A stretch of 64,000 nucleotides of DNA from Nonomuraea deserti. GTDB lineage: Bacteria; Actinomycetota; Actinomycetes; Streptosporangiales; Streptosporangiaceae. Below the pieces are notes generated by a model, which did no database searches, was not told where the DNA came from, and worked only from the letters and a program-made list of their open reading frames with translations. This document shows, piece by piece, positions 1 through 64,000 of the stretch (position 1 is its first letter; every line of letters begins with the position of its first letter). Position numbers and translations under genes: made by a program. Location of the stretch: NCBI RefSeq assembly GCF_004348685.1, contig NZ_SMKO01000021.1:1-64000 (forward strand), given 5' to 3'.

Positions 1-1
1 G

Positions 2-763
2 CCCCGCGCCCCCCACGCCACCGGCTACGCCGTGCACCCGTGGGCCGACGTGGTGCTGGCCGAGCCCGAGCACGACGCCGACGCCATGGGCCCCGCGGGA
101 CAACTGTGGTCCACCCCGCACGACCTGGCCCGCTGGGCGGCCTTCCTCGGCGGCGACACCGCAGGCGTGCTGTGCCCCGGCACCCTCGCCGAGATGCGCG
201 AGCCGGCCGGCGTCGACGACGGCGACACCTGGACCGGCGGGTTCGGGCTCGGCCTGCAGCTGGCCAGGCCAGGCGCCCGCCGCCTGGCCGGCCACACCGG
301 GTCGATGCCCGGCTTCCTGGCCACCGTGTGGGCCGACCCCGCGGGCGGCGTGGGGGTGCTGTTCATGGCCAACACCACCTCCGGGCTCAGCGGCAGGCTG
401 GCGACCGACCTGCTGGACATCCTGGAGGAGTACGAACCGCGGCTGCCCGACGAATGGCGGCCGGTCGCCGCCGACCCGCGGCTGCTGGAGCTGACCGGGT
501 TGTGGCACTGGGGGCCGAAACCGTACGCGCTGCGGCTGCTGCCCGAGCGCGGGCTGTCGCTGGAACCGGTCGGCGGCGGCGGGCGGGCCTCCCGGTTCGT
601 GCCGCAGGACGACGGCACGTGGCTGGGCCTGGACGGCTACTACGCCGGGGAGACGCTGCGGGTGGCGCCCGACCACCTCGACCTCAACACCTTCATCTTC
701 ACCCGCGAACCGTACGACCCCGGGGCGCCGGTGCCGGGCGGCGTGACCGGCTGGCACGCCTGA
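2..763 (+). CDS. Serine hydrolase, beta-lactamase fold (3' part)
   Basis: The reading frame is already open at base 2 and the true start lies upstream of the window, so only the C-terminal 253 codons are seen. The visible HTGSMPGF segment near residue 100 matches the KTG/HTG triad element of class C beta-lactamase and D-aminopeptidase-like hydrolases (PF00144). The Ser-x-x-Lys nucleophile motif must be in the missing part. The last 110 residues form an accessory C-terminal domain as in many actinobacterial esterase/peptidase members. The substrate cannot be told. A strong hairpin follows the stop. Confidence 0.85.
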   Translation, partial: PRAPHATGYAVHPWADVVLAEPEHDADAMGPAGQLWSTPHDLARWAAFLGGDTAGVLCPGTLAEMREPAGVDDGDTWTGGFGLGLQLARPGARRLAGHTGSMPGFLATVWADPAGGVGVLFMANTTSGLSGRLATDLLDILEEYEPRLPDEWRPVAADPRLLELTGLWHWGPKPYALRLLPERGLSLEPVGGGGRASRFVPQDDGTWLGLDGYYAGETLRVAPDHLDLNTFIFTREPYDPGAPVPGGVTGWHA

Positions 764-771
764 GCGCGCGA

Positions 772-803
772 CCGGGTGGCCGTCTCCCCCGGCGGCCACC
801 CGG
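772..803 (+). terminator. Hairpin terminator after serine hydrolase
   Basis: Perfect 10-bp arms (CCGGGTGGCC at 772-781 and its complement at 794-803) surround a 12-nt loop, nine bases after the stop codon. There is no U-tract, which is common for actinobacterial terminators. Confidence 0.6.
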
Positions 804-1059
804 CCACGGAGGGGCGGCGAGCGGCGGCAGGCACCCGGCCGCGCTCGCCGCGACCACCGGGCCGGAACCGAGCGCGGCCGGCGCCGCGGAAACGGCGTCA
901 TGGCCGTCCCCCGGCCCTTCGCCGCAGGTCAACCATGTTTGGCCCGGTCCTGGGCAGGTGGAGCGGAAACGATCCCCCCGGTTCACGGAGAGACCACCGC
1001 GCTGACGCGGGAGATCTCCCCGGCAGGAAGAGCTCGTCGAGTAGCGAGGACCGGCAACG

Positions 1060-1956
1060 ATGCAGTCGAACAAAGACCTGGCGGCCAGCTCCGGCAGCCT
1101 GCTGGAGGCCGAACAGGCGTTCCAGGCGGTACGCGGGCGCCTGTTCGGGATCGCGTACCGCATGCTGGGCAGCGTGAGCGAGGCCGACGACCTGCTCCAG
1201 GAGGTGTGGATCCGCTGGCAGACGAGCGACCGGCGCAACGTGCGCAACGCCGAGGCGTTCCTCGCCACCACGACCACCCGGCTGGCCATCAACGTGCTGC
1301 GATCGGCGCGGGCACGCCGCGAGACCTACGTCGGCCCGTGGCTGCCCGAACCCGTCGACACCGCCGCCGACCCGGCGCTGGGCGCCGAACGCGCCGAGGC
1401 CCTGGAAGTCGCGGTGCTGATGCTGCTGGAGAGGCTCACGCCCACCGAACGCGCGTCGTACGTGCTGCGCGAGGCGTTCGACCACTCCTACGAGCGGATC
1501 GCCGAGATCATCGGGCACACCCCGGCGAACGTGCGCCAGCTGGTCAGCCGCGCGCGCAAGCACCTGGCCGCGGAGAAACGCGCCAGCGTCGCCGCCTCCG
1601 AGCAGCGGCGGCTGCTGACCGCGTTCGTGGCGGCCGCCCGGTCAGGGGAGATCGCCGGGCTTGAGGCACTCCTCGCCGAGGACGTCGTCTCCTACTCCGA
1701 CGGCGGCGGCGCCGTGCGCGCGTCGAAGTTCCCGGTCGTCGGCCGCCGCCGCGTGGCCAGGTACGTGCACGCGTTCGCCGGCACGTTCTGGGACGGCGTG
1801 ACGGTCGAGCCGGTCGAGGCCAACGGGCACGCCTCGGTCCGGCTGTCCCACGAAGGCAGGGTGGTCGCCGTCGTCACCGTGAGCGTCACCTCCGACGGCA
1901 TCGACCGGGTGTTGTGGATGATGAACCCGTCGAAGCTCGCCGCGATGGCCGCATGA
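1060..1956 (+). CDS. sigJ: ECF41-type RNA polymerase sigma factor (SigJ family)
   Basis: 298 residues. Region 2 lies at about residues 25-90 (motif DDLLQEVWIRWQ), and region 4 with a helix-turn-helix (YERIAEIIGHTPANVRQLVS) at about 135-175. A C-terminal SnoaL/NTF2-like domain follows, containing YSDGGG and GRRRVARYV, the conserved elements of ECF41 sigma factors, where this domain modulates activity in place of an anti-sigma factor. ECF41 genes usually sit beside a carboxymuconolactone-decarboxylase-type gene; none is visible here. ATG start with GAGGA about nine bases upstream. The regulon cannot be told from this sequence. Confidence 0.9.
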   Translation: MQSNKDLAASSGSLLEAEQAFQAVRGRLFGIAYRMLGSVSEADDLLQEVWIRWQTSDRRNVRNAEAFLATTTTRLAINVLRSARARRETYVGPWLPEPVDTAADPALGAERAEALEVAVLMLLERLTPTERASYVLREAFDHSYERIAEIIGHTPANVRQLVSRARKHLAAEKRASVAASEQRRLLTAFVAAARSGEIAGLEALLAEDVVSYSDGGGAVRASKFPVVGRRRVARYVHAFAGTFWDGVTVEPVEANGHASVRLSHEGRVVAVVTVSVTSDGIDRVLWMMNPSKLAAMAA

Positions 1957-2002
1957 GGCCTGCCCCGGCGGGCGCCGGCGCGTCGTCACCCGCATCTCGA
2001 TG

Positions 2003-2031
2003 GCCGCGCCGGCCTACCGGGGCGGCGCGGC
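2003..2031 (+). terminator. Hairpin terminator after sigJ
   Basis: Nine-bp perfect arms (GCCGCGCCG at 2003-2011, complement at 2023-2031) with an 11-nt loop between sigJ and the following tetR promoter. No U-tract. Confidence 0.45.
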
Positions 2032-2055
2032 GGGCTGATTCCCCCGGCCGCCGCC

Positions 2056-2079
2056 TATAGTGAGTCAGGTGGCTGACTC
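2056..2079 (+). promoter_or_regulatory. -10 element and palindromic operator on the tetR start
   Basis: TATAGT at 2056-2061 fits an actinobacterial -10 element. It is followed directly by a perfect inverted repeat GAGTCAG-GTGG-CTGACTC (2062-2079) that contains the likely start codon (GTG at 2069). A repressor bound here would cover the -10 and the transcription start, so autoregulation by the TetR protein is the simplest reading. This is inferred from position only. Confidence 0.6.
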
Positions 2080-2668
2080 TAAGGGTTCGCGGGCCAGGAC
2101 GGCGACCGCCAAACGGCAGCGGCTGACGGCCGCCGCCGCCCGGGTCGTGCACCAGCAGGGCGTCGAGCGCACCACCATCGCCGACATCGCCCGCGCCGCC
2201 GACGTCCCCGTGGGCAACGTCTACTACTACTTCAAGACCAAGGACGACCTCGTCGCGGCCGCCCTCAGCGAGCACGCCCACGGGCTGCAGACCCTCACCA
2301 CCCGTCTCGACCGCCTCCCCGACCCCAGGCAGCGGCTCAAAGGCCTCGTCGCGGCCTGGGTCGGCGAGCGCGAGCTCGCCGCCCGCTACGGCTGCCCCAC
2401 CGGCACCCTCGCCTCCGAGCTCGGCAAGCGCGACGAGGGCGGCCTCGCCGAGGAGGCCGGCAAGGTCATCCGGCTGCTGCTCGACTGGGCCGGACACCAG
2501 TTCCGCCAGCTCGGCCTGCCCGACCCCGACGGGCTCGCCCTGACGCTGGTGAGCGCCTACCAGGGCATGTCGCTGCTGGCCAACGCGCTGCGCGAGCCCG
2601 GTGTCATGACCCGCGAGGGCCGGCGCCTCACCGACTGGCTCGACTCCCTGCCCGACCCGCGGGATTGA
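2069..2668 (+). CDS. TetR family transcriptional regulator
   Basis: About 199 residues. An N-terminal TetR helix-turn-helix (TTIADIARAADVPVGNVYYYFKTKDDLV) is followed by a helical ligand-binding domain. I place the start at GTG 2069 because the -10-like TATAGT ends seven bases upstream, which fits a leaderless mRNA. An in-frame GTG at 2060 is the alternative and would overlap the -10. The next gene, an SRPBCC protein, follows 54 bases downstream on the same strand and may be co-transcribed. The effector is unknown. Confidence 0.88.
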   Translation: MADSKGSRARTATAKRQRLTAAAARVVHQQGVERTTIADIARAADVPVGNVYYYFKTKDDLVAAALSEHAHGLQTLTTRLDRLPDPRQRLKGLVAAWVGERELAARYGCPTGTLASELGKRDEGGLAEEAGKVIRLLLDWAGHQFRQLGLPDPDGLALTLVSAYQGMSLLANALREPGVMTREGRRLTDWLDSLPDPRD

Positions 2669-2722
2669 CCTGCCGGGACAGGCCTGCGGGCGCGGGTAGG
2701 GTCCGAGCGGGAAGGAGACCAT

Positions 2723-3175
2723 GTGGTCACGCGCAGAGGGAACCGGATGAAACCCGTGTATACGGCCGTCGCCGTCCACGTGCCCGCGCCGCCGGAACGG
2801 GTGTTCGCGCTGATCACCGACTGGCCCAGGCACCGGGAGTGGATGTTCATGACCACCGCCCGCCAGGTGGGTGAGCACGCCGTCGAGGCCTACACCGGCG
2901 TGCGGCCGTTCGGCTTCCTCGACACGATGACGATCACCCGCTGGGAGCCTCCCACGCTGGTGATCATGAACCACACCGGGCGCATGGTGCGCGGCCGCGG
3001 CGCGATCCGGGTGCGGCCGCACGACGGCGGCAGCCGGGTCGTCTGGGCCGAGGAGCTGCGCCCGCCGTTCGGGCCGCTGGGCCGGGCCCTGTGGCCGCTG
3101 GCCCGCCCGCTCGTCCGCGCCCTCGCCCGTCACTCCCTGCGCAGGCTGGGCGCGCTGCTGCGCCGTACGCGCTGA
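2723..3175 (+). CDS. SRPBCC family (START/polyketide-cyclase-like) protein
   Basis: 150 residues with the SRPBCC helix-grip pattern: an N-terminal beta strand (YTAVAVHVPAPPERVFALI), a WEPPTLV strand and basic C-terminal helices. Such proteins bind small hydrophobic ligands or act as cyclase-like enzymes; no catalytic residue can be assigned. GTG at 2723 has GAAGGAG five bases upstream; ATG at 2747 is an alternative start. It lies downstream of and parallel to the TetR gene and converges on the small membrane-protein gene with only a six-base gap. Confidence 0.8.
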   Translation: MVTRRGNRMKPVYTAVAVHVPAPPERVFALITDWPRHREWMFMTTARQVGEHAVEAYTGVRPFGFLDTMTITRWEPPTLVIMNHTGRMVRGRGAIRVRPHDGGSRVVWAEELRPPFGPLGRALWPLARPLVRALARHSLRRLGALLRRTR

Positions 3176-3181
3176 TCCCGC

Positions 3182-3448
3182 CTACTCGACGGTCCGTAAG
3201 ATCTGCTCGATCGACGCCGTACGGGCGCGCAGCTCGGCCAGGTCCGCGGCCACCCGCTGCTGGGCGTCGAGGGTGTTCTCGGCCAGCTGCTCGAAACGGT
3301 GCACGAGCCACCGCAGGTCGTCGGCCTGGCCGGCGGCGGCCCTGGTCTTGCGGGAGTCGAACAGGCCCACGATGACCACGGCGATCAGGAAGCCGGCCAC
3401 CAGCAGCACGGCGATGAGCAGGATCGCCACGGGCCACGAGATGTCCAT
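3182..3448 (-). CDS. Small single-pass membrane protein, unknown function
   Basis: 88 residues. Residues 5-30 form one long hydrophobic segment (ISWPVAILLIAVLLVAGFLI and onward), followed by about 58 mostly helical, charged residues with heptad-like spacing (RFEQLAENTLDAQQRVAADL) that may form a coiled coil in the cytoplasm. Its ATG shares the A of the TGA stop of the preceding ArsR gene, so translation is coupled. No family is recognised. The pairing suggests the regulator controls or senses through this membrane protein, which is inference. Confidence 0.75.
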   Translation of the reverse strand: MDISWPVAILLIAVLLVAGFLIAVVIVGLFDSRKTRAAAGQADDLRWLVHRFEQLAENTLDAQQRVAADLAELRARTASIEQILRTVE

Positions 3449-3798
3449 CAGGAGTGCTCCTTGGGTCCTGGACCCCGGTCCGGGTCCGGCCTGGTGAGGG
3501 TCTTGGCCGCCTCGGCCAGCGCGGGCGCCGTCAGATGCAGGTCGAAACCGGTGACCTCGTAGTACTTCATGGCCTTGCCGTCCTCGGACAGCTCCAGAGT
3601 GCCGGTGATCAGGCCGGCGGCCTCCAGCCGGCGCAGGTGCATGTGCAGCAGCGGGCGGCTCACGCCGATCTCGCGGGCGAGATGGCTGACGTAGTCGCGC
3701 CCGCCGGCCAGGGTGGCGACGATGCGCAGCCGCAGCGGGTTGGCCAGCGCGGCCAGCATCTCCACGAGCTCGTCGCCGGTCGGCTCGGCCGCCGTCAT
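3448..3798 (-). CDS. ArsR-type winged-helix regulator
   Basis: 116 residues. A winged helix-turn-helix spans residues 10-75 (LANPLRLRIVATLAGG, then ISRPLLHMHL-type recognition region SRPLLHMHLRRLEAAGLI) with a C-terminal extension rich in Pro and charged residues. No ArsR metal-binding Cys motif (CxC) is present, so a metal sensor is unlikely. It is the first gene of a two-gene unit with the small membrane protein, overlapping by one base. A perfect palindrome lies 23 bases upstream of its start. Confidence 0.85.
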   Translation of the reverse strand: MTAAEPTGDELVEMLAALANPLRLRIVATLAGGRDYVSHLAREIGVSRPLLHMHLRRLEAAGLITGTLELSEDGKAMKYYEVTGFDLHLTAPALAEAAKTLTRPDPDRGPGPKEHS

Positions 3799-3810
3799 GA
3801 CATCCCATCC

Positions 3811-3836
3811 GTAAACATTTGGTTACAGGTGTAACC
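3811..3836 (-). promoter_or_regulatory. Tandem palindromic operator upstream of arsR-type gene
   Basis: GGTTACA-GG-TGTAACC (3821-3836) is a perfect inverted repeat. Overlapping it, GTAAAC (3811-3816) and GGTTAC form a second, imperfect copy, giving three GTTAC-type half sites with regular spacing. The position just upstream of the ArsR start and the A+T-rich composition against a G/C-rich background suggest an autoregulatory operator. Confidence 0.6.
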
Positions 3837-3907
3837 GTAGCGGGTTGATCGTCGTACGGGCAACGAGCGGCCCCGGTGGGAGCTGCGCGTACGCGGACCG
3901 AGCCGGC

Positions 3908-4552
3908 TCACGACTCCAGGAAGTGCAGCACGGCCAGCACCCGGCGGCTGTAGCCGGTCGTGTGTGACAGGCCGAGCTTGTCGAACAGCGAGTTTACGTG
4001 CTTCTCCACCGCGCTCTGCGACACGTGCAGCGCCTGCGCGATCGAGGCGTTGGTCAGCCCCTGCGCCATCCGCTCCAGCACCTCGCGCTCGCGCGCGGTG
4101 AGCCGGGCCAGGGGATCGACCTGGGTGGTGCGGGCCAGCAGCTGGCGCACCACCTCAGGGTCGAACGCCGCTCCCCCGGCCCCCACCCGCTCCAGCGCGT
4201 CCAGGAAGTCGCCGACCTGCGCCACCCGGTCCTTCAGCAGGTAGCCGACCCCTTCGACGTCCGCGCTCATCAGCTCGGCGGCGTACCTCTTCTCGACGTA
4301 CTGCGACAGCACCAGCACCTTCACCGCCGGCCAGCGCGTCCTGATCTCCAGCGCGGCCCGCAGCCCCTCGTCGGTGTGGGTCGGCGGCATGCGCACGTCC
4401 ACCACCGCGATGTCCGGCTCGTACGCCGCCACCGCCGACACCAGCGACTCGGCGTCGGCCACCGCCGCGGGAACCTCGTGGCCCTCCTCCAGCAGCAGCC
4501 GGACCAGGCCCTCGCGCAGCAGCGTGGAGTCCTCGGCCAGGATCACCCGCAC
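3908..4552 (-). CDS. NarL/LuxR-family response regulator
   Basis: 214 residues. The receiver domain (1-120) has the acidic pocket AED and the phosphoacceptor Asp52 in VVDVRMPP. A LuxR-type helix-turn-helix follows at about 150-205 (LTAREREVLERMAQGLTNAS, SAVEKHVNSLFDKLGL). It overlaps by ten bases the upstream histidine kinase gene, its certain partner. DedA is the first gene of the same run. The target genes are not visible; autoregulation of the operon is possible. Confidence 0.93.
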   Translation of the reverse strand: MRVILAEDSTLLREGLVRLLLEEGHEVPAAVADAESLVSAVAAYEPDIAVVDVRMPPTHTDEGLRAALEIRTRWPAVKVLVLSQYVEKRYAAELMSADVEGVGYLLKDRVAQVGDFLDALERVGAGGAAFDPEVVRQLLARTTQVDPLARLTAREREVLERMAQGLTNASIAQALHVSQSAVEKHVNSLFDKLGLSHTTGYSRRVLAVLHFLES

Positions 4553-5643
4553 GGCAGCACCGCCGTGATCGACGTCGGCCCGCCCGGCGGGCTGGTCAGC
4601 TCGAACGTGCCGTCCAGCGCCGCCACTCGCCTGGCCAGCCCGGACAGGCCGCCGCCCGCCAGGCTGGCACCGCCGCGGCCGTCGTCGCGCACCCGTACGA
4701 CCACCCGGGCGTCCTCCTCGTGCACCTCGACCCTGATAAGCGTGGCGGCGGCGTGCTTGGCGGCGTTGGTCACCGCCTCGCTGACCACGAAGTAGGCCGC
4801 CGTCTCCACCGCCATCGGCGGCCGTCGCCGCAGCTCGCAGGCCACCTTGACGGGCACGTTGGACCGCTCGGCCACGCCCGCCAGCGCCTCGCCCAGCCCG
4901 AGGGAGTCCAGGCCGCTCGGATAGACCCGCCAGGCCACCTCGCGCAGCTCCGCGAGCGCCTCCTGCGCCTCCTGGTGCGCCTGCTCCAGCAGCTCGGTGC
5001 GGCCCCGCTTCGAGCGTCCGATCAGCATCGACAGCGCCACCAGCCGCTGCTGCAGTCCGTCGTGCAAGTCACGCTCGATCCTGCGCCGCTCGGAGTCGAC
5101 GGCGGCCACGATGCCGGCCCGGCTCTCGGCCAGCTCGGCGATCCTGCGCTCCAGCGCTTCGGTACGGTCGGGGCCCAGCATCCGCACGATCAGCAGGCGC
5201 TCCAGCGCGTGCACCCCCACGACGCCCGACAGGTCGAGGAACAGCAGCACGGTCCCGGCCACGACGGTGTAGGCCAGCAGGGGCACCGACGGCAGCATGC
5301 CGTCGAACGGCTTGCCCTGTCCCCACAGCACGACGACGAGCACCGCCGCGCCCCCGCCGTACACGAGCAGCATGATCACCATCCCGCCCAGCAGCCCGAG
5401 CGGGACGCGCGCGGCGAGGTAGAGCGAGGCCCGCAGGTCGCTCTCCGTGAGCGCGGTGAGGCCGGCGGCGTCCAGGCGCAGGCGACGCGCTTCGAGCCGG
5501 GCCAGGCGCCGGGCGGCGGCGACGACGTTCGGGTTGGCCAGGAACGGCAGCGCCGCCAGCAGGAACACGAGCCCGCACAGCGCCGTCAGGGCCCCGAGCG
5601 TCACCGCGCCGAGCAGCCGCAGGCCCTCACCGGCCAGACGCAT
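4543..5643 (-). CDS. Two-component sensor histidine kinase (HisKA_3)
   Basis: 366 residues. Three or four membrane segments lie between residues 8 and 140, the loops between them are short, and there is no large extracellular sensor domain. A linker helix leads to the dimerisation/phosphoacceptor box RIERDLHDGLQQRLVALS with His194. The HATPase domain has NAAKHA and RDDGRGGASLAGGGLSGLARR. The gene overlaps its DedA-family upstream neighbour by 17 bases and the response regulator by 10, so the three are co-translated. The signal may be membrane stress sensed within the bilayer, an inference from the domain layout. Confidence 0.92.
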   Translation of the reverse strand: MRLAGEGLRLLGAVTLGALTALCGLVFLLAALPFLANPNVVAAARRLARLEARRLRLDAAGLTALTESDLRASLYLAARVPLGLLGGMVIMLLVYGGGAAVLVVVLWGQGKPFDGMLPSVPLLAYTVVAGTVLLFLDLSGVVGVHALERLLIVRMLGPDRTEALERRIAELAESRAGIVAAVDSERRRIERDLHDGLQQRLVALSMLIGRSKRGRTELLEQAHQEAQEALAELREVAWRVYPSGLDSLGLGEALAGVAERSNVPVKVACELRRRPPMAVETAAYFVVSEAVTNAAKHAAATLIRVEVHEEDARVVVRVRDDGRGGASLAGGGLSGLARRVAALDGTFELTSPPGGPTSITAVLPCG

Positions 5644-6244
5644 GCCTGCCCTTGCGCCGTTCGGCCAGCCGGACGCCGATGAAGACCACGATCGCCAGCA
5701 CGACCAGGCCGATCACCACGTAGCTGCCGGCCCCCACGTACGTTTCCACGACCGACCACTGCTCGCCCAGGAGATAGCCGGCCATCACGAAGATCGTGTT
5801 CCAGATGAGGCTGCCGGCCGTGGTCAGCGCCGTGAACGTCGGCAGCGGCATACGCTCCACGCCCGCGGGGATGGAGATCAGGCTGCGGAAGACGGGGATC
5901 ATCCGGCCGAAGAAGACGGTCTTGCGGCCGTGGCGCCCGAACCAGGCCTCGGTCTTCTCGATGTCGGACGTCTTCACCAGGGGCAGCTTGGCGGCCAGCG
6001 CCAGGGTGCGTTCGCGGCCCAGCGCCGCGCCCACCCCGTAGAGCGCCAGGGCCCCCAGCACCGAGCCGAGCGTCGTGCACACCAGCACTTCGACCAGGCC
6101 CAGTTCGCCCCTGCTCGCGGTGAAGCCCGACAGCGGCAGGATCACCTCGCTCGGCAGGGGCGGGAAGATGTTTTCCAGCGCGATCGCGAGGCCCGCCCCG
6201 GGCGCCCCGAGGCTCTCCATCAGTCCAACCAGCCAGTCAGTCAT
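5627..6244 (-). CDS. DedA family membrane protein
   Basis: 205 residues with the SNARE-associated (VTT/DedA) domain: the signature region FFGRMIPVFRSLISIPAG lies at about 118-135, with hydrophobic segments before and after. DedA proteins are undecaprenyl-phosphate or phospholipid flippases/scramblases that affect envelope homeostasis. I chose ATG 6244 because the product then begins exactly as DedA proteins do (MTDWLVGLMESLG). A longer in-frame extension upstream has no homologous character. It is the first gene of an operon with a histidine kinase and response regulator, which links the pair to envelope status. Confidence 0.9.
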   Translation of the reverse strand: MTDWLVGLMESLGAPGAGLAIALENIFPPLPSEVILPLSGFTASRGELGLVEVLVCTTLGSVLGALALYGVGAALGRERTLALAAKLPLVKTSDIEKTEAWFGRHGRKTVFFGRMIPVFRSLISIPAGVERMPLPTFTALTTAGSLIWNTIFVMAGYLLGEQWSVVETYVGAGSYVVIGLVVLAIVVFIGVRLAERRKGRHASGR

Positions 6245-6302
6245 GGGATCAACGCTAGGCAAGATCGGACATGACGGTAATGCGGCAGGTGGCCGTCCCC
6301 GA

Positions 6303-6343
6303 CTGTGGTAAACCACAGCCCTGACGTACCGTACACTGTACGG
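6303..6343 (+). promoter_or_regulatory. Two palindromes and -10 in the dedA/helicase divergent region
   Basis: CTGTGGTAAACCACAG (6303-6318) is a perfect inverted repeat with a two-base centre. CCGTACA-C-TGTACGG (6329-6343) is a second one, ending two bases before the helicase GTG. TACACT (6332-6337) inside the second repeat fits a -10 element eight bases before the GTG, suggesting a leaderless transcript under repressor control. Neither matches the actinobacterial LexA box. Confidence 0.55.
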
Positions 6344-6345
6344 CC

Positions 6346-9105
6346 GTGAGCCCCTTGACGGATCTGGTACGACACGCGGCAGTCTTCCAACCCGGCGATC
6401 CCCCCAGGTCGGGGGTGGTCGCCTTTCTCGATCCGGACGGTGAGTCCACCATGACGGTGGCCGAGCAGAACGGCGGCGAGGTGCGCACCCAGCAGGTCGC
6501 GGCGACCGTCGTGCCGGTGAACGAAGCGGTGGCCACACTGGCCCGGGCCCGCACCGGCCCCGACGTCCACCCTGCCACACGATTCTGGGGCGCGGTGGCT
6601 CTCGTGGCGCTCCAGCTCGTCACGCGGGGGCGCGTGCTGCCGGGGGTGACGGCGGGCGAGCACGACTCCTGGCGCGCGGGGCCGCTGGACGCCGCCGACG
6701 TCCAGCGCGTACGCGACCTGGCCGATGCCATGCCCGCCACTGCCCGCGCCGTACCCCTGCGAAACCCGCGGGACGCCGGGATCAGGCTGCCCGACGCCGA
6801 GCCGCTCGTACGCGCCTTCCTGGACGCGGTCGCCGACACCATGCCGCGCTCCCCCGGCGCCGTCAGGGCCACCGGCACCACCGCGTACGCCGCCATGAAG
6901 CCGGTCAAGGTGCCGCACCTGCGCGGATGGGCCGAGGAGGTGTCGGCCGGGCTCGACGCCGGCGTGCGCCTGTCGCTGCGCCTGGAGGCCGGCGACCCGG
7001 ACGGCGACCCGGACGGCGACCCGGACGGCGACCTCGCCGCCGCCGAGTTCCGCGCCGTCGTCCAGGTGCACAGCCTGGCCGACCCCTCGCTCGTCGTCGA
7101 CGCCGCCGCCCTGTGGCAGGGCGGCGGCCACGGTCTCGGCGTCCGCGCCAGGATCGAGACCACCCTGGCCGTGCGCCGCGCCGCCCGCGCCTGGCCGCGC
7201 CTGGAACGCCTGCTCGACAGCGCCGTCCCCGACGAGCTCACCCTCTCCGACGGCGACGTCGAGGACCTGCTCGCCGCTGCCGCCGATCGCCTGGCTGCCA
7301 TCGGCGTCGAGGTGCACTGGCCCAAGTCCCTCGTACGCGGCCTGAGCGCCCGCGCCGTCATCGGCGACCACGACAGCGCGCCCTCCGACATGCCGTCGTT
7401 CCTCGGCGGCCACCAGCTGACCAGCTTCGACTGGCAGCTCGCCCTCGGCGGCGAACGCCTGACACCCGCGGAGATGGACCGGCTCGCCGAGGCCCACCGC
7501 CCCGTCGTACGGCTGCGTGAGCAATGGGTGCTCGTCGACCCCGACCTGGCCCGCAAGGCCCGGCGGCGCGACCTCAAGCCCCTGACCGGGCTCGAGGCGC
7601 TCGGCGCCGCGCTGACCGGGACGGTCGAGCTCGACGGCGAGCAGATCGAGGCCGAGCCCACGACCTGGCTGCGCGAGCTGCGCGAACGCCTCACAGAGCC
7701 CGCCGACGCCGGCCCGCCGCCCGGGCTGGCCGCCACCCTGCGCGACTACCAGCTGGCCGGGCTGCGCTGGCTGGCCAGGATGACCTCCCTCGGCCTCGGC
7801 GGATGCCTGGCCGACGACATGGGCCTCGGCAAGACGATCACCGTGATCGCGCTCCACCTGCACCGCGCCGGCACCGGCCCGACGCTCGTGGTGTGCCCGG
7901 CCTCGCTGCTGGGCAACTGGGAGCGGGAGATCACCAAATTCGCGCCCGGCGTGCCCGTGCGCCGCTACCACGGCGCCGCCCGCACGCCCGCCGACGAGGG
8001 GTTCGTGCTGACCACGTACAGCACCATGCGGCTCGACGCGGCCCGGCTGGCCGAACACCCGTGGGGCCTGCTGGTGGCCGACGAGGCCCAGCACGTCAAG
8101 AACCCCGCATCCGGGACCGCCAGAGCGCTGCGCGAGATCCCCGCCGCCGCCCGCGTCGCGCTGACCGGCACGCCCGTGGAGAACAACCTGTCGGAGCTGT
8201 GGGCCATCCTCGACTGGACCACGCCGGGACTGCTCGGCCCGCTGAGCAGGTTCAGGGCGCGATGGGCCAAACCCGTCGAGTCCGGCGACCGTCGGGCGGC
8301 CGAACGCCTGGCGCGGCTGGTCGGCCCGTTCCTGCTGCGCCGCCGCAAGAGCGACCCCGGTATCGCGCCCGAGCTGCCGCCCAAGACCGAGACCGACCGT
8401 CCCGTCGCGCTCACCACCGAGCAGGCCGGCCTGTACGAAGCCGCCGTACGCGAGATCATGGCCCAGATCAGGGACGCCCAGGGCATGGCCAGGCGCGGCC
8501 TCATCGTCAAGCTGCTCACCGGGCTCAAGCAGATCTGCAACCACCCCGCCCACTACCTGCACGAGGCGGACCCGCGCCTGCCCGGCCGCTCCGGCAAGCT
8601 CGAACTGCTCGACGAGCTGGTCGACACCATCACGGCCGAGGACGGCGCGGTACTGGTCTTCACCCAGTACGTCGCCATGGCCCGCCTGCTGGAACGCCAC
8701 CTCGCCGACCGGGGCGTGGTCACCCAGCTGCTGCACGGCGGCACCCCCGTCGCCCGCCGCGAGGAGATGGTCCGCCGCTTCCAGGACGGCGTGGCGCCGG
8801 TGTTCCTGCTGTCGCTCAAGGCGGCCGGCACCGGCCTCAACCTCACCCGCGCCGACCACGTCATCCACTACGACCGCTGGTGGAACCCCGCCGTCGAGGA
8901 CCAGGCCACCGACCGCGCCTACCGCATCGGCCAGACCCGCCCCGTCCAGGTGCACCGCCTGATCACCGAGGGCACGATCGAGGACCGCATCGCCGGCATG
9001 CTCGCCGCAAAACGTACGCTCGCCGACGCCGTGCTCTCCTCCGGCGAGGCCGCCTTCACCGAACTGACCGACGCCGACCTCGCCGCCCTCGTGGAGCTGA
9101 GGTGA
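6346..9105 (+). CDS. SNF2/SWI2-family DNA helicase (RapA/HepA-like ATPase)
   Basis: 919 residues. An N-terminal accessory region (1-440) precedes the SNF2 ATPase core: Walker A DDMGLGKT (Lys496), DEAQ box at 579-582, and in the helicase C-terminal lobe LLSLKAAGTGLNLTRADHVI, DRWWNPAVEDQATDRAYRIG and the QTRPVQVHRL end. This is a dsDNA translocase; its target complex is not known. The GTG start has no Shine-Dalgarno and sits eight bases after a -10-like hexamer. The stop overlaps the start of the SWIM gene by four bases (GTGA), a pairing common in actinomycetes and suggestive of a joint role in DNA or nucleoprotein remodelling. Residues 216-229 hold a DPDG repeat. Confidence 0.93.
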   Translation: MSPLTDLVRHAAVFQPGDPPRSGVVAFLDPDGESTMTVAEQNGGEVRTQQVAATVVPVNEAVATLARARTGPDVHPATRFWGAVALVALQLVTRGRVLPGVTAGEHDSWRAGPLDAADVQRVRDLADAMPATARAVPLRNPRDAGIRLPDAEPLVRAFLDAVADTMPRSPGAVRATGTTAYAAMKPVKVPHLRGWAEEVSAGLDAGVRLSLRLEAGDPDGDPDGDPDGDLAAAEFRAVVQVHSLADPSLVVDAAALWQGGGHGLGVRARIETTLAVRRAARAWPRLERLLDSAVPDELTLSDGDVEDLLAAAADRLAAIGVEVHWPKSLVRGLSARAVIGDHDSAPSDMPSFLGGHQLTSFDWQLALGGERLTPAEMDRLAEAHRPVVRLREQWVLVDPDLARKARRRDLKPLTGLEALGAALTGTVELDGEQIEAEPTTWLRELRERLTEPADAGPPPGLAATLRDYQLAGLRWLARMTSLGLGGCLADDMGLGKTITVIALHLHRAGTGPTLVVCPASLLGNWEREITKFAPGVPVRRYHGAARTPADEGFVLTTYSTMRLDAARLAEHPWGLLVADEAQHVKNPASGTARALREIPAAARVALTGTPVENNLSELWAILDWTTPGLLGPLSRFRARWAKPVESGDRRAAERLARLVGPFLLRRRKSDPGIAPELPPKTETDRPVALTTEQAGLYEAAVREIMAQIRDAQGMARRGLIVKLLTGLKQICNHPAHYLHEADPRLPGRSGKLELLDELVDTITAEDGAVLVFTQYVAMARLLERHLADRGVVTQLLHGGTPVARREEMVRRFQDGVAPVFLLSLKAAGTGLNLTRADHVIHYDRWWNPAVEDQATDRAYRIGQTRPVQVHRLITEGTIEDRIAGMLAAKRTLADAVLSSGEAAFTELTDADLAALVELR
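6991..7032 (+). repeat. In-frame 12-bp tandem repeat in helicase gene
   Basis: Three exact copies of GGCGACCCGGAC (6991-7026) plus six further bases encode a Gly-Asp-Pro-Asp run in the N-terminal region. The array keeps frame when it changes length, so it is probably a variable acidic linker. Confidence 0.85.
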
Positions 9106-10355
9106 ACGCCGCTCGCGGGTTCCCCGCCTTCGCCCCCCAGAGCGCCGGCGCCCGCTTCGCCACCTCCTGGTGGGGCCGCGCCTGGCTCAAGGCCATGGAG
9201 GACACCTCCCTCGACCACGGCCTGCTGCGCAAGGGCCGCGCGTACGCCAAGACCGGGCAGCTCGGCCCCATCACCGTCAGCCCCGGCCGCATCGCCGCCG
9301 TCGCCGAGAACGAATACGACACCGTCGTACGCGTCGAGCAGCTCACCGGCGCCGCATGGGAACGTTTCCTCGGCCAGGTGGCCGCCAAAGCCGGGCACAT
9401 CGCCGCGCTCCTCGACCGCGACATGCCGCACGACCTGGTCGAGGCCGCCCAGGACGCCGCCGTGCCGCTGCTGCCCGCCGTCGGCGACCTGGAGCCCGAA
9501 TGCTCCTGCCCCGACTGGGGCCACCCGTGCAAGCACGCCGCCGCCCTGTGCTACCAGGCCTCGTGGTTGCTGGACGCCGACCCGTTCGTGCTGCTGCTCA
9601 TGCGCGGGCGCGGTCAGGACGAGCTGATCGAGGCGCTCCAGCAGCGCGACGCGCCCGCCCATGCGTCCGGCAGTGGGTCCGCCGGCGGGCCCGGGGGCGT
9701 GCCGGCCGCCGAGGCGTTCGCGCTCGGGACACCGCCGCTGCCCGGACCCCCGCCGGACGACGTCGCCTTCACCCCGCCCGCGCTGGAGCCCGGCCCCGGC
9801 CCCGGCGTCGACATCGACGTCGCCGCACTGGGCGTGCTGGCCGCCTCCGCCGCCTCCCGGGCGCGCGAGCTGCTGCTGCGCGGGCGGCTGCCCCGCCTCA
9901 CCGAACACCAGGATTGCGTACGGCTGGCCGCCGAACACAACCTTGACCTGGGGCTCGAAGCCGCCGTCCAGGCCTGGAGGTACGGCGGCGCCGACGGCCT
10001 CGACGTGCTCGAAACCCCCTGGACGCCGCCCCGCCAGGACCTGGCCAGGGCACGGACCCTGCTGGAGGCGGGCTGGGAGGGCGCGGGTCCGCCGCGCGTC
10101 GAGGCGTGGCGCAACCGCTGGACGCTCGGCCCGCTGCAGCTGCGCTACGGGCGCGACGGGCGGTGGTACCCCTTCACCGAACGCGACGGCGGCTGGTGGC
10201 CCGCCGGCCCGCCGGAACGCGACCCGTCGGCCGCCGCCATGGCGCAGCCGCAGCGGGCCGCCACCCACGACGGTGTCAGGACCGAGGAGTCTTCGCCCGC
10301 CCCGACGTCCTTCACGGGAGCGGAGGACGGTCCGTCGCGCCACCGAAGCGACTGA
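9102..10355 (+). CDS. SWIM zinc-finger protein, partner of SNF2 helicase
   Basis: 417 residues. The SWIM motif CSCPDWGHPCKH (CxC...CxH) is at about residues 133-144. Around it are WWGRAW near the N-terminus and aromatic-rich C-terminal stretches (RYGRDGRWYPF, GGWWPAGPP), as in actinobacterial SWIM proteins encoded with SNF2 helicases. The GTG start overlaps the helicase stop by four bases, so translation is coupled and the two proteins probably act together on DNA. The last 45 residues are low-complexity and probably disordered. Confidence 0.88.
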   Translation: MNAARGFPAFAPQSAGARFATSWWGRAWLKAMEDTSLDHGLLRKGRAYAKTGQLGPITVSPGRIAAVAENEYDTVVRVEQLTGAAWERFLGQVAAKAGHIAALLDRDMPHDLVEAAQDAAVPLLPAVGDLEPECSCPDWGHPCKHAAALCYQASWLLDADPFVLLLMRGRGQDELIEALQQRDAPAHASGSGSAGGPGGVPAAEAFALGTPPLPGPPPDDVAFTPPALEPGPGPGVDIDVAALGVLAASAASRARELLLRGRLPRLTEHQDCVRLAAEHNLDLGLEAAVQAWRYGGADGLDVLETPWTPPRQDLARARTLLEAGWEGAGPPRVEAWRNRWTLGPLQLRYGRDGRWYPFTERDGGWWPAGPPERDPSAAAMAQPQRAATHDGVRTEESSPAPTSFTGAEDGPSRHRSD

Positions 10356-10416
10356 ACCGGTGGCGCGGACCGGAGAAGCGGCCGGCCGCCGGAGTGGGCG
10401 CGTCCCCGTCCGGCGA

Positions 10417-10438
10417 CAGGCCCTCTGGCAGGGGCCTG
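10417..10438. terminator. Hairpin between convergent genes
   Basis: CAGGCCC (10417-10423) pairs with GGGCCTG (10432-10438) around an eight-base loop, in the gap where the SWIM gene and the AHSA1-type gene converge. No U-tract on either strand. Confidence 0.4.
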
Positions 10439-10458
10439 CTACGTGTCGGTGCTCCGGG

Positions 10459-11079
10459 TCACGCGGGGGATTCCGGCTCGGGAGCGTAGAAGGCGGTGGT
10501 GGCGGTCACAGTGGCGGCGGCCTGGTCGGCCGGGGCGCCCGCGGCCTTGAACGCCTCCCCCCACGCTTGGCAGCTCGCGATGATGTAGCTCCGGCCCTCG
10601 GCGGTCAGGTGGAAGGTCTCCTCGTCCACCTGCACGCCGCCCGACAGGTGCAGGCCGAGACCCAGCAGCGCCAGGTCCCAGCCCACGCCGGTCGCGCCGG
10701 GCCCGTACTGCGACCACATCTCGGCCGGCACCTCGGCGGTGTGCTCGAGCTCGAACAGGGTGCCGCCGTCCTCGGCCGACAGGCGCACCTCGACCTCGGA
10801 GAAGCCGGGGTCGGGGCCGAACAGCCAGGTGACCCTGAGCAGGCGCGGCGGCTCGCAGCGCAGGATCTCGCCGCCGGCGTTGCCCTTGAGCTGGTACGTG
10901 CCCCCCACCCGGAAGTCCCCGGTGACCGGCAGGAACCAGCGGCTCAGCCGCTCGGCGTCGGTGCAGGCCTCCCAGACGTCCTCCACGCCCGCGTCGTAGT
11001 GGCGCCGCAGCGCGACGGTCTTGCGCTCGCCGTTGACCACCTCGCGGTGGGCTCGGTTGAGTTCGTCGATGAAAGTCAT
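10459..11079 (-). CDS. SRPBCC/AHSA1-type domain protein
   Basis: 206 residues, with the AHSA1 pattern: VALRRHYDAGVEDVWEACTD, LSRWFLPVTGDFRVGGTYQL, then TLFELEHTAEVP and GVGWDLALLGLGLHL. These small activator-like or ligand-binding domains are routinely encoded with an ArsR regulator. The ATG at 11079 shares its A with the TGA of the preceding ArsR gene, so translation is coupled; a TTG one codon upstream is less likely. The ligand is unknown. Confidence 0.87.
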   Translation of the reverse strand: MTFIDELNRAHREVVNGERKTVALRRHYDAGVEDVWEACTDAERLSRWFLPVTGDFRVGGTYQLKGNAGGEILRCEPPRLLRVTWLFGPDPGFSEVEVRLSAEDGGTLFELEHTAEVPAEMWSQYGPGATGVGWDLALLGLGLHLSGGVQVDEETFHLTAEGRSYIIASCQAWGEAFKAAGAPADQAAATVTATTAFYAPEPESPA

Positions 11080-11438
11080 CAAGCGTCCTTCTTGTCGTCT
11101 TTGATGCGGCGCTCGCGCTTGCCCCGCGCCAGCTCGGTGGCCAGCGCGTCGAGCCGCTGGTTCCAGAAGCCGCGAAATCGTTCCAGCCAGAGGTCGACCT
11201 CCTGCAGCGGCCCGGGCTCGACGGCGTAGAGCCGCCGGGTGCCCTGGGCGCGCACGCTGGCGAACCCGTTGTCGCGCAGCACCCGCAGGTGCTGGGAGAC
11301 GGCCGGCTGGGAGATGCCGAACTCCTGCTGGATGACCGCGGTCACCTCGCCGGAGCTGCGCTCGCCCTCGGCGAGCAGTTCCAGGATCCGGCGTCGCACC
11401 GGATCGCCGAGGACGTCGAATGCGTGCACGCCACCCAT
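11079..11438 (-). CDS. ArsR family regulator
   Basis: 119 residues. The winged helix (residues 5-85) includes FDVLGDPVRRRILELLAEGE and FGISQPAVSQHLRVLRDNGF, with a basic C-terminal tail (GKRERRIKDDKKDA). It lacks a CxC metal site. First gene of the two-gene ArsR-AHSA1 unit. A perfect 10-bp palindrome that also looks like a -10 region lies about 15 bases before the ATG, so it probably represses itself. GGAG lies nine bases upstream of the start. Confidence 0.9.
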   Translation of the reverse strand: MGGVHAFDVLGDPVRRRILELLAEGERSSGEVTAVIQQEFGISQPAVSQHLRVLRDNGFASVRAQGTRRLYAVEPGPLQEVDLWLERFRGFWNQRLDALATELARGKRERRIKDDKKDA

Positions 11439-11452
11439 TATTTCAGGCTCCG

Positions 11453-11462
11453 CTTATATAAG
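11453..11462 (-). promoter_or_regulatory. Palindromic -10/operator of the ArsR-AHSA1 unit
   Basis: CTTATATAAG is a perfect palindrome of pure A/T core in a 72% G+C background, 15 bases upstream of the ArsR ATG. It can serve as the -10 (TATATA/TATAAG) and as ArsR operator at once. Confidence 0.5.
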
Positions 11463-11477
11463 TCAACACGGGGATAA

Positions 11478-12083
11478 TCAGTCGTCCAGCCCGCGCGCGC
11501 TGAGCGCCTCCCCCAGCGCGTCGGCGTGCCGCAGCGAGCTCACCACCAGCGGCACGGCGAAAGCGCGCAGGCTGCGCTCGACCCCTCTGGCCCGCTGTGC
11601 CTCCCGGACGCGCACGGCCAGCGCCGCGATGACGGGCACGCTGCGTACGGTCAGCGACAGCAGCAACGACAGCCGGAACGGGTCGAGCCCGACCAGCCTC
11701 GCCGGCCGCAGGCACCGTTCCAGCGCCGCCATCATGGCCGACGTGCGGGTGGTCAGCGTGACCAGCCCCGCCAGCGCCACGGCCAGCAGCACCCGCAGCG
11801 TCGTGACCGCCGCCCCCTCCAGTCCGACGAACACCCACTGCAGCCCGAACAGCGCCACCACGAAATAGCGCACCGGCCGCACCTGCGCCCACGCCGCCGC
11901 CGGCCCCACCCGCGACACCACGTAGAGCCCGGCCACGGCGGCCGCCGCCCCGCCCAGCGCCGCCGGCGAGGGCAGCAGCACCAGCACCGTGCAGGCCACG
12001 GCCAGCCCCGCCAGCTTCGCCCCGGCCGGCAGGCGGTGCAGCGGCGACGACCCCGGCACGTAGGCGCCGGTCAGGCCGTTCAC
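11478..12083 (-). CDS. bioN: ECF transporter membrane subunit EcfT (BioN-like)
   Basis: 201 residues with the CbiQ/EcfT pattern: four to six hydrophobic helices and the C-terminal coupling motif ARGLDD, which contacts the ATPases. EcfT is the energy-coupling membrane component of vitamin importers. GTG start at 12083 overlaps the ATPase stop by four bases (GTGA). It is the last gene of the bioY-type operon, hence biotin is the likely substrate, an inference from context. It ends 40 bases before the divergent ArsR promoter region. Confidence 0.85.
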   Translation of the reverse strand: MNGLTGAYVPGSSPLHRLPAGAKLAGLAVACTVLVLLPSPAALGGAAAAVAGLYVVSRVGPAAAWAQVRPVRYFVVALFGLQWVFVGLEGAAVTTLRVLLAVALAGLVTLTTRTSAMMAALERCLRPARLVGLDPFRLSLLLSLTVRSVPVIAALAVRVREAQRARGVERSLRAFAVPLVVSSLRHADALGEALSARGLDD

Positions 12084-12754
12084 GCCATCATCTTCCTGTA
12101 GTGGCCGATGGCCTCCTCCGGGCTGCCGTCGGCCACGATCCGGCCCTGGTCGAGCACCAGCACCCGGTCGAAGTCCGCCAGCAGCGGCAGGTCGTGGCTG
12201 ACCGCCACCACCTGCTGCGGCAGCCCGCGCAGCACCTCGGCGACCTGACGGGAATGGCGCAGGTCCAGCAGCGTGGTCGGCTCGTCCATCACCAGGATGT
12301 CCGGCTGCAGCACCATCACCGAGCACAGGGCGAGCAACTGCTTCTGGCCGCCCGACAGATGGTGCGCGGGATGGTCGGCGTGCCCGGCCAGCCCGTACGC
12401 GGCCAGCGCCTCGTGCACCCGCCGCGCCACCTCCTCACGCTCCAGGCCCTTGCGGCGCAGGGAGAAGGCGACGTCCTCGGCCACCGTCGGCATCACGATC
12501 TGCGCGTCGGGATCGGTGAACAGGAATCCGACCCCGCGCCGGATCTTCGCGGCGTGCCGGCGGGTGTCGAGTCCGAGCACGGTGACGCTGCCCGAGGTGG
12601 GCAGAGCCAGGCCATTGATCAGCCGGGCCAGCGTGCTCTTGCCCGAGCCGTTGGCGCCGACCACGCCGACGCGCCGCTCGGGAAGGCGGGCGGTGACGCC
12701 GCGCAGCACGTCACGGCCGCCCAGCCGGACGTGCACGTCCGCGAATCCGATCAC
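12080..12754 (-). CDS. bioM: ECF transporter ATPase (BioM-like)
   Basis: 224 residues. Walker A GANGSGKST, signature LSGGQKQLLALCS, Walker B ILVMDEPTTLLDL and switch His in VAVSHD are all present, as in EcfA/BioM ATPases of vitamin importers. Only one ATPase gene is present, as in tripartite BioMNY systems. GTG start at 12754 lies one base after the thiolase stop, with the GAGG just upstream overlapping that stop. Co-transcribed with bioY, an acyl-CoA ligase, a thiolase and ecfT. Confidence 0.9.
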   Translation of the reverse strand: MIGFADVHVRLGGRDVLRGVTARLPERRVGVVGANGSGKSTLARLINGLALPTSGSVTVLGLDTRRHAAKIRRGVGFLFTDPDAQIVMPTVAEDVAFSLRRKGLEREEVARRVHEALAAYGLAGHADHPAHHLSGGQKQLLALCSVMVLQPDILVMDEPTTLLDLRHSRQVAEVLRGLPQQVVAVSHDLPLLADFDRVLVLDQGRIVADGSPEEAIGHYRKMMA

Positions 12755-12755
12755 C

Positions 12756-13913
12756 TCACACCACCTCGAACAGCGCGGCCACGCCCAGGCCACCGCCGAC
12801 CGCGGCCGTCGCCAGGCCGAGCGTGCCCGGCGGGGCGCCGGCGCGGACGAGCCGGGTGAACAGCCTGGCCACCACGACCGCCCCCGTGGCGCCCCACGGA
12901 TGCCCCAGCGCCAGCGCGCCCCCGTCGGGGCACACCCGCTCCCCGTCGGCCCCGAGCGGGTCGAGCCCGAGCGCGTCGGTGACGGCCAGCACCTGCGCCG
13001 CGAACGCCTCCACGATCTCCACCGCCGCCACCCGTTCCATCTCGACCCCCGCACGCGCGAGCACCCGCCGCACGGCGGGCACCGGCCCCCACCCGGGCAA
13101 CCCGGGATCGCACCCGACGACGGACCCGGCCACCAGCCGCATCCCCGGCAGGCCGGCGCGCAGGTGGTCGGGCACGATGGCCACGGCCGCCGCGCCATCG
13201 CTCACCGGGGACGCGTTGCCGGCCGTCACTGTACCCCCGGCGGCGAACGCCGCGGGCAGCCGGGCCAGCGACGACGCCCGCAGCGGCCGCGGCCGCTGAT
13301 CGTCGGCCCGCCCGCCGACCGGCACGATCTCCTCCTCGAACCGCCCCGCCTCGCGGGCGGCCAGCGCCGCCGCGTGGCTACGGCAGGCGTAGGCGTCCTG
13401 GCGCTCCCTGCTGACGCCGCACGAGGCCGCCAGCGCCTCCGCGGCCGGACCCATGTCCGGGTCGGGGTGGCCGCCGGGGGTGAAAGGCGCCCTGGCGTAC
13501 GGCTCCGCCTCCCCCCGGCGGGTACGCAGCGGCGCGGTCGACGCGCTCTCGACGCCTCCGGCGATCACCAGGTCCATCTCCCCGGCGCGCACCGCCTGGG
13601 CGGCGAGCAGGATCGCGGCCAGGCCGCTGCCGCACTGCCGGTCGACCGTGACCCCCGGCACCGCGTGCCCGAGGCCGGCGGCCAGCGCGGACACCCGCGC
13701 CACGTTGCCGCCAGGGCCCATGCAGTTGCCCAGCACCACGTCGCCCACCAGCCGCCCGGCCCCGTCGCCCATCCTGTCGCCCGCCCTGTCGCCCGCCACG
13801 TCCGCCACCACCGCGGCGATCACGGGGGCGGCCAGCCGGTCGACGGTCAGCTCCTTGTACGCGTGCCCGGCCGTGCCGATGGGCGTGCGCCGGGCCGCCA
13901 CCACGACGGCCAT
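12756..13913 (-). CDS. Thiolase-family acetyl-CoA acyltransferase lacking the second Cys
   Basis: 385 residues with the thiolase fold: nucleophile Cys94 in DRQCGSG and the His338 box LALGHPWGATGA. The C-terminal catalytic Cys that precedes the GGGxG loop in classical thiolases is replaced: the segment reads ATAAVGGGLG with Ala371 at that place. The reaction would be Claisen condensation or cleavage of a 3-oxoacyl-CoA, but the missing acid/base Cys suggests altered chemistry. It sits between an acyl-CoA ligase (one-base overlap) and the biotin-type ECF ATPase. The arrangement resembles bioY-yhfT-yhfS of Bacillus subtilis. Confidence 0.88.
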   Translation of the reverse strand: MAVVVAARRTPIGTAGHAYKELTVDRLAAPVIAAVVADVAGDRAGDRMGDGAGRLVGDVVLGNCMGPGGNVARVSALAAGLGHAVPGVTVDRQCGSGLAAILLAAQAVRAGEMDLVIAGGVESASTAPLRTRRGEAEPYARAPFTPGGHPDPDMGPAAEALAASCGVSRERQDAYACRSHAAALAAREAGRFEEEIVPVGGRADDQRPRPLRASSLARLPAAFAAGGTVTAGNASPVSDGAAAVAIVPDHLRAGLPGMRLVAGSVVGCDPGLPGWGPVPAVRRVLARAGVEMERVAAVEIVEAFAAQVLAVTDALGLDPLGADGERVCPDGGALALGHPWGATGAVVVARLFTRLVRAGAPPGTLGLATAAVGGGLGVAALFEVV

Positions 13914-15289
13914 CAGACCAGCCGCCGGATGCCGGGGTCGCCGCCGGCCAGCCGGGCCGCCACCAGGGCGCGGGCGGGTTTGCCCGACTGCGTGCGCGGC
14001 AGGCTCGGCACCGCGTACCAGCGGCGCGGCCGCTGCGCCGCGTCCAGCCCGCCCCTGGCCATCGCCTCCAGCAGCGCCCGCGAGGGAGGCGAGGCGCCCT
14101 CCGCCTCGAGAATCGCCGTGACCACCGAGCCCAGCGACGGGTGCGGCGAGCCGACCACCACGACGTCGCCCACACCCGGCACCGTCCTGAGCACCTCTTC
14201 GACGTCCTCGGCCACGACGGTCGCGCCGCCGGTCTGGATCGCGCCGCCACCCCGGCCGCGCAGCCGCAGCACCTCACCCTCCCGGTACGGCCACGCCACG
14301 TCGCCCACACTGGCCCAGCCGCCCGCGTCGCGCCGCAACGGGCCGGGCACGTCGCCCAGATAGCCGTCGGCCAGCCACGGCGAGCGCACCCACACCTCGC
14401 CCAGCGCTGCCCCAGGCTCGGCCCTGACCTCGATCTCCACGCCGGGGAACGGGCGCAGCCCGCCTCCGCCGGCGTCGACGGCCACGAACGACAGCTCGGT
14501 CGCGCCGTAGTAGGCCACCACGTTCACCCCGGCCTCGGCCGCGGCCGCCCGCGCCCCCGGGGCGAGGGCCGCGCCGCCGACCACGGCCGTGCGCAGCGCC
14601 CCGGACTGGCGCCGACGGCGCAGGACGTCGCCCAGCAGGTGCGGCACCAGATGCACGACGGTGGCCGACGCCGCCCGGGCGGCCAGCGCCCTGCCGGGGC
14701 GGCGGCCGGGCACGACGGCGGTCGCGCCGACGGCCAGCGCGTGCACCGCGGCGAAGGCGTACAGGCTGGAGGTCAGCGGCCCCGGCACCAGGACCGCGTC
14801 GCCGGCGCCGATCCCGGCCAGGTCGCTGAGGTGCGCGAACGAGTCCGTCCACGACGCGCGGCGGCGTACCACGGCACGCGGCCGGCCCGTACTGCCGGAG
14901 CTGAAGCAGGCCCACGCCCGGTCGTCAGGGGCCGCGTCCGGGGTCACGGCCGGGCCGGGCGCGGTCGGGAGCGGCCCGGCGACCAGGAGGTCGGGCGTGA
15001 CCGCGCCGGTGACGCGCGCCCAGCGCTCGCGCCCCCAGGCGGGGTCGCCCACCAGCGGCGTGGCGCCGGCGAGGTCGGCGGCGAGCACGGCGGTCAGCAG
15101 CGCGGCCGGACCGGCCAGCCCCATCCCGACCAGCGTGCCCGGGCCGATCCCCCGGCCGCGCAGGTGCCGGGCGGCGCCCTGGATGTTCGCGGCGAGCTCG
15201 GCGTAGGAGAGCTCGCCGTCCTGGCCGCACACCGCCGGCCGCGCAGGACGCTCGGCGGCGTGCCGCAGCACGTGTTCTGCTACCGGCAT
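13913..15289 (-). CDS. AMP-forming acyl-CoA ligase/synthetase
   Basis: 458 residues, ANL superfamily. The phosphate-binding loop is FSSGSTGRPRAVV (Arg where Lys is usual), the A5-type motif YYGATELSFV is present, and the C-terminal catalytic Lys is in RTQSGKPARAL. Such enzymes activate a carboxylate with ATP and load it onto CoA. It is rather short for the family, and the substrate is not predictable. Its position right after bioY and before a thiolase matches the yhfT place in the B. subtilis biotin-regulated yhfUTS operon, hinting at a pimelate-like or fatty acid substrate (inference). Confidence 0.88.
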   Translation of the reverse strand: MPVAEHVLRHAAERPARPAVCGQDGELSYAELAANIQGAARHLRGRGIGPGTLVGMGLAGPAALLTAVLAADLAGATPLVGDPAWGRERWARVTGAVTPDLLVAGPLPTAPGPAVTPDAAPDDRAWACFSSGSTGRPRAVVRRRASWTDSFAHLSDLAGIGAGDAVLVPGPLTSSLYAFAAVHALAVGATAVVPGRRPGRALAARAASATVVHLVPHLLGDVLRRRRQSGALRTAVVGGAALAPGARAAAAEAGVNVVAYYGATELSFVAVDAGGGGLRPFPGVEIEVRAEPGAALGEVWVRSPWLADGYLGDVPGPLRRDAGGWASVGDVAWPYREGEVLRLRGRGGGAIQTGGATVVAEDVEEVLRTVPGVGDVVVVGSPHPSLGSVVTAILEAEGASPPSRALLEAMARGGLDAAQRPRRWYAVPSLPRTQSGKPARALVAARLAGGDPGIRRLV

Positions 15290-15296
15290 CGCGGGA

Positions 15297-15902
15297 TCAA
15301 CGCTCCCCGGTACGCAGGCGCTCGCGGTGCACGGCGGGCACCGCGTCGGGGTAGGACACCTGCACGCCCCTGGCGACGTAGGCCGTCACGACCGCCTTGA
15401 TGAGGTCGCCGGGCAGGAACCCGAGCGTGAGCAGCGCCGCCGCGCCCAGCGACGCGCCGGTGACCATCGCCTGCACGGGAATCCCGACCAGGTAGACCAC
15501 GCCGACGCCGCCCACCAGGCTCGCCACGAGGAGCTGGAACCAGCCCGGCCGGCGGCCGGCCCGCTCGACCAGCCAGCCGGTCACCGCCGCGCCGGGCAGC
15601 CAGCCCAGCAGGAATCCCGCCGACGGCGCGGTGAACACGCCCAGCCCGCCGCGCCCGCCCGCCAGGAGCGGCAGTCCCGCCGCGACCAGCACGAGCAGCA
15701 CGGCGACGGCCAGCGCCGCCCGCCAGGAGCCGAGGATCGCGCCAGCCAGCATCACGCCCGCGGTCTGCAGGGTGATCGGGACCGCGTTGCCGAAGAGGCT
15801 CAACGAGCCCGGCAACCCGAGCGCGGCGATCAGCGCGGCGAACACGGCCACTCTCGCCAGGTCGCCCGTGGGGAACCTGTGCTGCTTCCCTTCATCCTTC
15901 AT
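15297..15902 (-). CDS. bioY: Biotin transporter substrate-binding subunit BioY
   Basis: 201 residues and six hydrophobic segments. The BioY landmarks are visible: ALIAALGLPGSLSLFGNAVPITLQTAGVMLAGAILG near the N-terminus, GGRGGLGVFTAPSAGFLLGW in the middle and LLTLGFLPGDLIKAVV near the end. BioY is the S component that binds biotin in the membrane. I use ATG 15902; an in-frame GTG at 15929 would add nine residues. It is the first gene of a five-gene operon with genes separated by seven bases or overlapping. No BirA or BioQ site could be recognised upstream by eye. Confidence 0.9.
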   Translation of the reverse strand: MKDEGKQHRFPTGDLARVAVFAALIAALGLPGSLSLFGNAVPITLQTAGVMLAGAILGSWRAALAVAVLLVLVAAGLPLLAGGRGGLGVFTAPSAGFLLGWLPGAAVTGWLVERAGRRPGWFQLLVASLVGGVGVVYLVGIPVQAMVTGASLGAAALLTLGFLPGDLIKAVVTAYVARGVQVSYPDAVPAVHRERLRTGER

Positions 15903-16023
15903 GGGGTCGATCTCACACCAGAACGGCACGCTTCACTCATGGAGGTATCCCACAACATTCGACTCGATCATCTGCCACCGGGATACGAGGCGCCGGCCGG
16001 AACGCTGTCCCGGTCCACGCGGA

Positions 16024-16701
16024 TCAGCCCTGCGGCGGGCTCTCCACTTCCGTGTGGTGCGCGGGCTGTTCCGGCCGGGGCACGGCTCTCAGCAGGGAAC
16101 GCAGCAGGTGCCCGGCGGTGCCGGCGGACACCTGACTAGGCGTGTTCATGAGCTGGGCGGCGAGCCCGTCGACGAACGTGTGCAGGAGAGCCGCCCAGAG
16201 CTCGACCTCGGCATCGGGGTGCGGGGCCGTGGCCTGGCCCGGGTCGCGGACCGGCTCGTGCCCGCGCAGGGCGGCGATGCACTGGCGGTGCAGCGCCCGC
16301 TGGTCGTTCCACGAGACCGAGCCCTCTTCCTGGGGGTGGAGACGCTCCCATTCGACGATCGCCGACCACAACGCGTATTCCTCGCGCCGCTCGTCGTCGA
16401 GCGGCAGCATCTCCTCCACGATGGTGGCGACCTGCTCGACCACCGATCCTCCGGTGCGGGGCCGCTGGGCGCGTGGGAGGACCCGCCGGCGGAGGGTGTC
16501 GGCGGTGGCCTGGACGACGTAGGCCTGCAGCGCGTGCTGGTTGCTGAAGTAGTGCCGCAGGGACCCGGTGGACCAGCCTGCTTCGGCGGCGACGCCGCGG
16601 ACGGTCACGCCGGCCAGCCCTTCGCGCAGGATGATCCGGATGGCCGCCTCCCCGAGCTCGGCCCGTCGCCGGTCGTGATCAACGAGTCTTGGCACGTCCA
16701 C
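16024..16701 (-). CDS. TetR family regulator
   Basis: 225 residues. The helix-turn-helix is GVTVRGVAAEAGWSTGSLRHYFSNQHALQAYV at about 32-63, with a TetR_C-like ligand domain after it. GTG start at 16701. It is divergent from the GAP-family membrane protein with an intergenic region packed with inverted repeats, so it most likely represses that transporter and itself. The biotin operon lies downstream in the same orientation, 121 bases away, and may be independent. Confidence 0.88.
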   Translation of the reverse strand: MDVPRLVDHDRRRAELGEAAIRIILREGLAGVTVRGVAAEAGWSTGSLRHYFSNQHALQAYVVQATADTLRRRVLPRAQRPRTGGSVVEQVATIVEEMLPLDDERREEYALWSAIVEWERLHPQEEGSVSWNDQRALHRQCIAALRGHEPVRDPGQATAPHPDAEVELWAALLHTFVDGLAAQLMNTPSQVSAGTAGHLLRSLLRAVPRPEQPAHHTEVESPPQG

Positions 16702-16756
16702 ATGCTAGTACGCGCGTGCTAACACGCCCGTGCTAGCATGTTGACACGGGCGTGTT
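16701..16756. promoter_or_regulatory. Nested operators in the tetR/GAP divergent region
   Basis: A 13-bp perfect inverted repeat (16720-16732, starting TAACACGCCCGTG, complement at 16745-16757) has a 12-base centre. CATGCTAG (16701-16708) and CTAGCATG (16733-16740) form another. Two direct copies of a CGTGCTA element lie at 16714-16720 and 16729-16735. A perfect -35 TTGACA at 16741-16746 points toward the transporter and lies between the arms of the long repeat. The layout strongly suggests TetR control of the transporter promoter. Confidence 0.65.
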
Positions 16757-16790
16757 ACTAAGACTCGTTGACTCCCCCTAGGAGAAGGCT

Positions 16791-17459
16791 TTGTCGATCC
16801 AGACGATCGCGGCGGTGCTGGGGCTGGCCCTGCTCGACACGCTGAGCCCCGCGCTGATCGGGATCACGCTCTATCTGCTGCTGTCCCGGCCGCACCGCAT
16901 GGGCGCGCTGCTGGGCACGTATCTCGCGACGGTCGCGATCGCGTACTTCACCCTGGGCGTGCTGCTCATGCTCGGCCTGGGCGCCGTCGTGCCCCGCGTC
17001 GACGACACCGTGTGGACCTGGGGGCAGGCCGCCTTCGGCGCGGCCCTCGTGGTGGGCAGCTACTTCATCCCCGACCGGGACCCCCACCGCGCATCCCCCA
17101 AGGCACGGTCCTTCACCATGCGCTCGATGCTGCTGCTGGGGCTGGGGACCTGGCTGTTCGAGTTCGCCACCGCCGTCCCCTACTTCGGCGCGATCGGCAT
17201 CATGACCCTCGCCGGCCTGCCCGCCGCCCAGTGGTCGCCGCTCCTCGGCGCCTACGTGACCATCATGGTGATCCCCGGCGTCCTGCTCTTCGCCGCATGG
17301 GCCGCCCTCGGCGAGCGGACGCGTGACCGGTTCGAACGCTGGCAGGGCAGGCTCGACTCCGGATCCCGCACCACATTGCGCTGGATCGTCGGGATAGCGG
17401 GAGTCCTCATCCTGCTGGACGCGGCACCCGACCAGATCACCATCACGGCGGGTCCGTGA
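16791..17459 (+). CDS. GAP/Sap-family membrane protein (LysE-like fold)
   Basis: 222 residues and about six membrane helices, with the N-terminal LALLDTLSPALIGITLYLLL typical of the GAP (glycopeptidolipid-addressing) proteins. This family in mycobacteria helps export surface lipids; the fold is related to LysE exporters. The cargo here is unknown. TTG start with AGGAG six bases upstream. Controlled probably by the divergent TetR. It converges on a small conserved gene with a strong palindrome at the junction. Confidence 0.82.
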   Translation: MSIQTIAAVLGLALLDTLSPALIGITLYLLLSRPHRMGALLGTYLATVAIAYFTLGVLLMLGLGAVVPRVDDTVWTWGQAAFGAALVVGSYFIPDRDPHRASPKARSFTMRSMLLLGLGTWLFEFATAVPYFGAIGIMTLAGLPAAQWSPLLGAYVTIMVIPGVLLFAAWAALGERTRDRFERWQGRLDSGSRTTLRWIVGIAGVLILLDAAPDQITITAGP

Positions 17460-17548
17460 CGATCCGCGGCGGCCGCACCTGACAGGCCCGCAACCCCCGG
17501 CCGCCGGTGCTCGTCACCGACGCGTGGGAGTCGCCGCCGGCCGCCCTC

Positions 17549-17572
17549 TCTGCCCCCTGATCAGGGGGCAGA
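17549..17572. terminator. 24-bp perfect palindrome between convergent genes
   Basis: TCTGCCCCCTGA and its exact complement abut at 17549-17572, forming a hairpin of about ten base pairs on either strand. It overlaps the stop codon of the minus-strand gene and lies 90 bases after the GAP gene, so a bidirectional terminator is the best reading. Confidence 0.55.
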
Positions 17573-17878
17573 CCCCGCGAGCCCCGGCCGGCGTCCGCCA
17601 CGCCGGATCTTGATGTCGCGCATGTCGGTCACCCCGATCTTCAGGATCTCGTACGGGTGCCCGTGCGCCTCCAGCGCGGCCATCGCGCCCAGAGCCGCCT
17701 CGTCCTCGCCGTCGTCCGGCCCGGCGGGCACCTGGCAGCGGAACGTGAACGCCGTGACGCTCTGGTCGTGGGTGAACGTGCCGGCCTCGGTGAAGACGGT
17801 GCCGCTCGCCGCCAGCACCCTGGCCCGGCCGGCGTCGTCCAACCCTGCGAACTTGCCCCTGATCGTCACCCTGAACAT
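17561..17878 (-). CDS. Small conserved protein, DUF6204-like
   Basis: 105 residues beginning MFRVTIRGKFAGLDDAGRAR, with AFTFRCQVPAG in the middle and a basic C-terminus. The start and layout resemble actinobacterial DUF6204 proteins, recalled from memory and not checked. No catalytic motif or membrane segment. It overlaps the end of the upstream TetR gene by 13 bases, so the two form one transcription unit. Function unknown. Confidence 0.7.
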   Translation of the reverse strand: MFRVTIRGKFAGLDDAGRARVLAASGTVFTEAGTFTHDQSVTAFTFRCQVPAGPDDGEDEAALGAMAALEAHGHPYEILKIGVTDMRDIKIRRGGRRPGLAGSAP

Positions 17879-18519
17879 GGTCGTTCCTCTCGTACGGCAT
17901 AGGTGAGAACCCGCTCGCCTAGCACGCTCTCCACGGTGTCGAGCAGCTCCAGCACCCGCTCGGCGATCACCTCCGGCCGCTCCCCCGCGGTGGCGCGGCG
18001 GGCGATGTCGCCCAGGACCAGCGCGTGCAGCGACCCGATGTGCCAGGCCATCACGCGCGGCAGCGGGTCATCCGGGGCCGCGCCGGTCTCCTCGGACAGG
18101 GCGGCGGCGAGCGTGTCCGTCATCCGGCGGCCCAGACCCTCGAGCCGGGCGGTCAGCGTGGGGGCGGCCAGCATCATCTCCAGGACCCGCCCGAACCCCG
18201 GGCTGAGGCCCACCTGGCGCTCGCGCCCGCGCACCTCCTGGCGCAGCCGCCCCAGCACGGCCCCCGCCGCCGACTCGCCCGGCTCGCGCGCCCGCACGAT
18301 GTCGGCGAGCCGCTGCGGCGACGCCTCGTCCGGCGGCAGGACGAGGTCCTCCTTGGACTCGAAGTAGTTGTAGACGGTGTTGACCGACACCTCGGCGGCC
18401 GCGGCGACCTCGGCGATGGTCACGTCGTCGAAGCCGCGCGCCACGAACAGGCCGAGGGCCGCCTCGGAGATGCGCTGCCTGGTCCGCCGCTTCTTCCGCT
18501 CCCGCAGCCCTTCCGCCAT
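17866..18519 (-). CDS. TetR family regulator
   Basis: 217 residues. The helix-turn-helix is VTIAEVAAAAEVSVNTVYNYFESKEDLV, preceded by the basic RERKKRRTRQRI; a helical C-terminal ligand domain follows. I chose ATG 18519 because the domain begins there and a -10-like TAGATT sits seven bases upstream, fitting a leaderless mRNA. A 36-bp near-perfect palindrome lies just upstream, overlapping the presumed -35. Next gene in the unit is the DUF6204-like protein. Confidence 0.88.
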   Translation of the reverse strand: MAEGLRERKKRRTRQRISEAALGLFVARGFDDVTIAEVAAAAEVSVNTVYNYFESKEDLVLPPDEASPQRLADIVRAREPGESAAGAVLGRLRQEVRGRERQVGLSPGFGRVLEMMLAAPTLTARLEGLGRRMTDTLAAALSEETGAAPDDPLPRVMAWHIGSLHALVLGDIARRATAGERPEVIAERVLELLDTVESVLGERVLTYAVREERPCSG

Positions 18520-18525
18520 AAATAG

Positions 18526-18575
18526 GAATCTACTGCAAAAGTTGAGTCCGCTGCAAATTTGCAGTGGACTCAACT
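18526..18575 (-). promoter_or_regulatory. Long palindromic operator and -10 of tetR
   Basis: Bases 18540-18575 form an 18+18 inverted repeat with a single mismatch (18550/18565), with core CTGCAAATTTGCAG. A further CTGCAAA half site lies at 18533-18539. On the minus strand TTGCAG-type -35 and TAGATT -10 (18526-18531) follow, seven bases before the ATG. TetR autoregulation is the likely function. The repeat could also act as a terminator for the upstream two-component operon. Confidence 0.6.
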
Positions 18576-18654
18576 GCCGGCAGGGTCCGGGAAGGCGCAG
18601 CGGGAGCCGCGGCACAAGAGATTCCACCCGCCCGCCGGCGTCGGCGGTGCGGGG

Positions 18655-19290
18655 TCATTTTCTGGGGAGGAGACCGCGCTGGAAGGCGGCGGCCACCGCC
18701 GCCGCCCGGTCGTTGACGCCCAGCTTGGCGTAGATGTGCAGCAGGTGCGTCTTGACCGTGGCCTCGCTGATGAACAGGCGGGCGGCCGCCTCCCGGTTGG
18801 TGGTGCCCTGGGCGATCAGGTCGAGGATCTCCAGCTCCCGCCCGCTCAGCGGGTCGGCGGGGGCGCGTACCTGGCCGAGCAGGCGGGTGGCCACCGACGG
18901 GGAGAGCGCGGCCTCCCCGCGCGCCGCCGCGGCGACCGCGCGCGCCAGTTCCTCCCTCAGCGCGTCCTTGAGGAGGTAGCCGGTCGCGCCCGCCTCGATC
19001 GCGGGCAGCACGTCGCTGTCGGTGTCGTACGTGGTCAGCACCAGCACCCGCGCCTTGAGCCCCAGCCGGGCGAGCTCCCTGATGGCCGTCACCCCGTCCA
19101 TCCTGGGCATCCGCAGGTCCATGAGGATCACGTCGGGGTCGAGTGCCCGCGCCAGGTCGACGGCCTGGGCGCCGTCGCCGGCCTCGGCGACCACCTCGAA
19201 ACCGGGATCGCCGGCGAACATGCCGCGGATGCCGTCGCGGACGATGGGGTGGTCGTCGGCTATCAGCAGCCGGACGGGGCTCTCAGGCAC
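18655..19290 (-). CDS. NarL/LuxR-family response regulator
   Basis: 211 residues. Receiver domain with ADDH acidic pair and phosphoacceptor Asp58 in ILMDLRMP; LuxR helix-turn-helix at about 150-200 (LSGRELEILDLIAQGTTNRE, EATVKTHLLHIYAKLGV). It overlaps its cognate kinase gene by eight bases and is the last gene of a four-gene run with an ABC-2 exporter. It probably activates that operon in response to the exported or inducing compound, as in DesKR-like exporter systems (inference). Confidence 0.93.
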   Translation of the reverse strand: MPESPVRLLIADDHPIVRDGIRGMFAGDPGFEVVAEAGDGAQAVDLARALDPDVILMDLRMPRMDGVTAIRELARLGLKARVLVLTTYDTDSDVLPAIEAGATGYLLKDALREELARAVAAAARGEAALSPSVATRLLGQVRAPADPLSGRELEILDLIAQGTTNREAAARLFISEATVKTHLLHIYAKLGVNDRAAAVAAAFQRGLLPRK

Positions 19291-20518
19291 TCCTCGACTC
19301 CTCAGGGGTGGTGGTCGGCGCGGTGATGGCGGGGACGACGGCGGAGACGGCGGTGCCGGCCCCGGGCTCGGACTCGATCTCGAAGGCGCCCGCCAGGCGG
19401 GTCACCCGGTCGCGCATCGACGCCAGGCCGAAGCCGCCGCCGTCGAGCGCGCGCGCCGGGTCGAAGCCCGCGCCGTCGTCGCGGACGTCGAGGCTGACCA
19501 CGTCCTCCATGTAGGACAGCGTGAGCCCGGCCCGCGACGCCCCGGCGTGCTTGGCGATGTTGGCCAGCGCCTCCTGGGCGATGCGGAGCAGGGTCGCCTC
19601 CACCTCCGGATGCAGGGGACGCGCCGTGCCGGTCGTGGCGACCTCCACGCGCACGGCGTTCAGCTCCGACCACCGGGCGGCGATCTCCGCGAGCGCCGCC
19701 GGCAGCGGGGCGGACTCCAGCGGGCCCGGCTGGACGGCGTGCACGGATCTGCGGGCCTCGGCCAGGCTCTCGCGGGCCAGCCCCACGGCGTGGTCGAGGT
19801 GCCGCCGCCACGCCTGCGGGTCGGCCTCGGTCTGCACGGCTGCCTGGAGCTGGGTGATGATGCCGGTCAGGCCCTGGGCGAGCGTGTCGTGGATCTCCCT
19901 GGCCATGCGCTGGCGCTCGTCGAGCACGCCGGCCTCGCGGGCCTGCAGGAGGAGCTGGGCGTGCAGGCCCGCGTTCTCCCGCATCGCCTCCTCCAGCCGC
20001 GTCACCATACGTTTGCGTTCGGCGCTGCGCTCGGCCGTGACCTCGCCGACGAAGCTGAACAGGCTGACCACGGCCACGATCGCGGCGGTGAAGAGCACGT
20101 GGGTGGCGATCGCGGACAGGGTGGGCTCGGGCAACCCTCCGCTGTAGGCCGTGATGGAGATGGCCGCCGTGGCCGCCACCCCGGCGAACCTCCACTTCCC
20201 CTTCAGCAGGTGCCAGGAATGGAGGTATCCGGTGAAGGCGAAGAAACTGCCGAACCACAATCCACGCGAGCAGAGCACCGCGATCAGGATCACCAGGCCC
20301 GTGACATAGACGACCGGATGGCGCTCGGGCATGAGCCAGATCCACGCCGCGGCGAGCGCGGCGAGGCCGAGCGTGACGAGATGGTACGTTCCCGGCCGGT
20401 CGTCGGCCAGCCACGACAGCGCCATGGAGATGGCCAGCAGGACGTACGGGACGGCGGTGAGCAGCCGCTGCAGCAGCCGCTCCCACTGATCCAGACGGGG
20501 GATGTCCCCTGTCGTCAT
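19283..20518 (-). CDS. Sensor histidine kinase (HisKA_3), DesK/NarX-like
   Basis: 411 residues. Five or six membrane helices occupy residues 20-160. A coiled linker is followed by the phosphoacceptor helix RQRMAREIHDTLAQGLTGII with His210. The ATPase domain has NIAKHAGAS and RDDGAGFDPARALDGGGFGLASMRDRV. It starts three bases after the ABC permease stop and overlaps the response regulator, so the exporter and the two-component system are made together. Its sensor has no extracellular domain, which suits membrane-active or exported compounds. Confidence 0.93.
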   Translation of the reverse strand: MTTGDIPRLDQWERLLQRLLTAVPYVLLAISMALSWLADDRPGTYHLVTLGLAALAAAWIWLMPERHPVVYVTGLVILIAVLCSRGLWFGSFFAFTGYLHSWHLLKGKWRFAGVAATAAISITAYSGGLPEPTLSAIATHVLFTAAIVAVVSLFSFVGEVTAERSAERKRMVTRLEEAMRENAGLHAQLLLQAREAGVLDERQRMAREIHDTLAQGLTGIITQLQAAVQTEADPQAWRRHLDHAVGLARESLAEARRSVHAVQPGPLESAPLPAALAEIAARWSELNAVRVEVATTGTARPLHPEVEATLLRIAQEALANIAKHAGASRAGLTLSYMEDVVSLDVRDDGAGFDPARALDGGGFGLASMRDRVTRLAGAFEIESEPGAGTAVSAVVPAITAPTTTPEESRSA

Positions 20519-20521
20519 CGC

Positions 20522-21226
20522 TCACTCCCAGCGGAAGAACCTGGCCGCGGCGAGGCTGACGATCACCGCGTACGCGGCCATGACGCCCAGCAGCGGCGGG
20601 TCCGGCGACAGCCCCGCCCAGACGTCATGAAGGGCCTGCCGGAAAGCGCCCAGAGGGGTGAAGGCGCCGATGCGCGCCAGGATATCCGGCATCTGGTCAA
20701 CCGGCTGCATGAGCCCGGCGAGGTAGGCCAGCGGGAAGTACAGCAGCACGCCCACCCCGTTGGCGGTGCGCCCGTTCGCCGCCACGGCCGCGATCAGCAG
20801 GCCGATGGCGAACATCGCGGCCGTGCCGAGCAGGAACACCGCGGCGACAGGCAGCGCCTGGGAGGGCAGGTGCGCGCCCAGGACGGCGCCCGCGACCGCG
20901 ATCAGCAGCGCGCAGGCGGTCAGCGCCAGCACGAGCTGCAGGATGAGCTGCACCGCCAGCATGCTCCCCGGCCGGACCGGGGTGGTGGACAGCCGGCGCA
21001 GGATCCCCCGTTCGCGGTAGGTGGCCAGGGTGGTCGGCAGCTGGTACAGGCCGACGAGGCCCACGGCGATCGCCAGCGTCATCGGCAGGAGCACCGTGTC
21101 GCCGGGTGGGATCGAGCTGCCGAAGACGACGAGGATGAACAGCGGGATGAGGATCGTGAAGATCGAGCCGGGCTCGCGGGCCAGCAGCTTGAGCTCGACG
21201 GTGGTGAGCTTGGTGATGACGGTCAT
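20522..21226 (-). CDS. ABC-2 type transporter permease
   Basis: 234 residues with six membrane helices. The N-terminus (LTTVELKLLAREPGSIFTIL) and the RERGILRRLSTTPVRPGSML loop are typical of ABC-2 permeases of drug/bacteriocin exporters. The ATG at 21226 is chosen because the conserved N-terminus begins there, 11 bases after the ATPase stop; the frame stays open far upstream within the ATPase gene but without homology. Partner ATPase is directly upstream; a dimer of this subunit would form the channel. Confidence 0.9.
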   Translation of the reverse strand: MTVITKLTTVELKLLAREPGSIFTILIPLFILVVFGSSIPPGDTVLLPMTLAIAVGLVGLYQLPTTLATYRERGILRRLSTTPVRPGSMLAVQLILQLVLALTACALLIAVAGAVLGAHLPSQALPVAAVFLLGTAAMFAIGLLIAAVAANGRTANGVGVLLYFPLAYLAGLMQPVDQMPDILARIGAFTPLGAFRQALHDVWAGLSPDPPLLGVMAAYAVIVSLAAARFFRWE

Positions 21227-21237
21227 GGGGGCCTGCC

Positions 21238-22155
21238 TCACAGGTGGAACGAGCGGCCGGTCAGGGCGGTGAACGCGTCGTCGAGCGTGCGCTTGTCGAT
21301 GCGCAGGTCCGCGACCGGGATGAGGTCGCGGGCCAGGGCCGAGGTGACGGCCGTGGCGAAGTCGCCCCGGCCCGTCACGCTCACCCGGTCGCCGTCGCGG
21401 GTCACGCCCGAGATGCCGGGAAGGCCGCTCAGCAGCGCGATCGGGTCGCTGGCGTCGCCGGCCATCAGCGTGAACCGCATCTGGTGCTCGGCGTCGACCC
21501 CGTCGATCAGCTCCGCCGGGCTGCCGGTCGCGACGATGCCGCCCCGGTCGAAGACCGCGACGCGGTCGCAGAGCTCCTCCACCTCGTCCATGAAGTGACT
21601 CACCAGAACCACGGTGACGCCCGACGCCCGCACCTGCTTGATCAGCTCCCAGGTGGCGCGGCGGGCCTGCGGGTCGAGCCCGCTGGTCAGCTCGTCGAGG
21701 AACGCCACCTTCGGATTGCCCACCAGGGCCAGGGCGATGAACAGCCGCTGCTTCTGGCCGCCCGACAGCTTGCCGAAGCGGGCGCCGCGCTTGCCGGCCA
21801 GCCCCCATTGCTCCAGCAGCTCGCGCCAGTCACGCGGCTCGGCGTAGAAGGAGGCGTACAGGTCGAGCGCCTCCCACACCTTGATGTTCTCGGGCAGCTG
21901 GGTGTGCTGGAGCTGCACCCCGATGCGCTCGCGCAGCGCGCGGCCGTCGCCGATCGGGTCGAGCCCGAGCACCCGGATCGTGCCGCCGTCGGGCCGCCGC
22001 AGACCCTCCACGCACTCGACGGTGGTGGTCTTGCCGGTGCCGTTGGGGCCGAGCAGGCCGAAGATCTCGCCCTGCTCGACGGAGAAGGAGACGCCGTCCA
22101 GAACCGTGTGGTCGCCGTACCTCTTGGTGAGGCCGGCGACGTCGATGACTGCCAT
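21238..22155 (-). CDS. ABC transporter ATP-binding protein (drug exporter type)
   Basis: 305 residues. Walker A GPNGTGKTT, signature KLSGGQKQR, Walker B VAFLDELTSGLD (Leu where Pro is usual in DEPT) and switch VLVSHFMDEVEELCD are all seen. The C-terminal 80 residues form the regulatory extension found in DrrA-like exporter ATPases. First gene of the operon ATPase-permease-kinase-regulator, so it is likely part of an inducible efflux pump for an antibiotic or lipid. An 18-bp perfect palindrome lies 80 bases upstream. Confidence 0.92.
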   Translation of the reverse strand: MAVIDVAGLTKRYGDHTVLDGVSFSVEQGEIFGLLGPNGTGKTTTVECVEGLRRPDGGTIRVLGLDPIGDGRALRERIGVQLQHTQLPENIKVWEALDLYASFYAEPRDWRELLEQWGLAGKRGARFGKLSGGQKQRLFIALALVGNPKVAFLDELTSGLDPQARRATWELIKQVRASGVTVVLVSHFMDEVEELCDRVAVFDRGGIVATGSPAELIDGVDAEHQMRFTLMAGDASDPIALLSGLPGISGVTRDGDRVSVTGRGDFATAVTSALARDLIPVADLRIDKRTLDDAFTALTGRSFHL

Positions 22156-22234
22156 GCGTCCATCATGGTTTCGCAGCTCACGGCGGGGATCGACCCGCCG
22201 GCCATGCTCGGCGGCGGATCGGGCTGAGCGCGGA

Positions 22235-22252
22235 ATCCACCGATCGGTGGAT
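22235..22252 (-). promoter_or_regulatory. 18-bp perfect palindrome upstream of ABC-exporter operon
   Basis: ATCCACCGATCGGTGGAT is a perfect palindrome between the esterase stop and the exporter operon start. It may be a response-regulator or TetR operator; as a hairpin it could also end the esterase transcript. Position alone cannot decide. Confidence 0.4.
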
Positions 22253-22317
22253 GGCGCGCCCAGCCCAGGCCTGATCGCGGCGCCCGCGGCAGTCGGCGCG
22301 GCCGCCGCGAGGCGGCG

Positions 22318-23946
22318 TCAGCCGAGCTTGTTCCAGAAGGAGCACTGGTGGTCGGCGGCGTAGCCGACGGGCCGGACGGCGTCCGGCACCAGGCCGAGGA
22401 CCGGCCCCTGCCCGGTGAACCGGGCCCAGCGCGGCGAACCCTTCCCGTTGGGGTCGCCGCTGCGGGCGAAGGCGGTCCAGTAATCGACCATCTGCGCGCC
22501 GAGCCGCTGCTGCGGCGGGGTCGGGAGGGCGTACACGCCGTTCAGGTCGAACAAGGACGGCAGGTCGCTGGCGTGGGCCGCGCCCGGGGGAAGGCCGGGG
22601 ACGTCGATGCCGTTGACGTTCGGCGCGTCGCGGTCACCGAACTCGTAGGCGTAGACGTCGGTGTGGCGGGCGAGCAGCCGGTCGGCCTCCAGAGTGGGGC
22701 AGGCCCAGGATCGGTCGGTGTTCACCGCCGCCCAGGCCATCGCCGGCGAGTCGTACGCGGAGAGCGGGTAGCGGGCCTGCACCTCGCCGGCCCTGTCGCC
22801 GAACGCCGTGCGCAGCAGCTCGGGGTAGCGCTCGGCGGTGAACTTCTGGCCGGCCATGGCGGCGCCGCCGATGAAGGCGCGCATCTCGTCGCGGGTGCCG
22901 CCGGAGATCACCGGCACGCGCTGGAACGTCCCCTTCCGCAGCGCCTCGGCCGGGTTCCTGGGCAGCAGCGGCGTGCCGTACGTGAGGTGGTCGCTGAACT
23001 TGGTCATGTGCGGCAGGAAGGCCGCGACGGGCAGCTTGCGCAGGCAGTCGAGGGTCTCGCGGGCCGAGCCCTTGTCGCACTTCAGGGTCCGGGCGAGCGC
23101 GGCGCCGTCCTTCTTCGTCGTCGCCAGGGACGTGTACGGGGTGTGCGCGGGAGAGCTGGGGAAAAGCCCTCCTTCCGCCCAGTCGATCATGCACGAGCCG
23201 GAGGAGACGATCGCCTTGTCGAACAGGCCGGCCGAGGCGGGGGTGGTCAGCAGCCCGCACGTGCTCATGCCGCCGGCGGACTGGCCGAAGACGGTGACGT
23301 TGCCCGGGTCGCCGCCGAGCGCCGCGGCGTTACGGCGCGTCCAGCGCAGCGCGGCGATCTGGTCCGCCATCCCGAACGTGCCCGAGCCCGTCAGCTCTTC
23401 GTGCCCGAAGTAGCCGAGCGCGCCGAGCCGGTAGTTCACCGTCACGACCATCACGTTGCCCTGGGTGGCGAGGCGCTGGGCGTCGTACTGGCTGCCGGCG
23501 CCGCTGGTGAACCCGCCGCCGTGGATCCAGACCATCACCGGGAGCGGCTTGCCGCCGGAGTGGCGCGGCATGGTGACGTTGACGTACAGGCAGTCCTCGG
23601 CGGTCGGCGGCACGCCGGGCATCTTGGCCTGGGGGCACGCGGCGCCGGGCCTGGTGGCGTCGGCGACGCCGCTCCACGGCCGCACGGGCTTGGGGAGGGC
23701 CCAGCGCAGGCGGCCGACCGGCGGCTGCGCGTAACGGATGCCGGAGAACGTCCGGACCGCGCCCTTGTCGACGCCGCGGACGCGCCCGGACTTCAGGCGC
23801 ACGACCGGCGAGCCGGTCGCCTGAGCCGACGCCGACGCGGTCGGCTTCGGCTCGGCGGTGGGCGGGCCGGTGGTCTGTGTGGGGGCTGCCGCGCCCAGCG
23901 TGAGCAGGAACGCGGCAGGGTACACCAGGCGGTGCACGGATTTCAT
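22318..23946 (-). CDS. Secreted type-B carboxylesterase
   Basis: 542 residues. Residues 1-22 look like a signal peptide (KSVHRLVYPAAFLLTLGAAA) followed by a Thr/Pro/Ala-rich linker. Type-B carboxylesterase signatures follow: EDCLYVNV, the oxyanion box WIHGGGF at 140-146 and the nucleophile elbow GQSAGG with Ser223. It hydrolyses ester bonds outside the cell; the natural substrate is unknown. It lies 39 bases after a TetR gene in the same direction and is probably controlled by it. Confidence 0.92.
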   Translation of the reverse strand: MKSVHRLVYPAAFLLTLGAAAPTQTTGPPTAEPKPTASASAQATGSPVVRLKSGRVRGVDKGAVRTFSGIRYAQPPVGRLRWALPKPVRPWSGVADATRPGAACPQAKMPGVPPTAEDCLYVNVTMPRHSGGKPLPVMVWIHGGGFTSGAGSQYDAQRLATQGNVMVVTVNYRLGALGYFGHEELTGSGTFGMADQIAALRWTRRNAAALGGDPGNVTVFGQSAGGMSTCGLLTTPASAGLFDKAIVSSGSCMIDWAEGGLFPSSPAHTPYTSLATTKKDGAALARTLKCDKGSARETLDCLRKLPVAAFLPHMTKFSDHLTYGTPLLPRNPAEALRKGTFQRVPVISGGTRDEMRAFIGGAAMAGQKFTAERYPELLRTAFGDRAGEVQARYPLSAYDSPAMAWAAVNTDRSWACPTLEADRLLARHTDVYAYEFGDRDAPNVNGIDVPGLPPGAAHASDLPSLFDLNGVYALPTPPQQRLGAQMVDYWTAFARSGDPNGKGSPRWARFTGQGPVLGLVPDAVRPVGYAADHQCSFWNKLG

Positions 23947-23985
23947 GAAGGATGTCTCCCTGTCGATGGTGTGGTGTGTGCCCGG

Positions 23986-24600
23986 TCAGGTGTCCGCGCG
24001 GGTGGCCCGCTCGAACAGCGCCACCAGTTCCCGGGCGTAGGCCTGCAGATCCAGGGCGGCGTCGCCGGCCAGCAGGAAGTTCGGCCCCTCGACGGAACGT
24101 TGCAGGCTCGTCGCCATCACCTGGACGTCGAAGGCACGGAACTCGCCGGTCTCCTGACCCCAGTGGAGGATCTGCTCCAGCGGTGACAGCGTGGTGCGCT
24201 CCTTGGGCTCGTCATAATCGATGCCGCCGTTGATGAAGATGTCGAGCAGCGCCTCCATCTCGACCGGATGCGCCCCTGAGAACTCGACGTTCCCCTCGAT
24301 GTACGCGCGCAGCGCCGCCGACGCCGTCGGCCGGCCTTGCAGCCGCTCGGTCATGAACGCGGTGATCTCGCCGTAGATCTGGATCACCGCCTGCTTGACC
24401 AGCTCGCTCTTGCTCGCGAAGTGGTAGGAGATCAGGCCCGTGCTGGACAGGCCCGCGCGCTTGGCGATCTGAGCGAATGAGGCACGGGCGTATCCCAGCT
24501 CGGCGATCGTCTCGATCGCGGCGGCCACGATCTGCGCCCGCCGCGCGCTCTCCGTGAACGTCCGGCCACGCTTCCCGGACGGCGACTCATTTGCTCGCAT
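23986..24600 (-). CDS. TetR family regulator of the esterase
   Basis: 204 residues. The helix-turn-helix is ASFAQIAKRAGLSSTGLISYHFASKSELV, and the C-terminal domain is TetR_C-like. ATG at 24600 lies six bases after a -10-like TATGGT on the minus strand, fitting a leaderless mRNA. The frame stays open upstream into the tRNA genes, which cannot be coding. Its start overlaps repeated TTGCT/AGCAA half sites. It precedes the esterase gene and so is the probable regulator of that gene. Confidence 0.88.
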   Translation of the reverse strand: MRANESPSGKRGRTFTESARRAQIVAAAIETIAELGYARASFAQIAKRAGLSSTGLISYHFASKSELVKQAVIQIYGEITAFMTERLQGRPTASAALRAYIEGNVEFSGAHPVEMEALLDIFINGGIDYDEPKERTTLSPLEQILHWGQETGEFRAFDVQVMATSLQRSVEGPNFLLAGDAALDLQAYARELVALFERATRADT

Positions 24601-24626
24601 AAGCAAACCATAGCTTAAGTAAGCAA
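24591..24626 (-). promoter_or_regulatory. Repeated TAAGCAA operator half sites at tetR start
   Basis: TTGCT-CGCATA-AGCAA (24591-24606) and GCTTA-AG-TAAGC (24613-24624) are inverted repeats. TAAGCAA occurs twice, at 24600 and 24620, one helical turn pair apart. The cluster covers the start codon and the -10-like hexamer, consistent with TetR self-repression. Confidence 0.55.
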
Positions 24627-24795
24627 GTCGCGCGCAAGGGGGTGGCGGCCGCGAAGCACGACCGCCTCGCGGGGCGGGTGAAGACGCCGTCCTCGACGGT
24701 GACCTCGGCGCCGGCGAGCAGGCAGTGGTGCCTGGGCGAGCCGCCGGCCGGACTCGTCGATGATCTGCTGGTTGGCCGCGTGCGGTGACACGTGG
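24627..24795. other. Spacer between tetR promoter and tRNA array, no gene seen
   Basis: No frame here has a start, length and composition that I can defend. Some stretches on the minus strand look faintly protein-like in two different frames, which may be a decayed gene, but I cannot identify it. Confidence 0.4.
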
Positions 24796-24864
24796 AGACG
24801 CAGGCGAGAGTCGAACTCGCACGGACGGCTTTGCAGGCCTACCTCCGCACCCGCGAACTGCGCC
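24796..24864 (-). tRNA. tRNA-Cys(GCA), degenerate D arm
   Basis: The acceptor stem GGCGCAG/CTGCGTC pairs over seven bases with one G-U. The T arm is GCGAG-TTCGACT-CTCGC and the anticodon loop is CTGCAAA (GCA). U73 is the cysteine discriminator. The anticodon stem has only three good pairs and no convincing D stem can be drawn, and the gene is short (69 nt), so it may be non-functional or unusual. CCA is not encoded. Last tRNA of the array. Confidence 0.65.
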
Positions 24865-24901
24865 ATAACCGCCTCGGCCCCCATCCCGTCGAGGCGGATC
24901 G

Positions 24902-24981
24902 TGCGCGAGGACGGAGTCGAACCGCCACAGCCGAAGCGCCCGGTTTACAGCCGGGTGGGCTCCCCGATGCCCAGCTCGCGC
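24902..24981 (-). tRNA. tRNA-Tyr(GTA)
   Basis: 80 nt. Perfect acceptor GCGCGAG/CTCGCGC, D stem GGGC/GCCC, anticodon arm CCCGG-CTGTAAA-CCGGG with anticodon GTA. The long variable region (about 12 nt with a small TTCG-capped stem) is proper for bacterial tRNA-Tyr, and the T arm is GGCGG/CCGTC. A73. CCA is not encoded. Confidence 0.9.
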
Positions 24982-24996
24982 GTGGGGAAATCGTGG

Positions 24997-25070
24997 TCGG
25001 CCCGGCAGGAGTCGAACCTGCGACGCCCGGTTTGTAAGACCGGCGCTCTGACCACCTGAGCTACAGGCCG
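24997..25070 (-). tRNA. tRNA-Val(TAC)
   Basis: 74 nt. Acceptor CGGCCTG/CGGGCCG with one G-U, D stem GCTC/GAGC, anticodon arm CCGGT-CTTACAA-ACCGG with anticodon TAC, T arm GCAGG-TTCGACT-CCTGC. A73 suits valine. CCA is not encoded. Confidence 0.9.
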
Positions 25071-25083
25071 TGGTGCGACCGCG

Positions 25084-25158
25084 TGGCCCCAGCAGGATTC
25101 GAACCTGCAACGGACCCGGCTTCGTAGGCCGGCGCTCTCTCCATTGAGCTATAGGGCC
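25084..25158 (-). tRNA. tRNA-Arg(ACG)
   Basis: 75 nt. Acceptor GGCCCTA/TGGGGCC, D stem GCTC/GAGC, anticodon arm CCGGC-CTACGAA-GCCGG with anticodon ACG, T arm GCAGG-TTCGAAT-CCTGC. The variable loop is seven bases. CCA is not encoded. A T6 run lies between this gene and tRNA-Glu. Confidence 0.9.
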
Positions 25159-25176
25159 GTGAAAAAATAGTGTCAG

Positions 25177-25249
25177 CACTCCGTACCGGATTTGAACCGG
25201 TGTTCTCCCGGGTGAAAGCCGGGCGTCCTGACCGCTAGACCAACGGGGC
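25177..25249 (-). tRNA. tRNA-Glu(TTC)
   Basis: 73 nt. The anticodon arm CCCGG-CTTTCAC-CCGGG with anticodon TTC and the D region GTCTAGCGGTCAGGAC match glutamate tRNAs. The T arm is ACCGG-TTCAAAT-CCGGT. The acceptor stem GCCCCGT/ACGGAGT carries a C-A mismatch and a G-U pair. CCA is not encoded. Confidence 0.85.
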
Positions 25250-25274
25250 CTTCCCCGAAACGCGTCGAGGTTCG

Positions 25275-25347
25275 TACGTCCGGCGGGATTCGAACCCGCA
25301 ACACCCGGCTCCTGAGGCCGGCGCCTCTCCCGTTGGGCTACGGACGC
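25275..25347 (-). tRNA. tRNA with Leu anticodon (CAG) but short variable loop
   Basis: 73 nt. Acceptor GCGTCCG/CGGACGT, D stem GCC/GGC, anticodon arm CCGGC-CTCAGGA-GCCGG with anticodon CAG, T arm GCGGG-TTCGAAT-CCCGC. The anticodon is for leucine, yet the variable loop has only five bases (GTGTT), whereas bacterial tRNA-Leu is class II with a long arm. Isotype is therefore uncertain. CCA is not encoded. Confidence 0.8.
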
Positions 25348-25351
25348 GTGG

Positions 25352-25423
25352 AGCCGCAGCGGGGGCTCGAACCCCGTCCTGCTGGGTGGAAGCCAGCTGC
25401 CTTACCCGTTCGGCCTCTGCGGC
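25352..25423 (-). tRNA. tRNA-Gly(TCC)
   Basis: 72 nt. Perfect acceptor GCCGCAG/CTGCGGC, D stem GCC/GGC, anticodon arm GCTGG-CTTCCAC-CCAGC with anticodon TCC, T arm CGGGG-TTCGAGC-CCCCG, U73 as usual for bacterial glycine tRNA. CCA is not encoded. It is the first tRNA of the array, four bases from the next. Confidence 0.9.
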
Positions 25424-25476
25424 GTGATGCGCTCATGGAATTGTCAAAAGGCGTCGGCCCACATGCGGGCACGGGC

Positions 25477-25511
25477 AAGAGAAAAGGCCGCCCGATGGGA
25501 TCCGGCGGCCT
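25477..25511 (-). terminator. Intrinsic terminator/attenuator upstream of tRNA array
   Basis: On the minus strand AGGCCGCC and GGCGGCCT pair over eight bases around an 11-base loop, followed directly by TTTCTCTT. It is the best rho-independent terminator in the window. It lies 54 bases before tRNA-Gly and 22 bases after the stop of a short reading frame, so it may end a small transcript or attenuate the tRNA array. A second 7-bp hairpin (25511-25517 with 25535-25541) precedes it and overlaps the stop codon of the short frame. Confidence 0.7.
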
Positions 25512-25532
25512 CTGGATGCGCGTGGCGATAAT

Positions 25533-25628
25533 CTATCCAGAAGCCTGCCCGGCCAGGCCGCGACCGAGCACCACAAGCCGGCGGCAGCTGCGCCGTTCCT
25601 GCTCCAGAGTGGTGATCCCGTATCGCAT
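25533..25628 (-). CDS. 31-codon leader-peptide-like ORF before tRNA array
   Basis: ATG at 25628 is preceded by AGGAAAGG with six-base spacing, a good ribosome site. The product starts MRYGITTLEQERRSCRRLVV and ends QASG before a TAG stop. It contains all seven amino acids served by the downstream tRNAs (Gly, Leu, Glu, Arg, Val, Tyr, Cys). Its last codon is GGA, rare in such G+C-rich genes and read by tRNA-Gly(TCC), the first array gene. A hairpin overlaps that codon and the stop, and a terminator follows. A role in attenuation is inference; it could equally be a small protein or untranslated. Confidence 0.4.
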   Translation of the reverse strand: MRYGITTLEQERRSCRRLVVLGRGLAGQASG

Positions 25629-25667
25629 GACTGGCCTTTCCTGACGTTTCCGGTCTCGACGGAGTAA

Positions 25668-25696
25668 ACATTAACCGGCGGTCGCCGGCGGTGCCA
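25668..25696 (-). promoter_or_regulatory. Weak promoter and palindrome for the leader/tRNA unit
   Basis: On the minus strand TGGCAC-N17-TAATGT is a modest promoter match, 40 bases before the leader ORF. The palindrome CCGGCG-GT-CGCCGG (25675-25688) fills the spacer and could be an operator shared with the divergent MerR gene. Confidence 0.35.
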
Positions 25697-25783
25697 CTCA
25701 TTTATTCTGACGTACCGGCCGCCGATATGGTTTCCGCCGGGGCCGGTGGGCCGCGGCCCGGCGTCAGCGGCTTTACTAGGGGG

Positions 25784-26590
25784 ATGCGGATCGGAGAGCT
25801 GGCCGCGCTGCTCGGGGTGTCGACCCGGACGGTGCGCCACTACCACCAACAGGGCGTCCTGCCGGAGCCGCCGCGCCTGGCCAACGGCTACCGCCACTAC
25901 GGCATGCGCGACGCCGTCGCCCTGGCCCGCGTACGCCGCCTCGTCCAGCTCGGGCTGAGCCTGGACGAGGCACGAGACGTGATCGCCGACGACCGGTCGA
26001 GGGAGCTGACCGAGATCCTGGCCGACATCGACGCGGATCTGGCCAGGCAGGAACGGGAGATCCGGGAGCGGCGGGCGAAGCTGGCGGAGGTGATCGGGCG
26101 GGCCGAGACGGGGTCGCTGGGCCCCGACGACATCGCCTCGCCCGACCTGCTGGCGTTCCTGCGGGTGGTGGGCCTGCCCGAGTCGAAGGCGGCGGCCTGG
26201 GACCGCGAGCTGCTGGTGCTGATGGACGGCGTGGCCGTCGAGCCCGGCAGGAGGCGCGCCTTCGTGCGGCTGGAGTCGCTGGCCGCCGATCCGGAGGCGA
26301 CGGCCGTCGGGCACGAGTTCTACCGCAGGCTGGACGAGCTGGCCGACGCCGAGCCCGGCGACCCCAGGATTGCGCCGCTGGCCCGGTCGCTCGCCGACTA
26401 CAGCATGGAGCACCTGCTGGCCGATTCCGGGCTGGGCGCGGACGGGTGGGATCCGGCGCTGCTGGAGCCGTTCCTCGACGGGCTGGCCCCGGCGCAGGCC
26501 GAGGCCGTGCGCCAGGCGATCGCGATCATCGCGGGCGGGATCACGGGCGATATCGCGAAGGACGCCGGCACCTCCGCGACGGCCGGGTAG
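25784..26590 (+). CDS. MerR family regulator
   Basis: 268 residues. The MerR winged helix is at the N-terminus (RIGELAALLGVSTRTVRHYHQQGVLPEPPR, then YRHYGMRDAVALARVRRLVQ), followed by a coiled dimerisation helix (DIDADLARQEREIRERRAKL) and a long alpha-helical C-terminal domain. No metal-binding Cys pair is seen. ATG at 25784 is chosen because the domain begins there; TTTACT lies six bases upstream as a possible -10, next to AGGGGG. Divergent from the leader/tRNA-array unit. Confidence 0.9.
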   Translation: MRIGELAALLGVSTRTVRHYHQQGVLPEPPRLANGYRHYGMRDAVALARVRRLVQLGLSLDEARDVIADDRSRELTEILADIDADLARQEREIRERRAKLAEVIGRAETGSLGPDDIASPDLLAFLRVVGLPESKAAAWDRELLVLMDGVAVEPGRRRAFVRLESLAADPEATAVGHEFYRRLDELADAEPGDPRIAPLARSLADYSMEHLLADSGLGADGWDPALLEPFLDGLAPAQAEAVRQAIAIIAGGITGDIAKDAGTSATAG

Positions 26591-26601
26591 CGCGAGGAAG
26601 C

Positions 26602-27024
26602 TCAGCGCCCCGGTACGAGGCCGTCGGCGACGAGGCCGTCGAGGACCGCCTCGCCCAGCGCCTCGACCGCGGACTTCGGGCGCACCATCACCGTGAACTC
26701 CTTGATCAGGCCGGCCTCGTCCAGGTGGATGAGGTCGATGCCGTGGATCTGCCTGCCGCGCACGGTGGCCTGGAAGACCAGGACGATCGCCGGGGTCTCG
26801 GCGCCGTCAGCGGTGGGCCGGGCGGCGCCGTCGAGCCGGCCGACGTACCGGAAGTCCTCGAAGACGCGCAGCAGCACGCCGAACAGCCCGAGGACCGCAG
26901 GTTTGCCCTCGAAGGGGGTGAACTTCACCGGGCTGTAGAGGCGGACGTCGTCGGTGAACAGCTCGTCCAGCGCGGCGAGGTCGCGCCGCTCGACGGCGGC
27001 CCTGAAACGGTCGGCGACGGTCAT
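26602..27024 (-). CDS. NTF2-like (SnoaL) domain protein
   Basis: 140 residues with the SnoaL-like alpha+beta cone pattern: VADRFRAAVERRDLAALDEL, then YSPVKFTPFEGKPAV, and the closing GRQIHGIDLIHLDEAGLIKEF strand pair. Such proteins bind or isomerise small molecules; no catalytic set can be named. Divergent from the PadR gene, which may control it. It converges on the MerR gene with an 11-base gap. Confidence 0.82.
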   Translation of the reverse strand: MTVADRFRAAVERRDLAALDELFTDDVRLYSPVKFTPFEGKPAVLGLFGVLLRVFEDFRYVGRLDGAARPTADGAETPAIVLVFQATVRGRQIHGIDLIHLDEAGLIKEFTVMVRPKSAVEALGEAVLDGLVADGLVPGR

Positions 27025-27107
27025 GGCGTCCTTCCTAGTAAAAAAGACGAATAGTCAGATTCTTGAGTATCATGGCGGCGTTCATACGGGAAGTGGAGGA
27101 CGTCGCG

Positions 27108-27677
27108 ATGGCGCTGCGGCACGCCGTGCTGGCGGCACTGCTGGACGAGGAGCTCAGCGGTTACCAGCTGGCCAAGGCGTTCGGCCTGGGCGTGGCCAAC
27201 TTCTGGCACGCCCTTCCCCAGCAGCTCTACGCCGAGCTCGCCAGGCTGGAGCGGGACGGGCTGGTCAGCGGCCGGGAGGTCGTGCAGGACACCCGGCCCA
27301 ACAAGCGCCTGTTCACGGCGACCGACGCCGGCCTGGCCGAGCTGGAGCGGTTCGCGGCGACCGCCAACAAACCCTCGTTCATCCGCGACGACCTGCTCGT
27401 GAAGGTCCAGGCCGCCGACCACGTCGCCGCCGGCGCGCTCATCGAGCAGCTCGCGGAGCGGGCCGCGTTCGCCGACGCCAAGATCGAGCTGCTCGGCGGC
27501 CTGCTGCGGAAGATGCGCGGCGGCATGAGCGAGGAGGAGTTCCTGCGCCACGGCGAACGCATCGGCCCCTACCTGACGTGCCTGCGCGGCATCGCGTTCG
27601 AGCAGGGCAACCGTGACTGGTGCCGCCGGAGCGCGGCGATCCTGGAAGAGAGGCGGACGGCGCATGCGCGAGGGTGA
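27108..27677 (+). CDS. PadR family regulator
   Basis: 189 residues. The PadR winged helix (ALRHAVLAALLDEELSGYQLAKAFG, YAELARLERDGLVSGREV) is followed by a Vir_C-type helical domain, so it belongs to the longer PadR-s2 class. I chose ATG 27108 with GTGGAGG eight bases upstream; an upstream extension to 27063 lacks homology. Overlaps the GDSL-hydrolase gene by 14 bases. The divergent NTF2-like gene is its likely target. Confidence 0.88.
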   Translation: MALRHAVLAALLDEELSGYQLAKAFGLGVANFWHALPQQLYAELARLERDGLVSGREVVQDTRPNKRLFTATDAGLAELERFAATANKPSFIRDDLLVKVQAADHVAAGALIEQLAERAAFADAKIELLGGLLRKMRGGMSEEEFLRHGERIGPYLTCLRGIAFEQGNRDWCRRSAAILEERRTAHARG

Positions 27678-28470
27678 CTACCTGCGTTACGTCGCCCTGG
27701 GCGACAGCCAGACCGAAGGGCTCGGCGACGGCGACGACGTCAACGGCCTGCGCGGGTGGGCCGACCGGCTCGCCGAGCGGCTCGCGGCCGCCAGTCCCGG
27801 TCTCCAGTACGCCAACCTGGCCGTGCGCGGACGGGTGGCCGCCCAGGTCCACGCCGAACAACTCGGACCGGCTCTCGCTCTCCACCCCGACCTGGCCACC
27901 GTCGTCGCCGGGGTCAACGACCTGCTCCGGCCCCGGTTCGACGCCGACGAGGTGGGCGGCCACCTGGAGGCGATGTTCGCCGCGCTCGCCGCCCAGGGCG
28001 CCCGCGTGGCCACCGTCACCTTCCCCGACCTGGCGCGGATCACCCCGCTCGCCCGCCCGTTCAGCCCGCGGGCCGCCGCGCTCAACCAGCGCATCCGCGC
28101 CGCGGCCCGCCGCCACGGGGTGGTCGTCGCCGAGACCGCCCACCACCCGGTCGTCACCGACGCCCGGTTGTGGAGCCCCGACCGGCTGCACGCCGGCCCG
28201 CTCGGGCACGAACGCATCGCCGCGGCCGTCGCCCACGCGCTGGAGTTGCCCGGCAGCAGCGACGCGTGGACGCATCCCCTGCCGCCCGAGCCGGCCCTGT
28301 CCGGGTGGCGCGCGGCGGGCGCGGAGCTGCGCTGGGTCGCCGGTTTCCTCGGCCCCTGGGCCGGCAGGCGCCTGCGCGGCCGCTCCTCCGGTGACCACCG
28401 CACGGCCAAACGCCCGGAACTGCTGCCCGTCGGTGCGCAGGTCGCCTTGCGGGAGGCGAGAACAAAGTAG
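27664..28470 (+). CDS. SGNH/GDSL-family hydrolase
   Basis: 268 residues. Block I ALGDSQTEGLGD has the nucleophile Ser15, block III is GVNDLLRP, and DRLHAGPLGH supplies the Asp-His pair. There is no signal peptide, so this is a cytoplasmic esterase or acyl hydrolase. The C-terminal 50 residues are basic and Arg-rich. It overlaps the PadR gene by 14 bases. Confidence 0.88.
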   Translation: MREGDYLRYVALGDSQTEGLGDGDDVNGLRGWADRLAERLAAASPGLQYANLAVRGRVAAQVHAEQLGPALALHPDLATVVAGVNDLLRPRFDADEVGGHLEAMFAALAAQGARVATVTFPDLARITPLARPFSPRAAALNQRIRAAARRHGVVVAETAHHPVVTDARLWSPDRLHAGPLGHERIAAAVAHALELPGSSDAWTHPLPPEPALSGWRAAGAELRWVAGFLGPWAGRRLRGRSSGDHRTAKRPELLPVGAQVALREARTK

Positions 28471-28529
28471 TCAGTTGATGAGCACTTTGGGCGGGAGGAT
28501 GGTCGCAACATCGCGAGAAAGGACCGCCC

Positions 28530-28955
28530 ATGCTGCGTGGTCTCACCACCCTCACCTTTTATTCTCCCGACTTCGAGGCGACCAAGCACTGGTACACCGA
28601 GCTGTTCGGGATCCCGCCCTACCTGGAGACCCCCGCCTACATGGAGTGGCGCGTCGGCGACTACCGGCACGAGTTCGGCTTCGTCAGCAGCTCGTACGCC
28701 GGAACCGAGCTGGCCATGACCCCGGACCCCGGCCGGATCGGCGGCCCGGCGGGAGCCGTGGCGTTCTGGCACGTGGACGACGTGCCGGCGGCCCTCGAAC
28801 GGCTCGTGGCCATGGGAGCGAAAGAGCACGACGCACCCCATGACCGTGGCGAAGGCTTCATCACCGCCTCCGTGATCGACCCGTGGGGCAACCTCCTCGG
28901 CCTGATGTACAACCCGCACTACCTTGAGGTCCTGGCCTCCAGGAAGAAGCCGTGA
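28530..28955 (+). CDS. VOC-family (glyoxalase/bleomycin-resistance fold) protein
   Basis: 141 residues. Two beta-alpha-beta-beta-beta modules can be traced: LTTLTFYSPDFEATKHWYTELFG with YRHEFGFVSS, and GAVAFWHVDDVPAALERLVAMG with ITASVIDPWGNLLGLMYNP. The fold binds a divalent metal in enzymes or a drug in resistance proteins; which applies here is unclear. Start ATG with AAAGGA upstream. Confidence 0.88.
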   Translation: MLRGLTTLTFYSPDFEATKHWYTELFGIPPYLETPAYMEWRVGDYRHEFGFVSSSYAGTELAMTPDPGRIGGPAGAVAFWHVDDVPAALERLVAMGAKEHDAPHDRGEGFITASVIDPWGNLLGLMYNPHYLEVLASRKKP

Positions 28956-29038
28956 CCGCTCGCCCGGCCGGCCGGGCGGGCGAGCCGCCTTTGCCGAGCG
29001 TTTCGCCGGCTTTTGCGGCGCCACACTACGGTGGCGGC

Positions 29039-29695
29039 ATGGACCTCTTCTCCCGCTCCTGGACGGCGCTGCGCACGGCGGTCGCCGACCTCCCCGACGA
29101 GGACTTCGCGCGGCCGTCCGGCTGCGCCGGCTGGCTCGTGCGAGACCTCGCCTGTCACCTGATCATCGACGCTCAGGACGTGCTGATCACGCTCGTGACG
29201 CCCGCGGACAAGGAACCGACCTGCGACGCGGTGACCTACTGGAAGGTCAGCGCGACGCCGCCGACCGGCGACGACCCGCTCGACGCGCTGATCGTCCGGC
29301 TGGCCGCCGCGTACGAGGAGCCGCGGCTGCTCAAGTTCCACCTCGACGACGTCGGCTCCGCCGCCGGCCGCGCAGCCGAACTCGCCGACCCGCGCCGGCG
29401 GGTCGCCACCCAGGACATGGTCCTCACCGCGGGCGACTACCTGTCCGCGTACGTCCTGGAGTGGACGCTGCACCACCTCGACCTGATCGCGCACCTGCCG
29501 GACGCGGAGGAACCCCCCGCGGAAGGGCTCGCCCGGGCCCGCGAGATGCTGGAGCAGATCGCCGGGACCGCGTTCCCCGCGTCGTTCTCCGACAAGGACA
29601 CGCTGCTCGTCGGCACGGGACGGCGGGCCCCGACCGACGCGGAGAGGGCCGAACTGGGCGGCCTGGCCGCGCGGCTCCCGTTCGTCATCGGATGA
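29039..29695 (+). CDS. Maleylpyruvate isomerase-like (mycothiol-dependent/DinB-fold) protein
   Basis: 218 residues. The N-terminal MDMPI/DinB helical domain is recognisable by FSRSWTALRTAVADLPDEDFARPSGCAGWLVRDLACHL, where the C-terminal histidine would help bind metal, and by DYLSAYVLEWTLHHLDLIAHL. Members use mycothiol or act as unknown metal-binding enzymes. ATG at 29039 with a -10-like TACGGT six bases upstream suggests a leaderless mRNA; an upstream GTG at 28952 is unlikely. Confidence 0.85.
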   Translation: MDLFSRSWTALRTAVADLPDEDFARPSGCAGWLVRDLACHLIIDAQDVLITLVTPADKEPTCDAVTYWKVSATPPTGDDPLDALIVRLAAAYEEPRLLKFHLDDVGSAAGRAAELADPRRRVATQDMVLTAGDYLSAYVLEWTLHHLDLIAHLPDAEEPPAEGLARAREMLEQIAGTAFPASFSDKDTLLVGTGRRAPTDAERAELGGLAARLPFVIG

Positions 29696-29958
29696 TGGTC
29701 CGACTCAAGGACCAGCCCTCCGACAGGCCGGCCCAGGCCGTACGCGAGGTGGCGGCCGGGCGGCGCATCGTGGACCCGCGGCTCGCGCCGACCGCGGGGG
29801 ACGTCGGCGAGATGCCGCTGTCGGGGCGGGAGGTCCGGGTGCCGGGGCCGGCCGGGGACGGCGCGGAGCCGCGGGTCCGGCGGCGCCGCCGGGGCGTGCG
29901 GGCTCCCGGCGCGCCGCGATGCCGATCGGCCGCGGGGCTCACCGCGGGGTGTAGGTGA
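29692..29958 (+). pseudogene. Remnant of a NarL-type response regulator
   Basis: The frame beginning just before the preceding stop reads RLKDQPSDRPAQAVREVAAG, then RRIVDPRLAPTAGDVGEMPLSGREVRV. This is the end of a receiver domain, the linker (KD..SD.L..AVR.VAAG.R.VDP.LA) and the beginning of the LuxR helix-turn-helix (PLT.RE.EVL) of DesR-like response regulators. The receiver Asp, the N-terminal half and the recognition helix are missing, and the frame then runs into Arg-rich nonsense. It is a decayed fragment, not a functional gene. A small hairpin (29696-29714) lies at its start. Confidence 0.6.
29696..29714 (+). terminator. Small hairpin after maleylpyruvate isomerase-like gene
   Basis: TGGTCC-GACTCAA-GGACCA forms a six-bp stem immediately after the stop codon. 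Weak as a terminator. Confidence 0.3.
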
Positions 29959-30481
29959 GGCCGAGGATGCCGTTGTCCAGCCTCGTGACGTCGGCGAGCT
30001 TCAGGTAGGTGGAGTCGATGCCGTCGTACAGGCGTCCGCCGCTGCCCGCGATCACGGGGAACAACCAGAACAGGTACTCGTCGACCAGCCCGTGCTTGAG
30101 CAGGGTGCGGCTGAGCGAGCCGCCGGTGCCGACCTTCAGGATGTCGCCGCCGGGCTGCTCCTTCAGCTTGGCGACCTCCTCGACGACGTCCCCTTTGATG
30201 AGGGTGGCGTTCCAGGTGGTCTCCTTCAGCGTGGTCGAGGCGACGTACTTAGGGATGGTGTTCAGCCGCACCGCGTAGTCGCCGAACTCCTCCTCCAACT
30301 GCGGCCAGACCGGCGCGTGCGCCTCGTAGCTGAGCCGCCCGTACAGCAGGGCGTCGACGGAGAACATCAGGTCGCGGGAGCGCTGCTCGAACTCTCCTGC
30401 CCAGAACGTGCCCAGCCAGTTCTGCGGGGTGCTGATCTGGCCGTCCAGCGTCAGCACACCCTGCTCGATGATCTTCCTCAT
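29939..30481 (-). CDS. RibD C-terminal/dihydrofolate-reductase-fold protein
   Basis: 180 residues in the DHFR-like (RibD_C) fold: KIIEQGVLTLDGQIS at the start, DALLYGRLSYEAHAPVWPQL, IPKYVASTTLKE and the NADPH-binding GGDILKVGTGGSLSRTLLKHGLVDEY. These small reductases are very common in actinomycetes and their substrates are mostly unknown. One of three such genes in this window. The stop lies within the decayed response-regulator fragment on the other strand. Confidence 0.87.
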   Translation of the reverse strand: MRKIIEQGVLTLDGQISTPQNWLGTFWAGEFEQRSRDLMFSVDALLYGRLSYEAHAPVWPQLEEEFGDYAVRLNTIPKYVASTTLKETTWNATLIKGDVVEEVAKLKEQPGGDILKVGTGGSLSRTLLKHGLVDEYLFWLFPVIAGSGGRLYDGIDSTYLKLADVTRLDNGILGLTYTPR

Positions 30482-30562
30482 GGTCGTCCTCTCTCTACCG
30501 GAATTCGGTGTCTCTACTGACGCGTCGACCGGGATGGCCCGGGATCGACACGAAAGAGGACA

Positions 30563-31504
30563 TCAATTTCGGGAGAACGCGGCGCGGTCGGGTTCGGGGA
30601 GCCACTGGCGGCCCGGGTCGTACGGGCGGAAGCCGGCGCGCACGGAGCTGACGAGCCCGGCCAGCATCGCATGGTGATTCTGCCGGTGGAAGAGCAGCGA
30701 GCACGGATAGACGGGGGCGGGACGGACGACAGGGAGCTGGACGACGCGCGGGTTCCAGGGCATCCGGCACGTTCCCCCCACGAAGCCGGCCCGTCCTGCG
30801 GAGGCGATCTCCTCCACGAAATACTCCCAGCCGAAGTCCGGCCCCGAGTCGTCGATCGGGATGTCGAACGCGGCGCCCAGGAGGCGGTAGTAGTCGGCCC
30901 ACTCGCTGCCGGGGACGTTGCCCGGCATCCACACGGTCGAGCCGGCCAGCCGTTCGATCTCCACCTCCCGCCGGCCGGCCAGCGGGTGGTCGCGGCCGAC
31001 CAGCAGGTGCACGGGCTCCAGGTAGGCAGGCACGTGCCGGAGGTGCTCCTCCAGAGGCCCGCCGACGCGGGCGAAGGCGGCGTCGATGGACCCCCGGGCG
31101 AGCGCGTCACGAGCCGACCTGAGCCCGTTGGAGGTGATGATCTCGACGTCGGCGTTCTCGGTGGCCTGGTGGAACGCCCTGACCAGGTCGACGGAGGTCG
31201 CCAGCCGGGTGTCCAGCACGTCGATCCGCAGGGCGCGGCGCCGGCCCCGCAGCGCCTCAACGGCCTGGTCGGCCAGCCCGACGAGGGCGCGCGCGTGCGG
31301 GAGGAACGCCCTGCCGTCCTCGGTGAGCGCGGCCCCGTTGCGCGAGCGGAAGAGCAGGGTCAGGCCGAGGCCTGACTCCAGCCGCGCGATCCGCTTGGAG
31401 ATGGCCTGCTGGCTGATGCCCAGCCCGACGGCGGCCTCGCTGAAGGAGCGGTCCTCGGTGATGGCGACGAAGGCGCGCACGGCGCCGAGATCCAGCTCTG
31501 CCAC
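30563..31504 (-). CDS. LysR family regulator
   Basis: 313 residues from GTG 31504. The winged helix-turn-helix (LGAVRAFVAITEDRSFSEAA, GISQQAISKRIARLESGLGL) starts right after this codon, as usual for LysR proteins. TTG at 31546 would add 14 unrelated residues. The substrate-binding domain occupies residues 90-300. Divergent from the dnaE gene 110 bases away, with palindromes in between; whether it controls dnaE or a distant gene is unknown. Confidence 0.87.
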   Translation of the reverse strand: MAELDLGAVRAFVAITEDRSFSEAAVGLGISQQAISKRIARLESGLGLTLLFRSRNGAALTEDGRAFLPHARALVGLADQAVEALRGRRRALRIDVLDTRLATSVDLVRAFHQATENADVEIITSNGLRSARDALARGSIDAAFARVGGPLEEHLRHVPAYLEPVHLLVGRDHPLAGRREVEIERLAGSTVWMPGNVPGSEWADYYRLLGAAFDIPIDDSGPDFGWEYFVEEIASAGRAGFVGGTCRMPWNPRVVQLPVVRPAPVYPCSLLFHRQNHHAMLAGLVSSVRAGFRPYDPGRQWLPEPDRAAFSRN

Positions 31505-31546
31505 AACCTGCGGTTGTGGCGGATCGGCGTGTCGATTGTTGGACAA
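31500..31546. promoter_or_regulatory. Palindromes in the lysR/dnaE divergent region
   Basis: GCCACAACC-TGC-GGTTGTGGC (9-bp perfect arms, 31500-31520) covers the lysR start, and TTGT-TGG-ACAA (31536-31546) lies upstream. Both have the T-N11-A-like or dyad symmetry used by LysR regulators. Confidence 0.5.
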
Positions 31547-31614
31547 CCCTGCCTGCCCTCGGGTCGAATGCTCGGGTCCGCGTACGAGCTTACAACCACG
31601 AGGAGTCTTGGTCG

Positions 31615-34600
31615 GTGGGGTCTTTCGTCCATCTGCACGTGCACACCGAGTACAGCATGCTCGACGGAGCCGCCAAGGTCGGCCTGCTCATGGACGAGGT
31701 GGCGCGGCAGGGCATGCCCGCCGTGGCCATGAGTGACCACGGCAACGTGCACGGCGCGTACGAGTTCTACCACGCGGCGCGCAAGGCCGGCGTCAAGCCG
31801 GTCATCGGCATCGAGGCCTACGTCGCCCCCGCCTCCCGGCGCCGCAGGCAGCCGGTGTTCTACAGCGACAACCTCGCCCTGCGCAGGTCGAACGACGACA
31901 CCGGCGAGGGTGGTGACGTCTCGGGGCGCGGCCTGTACACGCACATGACCATGTGGGCGGCGGACGCGAAGGGGCTGCGGAACCTGTTCCGGCTCCAGTC
32001 GCGGGCCTGGCTGGAAGGGCATGTCCAGAAATATCCGCGTATGGATGATGAACTGTTCGCCGAGCACGGCCAGGGCATCATCGCCACCACCGGCTGCCCG
32101 TCCGGAGAGGTGCAGACCCGGCTCCGCCTCGGCCAGTACGACCAGGCCGTCGAGGCCGCCGCCCGTTACCGGGACGTCTTCGGCGAGGACAACTACTTCC
32201 TGGAGGTCATGGACCACGGCCTGGCCATCGAGCGCCGGGTCCGCGACGACCTCCTCAGGCTCGGCCGGACGCTCGGCCTGCCGCCGCTGGCCACCAACGA
32301 CTCCCACTACGTCACCGAGAGCCAGGCGCAGGCGCACGACGCGCTGCTGTGCATCGGCACCGGGAAACGTCTCGCCGACGCCGACCGGTTCCGCTTCGGC
32401 GGCAGCGGCTACTACGTCAAGACCGCCGAGGAGATGCGGGCGCTCTGGGACGCCGAGATCCCCGGCGCCTGCGACAACACGCTGCTGATCGCCGAGCGGA
32501 TCGGCGACTACGGCGAGGTGTTCGCCCACCGCGACCTGACACCGCGCTTCCCCGTGCCCGAAGGCGAGAGCGAGTCGAGCTGGCTGCGCAAGGAGGCCCT
32601 GGACGGCGCGCGCTGCCGCTACCACGGCGAGCCGTCCCAAGACGTGCTGGACCGCATCGACTACGAGCTGTCCGTCATCGACGCCATGGGCTTCCCCGGC
32701 TACTTCCTGGTGGTCGCCGACATCTGCCGCTTCGCCCGCGAGAACGGCATCGGCCTCGGCCCCGGCCGCGGCTCGGCCACCGGGTCGATGGTCGCGTACT
32801 GCACGGGCATCACCGAGCTCGACCCCATCGAGCACAAGCTGATCTTCGAACGCTTCCTCAACCCCGAGCGGGTCACCATGCCCGACGTCGACCTCGACTT
32901 CGACGACCGGCGGCGCGACGAGATGATCGACTACGTCACCCGCAAGTACGGCGAGGAGCACGTCTGCCAGATCGTCACCTTCGGCACCATCAAGGCCAAG
33001 GCCGCCATCAAGGACTCCTGCCGCGTGCTGGGCCTGCCGTACGCGCTCGGCGACCGCATCACCAAGGCGTTCCCCGCGGCGAACGGCGGCAAGGAGATCC
33101 CGCTCGCCGCCATCCACGACGACCGCCACCCCCGCCACGGCGAGGCAGCCGAGCTGCGCCAGATGTACGAGCAGGACCCCGACGTCAAGCGGGTGATCGA
33201 CACCGCGACCGGCGTGGAGAACCTCACCCGCGGCACCGGCATCCACGCCGCCGGCGTGATCCTGTCGTCCGAACCCCTGATGGACGTGGTGCCGCTGGTC
33301 AAGCCGAAGGCCGACGGCCCCGTCATCACCGGGTTCCCGTTCACGCAGGCCGAGGACATGGGCCTGCTGAAGATGGACTTCCTGGGCCTGCGCAACCTCA
33401 CCGTCATCGGCGACGCCGTCGCGAACGTGCGCGCCAACAAGGGCGTCGACATCGACATCCACGACGTGCCGCTCGACGACCCGACGACGTACGAGCTGCT
33501 GGCCCGCGGGGACACGCTCGGGGTGTTCCAGCTGGACAGCGGCGGCATGCGGGTCCTGCTGCGGCTGATGCAGCCCACGACCTTCACCGACATCGCGGCC
33601 GTGAACGCGCTCTACCGGCCCGGCCCGATGGAGATGAACGCGCACACCAACTACGCGCTGCGCAAGACCGGCAAGCAGCGGGTCGAGCCCATCCACCCGG
33701 AGCTGGAGGAGGCGCTCGAACCCATCCTCGGCGACACCTACCACCTGGTGGTCTTCCAGGAGCAGGTCATGGCGATCGCCCAGCAGCTCGCCGGATACTC
33801 GCTCGGCGGCGCCGACATGCTGCGCAGGGCCATGGGCAAGAAGAAGAAGGAGGTCCTGGACGCCGAGTGGGACAGGTTCTCGGCGGGCATGCGCGACCGG
33901 GGGTTCTCCGACGAGGCGATCAGGGCGGTCTGGGACGTCCTGGTGCCGTTCAGCGGCTACGGGTTCAACAAGTCGCACACCGCCGGCTACGGCCTGGTCT
34001 CCTACTGGACGGCCTACCTCAAGGCCAACCACCCGTCCGAGTACCTGGCCGCGCTGCTCACCTCCGTCGGCGACGACAAGGACAAGATGGCCGTCTACCT
34101 GTCGGACTGCCGGCGGCTCGGCATCAAGGTGCTGCCGCCCGACGTCAACGAGAGCCGCCTCGACTTCGCCGCGGTCGGCTCCGACATCCGCTTCGGCCTG
34201 GGCGCGGTCCGCAACGTCGGGGCGAACGTGGTGGACGCGATCGTCACCACCCGCGCGGCCAAGGGCCGCTACACCGACTTCAACGACTTCCTCTCCAAGG
34301 TGCCGACCGTCGTCTGCAACAAGCGCGTCATCGAGTCGCTGGCCAAGAGCGGCGCGTTCGACAGCCTGGGGCACGACCGCGCGGCCCTGGTCGCGGTGCA
34401 CGAGCAGGCCATCGACGCGGTCATCGACCTCAAGCGCAACGAGGCGCAGGGCCAGGACTCGCTGTTCGGCGAGACGGGCCAGGCCGGCGCGTTCTCGGTC
34501 GCGATCCCCGACGGCGAGTGGGACAAGGCCACCCTGCTCGCGTTCGAGCGCGAGATGCTCGGACTGTACGTGTCGAGCCACCCCCTCGACGGCGCGGAGC

Positions 34601-35157
34601 GTGTCCTCGACGCCCACCGGGACGTCACGATCGCGGGCCTGCTCGCCTCCGAGCGGCAGGAGGGCGTGACCCGCGTCAGCGGCATCATCTCGGGCTTGCA
34701 GCGCAAGGTCACCAAACACGGCAACCCGTGGGCGATCGTCACCCTGGAGGACCACGACGCCGCCGTGGAGTGCCTGATCTTCCCCAAGACGTACACGCTG
34801 TACGGCGAGTTGCTGGCCGACGACCGCGTGATCTCCGTCAGAGGCCGCATCAACGTCCGGGACGAGACGATGAGCATCTACGGCGAGGAGATCGCCCTCC
34901 TCGACGTCTCCACCGCGAACACCGCCTCCCCCGTCGTCATCTCGATCCAGGAGGCGCGCCTGAGCCGGCGCCTGGTGCGGGAGTTCAAGCACATCCTGAC
35001 CGCCCATCCCGGGCCGGCGCCCGTCCACGTGCGCCTGCACCGCCAGGGCCGCAAGGACCTGCTGCTCAACCTCGTACCGTTCCGCGTCGCCGCGGAGCCG
35101 GCGTTCTACGGCGACGTCAAGGCGCTGCTGGGTGCCGGCTCGATCGGCGCGCCATGA
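31615..35157 (+). CDS. dnaE: DNA polymerase III alpha subunit (DnaE1 type)
   Basis: 1180 residues, full length. The N-terminal PHP domain keeps all metal ligands (HLHVH, SDHGN, GIEAY, YTHMT, TGCPSG, NDSHY), so a proofreading exonuclease is plausible. Palm catalytic acids are Asp424 and Asp426 (MPDVDLDF) and Asp588 (KMDFLGLRNL). GPGRGSATGS and FNKSHTAGYGLVSYWT are present, and a clamp-binding QDSLF lies at 947-951. An OB domain follows. GTG 31615 with AGGAG ten bases upstream is chosen because the PHP domain begins there. Neighbours are unrelated accessory genes and no imuA/imuB is nearby. It may be a second dnaE copy rather than the main replicase. Confidence 0.93.
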   Translation: MGSFVHLHVHTEYSMLDGAAKVGLLMDEVARQGMPAVAMSDHGNVHGAYEFYHAARKAGVKPVIGIEAYVAPASRRRRQPVFYSDNLALRRSNDDTGEGGDVSGRGLYTHMTMWAADAKGLRNLFRLQSRAWLEGHVQKYPRMDDELFAEHGQGIIATTGCPSGEVQTRLRLGQYDQAVEAAARYRDVFGEDNYFLEVMDHGLAIERRVRDDLLRLGRTLGLPPLATNDSHYVTESQAQAHDALLCIGTGKRLADADRFRFGGSGYYVKTAEEMRALWDAEIPGACDNTLLIAERIGDYGEVFAHRDLTPRFPVPEGESESSWLRKEALDGARCRYHGEPSQDVLDRIDYELSVIDAMGFPGYFLVVADICRFARENGIGLGPGRGSATGSMVAYCTGITELDPIEHKLIFERFLNPERVTMPDVDLDFDDRRRDEMIDYVTRKYGEEHVCQIVTFGTIKAKAAIKDSCRVLGLPYALGDRITKAFPAANGGKEIPLAAIHDDRHPRHGEAAELRQMYEQDPDVKRVIDTATGVENLTRGTGIHAAGVILSSEPLMDVVPLVKPKADGPVITGFPFTQAEDMGLLKMDFLGLRNLTVIGDAVANVRANKGVDIDIHDVPLDDPTTYELLARGDTLGVFQLDSGGMRVLLRLMQPTTFTDIAAVNALYRPGPMEMNAHTNYALRKTGKQRVEPIHPELEEALEPILGDTYHLVVFQEQVMAIAQQLAGYSLGGADMLRRAMGKKKKEVLDAEWDRFSAGMRDRGFSDEAIRAVWDVLVPFSGYGFNKSHTAGYGLVSYWTAYLKANHPSEYLAALLTSVGDDKDKMAVYLSDCRRLGIKVLPPDVNESRLDFAAVGSDIRFGLGAVRNVGANVVDAIVTTRAAKGRYTDFNDFLSKVPTVVCNKRVIESLAKSGAFDSLGHDRAALVAVHEQAIDAVIDLKRNEAQGQDSLFGETGQAGAFSVAIPDGEWDKATLLAFEREMLGLYVSSHPLDGAERVLDAHRDVTIAGLLASERQEGVTRVSGIISGLQRKVTKHGNPWAIVTLEDHDAAVECLIFPKTYTLYGELLADDRVISVRGRINVRDETMSIYGEEIALLDVSTANTASPVVISIQEARLSRRLVREFKHILTAHPGPAPVHVRLHRQGRKDLLLNLVPFRVAAEPAFYGDVKALLGAGSIGAP

Positions 35158-35287
35158 GCCCTGCCTGCCCGCTCCCGGCCCGAGCGGCGCGGGCAGCGTG
35201 GGCAGCGCGGGCGCGGGCGCGGGACCCGGTGTCCCAAGGGTTGCGCTACCCGAATTGTGCTGACATGATCACACCGAGGTAATGATC

Positions 35288-36226
35288 ATGACTTTCAGCG
35301 CTGAGCCCTCCCTCCCGGACCAGTCAGGACGACTGGCACTGGTCACCGGCGCCAACAGCGGCATCGGCTACGTCACCGCCCGCGAACTGGCCCGTCATGG
35401 CGCCCACGTCGTGCTGGCCTGCCGCGACCCCGGACGCGGGCAGGCCGCCCTCGCCCGCCTCCGTGACGAGGTGCCCGGCGCGCAGGCCGAGCTGCGCCGC
35501 GTGGACCTGGCCGACCTGGCCTCCATCCGCGAGTTCGCCGCCCGGTGGGACCACGACCGGCTCGACCTGCTGGTCAACAACGCGGGCGTGGCGATCGGGC
35601 CGTTCACCAGGACCGAGGACGGCTTCGAGCGGCAGTTCGGGACCAACCATCTGGGCACCTTCGCCCTCACCGGCGGGCTGCTGCCACACCTGCTGGCCGC
35701 GCCCGAGCCGCGCGTCGTCACCGTCAGCAGCGAGGTCCAGCGGTTCTGCACCTTCAACCTGGACAACCTCAACGCCGAACGCGGCTACAACACGTTCGTG
35801 GCCTACATGCGGTCCAAGCGGGCCAACCTCTACTTCGCCATGGAGCTGCAGCGCCGGGCGGACGCCGCCGGGCAGCCGTTACGCAGCATGGCCGTCGTGC
35901 CGGAACTCAGCCGGACCAACGTGTTCATGGCCGGCGTCCACAGCAGCAAGGGCCGGCTCTACCGGACGCTGATCCGCATGATGCTGCGGGTCGCCTTCCG
36001 TCCCCCGGAGAGCGGCGCCAAGCCCTCCCTGCACGCGGCGACCGCCGCGGACCTGCCCGGAGGCAGCTTCATCGTGCCGCGAGGCCCGTTCCACGCGTAC
36101 GGCTCCCCCACCCGGTGCACGCGTGCCCCCGGACTCCACGACGCCGCCACCGCCCGGCGGCTGTGGCACCTGTCCGAGAAGCTCACCGGCGTCGACTACC
36201 GGTGGCCTGAGCCGGCATCCGGCTGA
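35288..36226 (+). CDS. Short-chain dehydrogenase/reductase
   Basis: 312 residues. Cofactor motif VTGANSGIG at 20-27, NNAG at 97-100, the catalytic Ser147/148 (VSSEV) and the YMRSK pair Tyr173/Lys177 are all present. Layout is like retinol-dehydrogenase/WW-oxidoreductase-like SDRs with a C-terminal extension. ATG 35288 is preferred over ATG 35282 because GAGG then has normal spacing. The usual HPG after the active site reads VPE here. Substrate unknown. Confidence 0.9.
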   Translation: MTFSAEPSLPDQSGRLALVTGANSGIGYVTARELARHGAHVVLACRDPGRGQAALARLRDEVPGAQAELRRVDLADLASIREFAARWDHDRLDLLVNNAGVAIGPFTRTEDGFERQFGTNHLGTFALTGGLLPHLLAAPEPRVVTVSSEVQRFCTFNLDNLNAERGYNTFVAYMRSKRANLYFAMELQRRADAAGQPLRSMAVVPELSRTNVFMAGVHSSKGRLYRTLIRMMLRVAFRPPESGAKPSLHAATAADLPGGSFIVPRGPFHAYGSPTRCTRAPGLHDAATARRLWHLSEKLTGVDYRWPEPASG

Positions 36227-36322
36227 CCGGCCACGCCGGGGCGCGCGACCGGCATCGCTGAACACCTCCGGAGCGGCCCGCGTATCTCCTCATGACCTGC
36301 CGATCGTGAGGAGGCGTCCACA

Positions 36323-37303
36323 GTGGCCGTTCCCGCAGGGACTGGGCGAACCGCGACGGCCGTCGCGCTGGCGGCGGCCACGCTGCTCGGCGCTCCCGGC
36401 ACGGCCGCCGCCGATCCGTCTCCCGCCAAGGCCAGGGCCAGGCTGGTGAAACTCAACGAGCAGGCCGACCAGGTGGTCGAGCGGTACAACCAGGCCACGG
36501 AGGCCCACAAGAAGGCGAAGAAGGCGTACGACGCCCTCGACGCCGAACTCGGGCGCCGGTCGGCCAGGGCCGATGGCCTGCGCCGGGACCTCGCCGCGCT
36601 GGCGGCCCGCGACTACCGGCTCGGGTCCTTTCCCGCCTGGAGCGGGCTGACCGGCCGGAGCGACCCCGAGGCGGTCCTGGGCTCCATGGCCTCTCTCGAC
36701 CAGATCGCGCAGGCCGAGGCTGCGAAGGTGCGCGCCTTCGAGGCCGCGACCAAGGACCTGCGCGACCGGCGCGACCAGGCGAAAAGCGTCCTGCGCAAGG
36801 CCGACGCCGCACGCGACGAGGTGCGCGGCGAGAAGGCGAAGGTCGACAAGCTGGTCGACCAGCAGACCAAGCTCCTGCGCCGGCTGGGCATCTACAACAA
36901 GGGCAACCCGAGCAGCCCCGGCATCCCGTACACCGGGGCGGCCTCGGGCAACGCCCGCGAGGCGCTCGACTTCGCCTTCGCCCAGGTCGGCAAGCCCTAC
37001 CAGTACGGTGGCACGGGCCCGGGCTCCTTCGACTGCTCCGGTCTCGTCCAGGCCGCCTGGCGCGCCGCGGGGGTCGAGCTGCCGCGCACCACCTGGAGCC
37101 AGTGGAGCTGGGGCGCCGACCGCCGCGTCCCCCTGGACGACGTGGAGCCCGGCGACCTGCTCTTCAGCAAGGGGCTGGGGCACATGGGGATGTACGCGGG
37201 CGGCGGGAAGATGGTGCACGCGCCGCAGACCGGAGACGTGATCAAGGTGGTCGACCTCGACGACTACTGGCGGGGCCGCCTGGCCGGCGCGGTCCGGCCC
37301 TGA
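36323..37303 (+). CDS. Secreted NlpC/P60 peptidoglycan hydrolase with coiled-coil domain
   Basis: 326 residues. An Ala-rich signal peptide ends at about residue 34 (GAPGTAAA|DP). A long coiled coil (residues 40-190) resembles RipA/PcsB-type regulatory helices. The C-terminal NlpC/P60 domain has Cys238 (FDCSGL), His287 (GHMGMY) and His299 (HAPQ) as catalytic set. It cleaves peptide stems of peptidoglycan outside the cell. GTG start with GAGGAGG eight bases upstream. Confidence 0.93.
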   Translation: MAVPAGTGRTATAVALAAATLLGAPGTAAADPSPAKARARLVKLNEQADQVVERYNQATEAHKKAKKAYDALDAELGRRSARADGLRRDLAALAARDYRLGSFPAWSGLTGRSDPEAVLGSMASLDQIAQAEAAKVRAFEAATKDLRDRRDQAKSVLRKADAARDEVRGEKAKVDKLVDQQTKLLRRLGIYNKGNPSSPGIPYTGAASGNAREALDFAFAQVGKPYQYGGTGPGSFDCSGLVQAAWRAAGVELPRTTWSQWSWGADRRVPLDDVEPGDLLFSKGLGHMGMYAGGGKMVHAPQTGDVIKVVDLDDYWRGRLAGAVRP

Positions 37304-37307
37304 CGGC

Positions 37308-37880
37308 TCACGCGCGGACGTAGCGGTCGAGGACGGTGCGCGCGGCGGCGCGGATCGACGGGCCGGGATCGTCGGGCACGCCGGTGGTCAGCGCGGTGAA
37401 CAGGATGCCGAGGACACTCGTCTCCAGCAGCATCGCGTCCTGTTCCGTGACGGTGATGCCGGCGGCGCGGCACTGGCGCACGATGAGGTCGCGCCGCTCG
37501 CGCAGGGCATCGGCCAGCATGCCCCGCAGGGCGGGGTTGCGGGTGCTCTCCAGGTGCAGCTCGAACAGCGCCAGCGGCTCGCCGCGCTCGTCGGCCACCA
37601 TCAGGGTGAGCACCTGCACCAGCGCCTCTTCCAGGTGGGCGGGGTCGAGCGGGCGCACCACGTGGGCGTCGACCCGTTCGGACAGGCGCCGGCCGATCCG
37701 CTGGACGATGGCGTCCATCAGGGCGTCGCGGGTGCGGAAGTAGCGCGAGGTGGTGCCGTCAGGGACGCCGGCGGCGGCGTCGACGGCCCGGTGGGTCAGC
37801 CCGCGGGAGCCTTTCTCCGCGAGCACCGCGATGGCGGCGCCGGCGAGGTGGTCGCGGCGCTGGGGATTAGGGCGTGGCAC
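37308..37880 (-). CDS. TetR family regulator
   Basis: 190 residues. Helix-turn-helix GLTHRAVDAAAGVPDGTTSRYFRTRDALM at about 27-55, with a TetR_C_6-like domain after it. It overlaps the end of the upstream FAD-monooxygenase gene by 14 bases, so the two are co-transcribed. The probable operator sits before the monooxygenase. Its ligand may be the aromatic or polyketide compound handled by that enzyme (inference). Confidence 0.9.
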   Translation of the reverse strand: MPRPNPQRRDHLAGAAIAVLAEKGSRGLTHRAVDAAAGVPDGTTSRYFRTRDALMDAIVQRIGRRLSERVDAHVVRPLDPAHLEEALVQVLTLMVADERGEPLALFELHLESTRNPALRGMLADALRERRDLIVRQCRAAGITVTEQDAMLLETSVLGILFTALTTGVPDDPGPSIRAAARTVLDRYVRA

Positions 37881-39318
37881 GGTCGGGTCGGTCTCCCCGG
37901 TCGGTGTGGTCTGTGGGGCCGCACCATTTCACCAGAGCCTGCCGGATGCCGTCGCGGTCTCCGGCCCAGGCCACGTATCCGTCGGGGCGGATCAGCGCCG
38001 CCCCCGGCCGCAGACCACCGAGCGGGCGCACCGGCCGGACCCGGTCGGCCCACGGCCGCGCGGCGGTGGTGCCGCCGGAGGTCAGCAGGACGAACCGGCC
38101 CTCCCGAAGGACCTCGTAGAGGCGCCCGCCGGTGGTCGGCCCGTCGGGCGCGCGGCGGCCGGCCAGCGGGTGGGCACCCGCGTCGCCGGGAGGGTAGGCG
38201 ATCTCCAGCCCGGACATCAGCCCCAGGATGCGGCGGCGGCCGGGGCCGGTGTGCAGCAGGGCGGCCATGACGTGCCGGCTCGTCCGCAGCCGGAGCCGCG
38301 AGCCGGTCAGGACCAGCCGGGTGAGATGGTCGGTCAGCGCCAGCACGGCGGCGCCCACCGGATGCCGCTCGGCGTGGTAGGTGTCGAGCAGCCAGGGCGG
38401 AGCCCATCCGCGCAGGTCGGCGGCGAGCTTCCAGCCGAGGTTGACGGCGTCCTGGATGCCGGTGTTCATGCCCTGGCCGCCGATGGGGGAGTTCACGTGC
38501 GCGGCGTCGCCGGCCAGGAACACCCGTCCCGACCGGTAGGCGCGGGCCTGGCGGCGCTCGGCGGCGAAGCGGGAGAACCAGCGCGGCTCGCTCATCCGGT
38601 AGTCGGTGCCGGCGATGTCCTCGAACGCGTGGCGGATCTGCCCGAAGGCCGGCTCCCGGCCCGGGTCGTCCCCGCCCAGCAGCCACGCGCCGACCCGGAA
38701 CCAGCCGTCGCCGAACGGGATGGCCACGACCGCGCCCGCCGCGCCGACCTGGGTGATGGGCGGCAGGTGAGGTCCGGGGATGCGGACGTCGGCCAGCAGC
38801 ATGGGCAGGCTGTAGGTCTCGCCCGCGAAGCCCACGTCCAGCAGCTCGCGGACGGTGCTGTGGGCGCCGTCGGCGCCGATGACGTACCGGGCCGGCACCT
38901 CGGTGCCGTCCTCCAGCGCGAGCCGTACGGACCCGGCGTCCTGGGAGAGGCCGACGACGCCGGCGTTCCTGACGATCTCCACGCCGAGCTCGGCGGCGCG
39001 CTCGCGCAGCACCTCCTCGGTGCCGCTCTGCGGCACGATCAGCAACATCGGGTAGCGCGTGGCGAGCCGCTCGAAGTCGACCCGGGAGGCGTAGGCGGGG
39101 TGCACCGTGCCGAGCGGGTTTCCCCGCGCGACCAGCTCGTCTCCCAGGCCCCGGGCGTCGAGCAGTTCCAGGGCCCGGGCGTGCAGGCCGAACGCCCGGG
39201 TGACGCCGGTCCCACCGTTCCGCTTCTCGACGATTCTGCAGCGTACGCCGGCCAGAGCCAGCTCACAGGCGGCCATCAGCCCGGTCGGGCCCGCGCCCAC
39301 GATGACGACGTCGTCCAT
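37867..39318 (-). CDS. FAD-dependent aromatic monooxygenase
   Basis: 483 residues, class A flavoprotein hydroxylase. FAD-binding GAGPTGLMAACELAL at 7-21 and the second signature GRVFLAGDAAHVNSPIGGQGMNTGIQDAVNLGWKL at about 263-297; a C-terminal thioredoxin-like domain follows. Related enzymes hydroxylate phenols, aromatic polyketides or rifamycin/tetracycline-type antibiotics using NAD(P)H and O2. First gene of the unit with TetR, which suggests inducible detoxification. GAGG precedes the ATG. Confidence 0.92.
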   Translation of the reverse strand: MDDVVIVGAGPTGLMAACELALAGVRCRIVEKRNGGTGVTRAFGLHARALELLDARGLGDELVARGNPLGTVHPAYASRVDFERLATRYPMLLIVPQSGTEEVLRERAAELGVEIVRNAGVVGLSQDAGSVRLALEDGTEVPARYVIGADGAHSTVRELLDVGFAGETYSLPMLLADVRIPGPHLPPITQVGAAGAVVAIPFGDGWFRVGAWLLGGDDPGREPAFGQIRHAFEDIAGTDYRMSEPRWFSRFAAERRQARAYRSGRVFLAGDAAHVNSPIGGQGMNTGIQDAVNLGWKLAADLRGWAPPWLLDTYHAERHPVGAAVLALTDHLTRLVLTGSRLRLRTSRHVMAALLHTGPGRRRILGLMSGLEIAYPPGDAGAHPLAGRRAPDGPTTGGRLYEVLREGRFVLLTSGGTTAARPWADRVRPVRPLGGLRPGAALIRPDGYVAWAGDRDGIRQALVKWCGPTDHTDRGDRPDRATP

Positions 39319-39331
39319 GTGGTCCTCGTTT

Positions 39332-39361
39332 CGCTACAAATGTATCGCTACATTTATAGCG
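39332..39361 (-). promoter_or_regulatory. TetR-type operator before monooxygenase operon
   Basis: CGCTACAAATGTA (39332-39344) and TACATTTATAGCG (39349-39361) form an inverted repeat with one mismatch and a four-base centre. On the minus strand it includes TACATT, a possible -10 of the monooxygenase promoter. The divergent LacI gene starts about 80 bases further on. Confidence 0.65.
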
Positions 39362-39442
39362 TATGCGATCGCTGCTGGAATTTAAGTCGCGCATGTCCAG
39401 CTCTGGGCCGGATATGGTGAGTGCCGGATATCGGGAGGGTCG

Positions 39443-40423
39443 ATGCAGGCAAGTCGCAGACGGGCCACGCTGGCCACCGTTGCCGCCGCGGCCGGCGTGT
39501 CGGTGGCCACCGTGTCCAAGGTGCTCAACGACCGCAGCGACGTCGCACCCGCCACCCGGGCCTTGGTGCGGTCCCTGCTGCAGGAGCACGGCTACGTCCC
39601 GCCGCGGCGTGGCCGGACCGAACCCGGCACCGTCGAGGTGCAGGTGGACGAGCTCTGCGCGTGCTCGTCCGAGATCATCAAGGGTGTGATGGAGGCGGGC
39701 ACCGCGTCAGGCGTGTCGGTCGTCATCACCCGAAGGGCCACCGGGCCCCTCGACGTGACCGCCGGACGCCGGGCGGTGATCACCCTCTTCGAGGAGCCTG
39801 CCCCGCGGCAGCTCGCCGCGCTCTCACGGGCCGGCCTGCCGGTCGTCGTCATCGACCCGCTCGGCCTCCCCGGCGCCTCGGTGACCAGCGTGGGCCCCAC
39901 GAACTTCGCCGGCGGCCTGTCCGCCACCCAGCACCTGCTGGCCCTCGGCCACCGCCGCATCGCCTACCTCGGCGGCCCCGCCACCGCGGCCTCCAACCAG
40001 GCCCGCATGTACGGCTACCGCGCCGCCATGGAGGCCGCGGACGTGCCCGTCCTGCCGGGATACGTGGTCACGCCCGGCTACTGCTATCCCGACGGGGTGC
40101 GGGGAGGCGCCGCCCTGCTCGACCTGTCCCCCGCGCCGACGGCCGTCTTCGTGGCCTCCGACGAGGCCGCCTTCGGCGCGATCCATGCCGCCAGGGCCCG
40201 TGGCCTGCGCGTCCCCGAAGATCTCAGCGTCGTCGGCTTCGACGACACGGACGTCGCCTACATGTCCTCGCCGCGGCTGACCACCGTACGCCAGCCGCTG
40301 CGCGAGATGGGGGCGGTCGCCCTGCGCACGGCCCTGCGGCTGGCCGCCGGCGAGGAGATCGAGTCCCGTCACGTCGAGCTCGCCACCGAACTGGTCGTAC
40401 GCGAGTCGAGCCTGGCCGCCTGA
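39443..40423 (+). CDS. LacI family regulator
   Basis: 326 residues. The LacI headpiece and hinge are complete ([37 protein letters not shown]). The periplasmic-binding-protein-like domain has LVVRES at the end and [29 protein letters not shown] lies a few bases before the ATG. No sugar gene is adjacent, so its targets are elsewhere or it acts on itself. A 10-bp hairpin follows the stop. Confidence 0.92.
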
Positions 40424-40451
40424 CCGCGGGCCGCACCGATCCGGCCCGCGG
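40424..40451 (+). terminator. Hairpin terminator after lacI-type gene
   Basis: CCGCGGGCCG (40424-40433) and its exact complement (40442-40451) flank an eight-base loop directly after the stop codon. It is also positioned to end the convergent CoxS transcript. Confidence 0.65.
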
Positions 40452-40555
40452 ACCGCCTCCCCGACCGGCGGTACACCGTGAGACGGAACGGGATCGGGAG
40501 AGCGTGAAGAAGCAGGTGAGCGGCTCAGAGGAGTCGACGGCATGGTCAACCGGGG

Positions 40556-41050
40556 TCACGACCGGCTGCCGGGGGCGACGTCCCCGCGCATCCGCCGCGC
40601 CGCGCGGGCCGCGGCGCGGCGGATGCCCGCGTACCCGGTGCAGCGGCAGAGGTTGGAGGCGAGGACCTCGTCCATCCGCCGCTCGTCGTGGTCCAGGTCC
40701 GGCTCCTCGGCGAGCGCGCCGGCGAGCAGCATGAGGAACCCGGGCGTGCAGAACCCGCACTGCAGGGCGTGCTCGGCGGCGAACGCCTCCTGCAGCGGGT
40801 GCGGCCCGCCGTCGCCCGCGAGCCCCTCGACCGTACGGACGTCGGCGCCGTCCGCCTGGACGGCCAGGACGAGGCAGGAGCGGATGGCGGTGCCGTCGAC
40901 CAGTACGGTGCACGAGCCGCAGACCCCGTGCTCGCATCCCAGCGTCGTGCCGGTCAGCTTGAGCCCGTCGCGCAGCGCGTCGGCGAGGCTGGTGCGCGGC
41001 TCGACGTCGAGCCGGTGGGTGCTGCCGTTGACGGTGAGCTCGACGTTCAT
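40556..41050 (-). CDS. coxS: 2Fe-2S subunit of molybdenum hydroxylase (CoxS type)
   Basis: 164 residues. The plant-type cluster ligands are Cys39, Cys44, Cys47 and Cys59 (CEHGVCGSC), and the second, hydroxylase-type cluster uses Cys98, Cys101, Cys135 and Cys137 (QCGFC, CRC). It passes electrons from the molybdopterin site to FAD. ATG at 41050 overlaps the FAD-subunit stop by four bases. The large subunit is on the other strand, unusual for the family. Confidence 0.9.
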   Translation of the reverse strand: MNVELTVNGSTHRLDVEPRTSLADALRDGLKLTGTTLGCEHGVCGSCTVLVDGTAIRSCLVLAVQADGADVRTVEGLAGDGGPHPLQEAFAAEHALQCGFCTPGFLMLLAGALAEEPDLDHDERRMDEVLASNLCRCTGYAGIRRAAARAARRMRGDVAPGSRS

Positions 41051-41916
41051 GGTGTTCCCGCGTTCTCGACGGCTCGGGCGAGGCAGCGCCGCACCAGGGT
41101 GGCCAGCGCGTGCCTGCGGTAGGCGGCCGGCGCGTGCGGCTCGTCGGCCGGGTCGGCCTCGGCGGCGGCTCGGGCCGCGGCCTGCGCGCGCAGGTCCGGC
41201 TCCGGCCGCTCCCCCATCATCAGGTGCTCGGCCTCGACGGCGCGCAAGGGGATGTCGGCGGCGTTGGCGAGCCCGATACGGATCCACGCCACGCGGCCCT
41301 CGGACACGCGCAGCATGACCAGGGCGGCGGCGAGCGCGAAGCTGCCGTGGGTGCGGCGGTGCTCCGCGAACGCCACGACGGCCCCCGCGGGCGGGCGCGG
41401 CAGCCGCACGCCGGTGACGAGTTCCTCCGGCAGGCAGGCGGTGGTGAAGGCGCCGCGGAACCACGAGCCGGCGGGCACCGTACGCCGGCCGGACGGGCCG
41501 TCCAGCTCGATCCCGGCGTCGAGCGCCATGGCCAGCGCGCACCACTCCGACGCCGGATGCGCCCAGGCCAGGCTCCCGGCGAAGGTGCCGCGCGCGCGGA
41601 TGGGCGGGTGGGCGACGTACGGCGCGACCTGGCGGAACAGCTCGGCGAGCGGGTCGCCGAACCGGGCGTGCTCCAGCTGGGCGTGCCGGACCAGCGCGCC
41701 GATGTGCACGGAGCCGTCCTCGACCGCGATGTCCGACAGCCCGGGGATGCGGTTGACGTCGACCACGAGGGCCGGGCGCTCGGTCCGGTAACGCAGCTCG
41801 ATGAGCAGGCTCTGACCGCCGGCGAGCACCCGGCTCTCCGGCCCTCGCTCGGCCAGCACGGCCACCGCCTCCGGCACGGAAGCGGGCGCTACGTAGTCGA
41901 ATTGTGGCGGTTTCAT
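41047..41916 (-). CDS. coxM: FAD-binding subunit of molybdenum hydroxylase (CoxM type)
   Basis: 289 residues. FAD-binding AGGQSLL and the TFAGSLAWAHPASEW loop (canonical TIGGxxAxA/GSLA) mark the CoxM/xanthine dehydrogenase FAD family. I start at ATG 41916 (MKPPQFDYVAPASVPEA) because this is how CoxM proteins begin; upstream ATGs at 41925 and 41934 are possible. Forms a two-gene unit with coxS, divergent from coxL with about 59 bases between the starts. Confidence 0.88.
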   Translation of the reverse strand: MKPPQFDYVAPASVPEAVAVLAERGPESRVLAGGQSLLIELRYRTERPALVVDVNRIPGLSDIAVEDGSVHIGALVRHAQLEHARFGDPLAELFRQVAPYVAHPPIRARGTFAGSLAWAHPASEWCALAMALDAGIELDGPSGRRTVPAGSWFRGAFTTACLPEELVTGVRLPRPPAGAVVAFAEHRRTHGSFALAAALVMLRVSEGRVAWIRIGLANAADIPLRAVEAEHLMMGERPEPDLRAQAAARAAAEADPADEPHAPAAYRRHALATLVRRCLARAVENAGTP

Positions 41917-41975
41917 GTCCCTCATCCCGGGCATCCGATATCCACGTTGGTACCGAAGGCGGGGGTGTCCAAACA

Positions 41976-44264
41976 TTGCGGTACATCGGGATGCCGCTCG
42001 CGCGGCGCGAGGACCCCGACCTGCTCGCCGGGCGGGCCCGCAGGGTCGCCGACCTCGATCTGCCCGGCACCCTGGAACTCGCCTTCACCCGCAGCCCGGT
42101 GCCGCACGCGCTGATCCGCGGCGTCGACGTCGCCGCCGCGCTCAAGGAGGAAGGGGTGGCCGGCGCGTGGTCCGCCGCCGAGCTCCCCTACCTCGCCGCC
42201 CGTGGCCTGCCCGGTGCGGAGGACGCGCCCCCGTGGCCGCTGCTCGCCACCGGGCGCGTCCGCTACCCGGGCGAGGCGCTGGCCGTGACCGCCGCGGACA
42301 CCCGCGCCCGCGCCGAGGACGCAGCGGAGACCGTCCGGCTGGACCTTGAACCGCTGCCCGCCGTCTGCGACCCGATGACCGCCCAGGAGGCACCCCCGCT
42401 GTTCGACGATCGCGGCAACGTGGTCGCCGAGCGCACCTTCGGCGAGCCGGCCGGCGACGTGTTCGCCACCGCGCCCGTGGTCGTCGAGGCCGCCTACCGC
42501 GAGCAGCTCCTGCTGCCCACGTCCCTGGAGCCGAGGGCCGTCCTGGCCGACCCCGGCGACGGCGGCGGCCTGACCGTGTGGGCCTCCCACCAGGCCCAGC
42601 ACCGCCTGCGCGACTCCCTCGCCGAGGCGCTCGGCCTCGACAGGGAACGTATCCGGGTCATCGTCCCGGCCACCGGCGGCGCGTTCGGCGCCAAGAGCCA
42701 GACCTACCCCGAGTACGTGGTCGCCGCCCTGCTCGCGATCCACCTCGGCAGGCCCGTGCGCTGGTGCGAGGACCGCGCCGAGGCCATGCTGGCCGGCCCG
42801 CGCGGCCGCGGCCAGAACCAGCGCGTACGGCTGGCGGCCGACGACGACGGCACCTTCCTCGCGTACGAGCTGCTGGTCGACGCCGGCGTCGGCGGCTACC
42901 CGCACACCGGAGCCTTCGTCCCCATGATGACCGGGGCGATGAGCACCGGTGCCTACCGCACGCCGCGGGTGCACACCCGGATCCGGTGCGTGCTCACCAC
43001 CTCCGCCCCGACCGCGTCGTACCGCGGCGCAGGCCGCCCGGAAGCCGCGTACGCGCTCGAACGCACCGTGGACCGGCTCGCCCGGCGGCTCGGCACGGAC
43101 CCCGCCGAGCTGCGCCGCCGCAACTTCATCCGCCCCGGCCAGTTCCCCTACCTCACGCCGACGGGGCGCGCTTACGACTCCGGCGACTACGCCGCCACGC
43201 TGGACCAGGCGCTGGCGGCCGCCGGCTACGACGACATCCGCGCCGAGCAGGCCCGGCGCCGCCAGGAGGGCGGGCCGCCGATCGGCGTGGGCATCGCCAC
43301 GTACGTCGAGCGCTCGGGAGGGCCTCCGGACAGCGACGAGTTCGGCAGCGTGGAGGCCTGCGCGGACGGCACGTTCATCGCCCGCGTCGGATCCACGTCC
43401 ACCGGGCAGGGCCACCTGACGGCGTTCGCGCAGGTCGTGGCCTCGGTGCTGGACGTGGACGTCGGCCTGGTCCGGGTCGTCGAAGGCGACACCGGCGAGA
43501 TCCCCTACGGGTTCGCCACCTTCGGCAGCCGTTCCATGCAGGTGGGCGGGGCGGCGCTGTGGCGAGCCGCCGAGTCGCTGGTCGCCGCCGCGCGCCGCCG
43601 GTGCGCCGGCCTGCTCGGCCTGCAGGAGGACGACGTCTCCTACGCCGGGGGCCGGCTGCTGGCCGGCGCCTCGGAGCCTCCGTGCCCGCGAGCAGGGGAC
43701 GCCCCGGGCGCCGGTCTCGACACGGGCCCGATCACCGGCCTGACCCTGGGCGAGCTGGTCGCCCGCACCGGCCCGCTGCGCGCCGACGAGATCCTCGCCC
43801 CGCCGCAGGCCTTCCCGTACGGCGCGCACGTGGCCGTCGTGGAGATCGACCCGGATCTCGGCACGGTCCACGTGCTGCGACTGGTCGCCGCGGACGACTA
43901 CGGGGTGGTCGTCAATCCCATGATCGTCGACGGCCAGGGCCAGGGCTCGATCGCCCAGGGTCTCGGGCAGGTCCTCTACGAGCAGGCGGTCATCGACGCC
44001 GACGGCATGCCGTACGCGCGCACCCTGCTGGACTATCTCCTGCCCACCGCCGCCGACATGCCGCCGGTCACCCTGCTGGAGACCGTGACGCCCAACCCCA
44101 ACACGCCGCTGGGCGCCAAGGGCGCGGGCGAGGCCGGCTGCATCGGCATCCCGCCCGCCGTGGTCAACGCCGTGTGCGACGCCCTCGACGTCGACCACAT
44201 CGACATGCCGCTGACGCCCGCCGCGGTATGGGCGGCGGCTGCCCGGCACGGCTCGCGCGCGTGA
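41976..44264 (+). CDS. coxL: Molybdopterin-binding subunit, CO dehydrogenase/xanthine oxidase family
   Basis: 762 residues. MGxP-type N-terminus [20 protein letters not shown], aldehyde oxidase-like domains, the active-site loop SYRGAGR near residue 350 (form II type, not the AYxCSFR of true CO dehydrogenase) and the catalytic Glu region [17 protein letters not shown] near the end. So it is more likely a hydroxylase for an N-heterocycle or aldehyde than a CO dehydrogenase. TTG 41976 fits the family start; ATG 41991 is an alternative. Needs molybdenum-cytosine-dinucleotide or related cofactor genes, not seen nearby. Confidence 0.9.
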
Positions 44265-44325
44265 CCCTGCCTCCGCATGACGAGGGCGCGGCGGGGAACG
44301 GGGCAACCGTGGGAGGGAGTGTCGG

Positions 44326-45804
44326 ATGGTGAAGTGCCTGGTCACGGGGGCGACCGGCTACATCGGGGGACGGCTGGTCCCCGAGCTGCTGGCCGCCGGT
44401 CACGACGTCCGGTGCATGGTGCGCTCGGCGGCCAGGCTGCGCGACCTGCCGTGGGCGGGCCGGACCGAGGTCGCCGAGGCGGACGCCACCGATCCCGAGC
44501 AGACGTACCGGGCACTGCGCGGCATCGAGGTCGCCTACTACCTGATCCACGCGATGGGCACGTCCGGCCGGTTCGCCGATCAGGACCGCCTGGCCGCGCG
44601 CACGTTCGCGGCGGCGGCCGAGCGGGCGGGCGTGCGGCGCGTCGTCTACCTCGGCGGGCTGGCCGCCGACGAGCGGCTCTCCCCGCACATGAGCTCCCGC
44701 ACGGAGGTGGGCGAGATCTTCCTGCGGTCGGGCGTGCCCGCGGTGGTGCTGCGCGCCGCCGTGATCATCGGCTCGGGCTCGGCGTCGTTCGAGATGCTGC
44801 GCCACCTCACCGAACGGTTGCCCGTCATGACGACGCCGCGCTGGGTGCGCACGGCCACGCAGCCCATCGCCATCCGTGACGTGCTGCACTACCTCGTGGC
44901 CTGGGCGGCCGCGCCCGGCGAGGTGAACCGGAGCTTCGACATCGGCGGCCCCGACGTGCTCACCTACGCCGACATGATGCACGGGTACGCGTCCGTGGCC
45001 GGGCTGCCGTCCCGGGTGATCGTGCCGGTGCCGGTGCTCACCCCGAAGCTGTCCAGCCACTGGGTCGGCCTGGTCACGCCGGTGCCCGCGGGCATCGCGC
45101 GCCCGCTGGTCGAGTCCGTACGCACCGAGGCCGTCTGCCACGAGCACGACATCGCCCGTCACGTACCCGACCCCGAGGGCGGGCTGACCGGGTTCCGGCA
45201 GGCCGTCTCCCTGGCGCTGCAGAAGATCAAAGAGGCCGACGTGGCCACCCGCTGGTCGTCGGCGTCCACGCCCGGCGCGCCGAGCGACCCCCTGCCCACA
45301 GACCCCGGCTGGACCGGCGGCAGCCTCTACATCGACCGCCGCGACAGCCAGGTGAACGCCGGCCCGGAGGCCCTGTGGCGGGTCATCGAGGCCGTCGGCG
45401 GCCAGAACGGCTGGTACTCCCTGCCCGTCGCGTGGCAGCTGCGGGGCCTGCTCGACCGGCTGTTCGGCGGTGTGGGGCTGCGGCGCGGGCGGCGCGACCC
45501 CGCCCGGCTGCGGGTGGGCGACGCGGTCGACTTCTGGCGGGTGGAGGAGGTGCTGCCCGGCCGGCTGCTGCGCCTGCGCGCCGAGATGCGCCTGCCCGGC
45601 CTGGCGTGGCTGGAACTCGGCGTCCGCGAGGAGGGCGGCCGCACCTACTACACCCAGCGGGCGATCTTCCATCCGCGCGGGCTGCTCGGGCACCTGTACT
45701 GGTGGGGGATCTCGCCGTTCCACGGGTTGATCTTCGGGCGGATCCCGGTGAACATCGCCGCCGCGGCGGCCCGGGCGGAACGGCGGGCTTCGACCCCCGC
45801 GTGA
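44326..45804 (+). CDS. NAD(P)-binding SDR fused to DUF2867
   Basis: 492 residues. The N-terminal atypical SDR domain has [17 protein letters not shown] and YYLIHAMG; residues 300-490 are the DUF2867 domain, a SRPBCC-like fold ending in [20 protein letters not shown]. Members are widespread in actinomycetes and their substrate is unknown. Lies 61 bases after the molybdenum hydroxylase large subunit, possibly in the same transcript. Confidence 0.9.
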
Positions 45805-45831
45805 GGTCTTCCCAACCGGGCTCGGCGGGCT

Positions 45832-45853
45832 GTTCGCCGCACGCGCGGCGAAC
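45832..45853. terminator. Hairpin between convergent SDR and doxX genes
   Basis: GTTCGCCGC-ACGC-GCGGCGAAC is a perfect nine-bp stem with a four-base loop in the convergent gap, serving both strands. No U-tract. Confidence 0.55.
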
Positions 45854-45868
45854 CGTTCACCCCGCCCG

Positions 45869-46219
45869 TCAGCGCGCGAGGGCGAGGCCGAGCGAGGCGA
45901 CGGCCAGCGCCAGGAAGCCGCCGGGGATCACGATGCTGGCGTACACGCGGGCGCGTACGTGCGCGACGACGGCGCCCACGAAGAACAGCACGAGCCCGGC
46001 GGCGGCCGCGATGCCGGCGAACGGGACGCCCAGCAGCCCGAGCAGCAGCCCCGCGGCTCCGGCGGCCTTGAGCGCGCCGAGCAGCGGCAGCCATGACTGC
46101 GAAATGCCCAGTCCGGCCGAATTGGCGAGGACGAATCCGGCCTTCATGAAGTCCGCTGTCGCCGCCCATGCGTTGACGGCGATCGTGAGGACGGTGACGA
46201 GGGCGTAGGCGATGAACAC
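45869..46219 (-). CDS. DoxX family membrane protein
   Basis: 116 residues and four membrane helices with the DoxX features (AATADFMKAGFV, LPLLGALKAAGAAGLLLGLLGVP). The family functions in redox or membrane homeostasis; details unknown. Divergent from a LysR regulator with a short A+T-rich control region, so probably its target. Confidence 0.85.
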   Translation of the reverse strand: MFIAYALVTVLTIAVNAWAATADFMKAGFVLANSAGLGISQSWLPLLGALKAAGAAGLLLGLLGVPFAGIAAAAGLVLFFVGAVVAHVRARVYASIVIPGGFLALAVASLGLALAR

Positions 46220-46318
46220 GTGGATCTCTCCACTTCAGCGAACAGGTCAGTACGTGCGCTTCCCACCCTGCCCAGGCCCGTTTCTGCCGTCTAATACCTG
46301 TATCTATAACCTGATGGC

Positions 46319-47209
46319 ATGGATGTGGACACGCGGCTCCTGCGCTACTTCACCGCGGTGGCCGAGGAAGGGACCCTCACCCGCGCCGCGGAACGGCTCT
46401 TCGTGTCGCAGCCCGCCCTGACCAAGCAGATCAAGCAGCTCGAAGCGCAGCTCGGGGTGCGGTTGTTCACGCGCTCGAAGGCCGGCATGGCCCTCACCGG
46501 CCCGGGCAGGACCCTGGCGGAACGGGTGCCGGCGCTGCTGTCCGGCTGGGACCGTGCGCTGCGGGACACCCGCAGCGCGTCCGCCCAGGCGGCCCGCGTG
46601 CTGCGGGTCGGCTTTCTGGCCAGCGCCGCCAACGAGGCCACCCAGGACATCATCGCGGACTTCGCCCGCCGCCGGCCGGGCTGGCGCGTCGAGATGCGGC
46701 AGGCGGCCTGGTCCAACCCGTCGGCCGGGCTCGCGGACGGCGACGTCGACGCCGCCCTGCTGCGGCTGCCGTTCCCCGGCCAGGACAGCCTGCGCGTGGA
46801 GGTGCTGTTCACCGAGCCGCGCTGGGTGGCGCTGCCGTCAAGCCACCCGCTGGCGGCCTGCGAACGGATCCCCTTCCGCGACCTGTGGGACGAGCCGTTC
46901 GTCGCGGCGCCGGCGGCGACAGGACAGTGGCGGGACCACTGGCTGGCCGCCGGCGAACGCGAGGGCCGTCCGGTCCGCATCGGGGCCGTCACCGACCAGC
47001 CGGACGAGTGGCTCAACGCGATCGCCAGCGGATACGGCATCGCCCTCGCCCCCGCGTCCTCCGCCCGCTTCTACGCCCGGCCCGGCGTCACCTACCGTCC
47101 CGTCACCGGCGTCAGCCCCACCCGGGTCGGCGTCGCCTGGTCCCCCGCCGACGACGCCGACCCCGTGATCCAGGACTTCGTACGCTGCTGCCTGGCGACC
47201 AGGCCATGA
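46319..47209 (+). CDS. LysR family regulator of doxX
   Basis: 296 residues. Winged helix at the N-terminus (DTRLLRYFTAVAEEGTLTRA, SQPALTKQIKQLEAQLGVRL) and a LysR substrate domain. The A+T-rich stretch at 46290-46312, with ATAC-CT-GTAT and TATAAC, holds the likely operator and a -10 eight bases before the ATG, possibly leaderless. Divergent doxX is the presumed target. Confidence 0.9.
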   Translation: MDVDTRLLRYFTAVAEEGTLTRAAERLFVSQPALTKQIKQLEAQLGVRLFTRSKAGMALTGPGRTLAERVPALLSGWDRALRDTRSASAQAARVLRVGFLASAANEATQDIIADFARRRPGWRVEMRQAAWSNPSAGLADGDVDAALLRLPFPGQDSLRVEVLFTEPRWVALPSSHPLAACERIPFRDLWDEPFVAAPAATGQWRDHWLAAGEREGRPVRIGAVTDQPDEWLNAIASGYGIALAPASSARFYARPGVTYRPVTGVSPTRVGVAWSPADDADPVIQDFVRCCLATRP

Positions 47210-47384
47210 CGGTCGCCGCTCCGAACCGACCGTAACGTGTCCGGCGGGCGGGCCCCTGCCGGAAGGCGACCTGAAGCGGATCGTAAGGTGCGCCCCCCAG
47301 GATGAGAGTCACAAGCGGGACGGCGCGCTGAGCGGCTCCCGTCACGATCGGCGGAACGCGTACTGGCAACAGGAGGAACCCGGA

Positions 47385-47936
47385 ATGCGCAAGATCATCA
47401 ACTCGACCTACATCAGCCTCGACGGCGTCATCGAGGACCCGGCGTGGACGATGCCGTACTTCGACGACGAGGCCTCCGCCTTCGCCGGCGAGCAGACGGA
47501 CTCGGCCGACGCGCTGCTGATGGGCCGCCGTACCTACGAGGGTTTCGCCGCCGCCTGGCCCAACCAGGACGAGAGCGACCCGAGCACCGGCGCGGCCTAC
47601 TTCAACAACGTCAAGAAGTACGTCGCCTCCACCACCCTCACCGACCCGGAGTGGAAGAACAGCGAGGTGCTGCAGGGCGACCTCATCGAGGCGGTCACCC
47701 GGCTCAAGGCCCAGGAGGGCAGGAACATCCTCATGTACGGCTACGGCACGGTCACCCACGCCCTGGTCAAGGCGGGCCTGGTCGACGAGGTGCGGTTCTG
47801 GATCACCCCCGTGTTCGTGGGGGGCCCGTCGATCTCGGCGCCGCTGAGCGACGTCCGGACCACGCTGAACCTGGCCGCCACCAAGGTGATGAAGAGCGGC
47901 GTGATCATCGCGACCTACACCTCGGCCACCCAGTAG
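47385..47936 (+). CDS. RibD C-terminal/dihydrofolate-reductase-fold protein
   Basis: 183 residues, similar in layout to the gene at 29939: KIINSTYISLDGVIEDP, DALLMGRRTYEGFAAAWP, VKKYVASTTLTD and the nucleotide-binding GRNILMYGYGTVTHALVKAGLVDEV. AGGAGGAA precedes the ATG. The substrate is unknown. Directly upstream of the DUF1062 leader promoter, whose transcript starts after this gene. Confidence 0.88.
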   Translation: MRKIINSTYISLDGVIEDPAWTMPYFDDEASAFAGEQTDSADALLMGRRTYEGFAAAWPNQDESDPSTGAAYFNNVKKYVASTTLTDPEWKNSEVLQGDLIEAVTRLKAQEGRNILMYGYGTVTHALVKAGLVDEVRFWITPVFVGGPSISAPLSDVRTTLNLAATKVMKSGVIIATYTSATQ

Positions 47937-47948
47937 GGGCACGGCCGG

Positions 47949-47986
47949 AAAACCGGTTGAGTTTTCCTCAGGCGTTCCGGTAGGTT
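47949..47986 (+). promoter_or_regulatory. WhiB7/WblC-like promoter of DUF1062 gene
   Basis: AAAACCGGTTGAGT at 47949-47962 includes the -35 hexamer TTGAGT (47957-47962) preceded by an A+T-rich AAAA-CCGG element, the arrangement described for WhiB7/WblC-dependent promoters. TAGGTT (47981-47986) follows at 18 bases as -10. Transcription would start near 47993, giving a leader of about 184 nt. The motif assignment is from memory of the WhiB7 consensus. Confidence 0.6.
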
Positions 47987-48026
47987 GCCCGCGACCCGTC
48001 GCAGTGAGGACAGAGGACAGAACCGC

Positions 48027-48053
48027 GTGACCCCGCCTGCTCTTCAGACCTGA
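48027..48053 (+). CDS. 8-codon upstream ORF (MTPPALQT) in DUF1062 leader
   Basis: GTG at 48027 with AGAGGA about nine bases upstream opens a frame MTPPALQT followed by TGA. Its last codons and stop lie inside one arm of the leader's long inverted repeat. Short ORFs like this one, followed by pairing elements, allow ribosome-stalling attenuation of antibiotic-responsive genes. Its translation is not proven. Confidence 0.5.
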   Translation: MTPPALQT

Positions 48054-48167
48054 CACGTCTTTCCGTTCACCTTCAGGCCGGCCCTAACGCCGGCTCTGCC
48101 GGGCTGCCCGTGTGCGCCCGGTTCTCCAGCGATTGAGGCCGCGCGTAATCGGCCTCGTGTCAGGTCT
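48046..48167 (+). promoter_or_regulatory. Structured attenuator-like 5' leader of DUF1062 gene
   Basis: AGACCTGACACG (48046-48057) pairs perfectly with CGTGTCAGGTCT (48156-48167), enclosing three hairpins: GCCGGC/GCCGGC (48077-48094), CCGGGC/GCCCGG (48099-48121) and GAGGCCG/CGGCCTC (48135-48156). The first arm holds the end of the 8-codon ORF and the second lies just before the ribosome site (AGAGAG) and ATG. Long-range pairing and the third hairpin share base 48156. The layout suits translational control by a ribosome paused on the small ORF. Confidence 0.6.
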
Positions 48168-48176
48168 AGAGAGTTC

Positions 48177-48737
48177 ATGTCTTCACAACCTCATACTGTG
48201 CTGCCCTGGGTCGTCCGTCGGACCAGGCTGCCTCTGCTGTCGTTGCGGTGCGTGGCCTGCCGGTCGGAGTCGGCCACCACCGGCGAGGGCAGGTTCCGCG
48301 TCAACGCCAACGCCAAGCTGCTGGACGTGTGGCTGCTGGTCCGCTGCGTGTCCTGCGATCGGACGAGCAAGCTCACCGTGCACGAGCGGGCGCCGGTCAG
48401 ATCCTTCGATCCGGCCGAGCTCGACGGCTACCACGCCAACGATCCGGAGCTGGTGGCCTCCAGGCTGCTGGATCCAGTGCTCGCCCGGCGCAACCGCGTC
48501 ACCCTGGACTGGAAGGGGGCCTGGCGGCTGGACGCCCCGTCGGCATGGCTCGACGAGGGGTGGCCGGTTCGGGTGGAGGTCGTCTTCGAGGATCCGGTGC
48601 CGGTGCGCCCGGACCGGCTCATCGCGCAGGGGCTCGGCCTCAGCAGGAACGAGGTGCTGCGCCGGATCAAGTGCGAGATTCCGCTCCGCCGGACGACGAG
48701 CGCCGGGTTCGCCTTCACCGTGATGGCCGGGCACTAG
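48177..48737 (+). CDS. DUF1062 zinc-ribbon protein
   Basis: 186 residues. Two CxxC pairs (Cys25/Cys28 and Cys57/Cys60) form a probable zinc ribbon. The rest includes GLGLSRNEVLRRIKCEIPL near the C-terminus, typical of DUF1062. The biochemical role is unknown. The preceding promoter and leader suggest induction by translation inhibitors, so a part in ribosome protection or antibiotic tolerance is a testable guess. ATG start follows AGAGAG. Confidence 0.82.
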   Translation: MSSQPHTVLPWVVRRTRLPLLSLRCVACRSESATTGEGRFRVNANAKLLDVWLLVRCVSCDRTSKLTVHERAPVRSFDPAELDGYHANDPELVASRLLDPVLARRNRVTLDWKGAWRLDAPSAWLDEGWPVRVEVVFEDPVPVRPDRLIAQGLGLSRNEVLRRIKCEIPLRRTTSAGFAFTVMAGH

Positions 48738-48832
48738 CGGGGTCGTGGCCGCGGCGCGCGATCCCCTCAGCCGGACCAGCTCATAAATCATGGCCGGCCG
48801 GCCTCCCAGACCGCCACCGGTAGGGTCCGGCG

Positions 48833-48869
48833 GCCGGGCCCTCGTGGGCGCCTTCCACGAGGGCCCGGC
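48833..48869. terminator. 15-bp stem hairpin between convergent genes
   Basis: GCCGGGCCCTCGTGG (48833-48847) pairs exactly with its complement (48855-48869) around a seven-base loop, midway between the convergent DUF1062 and phosphotransferase genes. The strongest hairpin terminator of the window by stem length, without U-tract. Confidence 0.7.
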
Positions 48870-48958
48870 GATCGCGCGGCACGGGCCACGGTCGCGATCC
48901 GGTGTGGTCCGGTCCGGCAGGAAGTGTCCGAGCCGGCTACGGCCTCGATGGCCCGCGA

Positions 48959-49810
48959 TCAGCCACGCTTGTCCAGTCCCTCGCGATCGAGCGCCGCCCG
49001 GATCTGGCTGAGCCACTCCGTGCCCAGCCGGCGCCCGTTCGGCAGCTGGTCGTCTCGATCCCAGCGCCACGTTGTGACCATCGCCAGCACGAGGGTCCGG
49101 CACTCGCGCAGCAGGTCCTGATCGACACCCGGATAGTGCTCACTGACGTCTTCGGGCGCATGGGCGAGGTCGAACTCGACGGGCCCACGGCAACACGTCT
49201 CAAGGTCGATGAACAGCAGCCCCTTCCTCGTGGTGAGCACGTTGCCCGGGTGCGGCTCGCCGTGCAGCAGTTGCTCGGCGCCGCCGCGCTCGCCGATCAC
49301 TCGTCTCAGGCGCCGTAACGTGTGGCTGAGCAGCTCCCGGTCCGCGTCGGCGAGCGCCGGAGTGTGCTCGCGGTTCGCCAGGAGTCGCTGAGCCTGCTCG
49401 ACGCGATCCGTGAAGTGCGGCGTCGGCATCTCGATCTTGCGCATGCCGGCATGCAGCCGCTCGAGCGCATGGGCGTAGCCGGCGGGCGAGATCTCCTGAA
49501 AGGTCACGGGCTCGTGGTAGGTCCACAGCGTGACCACGAAGCCGTCACGCTCGTGGACGCGTGGCTCCACTCGAGGCTCCAGAGCAGCCACAGGGCACCC
49601 GAACGCGGCGAGCCGCTGAGCAAGCTCGACTTCGAACCGCGCGACCTGATGCGCTGCAGGTGCCACCCTGGCCAGGACGTCACAAGGCAGTAGACGCAGG
49701 GTGAGCTTGTTCGAGTCGTGAAGAACGATCGCGTCGTCGGCCGCCAGGCCAAGTGATGAGGCCGTCGACATGGCCGCGGCCACCGCACGCGCGACCTCTG
49801 ACGCCTCCAT
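48959..49810 (-). CDS. Aminoglycoside phosphotransferase-family kinase
   Basis: 283 residues, APH/choline-kinase fold. Brenner-type motif HGEPHPGN at 183-190 has Glu185 at the catalytic Asp place, a variant seen in the family, and the metal motif is IDLET (Asp202, Glu204). The substrate may be an antibiotic or a metabolite; nothing decides. Its N-terminal lobe has AADDAIVLHDSNKLTLRLLP, short of the usual glycine-rich loop. Confidence 0.85.
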   Translation of the reverse strand: MEASEVARAVAAAMSTASSLGLAADDAIVLHDSNKLTLRLLPCDVLARVAPAAHQVARFEVELAQRLAAFGCPVAALEPRVEPRVHERDGFVVTLWTYHEPVTFQEISPAGYAHALERLHAGMRKIEMPTPHFTDRVEQAQRLLANREHTPALADADRELLSHTLRRLRRVIGERGGAEQLLHGEPHPGNVLTTRKGLLFIDLETCCRGPVEFDLAHAPEDVSEHYPGVDQDLLRECRTLVLAMVTTWRWDRDDQLPNGRRLGTEWLSQIRAALDREGLDKRG

Positions 49811-50154
49811 CGTCGCCTGGCTCCTCTCCGTCGATCGCTGCCGCGGTTCGCCCAGCGGAGCGACCCGCGCACCATACCAAGGCGTCGATGGCGGCCGCGT
49901 CGGCGCGACGCGGCCGCCCGCTCCGCGCCGGGCGGAGAAGCGCGCCAGTGAGGGGTCCGCTTCCGGCGGCCCGGTGCGGCGTCGGCAATGGCCGTCCGAT
50001 CGCTTGGACCGCCATGACGATGAGTTTTCGTTTCGCGATCGGTCACCAGCTGTGGCAGAGCAGCCTGCGGAAGGAAGGAGTGCCCGATGTCGAGCTCAAA
50101 GGTGAAGCTCATCGCGATCATCGTCCGTCGCTCCGGTGCGATGAGGTCGAAGCC
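49811..50154. other. Intergenic region, no convincing gene
   Basis: 344 bases between the phosphotransferase start and the frameshifted RibD/DHFR-like gene. A 28-codon frame (ATG 50087, MSSSKVKLIAIIVRRSGAMR) has a strong GGAAGGAG six bases upstream but runs into the next gene and shows no family character. No clear promoter was recognised. Confidence 0.5.
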
Positions 50155-50716
50155 ATGCCGATCTACTCGATGAGCGTCTCGGTGGACGGCTTCATCACCG
50201 ACCGCGAGGGCTCGTTCGGGTGGACGGCTCCTGACGAGGAGCAGTTTCGTTTCAGCATCGCCCAGATCCGCGAACTCGGCGGCTGTCTTTGCGGCCGCAG
50301 GCTCTACGAGACCATGCTGCCGTGGGAGACGGCCGTTGATGCGCTACCACGAGCTCGGGGCCGTGTTCGCCGACATCTGGTGCGCTATCCCGAAAGTCGT
50401 CTTCAGCCGCACGCTCGACAGCGTCCAGGGCAACGCCCGGCTCGCCTCGGCGTCGGTGGCCGAGGAGGTCGCCGCGGCGCTCGACGCGACCGCCAGGGAC
50501 GTCTCGATCGGTGGCGCCGGCCTGGCCGCGGCAGCGATCGAGCTCGGCCTCGTCGACGAGATGCGCATGTTCCGCAATCCGATCGTGGTCGGTGGCGGCA
50601 CGCCCTTCCTGCCGCCGGTCACCGAAGAGGTTCGGCTGGACCTGATCGAGACCAGGACGTTCGGCTCGCGCGTGATCTACGAGCGCTACGCGCGCGCCCG
50701 CGGCGACTCGGACTGA
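50155..50716 (+). pseudogene. Frameshifted RibD/DHFR-fold protein
   Basis: Starting at ATG 50155 the frame encodes MPIYSMSVSVDGFITDREGS and continues through CGRRLYETMLPWETA. Near 50335-50345 homology switches to the +1 frame (MRYHELGAVFADIWCAIPKV, then IGGAGLAAAAIELGLVDEMR and VIYERYARARGD), ending at 50716. Together the two frames make one normal RibD_C-type reductase of about 187 residues. A one-base insertion or two-base loss explains it; a sequencing error cannot be excluded. Third member of this family in the window. Confidence 0.8.
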
Positions 50717-50748
50717 CAGGACGCCGGCGTCGCCGGGGCCGGGAGCGG

Positions 50749-51147
50749 TCAAGGGCGCCGGCGGAGCTCTTCGTTGATGCGCATCGCCTCGGCGAGCTGG
50801 TCTTCCAGGATGATGATGCGGCAGGCCGCCTCCAACGCGGTGCCGGCGTCGACGAGTTCGCGGGCGCGGGCGGCCAGGCGCAGCTGGTAGCGGGAGAAGC
50901 GGCGGTGACCGCCCTCGCTGCGTAGCGGCTCGATCAGCTTGGCGGCGCCGAGACTGCGCAGGAAGGCCGGGGTGACGCCGAGGATCTCAGCGGCCCGGCC
51001 CATGCTGTAGGCGGGGTAGTCCTCGTCATCAAGCCGCTGCTCCGGACTGCCGGCCGAGGTGGCCGGCTCATCGGCCGGGTCGGCACCGGCAGGGCGGGAC
51101 GGCTCTCGCCTGGAGGCGGTGACCGACGCCTGATGTGTTTGATCCAT
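50749..51147 (-). CDS. MerR-type helix-turn-helix protein
   Basis: 132 residues. Residues 1-45 are low complexity. The MerR helix-turn-helix follows: YSMGRAAEILGVTPAFLRSL, then LIEPLRSEGGHRRFSRYQLR, then a short helix and ILEDQLAEAMRINEELRRR, which probably dimerises. No effector domain is present. Start ATG with AGGAAGG. A series of three hairpins upstream suggests leader control. The target genes are unknown. Confidence 0.85.
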   Translation of the reverse strand: MDQTHQASVTASRREPSRPAGADPADEPATSAGSPEQRLDDEDYPAYSMGRAAEILGVTPAFLRSLGAAKLIEPLRSEGGHRRFSRYQLRLAARARELVDAGTALEAACRIIILEDQLAEAMRINEELRRRP

Positions 51148-51170
51148 TCAACCTTCCTGAATGCGAACAG

Positions 51171-51276
51171 GGGCCCCGGCGCCATGATGCGCCGGGGCCC
51201 AGAGGTTTAACACCATCCACCGGCCCTGCTGGCCGGTTCACTTCTTCCGCACCAGCCGCCCGGGGCGGGGGTGCGG
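51171..51276 (-). promoter_or_regulatory. Three consecutive hairpins upstream of merR-type gene
   Basis: Reading toward the gene: CCGCACC with GGTGCGG (arms 51270-51276 and 51248-51254), ACCGGCC with GGCCGGT (arms 51231-51237 and 51219-51225), and a 12-bp perfect stem GGGCCCCGGCGC (arms 51189-51200 and 51171-51182, six-base loop), ending 24 bases before the ATG. None has a U-tract, so a folded 5' leader is as likely as a terminator. Confidence 0.5.
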
Positions 51277-51800
51277 GGATCGCGTAAGCGTGACCGTAGA
51301 CCACCATCCTGTTCGTGGAGCTGCGGTACCCGTGCGGCGACGTGCGGCCGGCGACGGGCGATCCTGATGGCGTTCAACACTCCTTTCCGGTTATCCGTGC
51401 CTCGACACCCCGAATGCTGGTGCCGACTTCGTGCGACGGCAGCGCGTCCACCGCCCCGGCCCTGTTACCACTGCACTGGCCGCGGCAGTCCGACCTTCTG
51501 CCCTTCTCCTCAAACCTGCTGTCCACGCTCGTCCGGGCAGTTCGTCGTGGTGCTCACTCTGCACTGCCCTCGTGGATCCGTCCTTTGCGATGTCACAAAC
51601 CTTATCCCCCACTCGCGCGAATGTCTACCGTGACGACTACAGATTTTCTTTCGCGCGCGAGAGAGGAACCATTCCCTAGCCGGTCAGGCACGCCGCAGGC
51701 GAGGCGACGTGGCCGTCAATCAGCAGCGGGCGATAGCGGGGCGAACGATGAGTGGTCACGATCGTCGTTCCTCTCCACGTCAAGCGTCAGGAGCCGGAGG
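51277..51800. other. Long non-coding stretch, no gene identified
   Basis: About 520 bases between the merR leader and the sulfatase stop. Frames of up to 80 codons exist on both strands but their codon use is not G/C-biased at third positions and none resembles a known family. Base composition is visibly lower in G+C at 51560-51680. It could hold a small RNA or decayed sequence. Confidence 0.45.
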
Positions 51801-53258
51801 TCAGGCCCCGGGGCGGTGCTCGTCCACCGCGCCGGCGAACAGCCGGTGCCGGGCGGCGCGGTCGCCGCCGGTGACCGCGCGCCGCTGCGGGGCGGCGGGG
51901 TCCAGATAGGTAGGCGGGGTCGCGTCGTACAGCGCCCACCGCGCGACGGCCTCGCGCACCCGCCGCAGCGCGTCGCCGTGCGCCGGGTCGTCGACGACGT
52001 TCGCCAGCTCGTGCGGATCGGCGTTCAGGTCGAAGAGGGCTTCCCCGGCGACGTCCGACCACAGCAGTTTGTACCGGTCGGTACGGGCCATTCCCGCGAT
52101 GCCGTGCCGGCGGTCCTCGGCGAAGACGCAGCCGTGCCCGGCGGCCGGATCGGCCAGGTCCTTGCCCGGCAACGGCGTCGCCGGAGACAGCCCGCAGGCG
52201 GAGAGGACCGTCGGGGCGATGTCGATCAGCGAGACCAGCGCGTCCGCGGCCTCGCCGGGCCGCTGCCGCCCGGGGAACTTGACCAGGAGCGGCACCTTCA
52301 CCACCGGGTCGTACATCGGCCCGTCCTTGAGCAGCAGGTGGTGGAAGCCGAGGTATTCACCGTGGTCGGCGGTGAAGACGATCAGGGTGTCGTCGTACAG
52401 CCCGCGCTGCCGCAGCAGGTCGAGCATGCGCCCGACCTCGTGGTCCAGGTGCGTGATGGTGGCGTAGTAGTGCGCCATCACCCGCAGCAGCCGCGGCAGG
52501 TCCAGCAGCTCGTAGTCGAAGTACTCCCGCCGGTGCCGCTGGTCGGCGGTCGGGATCGCCTCCGTCCAGCCGGGTAGCGGGGTCAGCGCCGCCGGATCGT
52601 AGGCCTCGTCCCAGCCGGCGGGCGGGTCGAACGGGTGGTGTGGCTTGACGAATGACACGTGCAGCAGCTGGCCACCGGCGTCGGACCAGCCCGCGAGCAC
52701 CCGTCGTGCCCGCTCGCCGATCCACGTGGTGGAGTGCCACTCCTCCGGCAGGTTCGACCGGCCGCTGCCGTACGTGTCCCAGTAGGACTGCGGGGCCAGC
52801 GCGCGGAACTCGCGCTCCTGGTCGACCAGGTCGGTCACCGGCGCCAGCCCGGCCGCCGCCAGCTCCCGGTGGTAGTCGTCGTCGTACCGGCCGGGCCCGT
52901 CCTGCTCGGCCAGCTCCAGATGGTCATAACCGACGTCGAGGTAGGTCGGCGTGAAGTGCATCTTGCCGACCGCGGCCGTCCGGTATCCGGCCCGGCGCAG
53001 CGCCCGGGGGAAGGTGTCGATGCCGGGGGCGAGGGTGCAGCGGTTCGTCCAGCCGCCGTGCTGGCGGACGTGCAGGCCGGACACCAGCGAATAGCGGGAG
53101 GGGGTGCAGACCGGGAAGGGGCAGTACGCGTTGCGGTAGCGCACGCCGTCCCCGGCGAGCCGGTCCAGGTGGGGGGTACGCACATCCAGGTTCCCTGCCA
53201 CGCCGAGGCAGTCCGCCCGGAACTGGTCGGCCTGGATGACCAGCACGTTCGTCGCCAT
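51801..53258 (-). CDS. Sulfatase (formylglycine type)
   Basis: 485 residues. The formylglycine motif CTPSR has Cys51, followed by SLVSG. Metal-binding residues are seen in VIQADQFRAD near the start and FTADHGEYLG in the middle. No signal peptide, so it probably acts in the cytoplasm on imported sulfate esters. ATG at 53258 shares its A with the stop of the aldolase gene. Needs a formylglycine-generating enzyme or anaerobic maturase, not in this window. Confidence 0.92.
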   Translation of the reverse strand: MATNVLVIQADQFRADCLGVAGNLDVRTPHLDRLAGDGVRYRNAYCPFPVCTPSRYSLVSGLHVRQHGGWTNRCTLAPGIDTFPRALRRAGYRTAAVGKMHFTPTYLDVGYDHLELAEQDGPGRYDDDYHRELAAAGLAPVTDLVDQEREFRALAPQSYWDTYGSGRSNLPEEWHSTTWIGERARRVLAGWSDAGGQLLHVSFVKPHHPFDPPAGWDEAYDPAALTPLPGWTEAIPTADQRHRREYFDYELLDLPRLLRVMAHYYATITHLDHEVGRMLDLLRQRGLYDDTLIVFTADHGEYLGFHHLLLKDGPMYDPVVKVPLLVKFPGRQRPGEAADALVSLIDIAPTVLSACGLSPATPLPGKDLADPAAGHGCVFAEDRRHGIAGMARTDRYKLLWSDVAGEALFDLNADPHELANVVDDPAHGDALRRVREAVARWALYDATPPTYLDPAAPQRRAVTGGDRAARHRLFAGAVDEHRPGA

Positions 53259-54190
53259 CAACGGCCCCGGCAGGCGAACCCGAGCCCGGTCACCTCGGCG
53301 CCCAGCGCGGCCACCTGCTCCGGGCCGGGTGACACCAGCGGCGGCCGGCAGCCTCCGCAGTCGACCCCGGACAGGGAGCCCAGCGCCTTGAAACCGGCCA
53401 GCTCGCCGCCGTGCCGCGCGGCCGCGTCGATGACCTGCTGCGCCAGCATCTGGCACTCTCGCGCCTCGGCCAGCTCGCCGCGCGCCGCGTGGTCGAGCAG
53501 CTGCCGGAACAGCGGACCGGCGAAGTTGTACACCGATCCGATCGCGGCCCGGGCCCCCCACTGCCACGCGGCGAGCACCAGCTTGGCGACGCCGACGAAG
53601 ACCTCGTGCCGCCCGCCGGCGAGGTGCAGGCACCGTTGCAGGTCGACCATGTCGTTGTGGGCGAACTTGACGCCGGCGAACGTCGGGATCCTCTCCCGGG
53701 CGGCCAGCAGCACGTCGCTGGCCCGCAGGCCGACCCCGGTCATCGAGGGGATGTGGTAGTAGGTGAACGGCAGGGCCGGTGCGGCGTCGGCGATGGCCGC
53801 GCAGGCGTCGACCAGCGCGTCCACCGTCTCCGGACGGTGGAAGTACGGCGCGACGGCGGAGATCGCCCGCGCTCCCGCCGACTCGGCGTGCGCGGCCAGC
53901 CGGCGCGCCTCGGTGAGGCTGGAGTGTCCCACGTGCACGATGACGTCCAGCCGGCCCGCCGCGACCTCGCACCACCGCTCGGCCAGCGCCATCCGCTCCG
54001 CGGTCGACAGGGACGCCCCCTCACCGGCGGTACCTCCGACGTACGCCGCCGCCGAACCCCACGCGACCAGGTCGTCCGCCTGCTTCGGCACCGTGTCGAG
54101 GTCGAGCTCACCGGTCTCGGTGAACGGGGTGAACACGGCGGTGAGCAGTGCCATGTCCGGTCCATCGGTGGAGTAGCGCAACCCGGTCAT
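53258..54190 (-). CDS. DHDPS/N-acetylneuraminate lyase-family aldolase
   Basis: 310 residues, TIM barrel. The Schiff-base Lys175 is in FAGVKFAHND, the catalytic Tyr145 in FTYYHIPSMTG and GGTAGEG is the carboxylate loop. The YYHIP and VKFAHND patterns are closer to N-acetylneuraminate lyases than to dihydrodipicolinate synthase. It would cleave a 2-keto-3-deoxy acid such as a sialic acid or related sugar acid to pyruvate and an aldehyde. Between the ABC lipoprotein and the sulfatase in one operon. Confidence 0.88.
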   Translation of the reverse strand: MTGLRYSTDGPDMALLTAVFTPFTETGELDLDTVPKQADDLVAWGSAAAYVGGTAGEGASLSTAERMALAERWCEVAAGRLDVIVHVGHSSLTEARRLAAHAESAGARAISAVAPYFHRPETVDALVDACAAIADAAPALPFTYYHIPSMTGVGLRASDVLLAARERIPTFAGVKFAHNDMVDLQRCLHLAGGRHEVFVGVAKLVLAAWQWGARAAIGSVYNFAGPLFRQLLDHAARGELAEARECQMLAQQVIDAAARHGGELAGFKALGSLSGVDCGGCRPPLVSPGPEQVAALGAEVTGLGFACRGR

Positions 54191-54208
54191 GCGGATCCTT
54201 TCTCGTTG

Positions 54209-54241
54209 CCTGCCGGCGGACGAGCTCTGCCCACCGGCAGG
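54209..54241 (-). terminator. Intercistronic hairpin after the lipoprotein gene
   Basis: CCTGCCGG (54234-54241 on the transcript side) pairs with its complement at 54209-54216. It lies directly after the substrate-binding-protein stop. Such hairpins protect the highly expressed lipoprotein message and reduce expression of downstream genes. Confidence 0.45.
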
Positions 54242-55792
54242 TCAGGCCTTGGTCTCGGTGAGGTTGACGAAGTCGCGGGCGTCCGTGACCAGGCCGGAGA
54301 CGCGCTTGTCCAGTGCGAACAGCGACGGCATGGTGGTGATGCCGATCGCCCACGCCTCCTCGACGAGGATGCGGTTCAGCGCGGCGTAGGCGGCCTTCTG
54401 CTCCTCCGGCTTGATGGCGGCGGCGGCCGCGTCGACCGCATCGACGTACGCGGGCGGCACCTTGCCGCCGAACGTGGTGTTCGCCTCGGTGGTCAGCATC
54501 TGCCGGCCCCGGGCGACCAGCGACGGGCTCTGCATGTTGTTGGGCTGCGCCGCGACGGTGCACTGCAGCTTGCTGGCGAACAGCGCCTCAAGGTACGCCG
54601 CCTCCTCCTGCGGGGCGATCTCCAGCTCGAACCCGATCTTCTTCAGGTCCGCCTGGATGATCTCCAGCGTCGAGACGGCCGGGGTGCCCGAGGTCACGCC
54701 CGCGACGGCCTTGCGGGCGCCGCCCGACTGCTCCAGCAGCGCCGCGGCCGCGTCCAGGTCGAACCCGTGCGAGTCGAGGTACGCCGGGTCGAACGCGGGC
54801 GAGGACGGCATGAAAGCCGTGTACACCGGGTCGCCGATGCCGAAGTTGACCTGCTTGAGGACGCGTTCCCGGTCGATCGCCCGCGCCAGCGCCTGCCGCA
54901 GGAGCTTGTTGTCGAAGGGCGGGATGAGGGCGTTCATGAAGAACAGCGACATCCGGCCGTTGCCCTCCACCAGGGAGAACCGGTCCCGCAGCCGGTCCGC
55001 GTGCCGGAAGGCGATGTAGGCGGCGCCGTCGACGGACCCCGACTCCAGCGCGGCGACCAGCGCGTCCTCGTCGGTGAAGAACCGGTACTCCACCTCGTCC
55101 AGGAACGGCTTGCCTGCGTCGTAGAAGTCGGGGTTCTTCTTCAGCACCAGGCGCTGGTTGCGCTGGAACTCCGCGAGCCGGAACGGGCCGGAGCCGGCCG
55201 GCTCGTGCTCCAGCTTCGCCGGGGTGTTACCGGCCGCCGTGACCAGCGGGAAGGCGAACATCCAGTCGAGCACGAGCGGCTCGGGCGCGGGCTGCTTGAA
55301 GTTCAGGCGCACGGTCCGGTCGTCGACCGCGGTCGCCGAGGCGATGAAGCTGGTCGGCTGGGCGAGGGTGAACCCGGCGTCCGGGTCCTGCGCCCGCTTG
55401 ACCCCGGTGACGACGTCGCCGGCGGTCACCGGCGCCCCGGAGTGGTACTTCGCCTCCCGCAGGGTGATGACGACCGACTTGTGATCGGAGGCGAACTCCC
55501 ACTTCTCGGCCCCTGCCGGGATGGCCTTGTAGGTGCCGTCGGACGGGTAGTCGATCAGGTACGTGTAGAAGGAGTGGATGTGGATGTCGGTGTTCGTGAG
55601 GTACGGATCGAACTGCATGATCTTCGTCGTGCCGAGCGTGATCTTGCCGGCCGTGCCGCCCCCGCTCTCTCCGCTGTCAGAGCCGCAGGCGCTGAGCAGT
55701 GGCGCGCCGGCGATCGCGCCGGCCGCGAGGAACCCGGTCCGCAGCAGCGTACGGCGGGCGATGAGGCGGGACTGAATCGGGGAAATGGTCAT
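54242..55792 (-). CDS. ABC transporter substrate-binding lipoprotein (family 5)
   Basis: 516 residues. A twin-Arg-like n-region (ARRTLLRTGF) and hydrophobic core lead to lipobox LLSACG, so Tat-exported or Sec-exported lipoprotein. The rest is an oligopeptide/nickel/opine-type (SBP_bac_5) binding protein, with TDIHIHSFYTYLIDY near the start and GAPVTAGDVVTGVKRAQDPDAG as family landmarks. The ligand in this context may be a sulfated sugar or peptide. ATG 55792 is chosen because the signal sequence begins there. Confidence 0.92.
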   Translation of the reverse strand: MTISPIQSRLIARRTLLRTGFLAAGAIAGAPLLSACGSDSGESGGGTAGKITLGTTKIMQFDPYLTNTDIHIHSFYTYLIDYPSDGTYKAIPAGAEKWEFASDHKSVVITLREAKYHSGAPVTAGDVVTGVKRAQDPDAGFTLAQPTSFIASATAVDDRTVRLNFKQPAPEPLVLDWMFAFPLVTAAGNTPAKLEHEPAGSGPFRLAEFQRNQRLVLKKNPDFYDAGKPFLDEVEYRFFTDEDALVAALESGSVDGAAYIAFRHADRLRDRFSLVEGNGRMSLFFMNALIPPFDNKLLRQALARAIDRERVLKQVNFGIGDPVYTAFMPSSPAFDPAYLDSHGFDLDAAAALLEQSGGARKAVAGVTSGTPAVSTLEIIQADLKKIGFELEIAPQEEAAYLEALFASKLQCTVAAQPNNMQSPSLVARGRQMLTTEANTTFGGKVPPAYVDAVDAAAAAIKPEEQKAAYAALNRILVEEAWAIGITTMPSLFALDKRVSGLVTDARDFVNLTETKA

Positions 55793-55827
55793 GGTGTTGC
55801 CGCCTGAGGGGTGAGATGGGGTGGATC

Positions 55828-56775
<948 letters not shown>

Positions 56776-57678
56776 CTAGACCGCACCTCCGGTAGTGATG
56801 CGCGTCGCCACGTTCGGGCCGCCGCCGCTCACCGCGAGCTGCAGGCCGCGCCCGATCCTGTCGAGGCACAACACCGTGGCGACCAGGCAGAGCCCGGGGA
56901 ACAGCCCGTAGCTCGGGCTCTGATAGAGGTACGAGCGGGCGTCCTGGAGCATGCCGCCCCAGGACGGCGCCGGCGGTGGGGTGCCCAGCCCGAGGAAGGT
57001 CAGGCCCGCCTCGACCACGACCGCCATCGACGCGGTGACGACGAGCTGGATGACGATCGGAGCGAGCACGTTCGGCAGCACCGTACGCACCATCGTGTCC
57101 GGCGTGCTCGCGCCCATCCCCCGGGCGGCCAGCACGAAGTCGCGGTCCCGGATGCCGAGCGTGGCCACCCGGGTGAGCCGGGCGAACTCCGGCACCGCGC
57201 CGATCCCGATCGCGAGGATCAGGTTGAGCCGGCCCGGGCCGAGCACCACGATGATGACCAGCGCGAGGAGGATCCCCGGCACCGCGAGCAGCAGGTCGAC
57301 CAGGCGCATCGCGACCGCGTCCACCCACCGCCCGAGGTAGCCGGCGAGCAGCCCCAGCGGCACCCCGATGCCCGCGCCGACCGCGGCGGCGCCGGCGGCG
57401 GCGATGAGGGAGGCGCGGGCGCCGTGGATCAGCCGGGACAGGATGTCGCGGCCGAGCTGGTCGGTGCCGAGCAGGTGCGCCCCAGATGGGCCGAGCAGGG
57501 GCTCGCCGTCCTGCGCGGCCGGGTCGAACGGGGCGATCAGCGGCGCGAACAGCGCGAGCGCGGCCAGTACCAGCAACCCGACCGCGCCGGCGACGGCCGA
57601 CCGGGACCTGATGAACCGGCGCAGCGACGCCAGCCGCCGCCGAGGCGCCGGCGCGGGAACGTCCGGGGCCGTGGTCAT
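56776..57678 (-). CDS. ABC transporter permease, DppC type
   Basis: 300 residues. A cytoplasmic N-terminus, then helices and the DppC-specific segment LLGTDQLGRDILSRLIHGAR. The EAA loop is DFVLAARGMGASTPDTMVRTVLPN. ATG overlaps the ATPase stop by four bases (ATGA). Confidence 0.93.
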   Translation of the reverse strand: MTTAPDVPAPAPRRRLASLRRFIRSRSAVAGAVGLLVLAALALFAPLIAPFDPAAQDGEPLLGPSGAHLLGTDQLGRDILSRLIHGARASLIAAAGAAAVGAGIGVPLGLLAGYLGRWVDAVAMRLVDLLLAVPGILLALVIIVVLGPGRLNLILAIGIGAVPEFARLTRVATLGIRDRDFVLAARGMGASTPDTMVRTVLPNVLAPIVIQLVVTASMAVVVEAGLTFLGLGTPPPAPSWGGMLQDARSYLYQSPSYGLFPGLCLVATVLCLDRIGRGLQLAVSGGGPNVATRITTGGAV

Positions 57679-59933
57679 CCGCGCACCTCCGGTTCCTGGC
57701 CGGCAGCCCGCTCGGCCGGTTCAGGACCGGGGGTCTGCTCGGCGGGTTTCAGTGCGGGAGTCCGCTCGGCCGGTTTCAGGCCGGGGGTCTGCTCGGCGAA
57801 ATGACATGCGGTGTGGCCGCCGGCGATGAGCCGCAACGGTGGTTCCTCCTCGGCGCAGACGGCGGCCGCGAGCGGGCACCGGGTCCGGAACCGGCATCCC
57901 GAGGGCGGATCCACCGGGCTGGGGACGTCACCGCCCAGCGGCACCCGCCGCCGGCCGGCGCGGCCGACGGGATCCGGCACCGGCACCGAGGCGAGCAACG
58001 CCCGCGTGTACGGATGGCGCGGGTCGTCGTACACCCGCCGCACCGACCCGGACTCGACGATCCTCCCCAGGTACATCACCGCGACCTCGTCCGCGACCTG
58101 GCGGATCACCGCCAGGTCGTGGCTGACGAACAGGTACGCCATCGCGGACGCCCGCTGCAGGTCGGCGAGCAGGTTCAGCACCTGCGCCTGCACCGACACG
58201 TCCAGTGCGGACACCGGCTCGTCGAGGATCAGCAGCCCCGGCCGGGACGCCAGCGCCCGCGCGATCGCGACCCGCTGGCGTTGCCCGCCGGAGAACTGCG
58301 CCGGCAGGCGGTCCGCGTGCTCCGGCCGCAACCCCACCCGGGTGAACAGGTCGGCCACCTCGAGCCGGCGCCGGCCGTGGGGCACGCCCTGCAGTCGCAG
58401 GGGTTCGGCGACGTTGTCGCCGACGCTCAGCCGGGGGTTCAGCGAGGCGTACGGGTCCTGGAACACCATCTGCGCGCGCCGCCGGATCCGCCGCAGCTGG
58501 GACCGGCCCGCCTTGCCGACGTCGTCGCCGTCGACCATGATCTGGCCGCCCGTCGGCTCGACGAGGCGCAGGACGAGCCGCGCGAGCGTGGTCTTGCCGC
58601 ACCCGGACTCGCCGACAAGTCCCAGCGTCCGACCGGCCGGAACCCGCAGCGACACCCCGTCCACCGCGTGCACCCACGCGGACGGGCGGGCGAGCAGGCC
58701 GGAACGCACCGGGAAGCGCGCCATGGCCTCCCGGATGTCGAGCACCGGCGCGGCCGGTCCGCCGGCGGTGACAGGAGCGCCGGCGCTTTCCCGCGTGCCG
58801 GCCGGCTCGGCCCGCTCATCGACCGGTGCGGCCTGCTCACCGTCCGGCCTGGCGGTGAGCAGGCTCGCCGCCTCGTCCGGGAAATGGCAGGCGCTCGCCC
58901 CGGCGCCGCCGCCGTCGGGGACCGGCTCCGGCCGGAGTTCGGTGCACAGCGCGCGACCGCGGGAGATCGGGCACCTGGGCGCGAAGGCGCATCCCGGTGG
59001 CAGTTCGCTCGGGTCCGGCGGCTGTCCCGGGATCGGGAGCAGGCGATCGGACGCCGTGTCGAGCCGGGGCAGCGCGCCGAGCAGTGCCGCCGTGTAGGGG
59101 TGCCGCGGCCGGGTGAAGATCTGGGTGACGTCGCCGGCCTCCACGATCCGGCCGCCGTACGTCACGCTGACCCGGTCGGCGGTCTCCGCGACCACCCCCA
59201 GGTCGTGGGTGATCAGCACCACGCCGGCTCCGGTCTCCTGCCGCGCGACCCGCAGCAGGTCCAGGATCTGCGCCTGCACGCTGACGTCCAGGGCGGTGGT
59301 GGGCTCGTCCGCGATCAGGACCTTCGGGCGGTTGGCGATCGCCATGGCGATCATCACGCGCTGGCACATGCCGCCGGAGAACTGGTGGGGGTACTGGTCA
59401 TAGCGTGTCCCCGGGTGCGGGACGCCCACCATGTCGAGCAGCTCCACGACCCGCGTCCGCGCCGCGGCGGCCGACAGAGCGCGGTCGTGCACCCGCAGCG
59501 CCTCGGCGATCTGGTGGCCGACCCGCTGGACCGGGTTCAGCGCCGAGATCGCGTCCTGGAAGATCATGGCCACGTCCCGCCCGAGCCGCCGCCGCAGGTC
59601 CGGTTCGGGCAGGGCGAGCAGGTCGACGTCGCCGAGCAGGGCCCTCCCGGACACCCGGCGCAGGTTCGGCGTCCGGAGCAGGCCCAGCGCGGCGAGCACC
59701 GACACGCTCTTGCCGGACCCGGTCTCCCCCACCACGCCGAGCGTTTCGCCGCCGAAGACGTCGTAGCTCATCCCGTCGACCGCGCGCACCACGCCCGCCG
59801 ACGTCGTGAACTCGACGGTCAGGTCGCGCAGCCTCAGCACCGGTTGCCCGGCACCGCGATCCGGCACGCCGGGCGTGGTGCCGCTGTGGGCGTTCCCGTC
59901 CCGGACCACGCCGTCGAGGGCTCCACCTGACAC
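57675..59933 (-). CDS. Fused two-domain ABC ATPase (DppD-DppF type)
   Basis: 752 residues carrying both ATPase domains that are separate in E. coli Dpp/Opp. First domain: [40 protein letters not shown]. Second: [41 protein letters not shown]. Each ends in an oligopeptide-permease C-terminal domain with CxxxxxxxCxxxxP-type cysteines ([36 protein letters not shown]). The C-terminus has a 9-residue repeat (TPGLKPAER-like, three copies). First gene of the operon, downstream of a clear promoter. Confidence 0.93.
57708..57788 (-). repeat. Three 27-bp repeats in C-terminal tail of ABC ATPase
   Basis: The units encode [18 protein letters not shown] and TPGPEPAER. They lie after the second nucleotide-binding domain and form a Pro/Glu-rich tail unlike other DppF proteins. 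Copy number could vary in frame. Confidence 0.8.
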
Positions 59934-59973
59934 CTGACGACCTCCTTGGCGCTAGTGTGGCCTGCGCATTGCT

Positions 59974-60047
59974 GCAAGATGTCCTACAGATTTCGCTTAC
60001 CGTAGGCCTGCAGATCTTGAGTGTCAAGAGTGGCAAGATATCCTACA
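59974..60047. promoter_or_regulatory. Divergent promoter and putative GntR operators
   Basis: On the minus strand TTGACA (60022-60027) and TACGGT (59999-60004) with 17-base spacing form a good promoter for the ABC operon. GCAAGATGTCCTACA (59974-59988) and GCAAGATATCCTACA (60033-60047) are near-identical 15-mers flanking it; each centres on a GATATC-like pseudo-palindrome. They are the natural candidates for the adjacent GntR regulator. TATCCT inside the second copy may be the -10 of gntR itself. Confidence 0.65.
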
Positions 60048-60066
60048 AGTTGAACCGAGCGAGAGG

Positions 60067-60843
60067 TTGATCGAGAGCGTGGCGACTCAGCAGGACGACG
60101 TGGAGCCGGAGTTCCGGCATCTCGGCAACACAGCTCCGCTGTACCAGATCGTGCAGCAGGAGATCAGGAACTACATCCTCAGGCAGGGGTTGCGGCCCGG
60201 CGATCCGCTCAAGCCGGAGTCCGAGCTGGCCCGGCTGTTCGGAGTCAGCCGTAACTCGGTCCGCGAGGCGGTCAAGGCGCTGGAGTCCACCGGCGTCCTG
60301 GAGACGCGCCGCGGCAGCGGCGTCTACGTACGCGACTTCTCCTTCGCCCCGCTGCTCGATCACCTCCCGTACGGCCTCATCCAGGACCAGCGGGCGACCC
60401 TGCGCGAGCTGACCGCGCTGCGGAAGACCCTCGAAGCCGCCCTCATCACCGACGCGATGCAGGTCATGTCGCCGGCGAGCGTCACCGCGCTGCGGGAGAC
60501 CCTGGAGACGATGCGCGAACTCGCCGAACGGGGAGAGGGCTTCGCCGAGCAGGACCGGCAGTTCCACCAGCTGCTGTTCCGCGATCTCGGCAACGCGATG
60601 CTGCTGCGGCTGTTCGATCAGTTCTGGCTGGCGTTCCACGCGGCGGTCCCACCGGCGCGCGGCCGCACGCCGATGGACGCCTACCACGGCCACGCCACCA
60701 TCCTGGACGCGATCCTCACCGGCGACCCGGACCAGGCACGAACGGCGATCAACGACCACTACATCGGCATAGAGTCCAAGCTCGCCGATGACCCGCCGGA
60801 GGAGGCGCCACCGCCCACCGAGACCACCACGGAGGCACATTGA
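60067..60843 (+). CDS. GntR family regulator (FadR/FCD subgroup)
   Basis: 258 residues. The winged helix includes YILRQGLRPGDPLKPESELA, LFGVSRNSVREAVKALESTG and TRRGSGVYVRD; the FCD domain (about 100-240) has the metal-binding pattern around DRQFHQLLF, YHGHATILDAILTGD and AINDHY. TTG 60067 or GTG 60079 could be the start; neither has ideal spacing. The stop overlaps the following sulfatase start by three bases. It probably represses both arms of the catabolic cluster until a sugar acid is bound. Confidence 0.9.
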   Translation: MIESVATQQDDVEPEFRHLGNTAPLYQIVQQEIRNYILRQGLRPGDPLKPESELARLFGVSRNSVREAVKALESTGVLETRRGSGVYVRDFSFAPLLDHLPYGLIQDQRATLRELTALRKTLEAALITDAMQVMSPASVTALRETLETMRELAERGEGFAEQDRQFHQLLFRDLGNAMLLRLFDQFWLAFHAAVPPARGRTPMDAYHGHATILDAILTGDPDQARTAINDHYIGIESKLADDPPEEAPPPTETTTEAH

Positions 60844-62078
60844 CCGGGCGGCCCGCGCCGGCGCGTGGTGCGGAGCGCCGGCCCAACATCGTCTTCATCC
60901 TCATCGACGACCTGGGCTGGCGCGACCTCGGCTGCTACGGCAGTACGTTCTACGAGACGCCGCACCTGGACGCGCTGGCCGCCCGGGGAGCCCTGTTCAC
61001 CGACGCCTACGCCGCGGCGCCGGCCCGTTCGCCCACCAGGGCCAGCCTGCTCACCGGCCGCTACCCGGCCAGGGTCATCATCGGTGGTTGCGACCGGGGA
61101 CACCCGCAGAGCTGGTTCTCCCCGTACGGCAACCCCACCCTGCCGGACGGGCCGGATGACGAATGCCTCACGGATCGGCTCACCGACGAGGCGATCGCCC
61201 TCATCGAGGCCTCCGGCGACCGTCCGTTCTTCCTGAACCTCTGGCACTACGCGGTACACGTGCCGATCCAGGCGCCGCCCGAGCCGGTCGCCAAGTACGA
61301 GGCGAAGGCGCGGGACACCGGCCTCGCGCAGATCGACCCGGTCGAGACCGGCGAACCGTTCCCGACCTGGGACAAGCGCGACGCGCGGGTGAGGCGGCGG
61401 ATGGTGCAGTCGGACCCCGCCTACGCCGCCATGGTGGACAACCTCGACGGCAACGTCGGCCGGCTGCTCGACGCCCTCGATCGCACCGGCGACGCCGAGG
61501 ACACCATCGTCGTCCTCACCTCCGACAACGGTGGATTGTCCACAGCGGAGGGTTCGCCGACCAGCAACCTCCCGCTGAAACAGGGCAAGGGCTGGACCGA
61601 GGACGGCGGTGTCCGCGTACCGCTGATCGTACGGTGGCCCGGGGTGGTGGCCGCCGGCACGCGGATCAGCGAGCCGGTCACGAGTCCCGACTCCTACCCG
61701 ACGCTCCTGGCCGCCGCCGGCCTGCCCCCCATACCGGAGCAGCACGTCGACGGCGTGGACTTCGGGCCGGCCCTGCGCGGCGAGCCGTTCGCCCGCGGCC
61801 CGCTCTTCTGGCACTACCCGCACTACAGCAACCAGGGCGGGCGCCCGTCGGCCGCGATCCGCGACGGCCGGTGGAAGCTGATCGTGTCGTTCGAGGGCGA
61901 CCCCGCCCGGCTGTACGACATCGTCCCCGACCCCGGCGAGCGGATCGATCTCGCCGCGCAGCGCCCCGAGGTCGCCGCCCGGATGCGTGACCTGCTGTCA
62001 CGCTGGCTCGACGACACCGAGGCGCTGCTGCCCGAACGCAACCGGCAACCGGAACCGTTCGCCGACCTCCCCCCGTGA
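60840..62078 (+). CDS. Sulfatase-like protein with Cys-to-Arg at the formylglycine site
   Basis: 412 residues. The sulfatase fold is clear: RPNIVFILIDDLGWRDLGCY with metal Asp23/Asp24, and LTSDNGGLSTAEG. In the normally absolute C/S-x-P-x-R motif the sequence is AAPARSPTRASLLTG, with Arg63 (codon CGT, 61026-61028) where Cys is expected. One T-to-C change from TGT would do this. It is therefore probably inactive as a sulfatase or has another role. TTG 60840 is coupled to the GntR stop. No signal peptide. Confidence 0.88.
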   Translation: MTGRPAPARGAERRPNIVFILIDDLGWRDLGCYGSTFYETPHLDALAARGALFTDAYAAAPARSPTRASLLTGRYPARVIIGGCDRGHPQSWFSPYGNPTLPDGPDDECLTDRLTDEAIALIEASGDRPFFLNLWHYAVHVPIQAPPEPVAKYEAKARDTGLAQIDPVETGEPFPTWDKRDARVRRRMVQSDPAYAAMVDNLDGNVGRLLDALDRTGDAEDTIVVLTSDNGGLSTAEGSPTSNLPLKQGKGWTEDGGVRVPLIVRWPGVVAAGTRISEPVTSPDSYPTLLAAAGLPPIPEQHVDGVDFGPALRGEPFARGPLFWHYPHYSNQGGRPSAAIRDGRWKLIVSFEGDPARLYDIVPDPGERIDLAAQRPEVAARMRDLLSRWLDDTEALLPERNRQPEPFADLPP

Positions 62079-62098
62079 CACCTCGTACGACCGGACGC

Positions 62099-62176
62099 CA
62101 CCAGCGCCGCGGCGCCCGGCACCCGACGTCCCTCGACCACCAACGCCGCGGCGCCCGGCACCCGACGTCCCTCGAT
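62099..62176 (+). repeat. Two tandem 39-bp repeats after sulfatase gene
   Basis: Units 62099-62137 and 62138-62176 differ at two bases and a third, partial copy follows. A frame starting at GTG 62075 (overlapping the sulfatase stop) reads them as a 13-residue repeat HQRRGARHPTSLD, but continues only to 62350 and overlaps the next start, so I do not call it a gene. Confidence 0.75.
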
Positions 62177-62316
62177 CAGCAGCGCTACGACGACAGCGGT
62201 TCACACGGCAACCCGCTCGGGCTCACCCGTACCTGGACCGGATGGCCGCCACCGGCACCACCACTTCGTCCCGGCCGGCTACCAGACCGGCGATCGAAAC
62301 CCACGGAGGAGCCACC

Positions 62317-62463
62317 ATGCCGCGGCATCGACACAACACCCGCTGGTTAGCCGCCGGATGCGCTGCCCTGGCCTTCGCCGCGGCAACCGCTTCCGCCCCC
62401 GGTGCCGCCGCCGAACCGGCCGGCGCGGCTGATCCGTACGCCGAGACGCCGGGCCCGGGATGA
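62317..62463 (+). pseudogene. Truncated secreted protein (signal peptide only)
   Basis: ATG 62317 has GGAGGAG a few bases upstream. The 48 residues start MPRHRHNTRWLAAGCAALAF and form a typical Ala-rich signal peptide with an AAA-type cleavage site near residue 36, then AEPAGAADPYAETPGPG and a stop. No mature domain follows. The strong ribosome site and signal peptide suggest the 5' end of a secreted enzyme whose body has been deleted; a short exported peptide is the alternative. Confidence 0.5.
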
Positions 62464-62504
62464 GCGGGCCCGGCGCGCGAGGCTTCCGGCTAGTGTTGCC
62501 TCGC

Positions 62505-63425
62505 ATGACCCACACCGAGATCGAGATCACCGCGGAGTTCGTCCGGGAGCTGCTGCGCGACCAGCACCCCGATCTGGCAGATCTCCCCGTGCGGCTCGGC
62601 GCGCGGGGCTGGGACAACCAGCTGTGGCGGCTCGGCGACGACCTCGCCGTCCGGCTGCCCTGGGCGACGCAGTCCGCGGACGTACTGCTCCGTAATGAGC
62701 ACACCTGGCTGCCCGCCCTCGCCCCGCGCCTTCCTCTGCCGGTTCCCGTCCCGCAGCGCCTCGGCGAGCCCTCAGCGCGGTTCCCGCGTCCCTGGATCGT
62801 CACCACCTGGGTGCCGGGCGAGCCTGCCGACCGCGCCCCCGTCACGCGCGCCGCGGAGGCGGCCGACGTCCTGGCCGCCTTCCTGACGGCTCTGCACCAA
62901 CCCGCCCCCGAGCAGGCGCCCGCCGGTCGCTTCAACCGCGGAGGGCCGCTGGCCGGCCACTCGGAGGGTTTCGCCAAGCAGCTCGCCTCGGCCGCCGAGC
63001 TGGGGCTGATTCCCGACCCGGACGCCGTCCGCGCGGTCTGGGACGACGCCGCCGCCGCGCCCGGCTGGGCAGGCCCGGCACTATGGCTCCACAGCGACCT
63101 GCATCCGGCCAACGTCCTCACCGCGGACGGCACCCTCTGCGGCGTGATCGACTTCGGCGACCTCTGCGCCGGCGACCCGGCCTTCGACCTCGCCGCCGCG
63201 TGGACCCTGCTGCCGGACGGCGCCGCCGACCGCTTCCATGCCGCCTACCGGCCGGCCCCGGACGCCGCGACCCTGCGCCGCGCCCGCGGACTGGCGGCGG
63301 GGCAGGCCCTGGCCGGCATCCTCATCGGAGAAGCCGGCGTCCGCGGCCGCCCCGGCGGCAAGCCCACGTGGGGCCCGCCCGCCCACGCCGCACTGCGGCG
63401 CCTCACCGCGACGGCTCATCCCTGA
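62505..63425 (+). CDS. Aminoglycoside phosphotransferase-family kinase
   Basis: 306 residues. HSDLHPANVL and IDFGDLCAGDPAFDLA are the catalytic and metal motifs of the APH fold; the N-terminal lobe has RLGARGWDNQLWRLGDDLAVRLPW. The TAGTGT hexamer eight bases before ATG 62505 suggests a leaderless transcript. Similar proteins are annotated as kanamycin/hydroxyurea-type kinases; the substrate is unproven. Confidence 0.87.
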   Translation: MTHTEIEITAEFVRELLRDQHPDLADLPVRLGARGWDNQLWRLGDDLAVRLPWATQSADVLLRNEHTWLPALAPRLPLPVPVPQRLGEPSARFPRPWIVTTWVPGEPADRAPVTRAAEAADVLAAFLTALHQPAPEQAPAGRFNRGGPLAGHSEGFAKQLASAAELGLIPDPDAVRAVWDDAAAAPGWAGPALWLHSDLHPANVLTADGTLCGVIDFGDLCAGDPAFDLAAAWTLLPDGAADRFHAAYRPAPDAATLRRARGLAAGQALAGILIGEAGVRGRPGGKPTWGPPAHAALRRLTATAHP

Positions 63426-63561
63426 TCGATCGCTCCCCCACGGCCGGCCCCCGTACCCGCCGCGCCCGGCCTCGGACCTCTGACTGCTGAGCCGTGACCG
63501 GCCGCCGTCCGGGATCGGCGCGGGGTTTCCGTACGCAGAAAGCCGGCCTGAGCCGCCCGGG

Positions 63562-64000
63562 TCAGAGTTGCTGGAGCCTTCGGGCCAGGAACCGCTGCTC
63601 GGGGGTGGAGGTGGCGAGTTCGAGGGCGCGGCGGTAGGCGGTCCGGGCTTCGGCGTCGCGACCGAGCCGCCGTAGGAGCTCGCCGCGGGTGGAGTGGAAG
63701 TAGAGGTAGCCGTCCAGGTCGAGGCGGTCGACGGCGTGCAGGGCCGCGGCGGGGTCGCCGGCTTGGGCGATGGCCACGGCGTGGTTGAGCTCGACCACCG
63801 GCGAGCCGGTCAGGTTGGCCAGCCGCCGGTACATCGCGGCGACCCGCGGCCAGTCGATGCGCTCGCGCGCCTGCAGCGAGGCGATCACGGCCTGGACGAC
63901 GTAGGCGCCGCGCCCGCCAAGCGCGAGCCCTCGGTCGAGGACCGCCCGTCCCGCCGTGATCTGGCGCATGTCCCACAACGAGCGGTCCTGATCGTTAAGC
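63562..64000 (-). CDS. ECF42-type sigma factor, C-terminal domain (partial)
   Basis: The frame enters from beyond base 64000, so only 145 C-terminal codons are seen. DQDRSLWDMRQITAGRAVLD, then TPR-like helices (GRGAYVVQAVIASLQARE, RLANLTGSPVVELNHAVAIA, RAYR-type AYRRALELATSTPEQRFL) match the TPR extension (DUF6596) of ECF42 sigma factors. The sigma-2 and sigma-4 regions are outside the window. These sigma factors are usually linked to a DGPF/YCII-domain gene, not visible here. Confidence 0.85.
   Translation of the reverse strand, partial: LNDQDRSLWDMRQITAGRAVLDRGLALGGRGAYVVQAVIASLQARERIDWPRVAAMYRRLANLTGSPVVELNHAVAIAQAGDPAAALHAVDRLDLDGYLYFHSTRGELLRRLGRDAEARTAYRRALELATSTPEQRFLARRLQQL

Follow-up and report, generated by a model that had tools for sequence, protein, structure and literature searches.

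The window, i.e., the whole stretch of DNA analyzed here, comprises 64,000 nt of Nonomuraea deserti (contig NZ_SMKO01000021.1, positions 1-64,000, forward strand). It contains a gene for a DUF1062 protein of 186 aa (48177..48737, forward strand), preceded by a promoter of the WblC/WhiB7 type and a 5′ leader with a short upstream open reading frame (uORF). The predicted protein has two Cys pairs, a helical middle and a C-terminal LGLSRNEV helix pair. Directly downstream, on the opposite strand, lies a gene for an APH-type phosphotransferase (48959-49810, reverse strand; Pfam E = 4.1e-16), and this pair is flanked by two genes for RibD C-terminal (dihydrofolate-reductase-like) domains (47385-47936 and 50336-50716). 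The window also holds an array of six tRNA genes (24902-25423, reverse strand).

The promoter (47948..47986, forward strand) is composed of GAAAAC (47948-47953), a gap of 3 bp (CGG), the −35 element TTGAGT (47957-47962), an 18-bp spacer and the −10 element TAGGTT (47981-47986). It strictly matches the consensus published for WblC of S. coelicolor (GAAAWY, 3 bp, TKGMNN, 16-19 bp, TANNNT; PMC7157823), in agreement with the WhiB7/WblC-like promoter and TAGGTT −10 proposed in the initial annotation. The consensus occurs once in the whole window, versus 0.00 occurrences expected from 100 shuffles, while the 10.7-Mb genome contains three such sites and one match to a reversed control pattern. The three sites precede DUF1062, whiB7 itself and a GNAT acetyltransferase gene. 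The element upstream of the −35 is kept at orthologous loci: the strict promoter was found in 59 of 79 DUF1062 orthologues versus 0 of 1284 background windows, and with one mismatch allowed these counts rise to 71 and 2, respectively.

WhiB7/WblC, with an AT-hook RGRPRK tail, is encoded in the same genome (G000:C156:4214-4354, locus L191). The strict promoter of whiB7 (G000:C156:4853-4891, reverse strand; loci L193 and L191) lies ~500 nt upstream of the gene, a spacing that would fit autoregulation and a long leader. The third strict promoter (G000:C251:5110-5147, reverse strand) ends 6 nt ahead of the start codon of a GNAT-like acetyltransferase gene, named from its sequence (L192:1550-2104, reverse strand) and apparently a leaderless candidate for the WblC regulon. 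Because this promoter directly precedes a start codon, a leader does not always seem to be needed.

Transcription begins 7-8 bp past the −10 at WblC promoters (PMC7157823), and with this spacing the DUF1062 leader would span ~183 nt (47994..48176, forward strand), close to the folded leader of ~184 nt first described. The leader is kept in 80 loci, namely the window and 79 orthologues with protein identities of 72-94%. A ribosome site, GAGGAC (48013..48018, forward strand), found in the same place in most leaders, sits 8 nt upstream of the uORF GTG ACC CCG CCT GCT CTT CAG ACC TGA (48027..48053, forward strand), which encodes MTPPALQT. Alignment of the orthologous leaders, proposed earlier as a check, recovered an MTPPAL-like or MPAL uORF in all 80: in 46 the peptide is MTPPAL, most others add two residues to MTPPAL, a few are one-residue variants, and two carry MPAL with a shifted start (L040, L058). 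The 8-codon uORF of the initial annotation is thus present, but its 8-residue form belongs to a minority, most relatives having the 6-residue peptide. In the MTPPA-type uORFs, codons 2-5 differ only synonymously (ACC/ACG/ACA, CCG/CCC, CCT/CCC, GCT/GCC/GCA) and codon 6 encodes Leu in 72 of 76. The stop alternates between TAG, TAA, or a TGA further on, and on the gene tree the 6- and 8-residue forms have replaced each other no fewer than 18 times, with MTPPAL retained throughout. Its presence in every leader and the purely synonymous changes in codons 2-5 point to selection on the encoded peptide. MTPPAL did not appear in any of 5.39 million open papers covered by a full-text search.

A perfect 12-bp repeat (AGACCTGACACG/CGTGTCAGGTCT at 48046-48057/48156-48167) forms the core of a 17-bp consensus helix, P1, which runs from the Ala and Leu codons in the uORF as far as the AGAGAG that precedes the DUF1062 start. 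The 5′ arm of P1 (48040..48056, forward strand) comprises the end of the uORF and the bases just after it; as originally noted, the uORF (48027-48053) ends within one arm of the repeat (48046-48057). The 3′ arm (48157..48173, forward strand), supported by covariation and by the fold of the window's leader, contains the DUF1062 ribosome site AGAGAG (48168-48173). This site had been described as abutted by the repeat, but since CTCT/AGAG prolongs the repeat over AGAGAG, the 3′ arm covers it. Further helices on the same strand are P2 (48064-48067/48128-48131), spanning 48064..48131 and enclosing P3 (48076-48082/48089-48095) and P4 (48099-48107/48114-48121), and the P5 hairpin GAGGCCG/CGGCCTC (48135..48156).

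The leader of the window folds at −91.8 kcal/mol (z = −4.96), and none of 200 shuffles folded as low. Across 46 aligned leaders, 96.3% of cells are paired in the whole fold and 10 pairs are changed on both sides, in 29 cells, a score reached by none of 500 shuffles; with the partner slid by 1-3 columns as a control, pairing drops to 31-45%. The pairings proposed initially are therefore conserved in orthologous leaders. In P1, 93.8% of cells are paired and 4 of the 17 pairs are changed on both sides. The corresponding share is 96-99% in P2, P3 and P4, with double changes at four P3 pairs and none in P2 or P4, and 98.8% in P5, where two pairs show double changes. The P1 pair 48049-48164 changes from C-G to U-A in five sequences; on the gene tree it underwent at least 12 state changes and is mispaired in only 1 of 75 rows, and the pair 48081-48090 underwent at least 14 with 2 of 75 rows mispaired. 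A stricter test for independent pairs supports one or two pairs on a tree that is too poorly resolved, with few supported branches.

In the window's genome, the covariance model of the leader matches one place, besides its opposite strand and one chance-level match, and strong matches in 297 genomes of the class precede DUF1062, besides one partial match to a split relic. Leaders in front of other genes were not found in these genomes, where all matches are DUF1062 loci, the split relic or a few weak, chance-level hits. The relic (G067:C31:152243-152346; L123, also L078 and L167) adjoins a transposase-like ORF and lies 11 kb from a DUF1062 gene without its first ~30 codons, the probable result of a transposon insertion. 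No conserved gene partners of DUF1062 were detected among 69 loci, the most shared neighboring open frame being present at 17 of them and the runner-up at 6; given this varying neighborhood, the persistence of the leader is not due to synteny alone.

Several variants of the leader occur. A compact variant keeps P1 and the uORF ATG ACG CCN CCY GCT CTN (MTPPAL, in one case MTQPAL) and retains a hairpin stack around GCCGAC/GTCGGC, while the P2-P4 region is reduced, P5 and the P4 domain being lost; a few of these loci are without the promoter just upstream (e.g., L139 and L141). Another type combines the uORF MTPPALSA with CTCTCTC opposite GAGAGAG. In three Micromonospora loci (L009, L013, L046), the leader end including the ribosome site seems to be duplicated before the DUF1062 start (e.g., AGGTCTAGAGATCAGGTCTAGAGAG), so that one copy of the site would stay outside P1.

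A further group of DUF1062 proteins, with 50% identity, is termed Streptomyces-type here since most plasmid records that carry such a protein come from Streptomyces. Their leaders are unrelated in sequence and share the same design: a WblC-type promoter with an 18-bp spacer precedes 10 of 12, the uORF encodes MYTx, and GTACACC..GTGAGA in the uORF region pairs with TCTCAC..GGTGTAC just before the GTG start. As few pairs vary, it is the fold and the conservation, not covariation, that support this structure. One copy (L154) is without an MYTx-like uORF. The corresponding model is likewise specific; its two extra matches (L198:302-460 and L199:320-465) precede what look like decayed DUF1062 copies.

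The protein itself matches PF06353 with E = 3.6e-35 (122.1 bits versus a cut-off of 23). Its invariant Cys pairs, C25/C28 and C57/C60, suggest a zinc ribbon, and it is on these pairs that the zinc-ribbon call of the initial annotation rests. AlphaFold models reached a pLDDT of 85 for the window protein and 92 for a Streptomyces-type homologue. Foldseek searches yielded no significant match for the former in the PDB and viral models or for the latter, higher-confidence model in the PDB, and a DUF1062 sequence profile did not match the PDB either. Placing LGLSRNEV on the GxxxSR motif of S4 domains, hhalign reported P = 0.0037 in one comparison and a probability of 8.9%, a weak likeness of the C-terminus to an S4 RNA-binding domain; no fold in the PDB matched. 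DUF1062 is also present in proteobacterial records, with ~28% identity in Salmonella, and was named in only two of the 5.39 million open papers searched in full text.

With the end of its uORF overlapping the arm that masks the ribosome site, the leader has the layout of a translational attenuator. We infer a two-step translation-stress unit, in which WblC-driven transcription is combined with erm-like translational attenuation; we regard this reading as likely. When translation is inhibited, WhiB7/WblC would accumulate and, together with the main sigma factor, activate the promoter. In the RNA, pairing between the uORF end and the 3′ arm of P1 would hide the DUF1062 ribosome site. A ribosome stalled at a codon of the MTPPAL uORF would cover the 5′ arm, P1 would open and DUF1062 would be translated, whereas P1 would re-form behind ribosomes passing the uORF freely. 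The internal hairpins would chiefly serve to draw the two arms of P1 together. When the bases covered by a ribosome were blocked in silico, the predicted openness of the ribosome site increased moderately in most leaders tested; in the window's own leader it rose only from 0.17 to 0.24 for stalls at codons 5-7, with 0.71 for codon 3. Counting against this mechanism are this moderate opening, the low number of independent pairs supported on the tree, the compact-variant loci without the promoter, the Streptomyces-type copy without the uORF, and inner hairpins whose sequence conservation exceeds what a pure spacer would require. The uORF, the element upstream of the −35 and the pairings, whose loss from orthologous loci would have spoken against the initial annotation, are all conserved there.

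One alternative is that the ribosome on the uORF selects between a terminator and an anti-terminator, with the ribosome-site pairing being incidental. Such transcription attenuation is documented for whiB7/wblC (PMC11550727) and has been proposed for ABCF genes in Streptomyces, are5sc among the systems concerned (PMC12421871), and the strong GC hairpins P4 and P5 ahead of DUF1062 could be read in this way. However, the leader showed no hairpin with a U-run behind it, the sole terminator-like match falling in the promoter, and the compact variant loses P5 yet keeps the ribosome-site helix. Because no terminator was found, control is more likely to be translational than transcriptional, and we consider transcription attenuation unlikely. 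A ligand- or protein-binding RNA, whose internal domain would bind a small molecule or, in an autoregulatory manner, the DUF1062 protein and in which the uORF would be secondary, appears more doubtful still. It would account for the high sequence conservation of the internal loops and of helices P2-P5, and the two Cys pairs and possibly nucleic-acid-binding C-terminus of the protein would suit it. However, the compact and Streptomyces-type leaders have either a different or a smaller inner domain while uORF and arms stay, which argues against a ligand-binding core; moreover, the uORF is constrained at the peptide level, and no relevant Rfam family matched the leader at the gathering or a relaxed threshold. 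That the promoter alone regulates, the leader being a constitutive low-translation device with the uORF as a by-product, is very improbable, for although the GNAT gene shows that such a promoter can directly precede a start codon, the uORF peptide is kept despite changed stop codons and even a moved start, and Streptomyces-type genomes have another leader, unrelated to this one but built on the same plan.

Under the favored two-step unit, the conservation of the arrangement across many actinomycetes indicates that the DUF1062 protein is probably synthesized upon inhibition of ribosomes, for instance by antibiotics. A family without known function thereby gains a concrete role to test, i.e., expression under ribosome blockage, and its leader offers a ready-made sensor of translation inhibitors. 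That leaders alike in design yet unrelated to each other precede the gene in two actinomycete branches of the family suggests that it matters for DUF1062 to be tightly coupled to ribosome stalling. Our guess, by analogy, is that the product would probably be a ribosome- or RNA-directed stress factor, since ribosome-associated factors, among them Hsp15, HflX, and ArfB, abound in the WhiB7/WblC regulon (Lee et al. 2020, PMC7157823). More tentatively, and with considerable doubt on our part, DUF1062 could represent a new class of ribosome-directed antibiotic-tolerance factors that came independently under two unrelated uORF attenuators, the MTPPAL leader of Streptosporangiales and relatives and the MYTx leader of Streptomyces-type genomes, and that may bind its own leader.

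Translational attenuators of the erm type employ a leader peptide and a ribosome site hidden in a stem. The DUF1062 leader resembles them in that the codons of a short uORF form one arm of the helix hiding the main gene's ribosome site. It differs in its single long-range helix around several hairpins, in a uORF of only 6-8 codons whose stop lies inside the arm, in its WblC-type promoter and in serving a family without assigned function. Very short uORFs are shared with the attenuator leaders of are5sc and tiaA in S. coelicolor, which respond to ribosome-targeting drugs and of which are5sc is WblC-regulated (PMC12421871), whereas terminator/anti-terminator folds are described there and no terminator was found in the DUF1062 leader. 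The same difference separates it from the whiB7/wblC leader, a uORF attenuator that uses a Rho-independent terminator (reviewed in PMC11550727) and likewise senses translation inhibition through a uORF in actinomycetes. As to the WhiB7/WblC regulon, DUF1062 is not named as a member in the main text of PMC7157823, but its promoter fits the consensus including the 3-bp gap and the 18-bp spacer, and WhiB7 is present in the genome.
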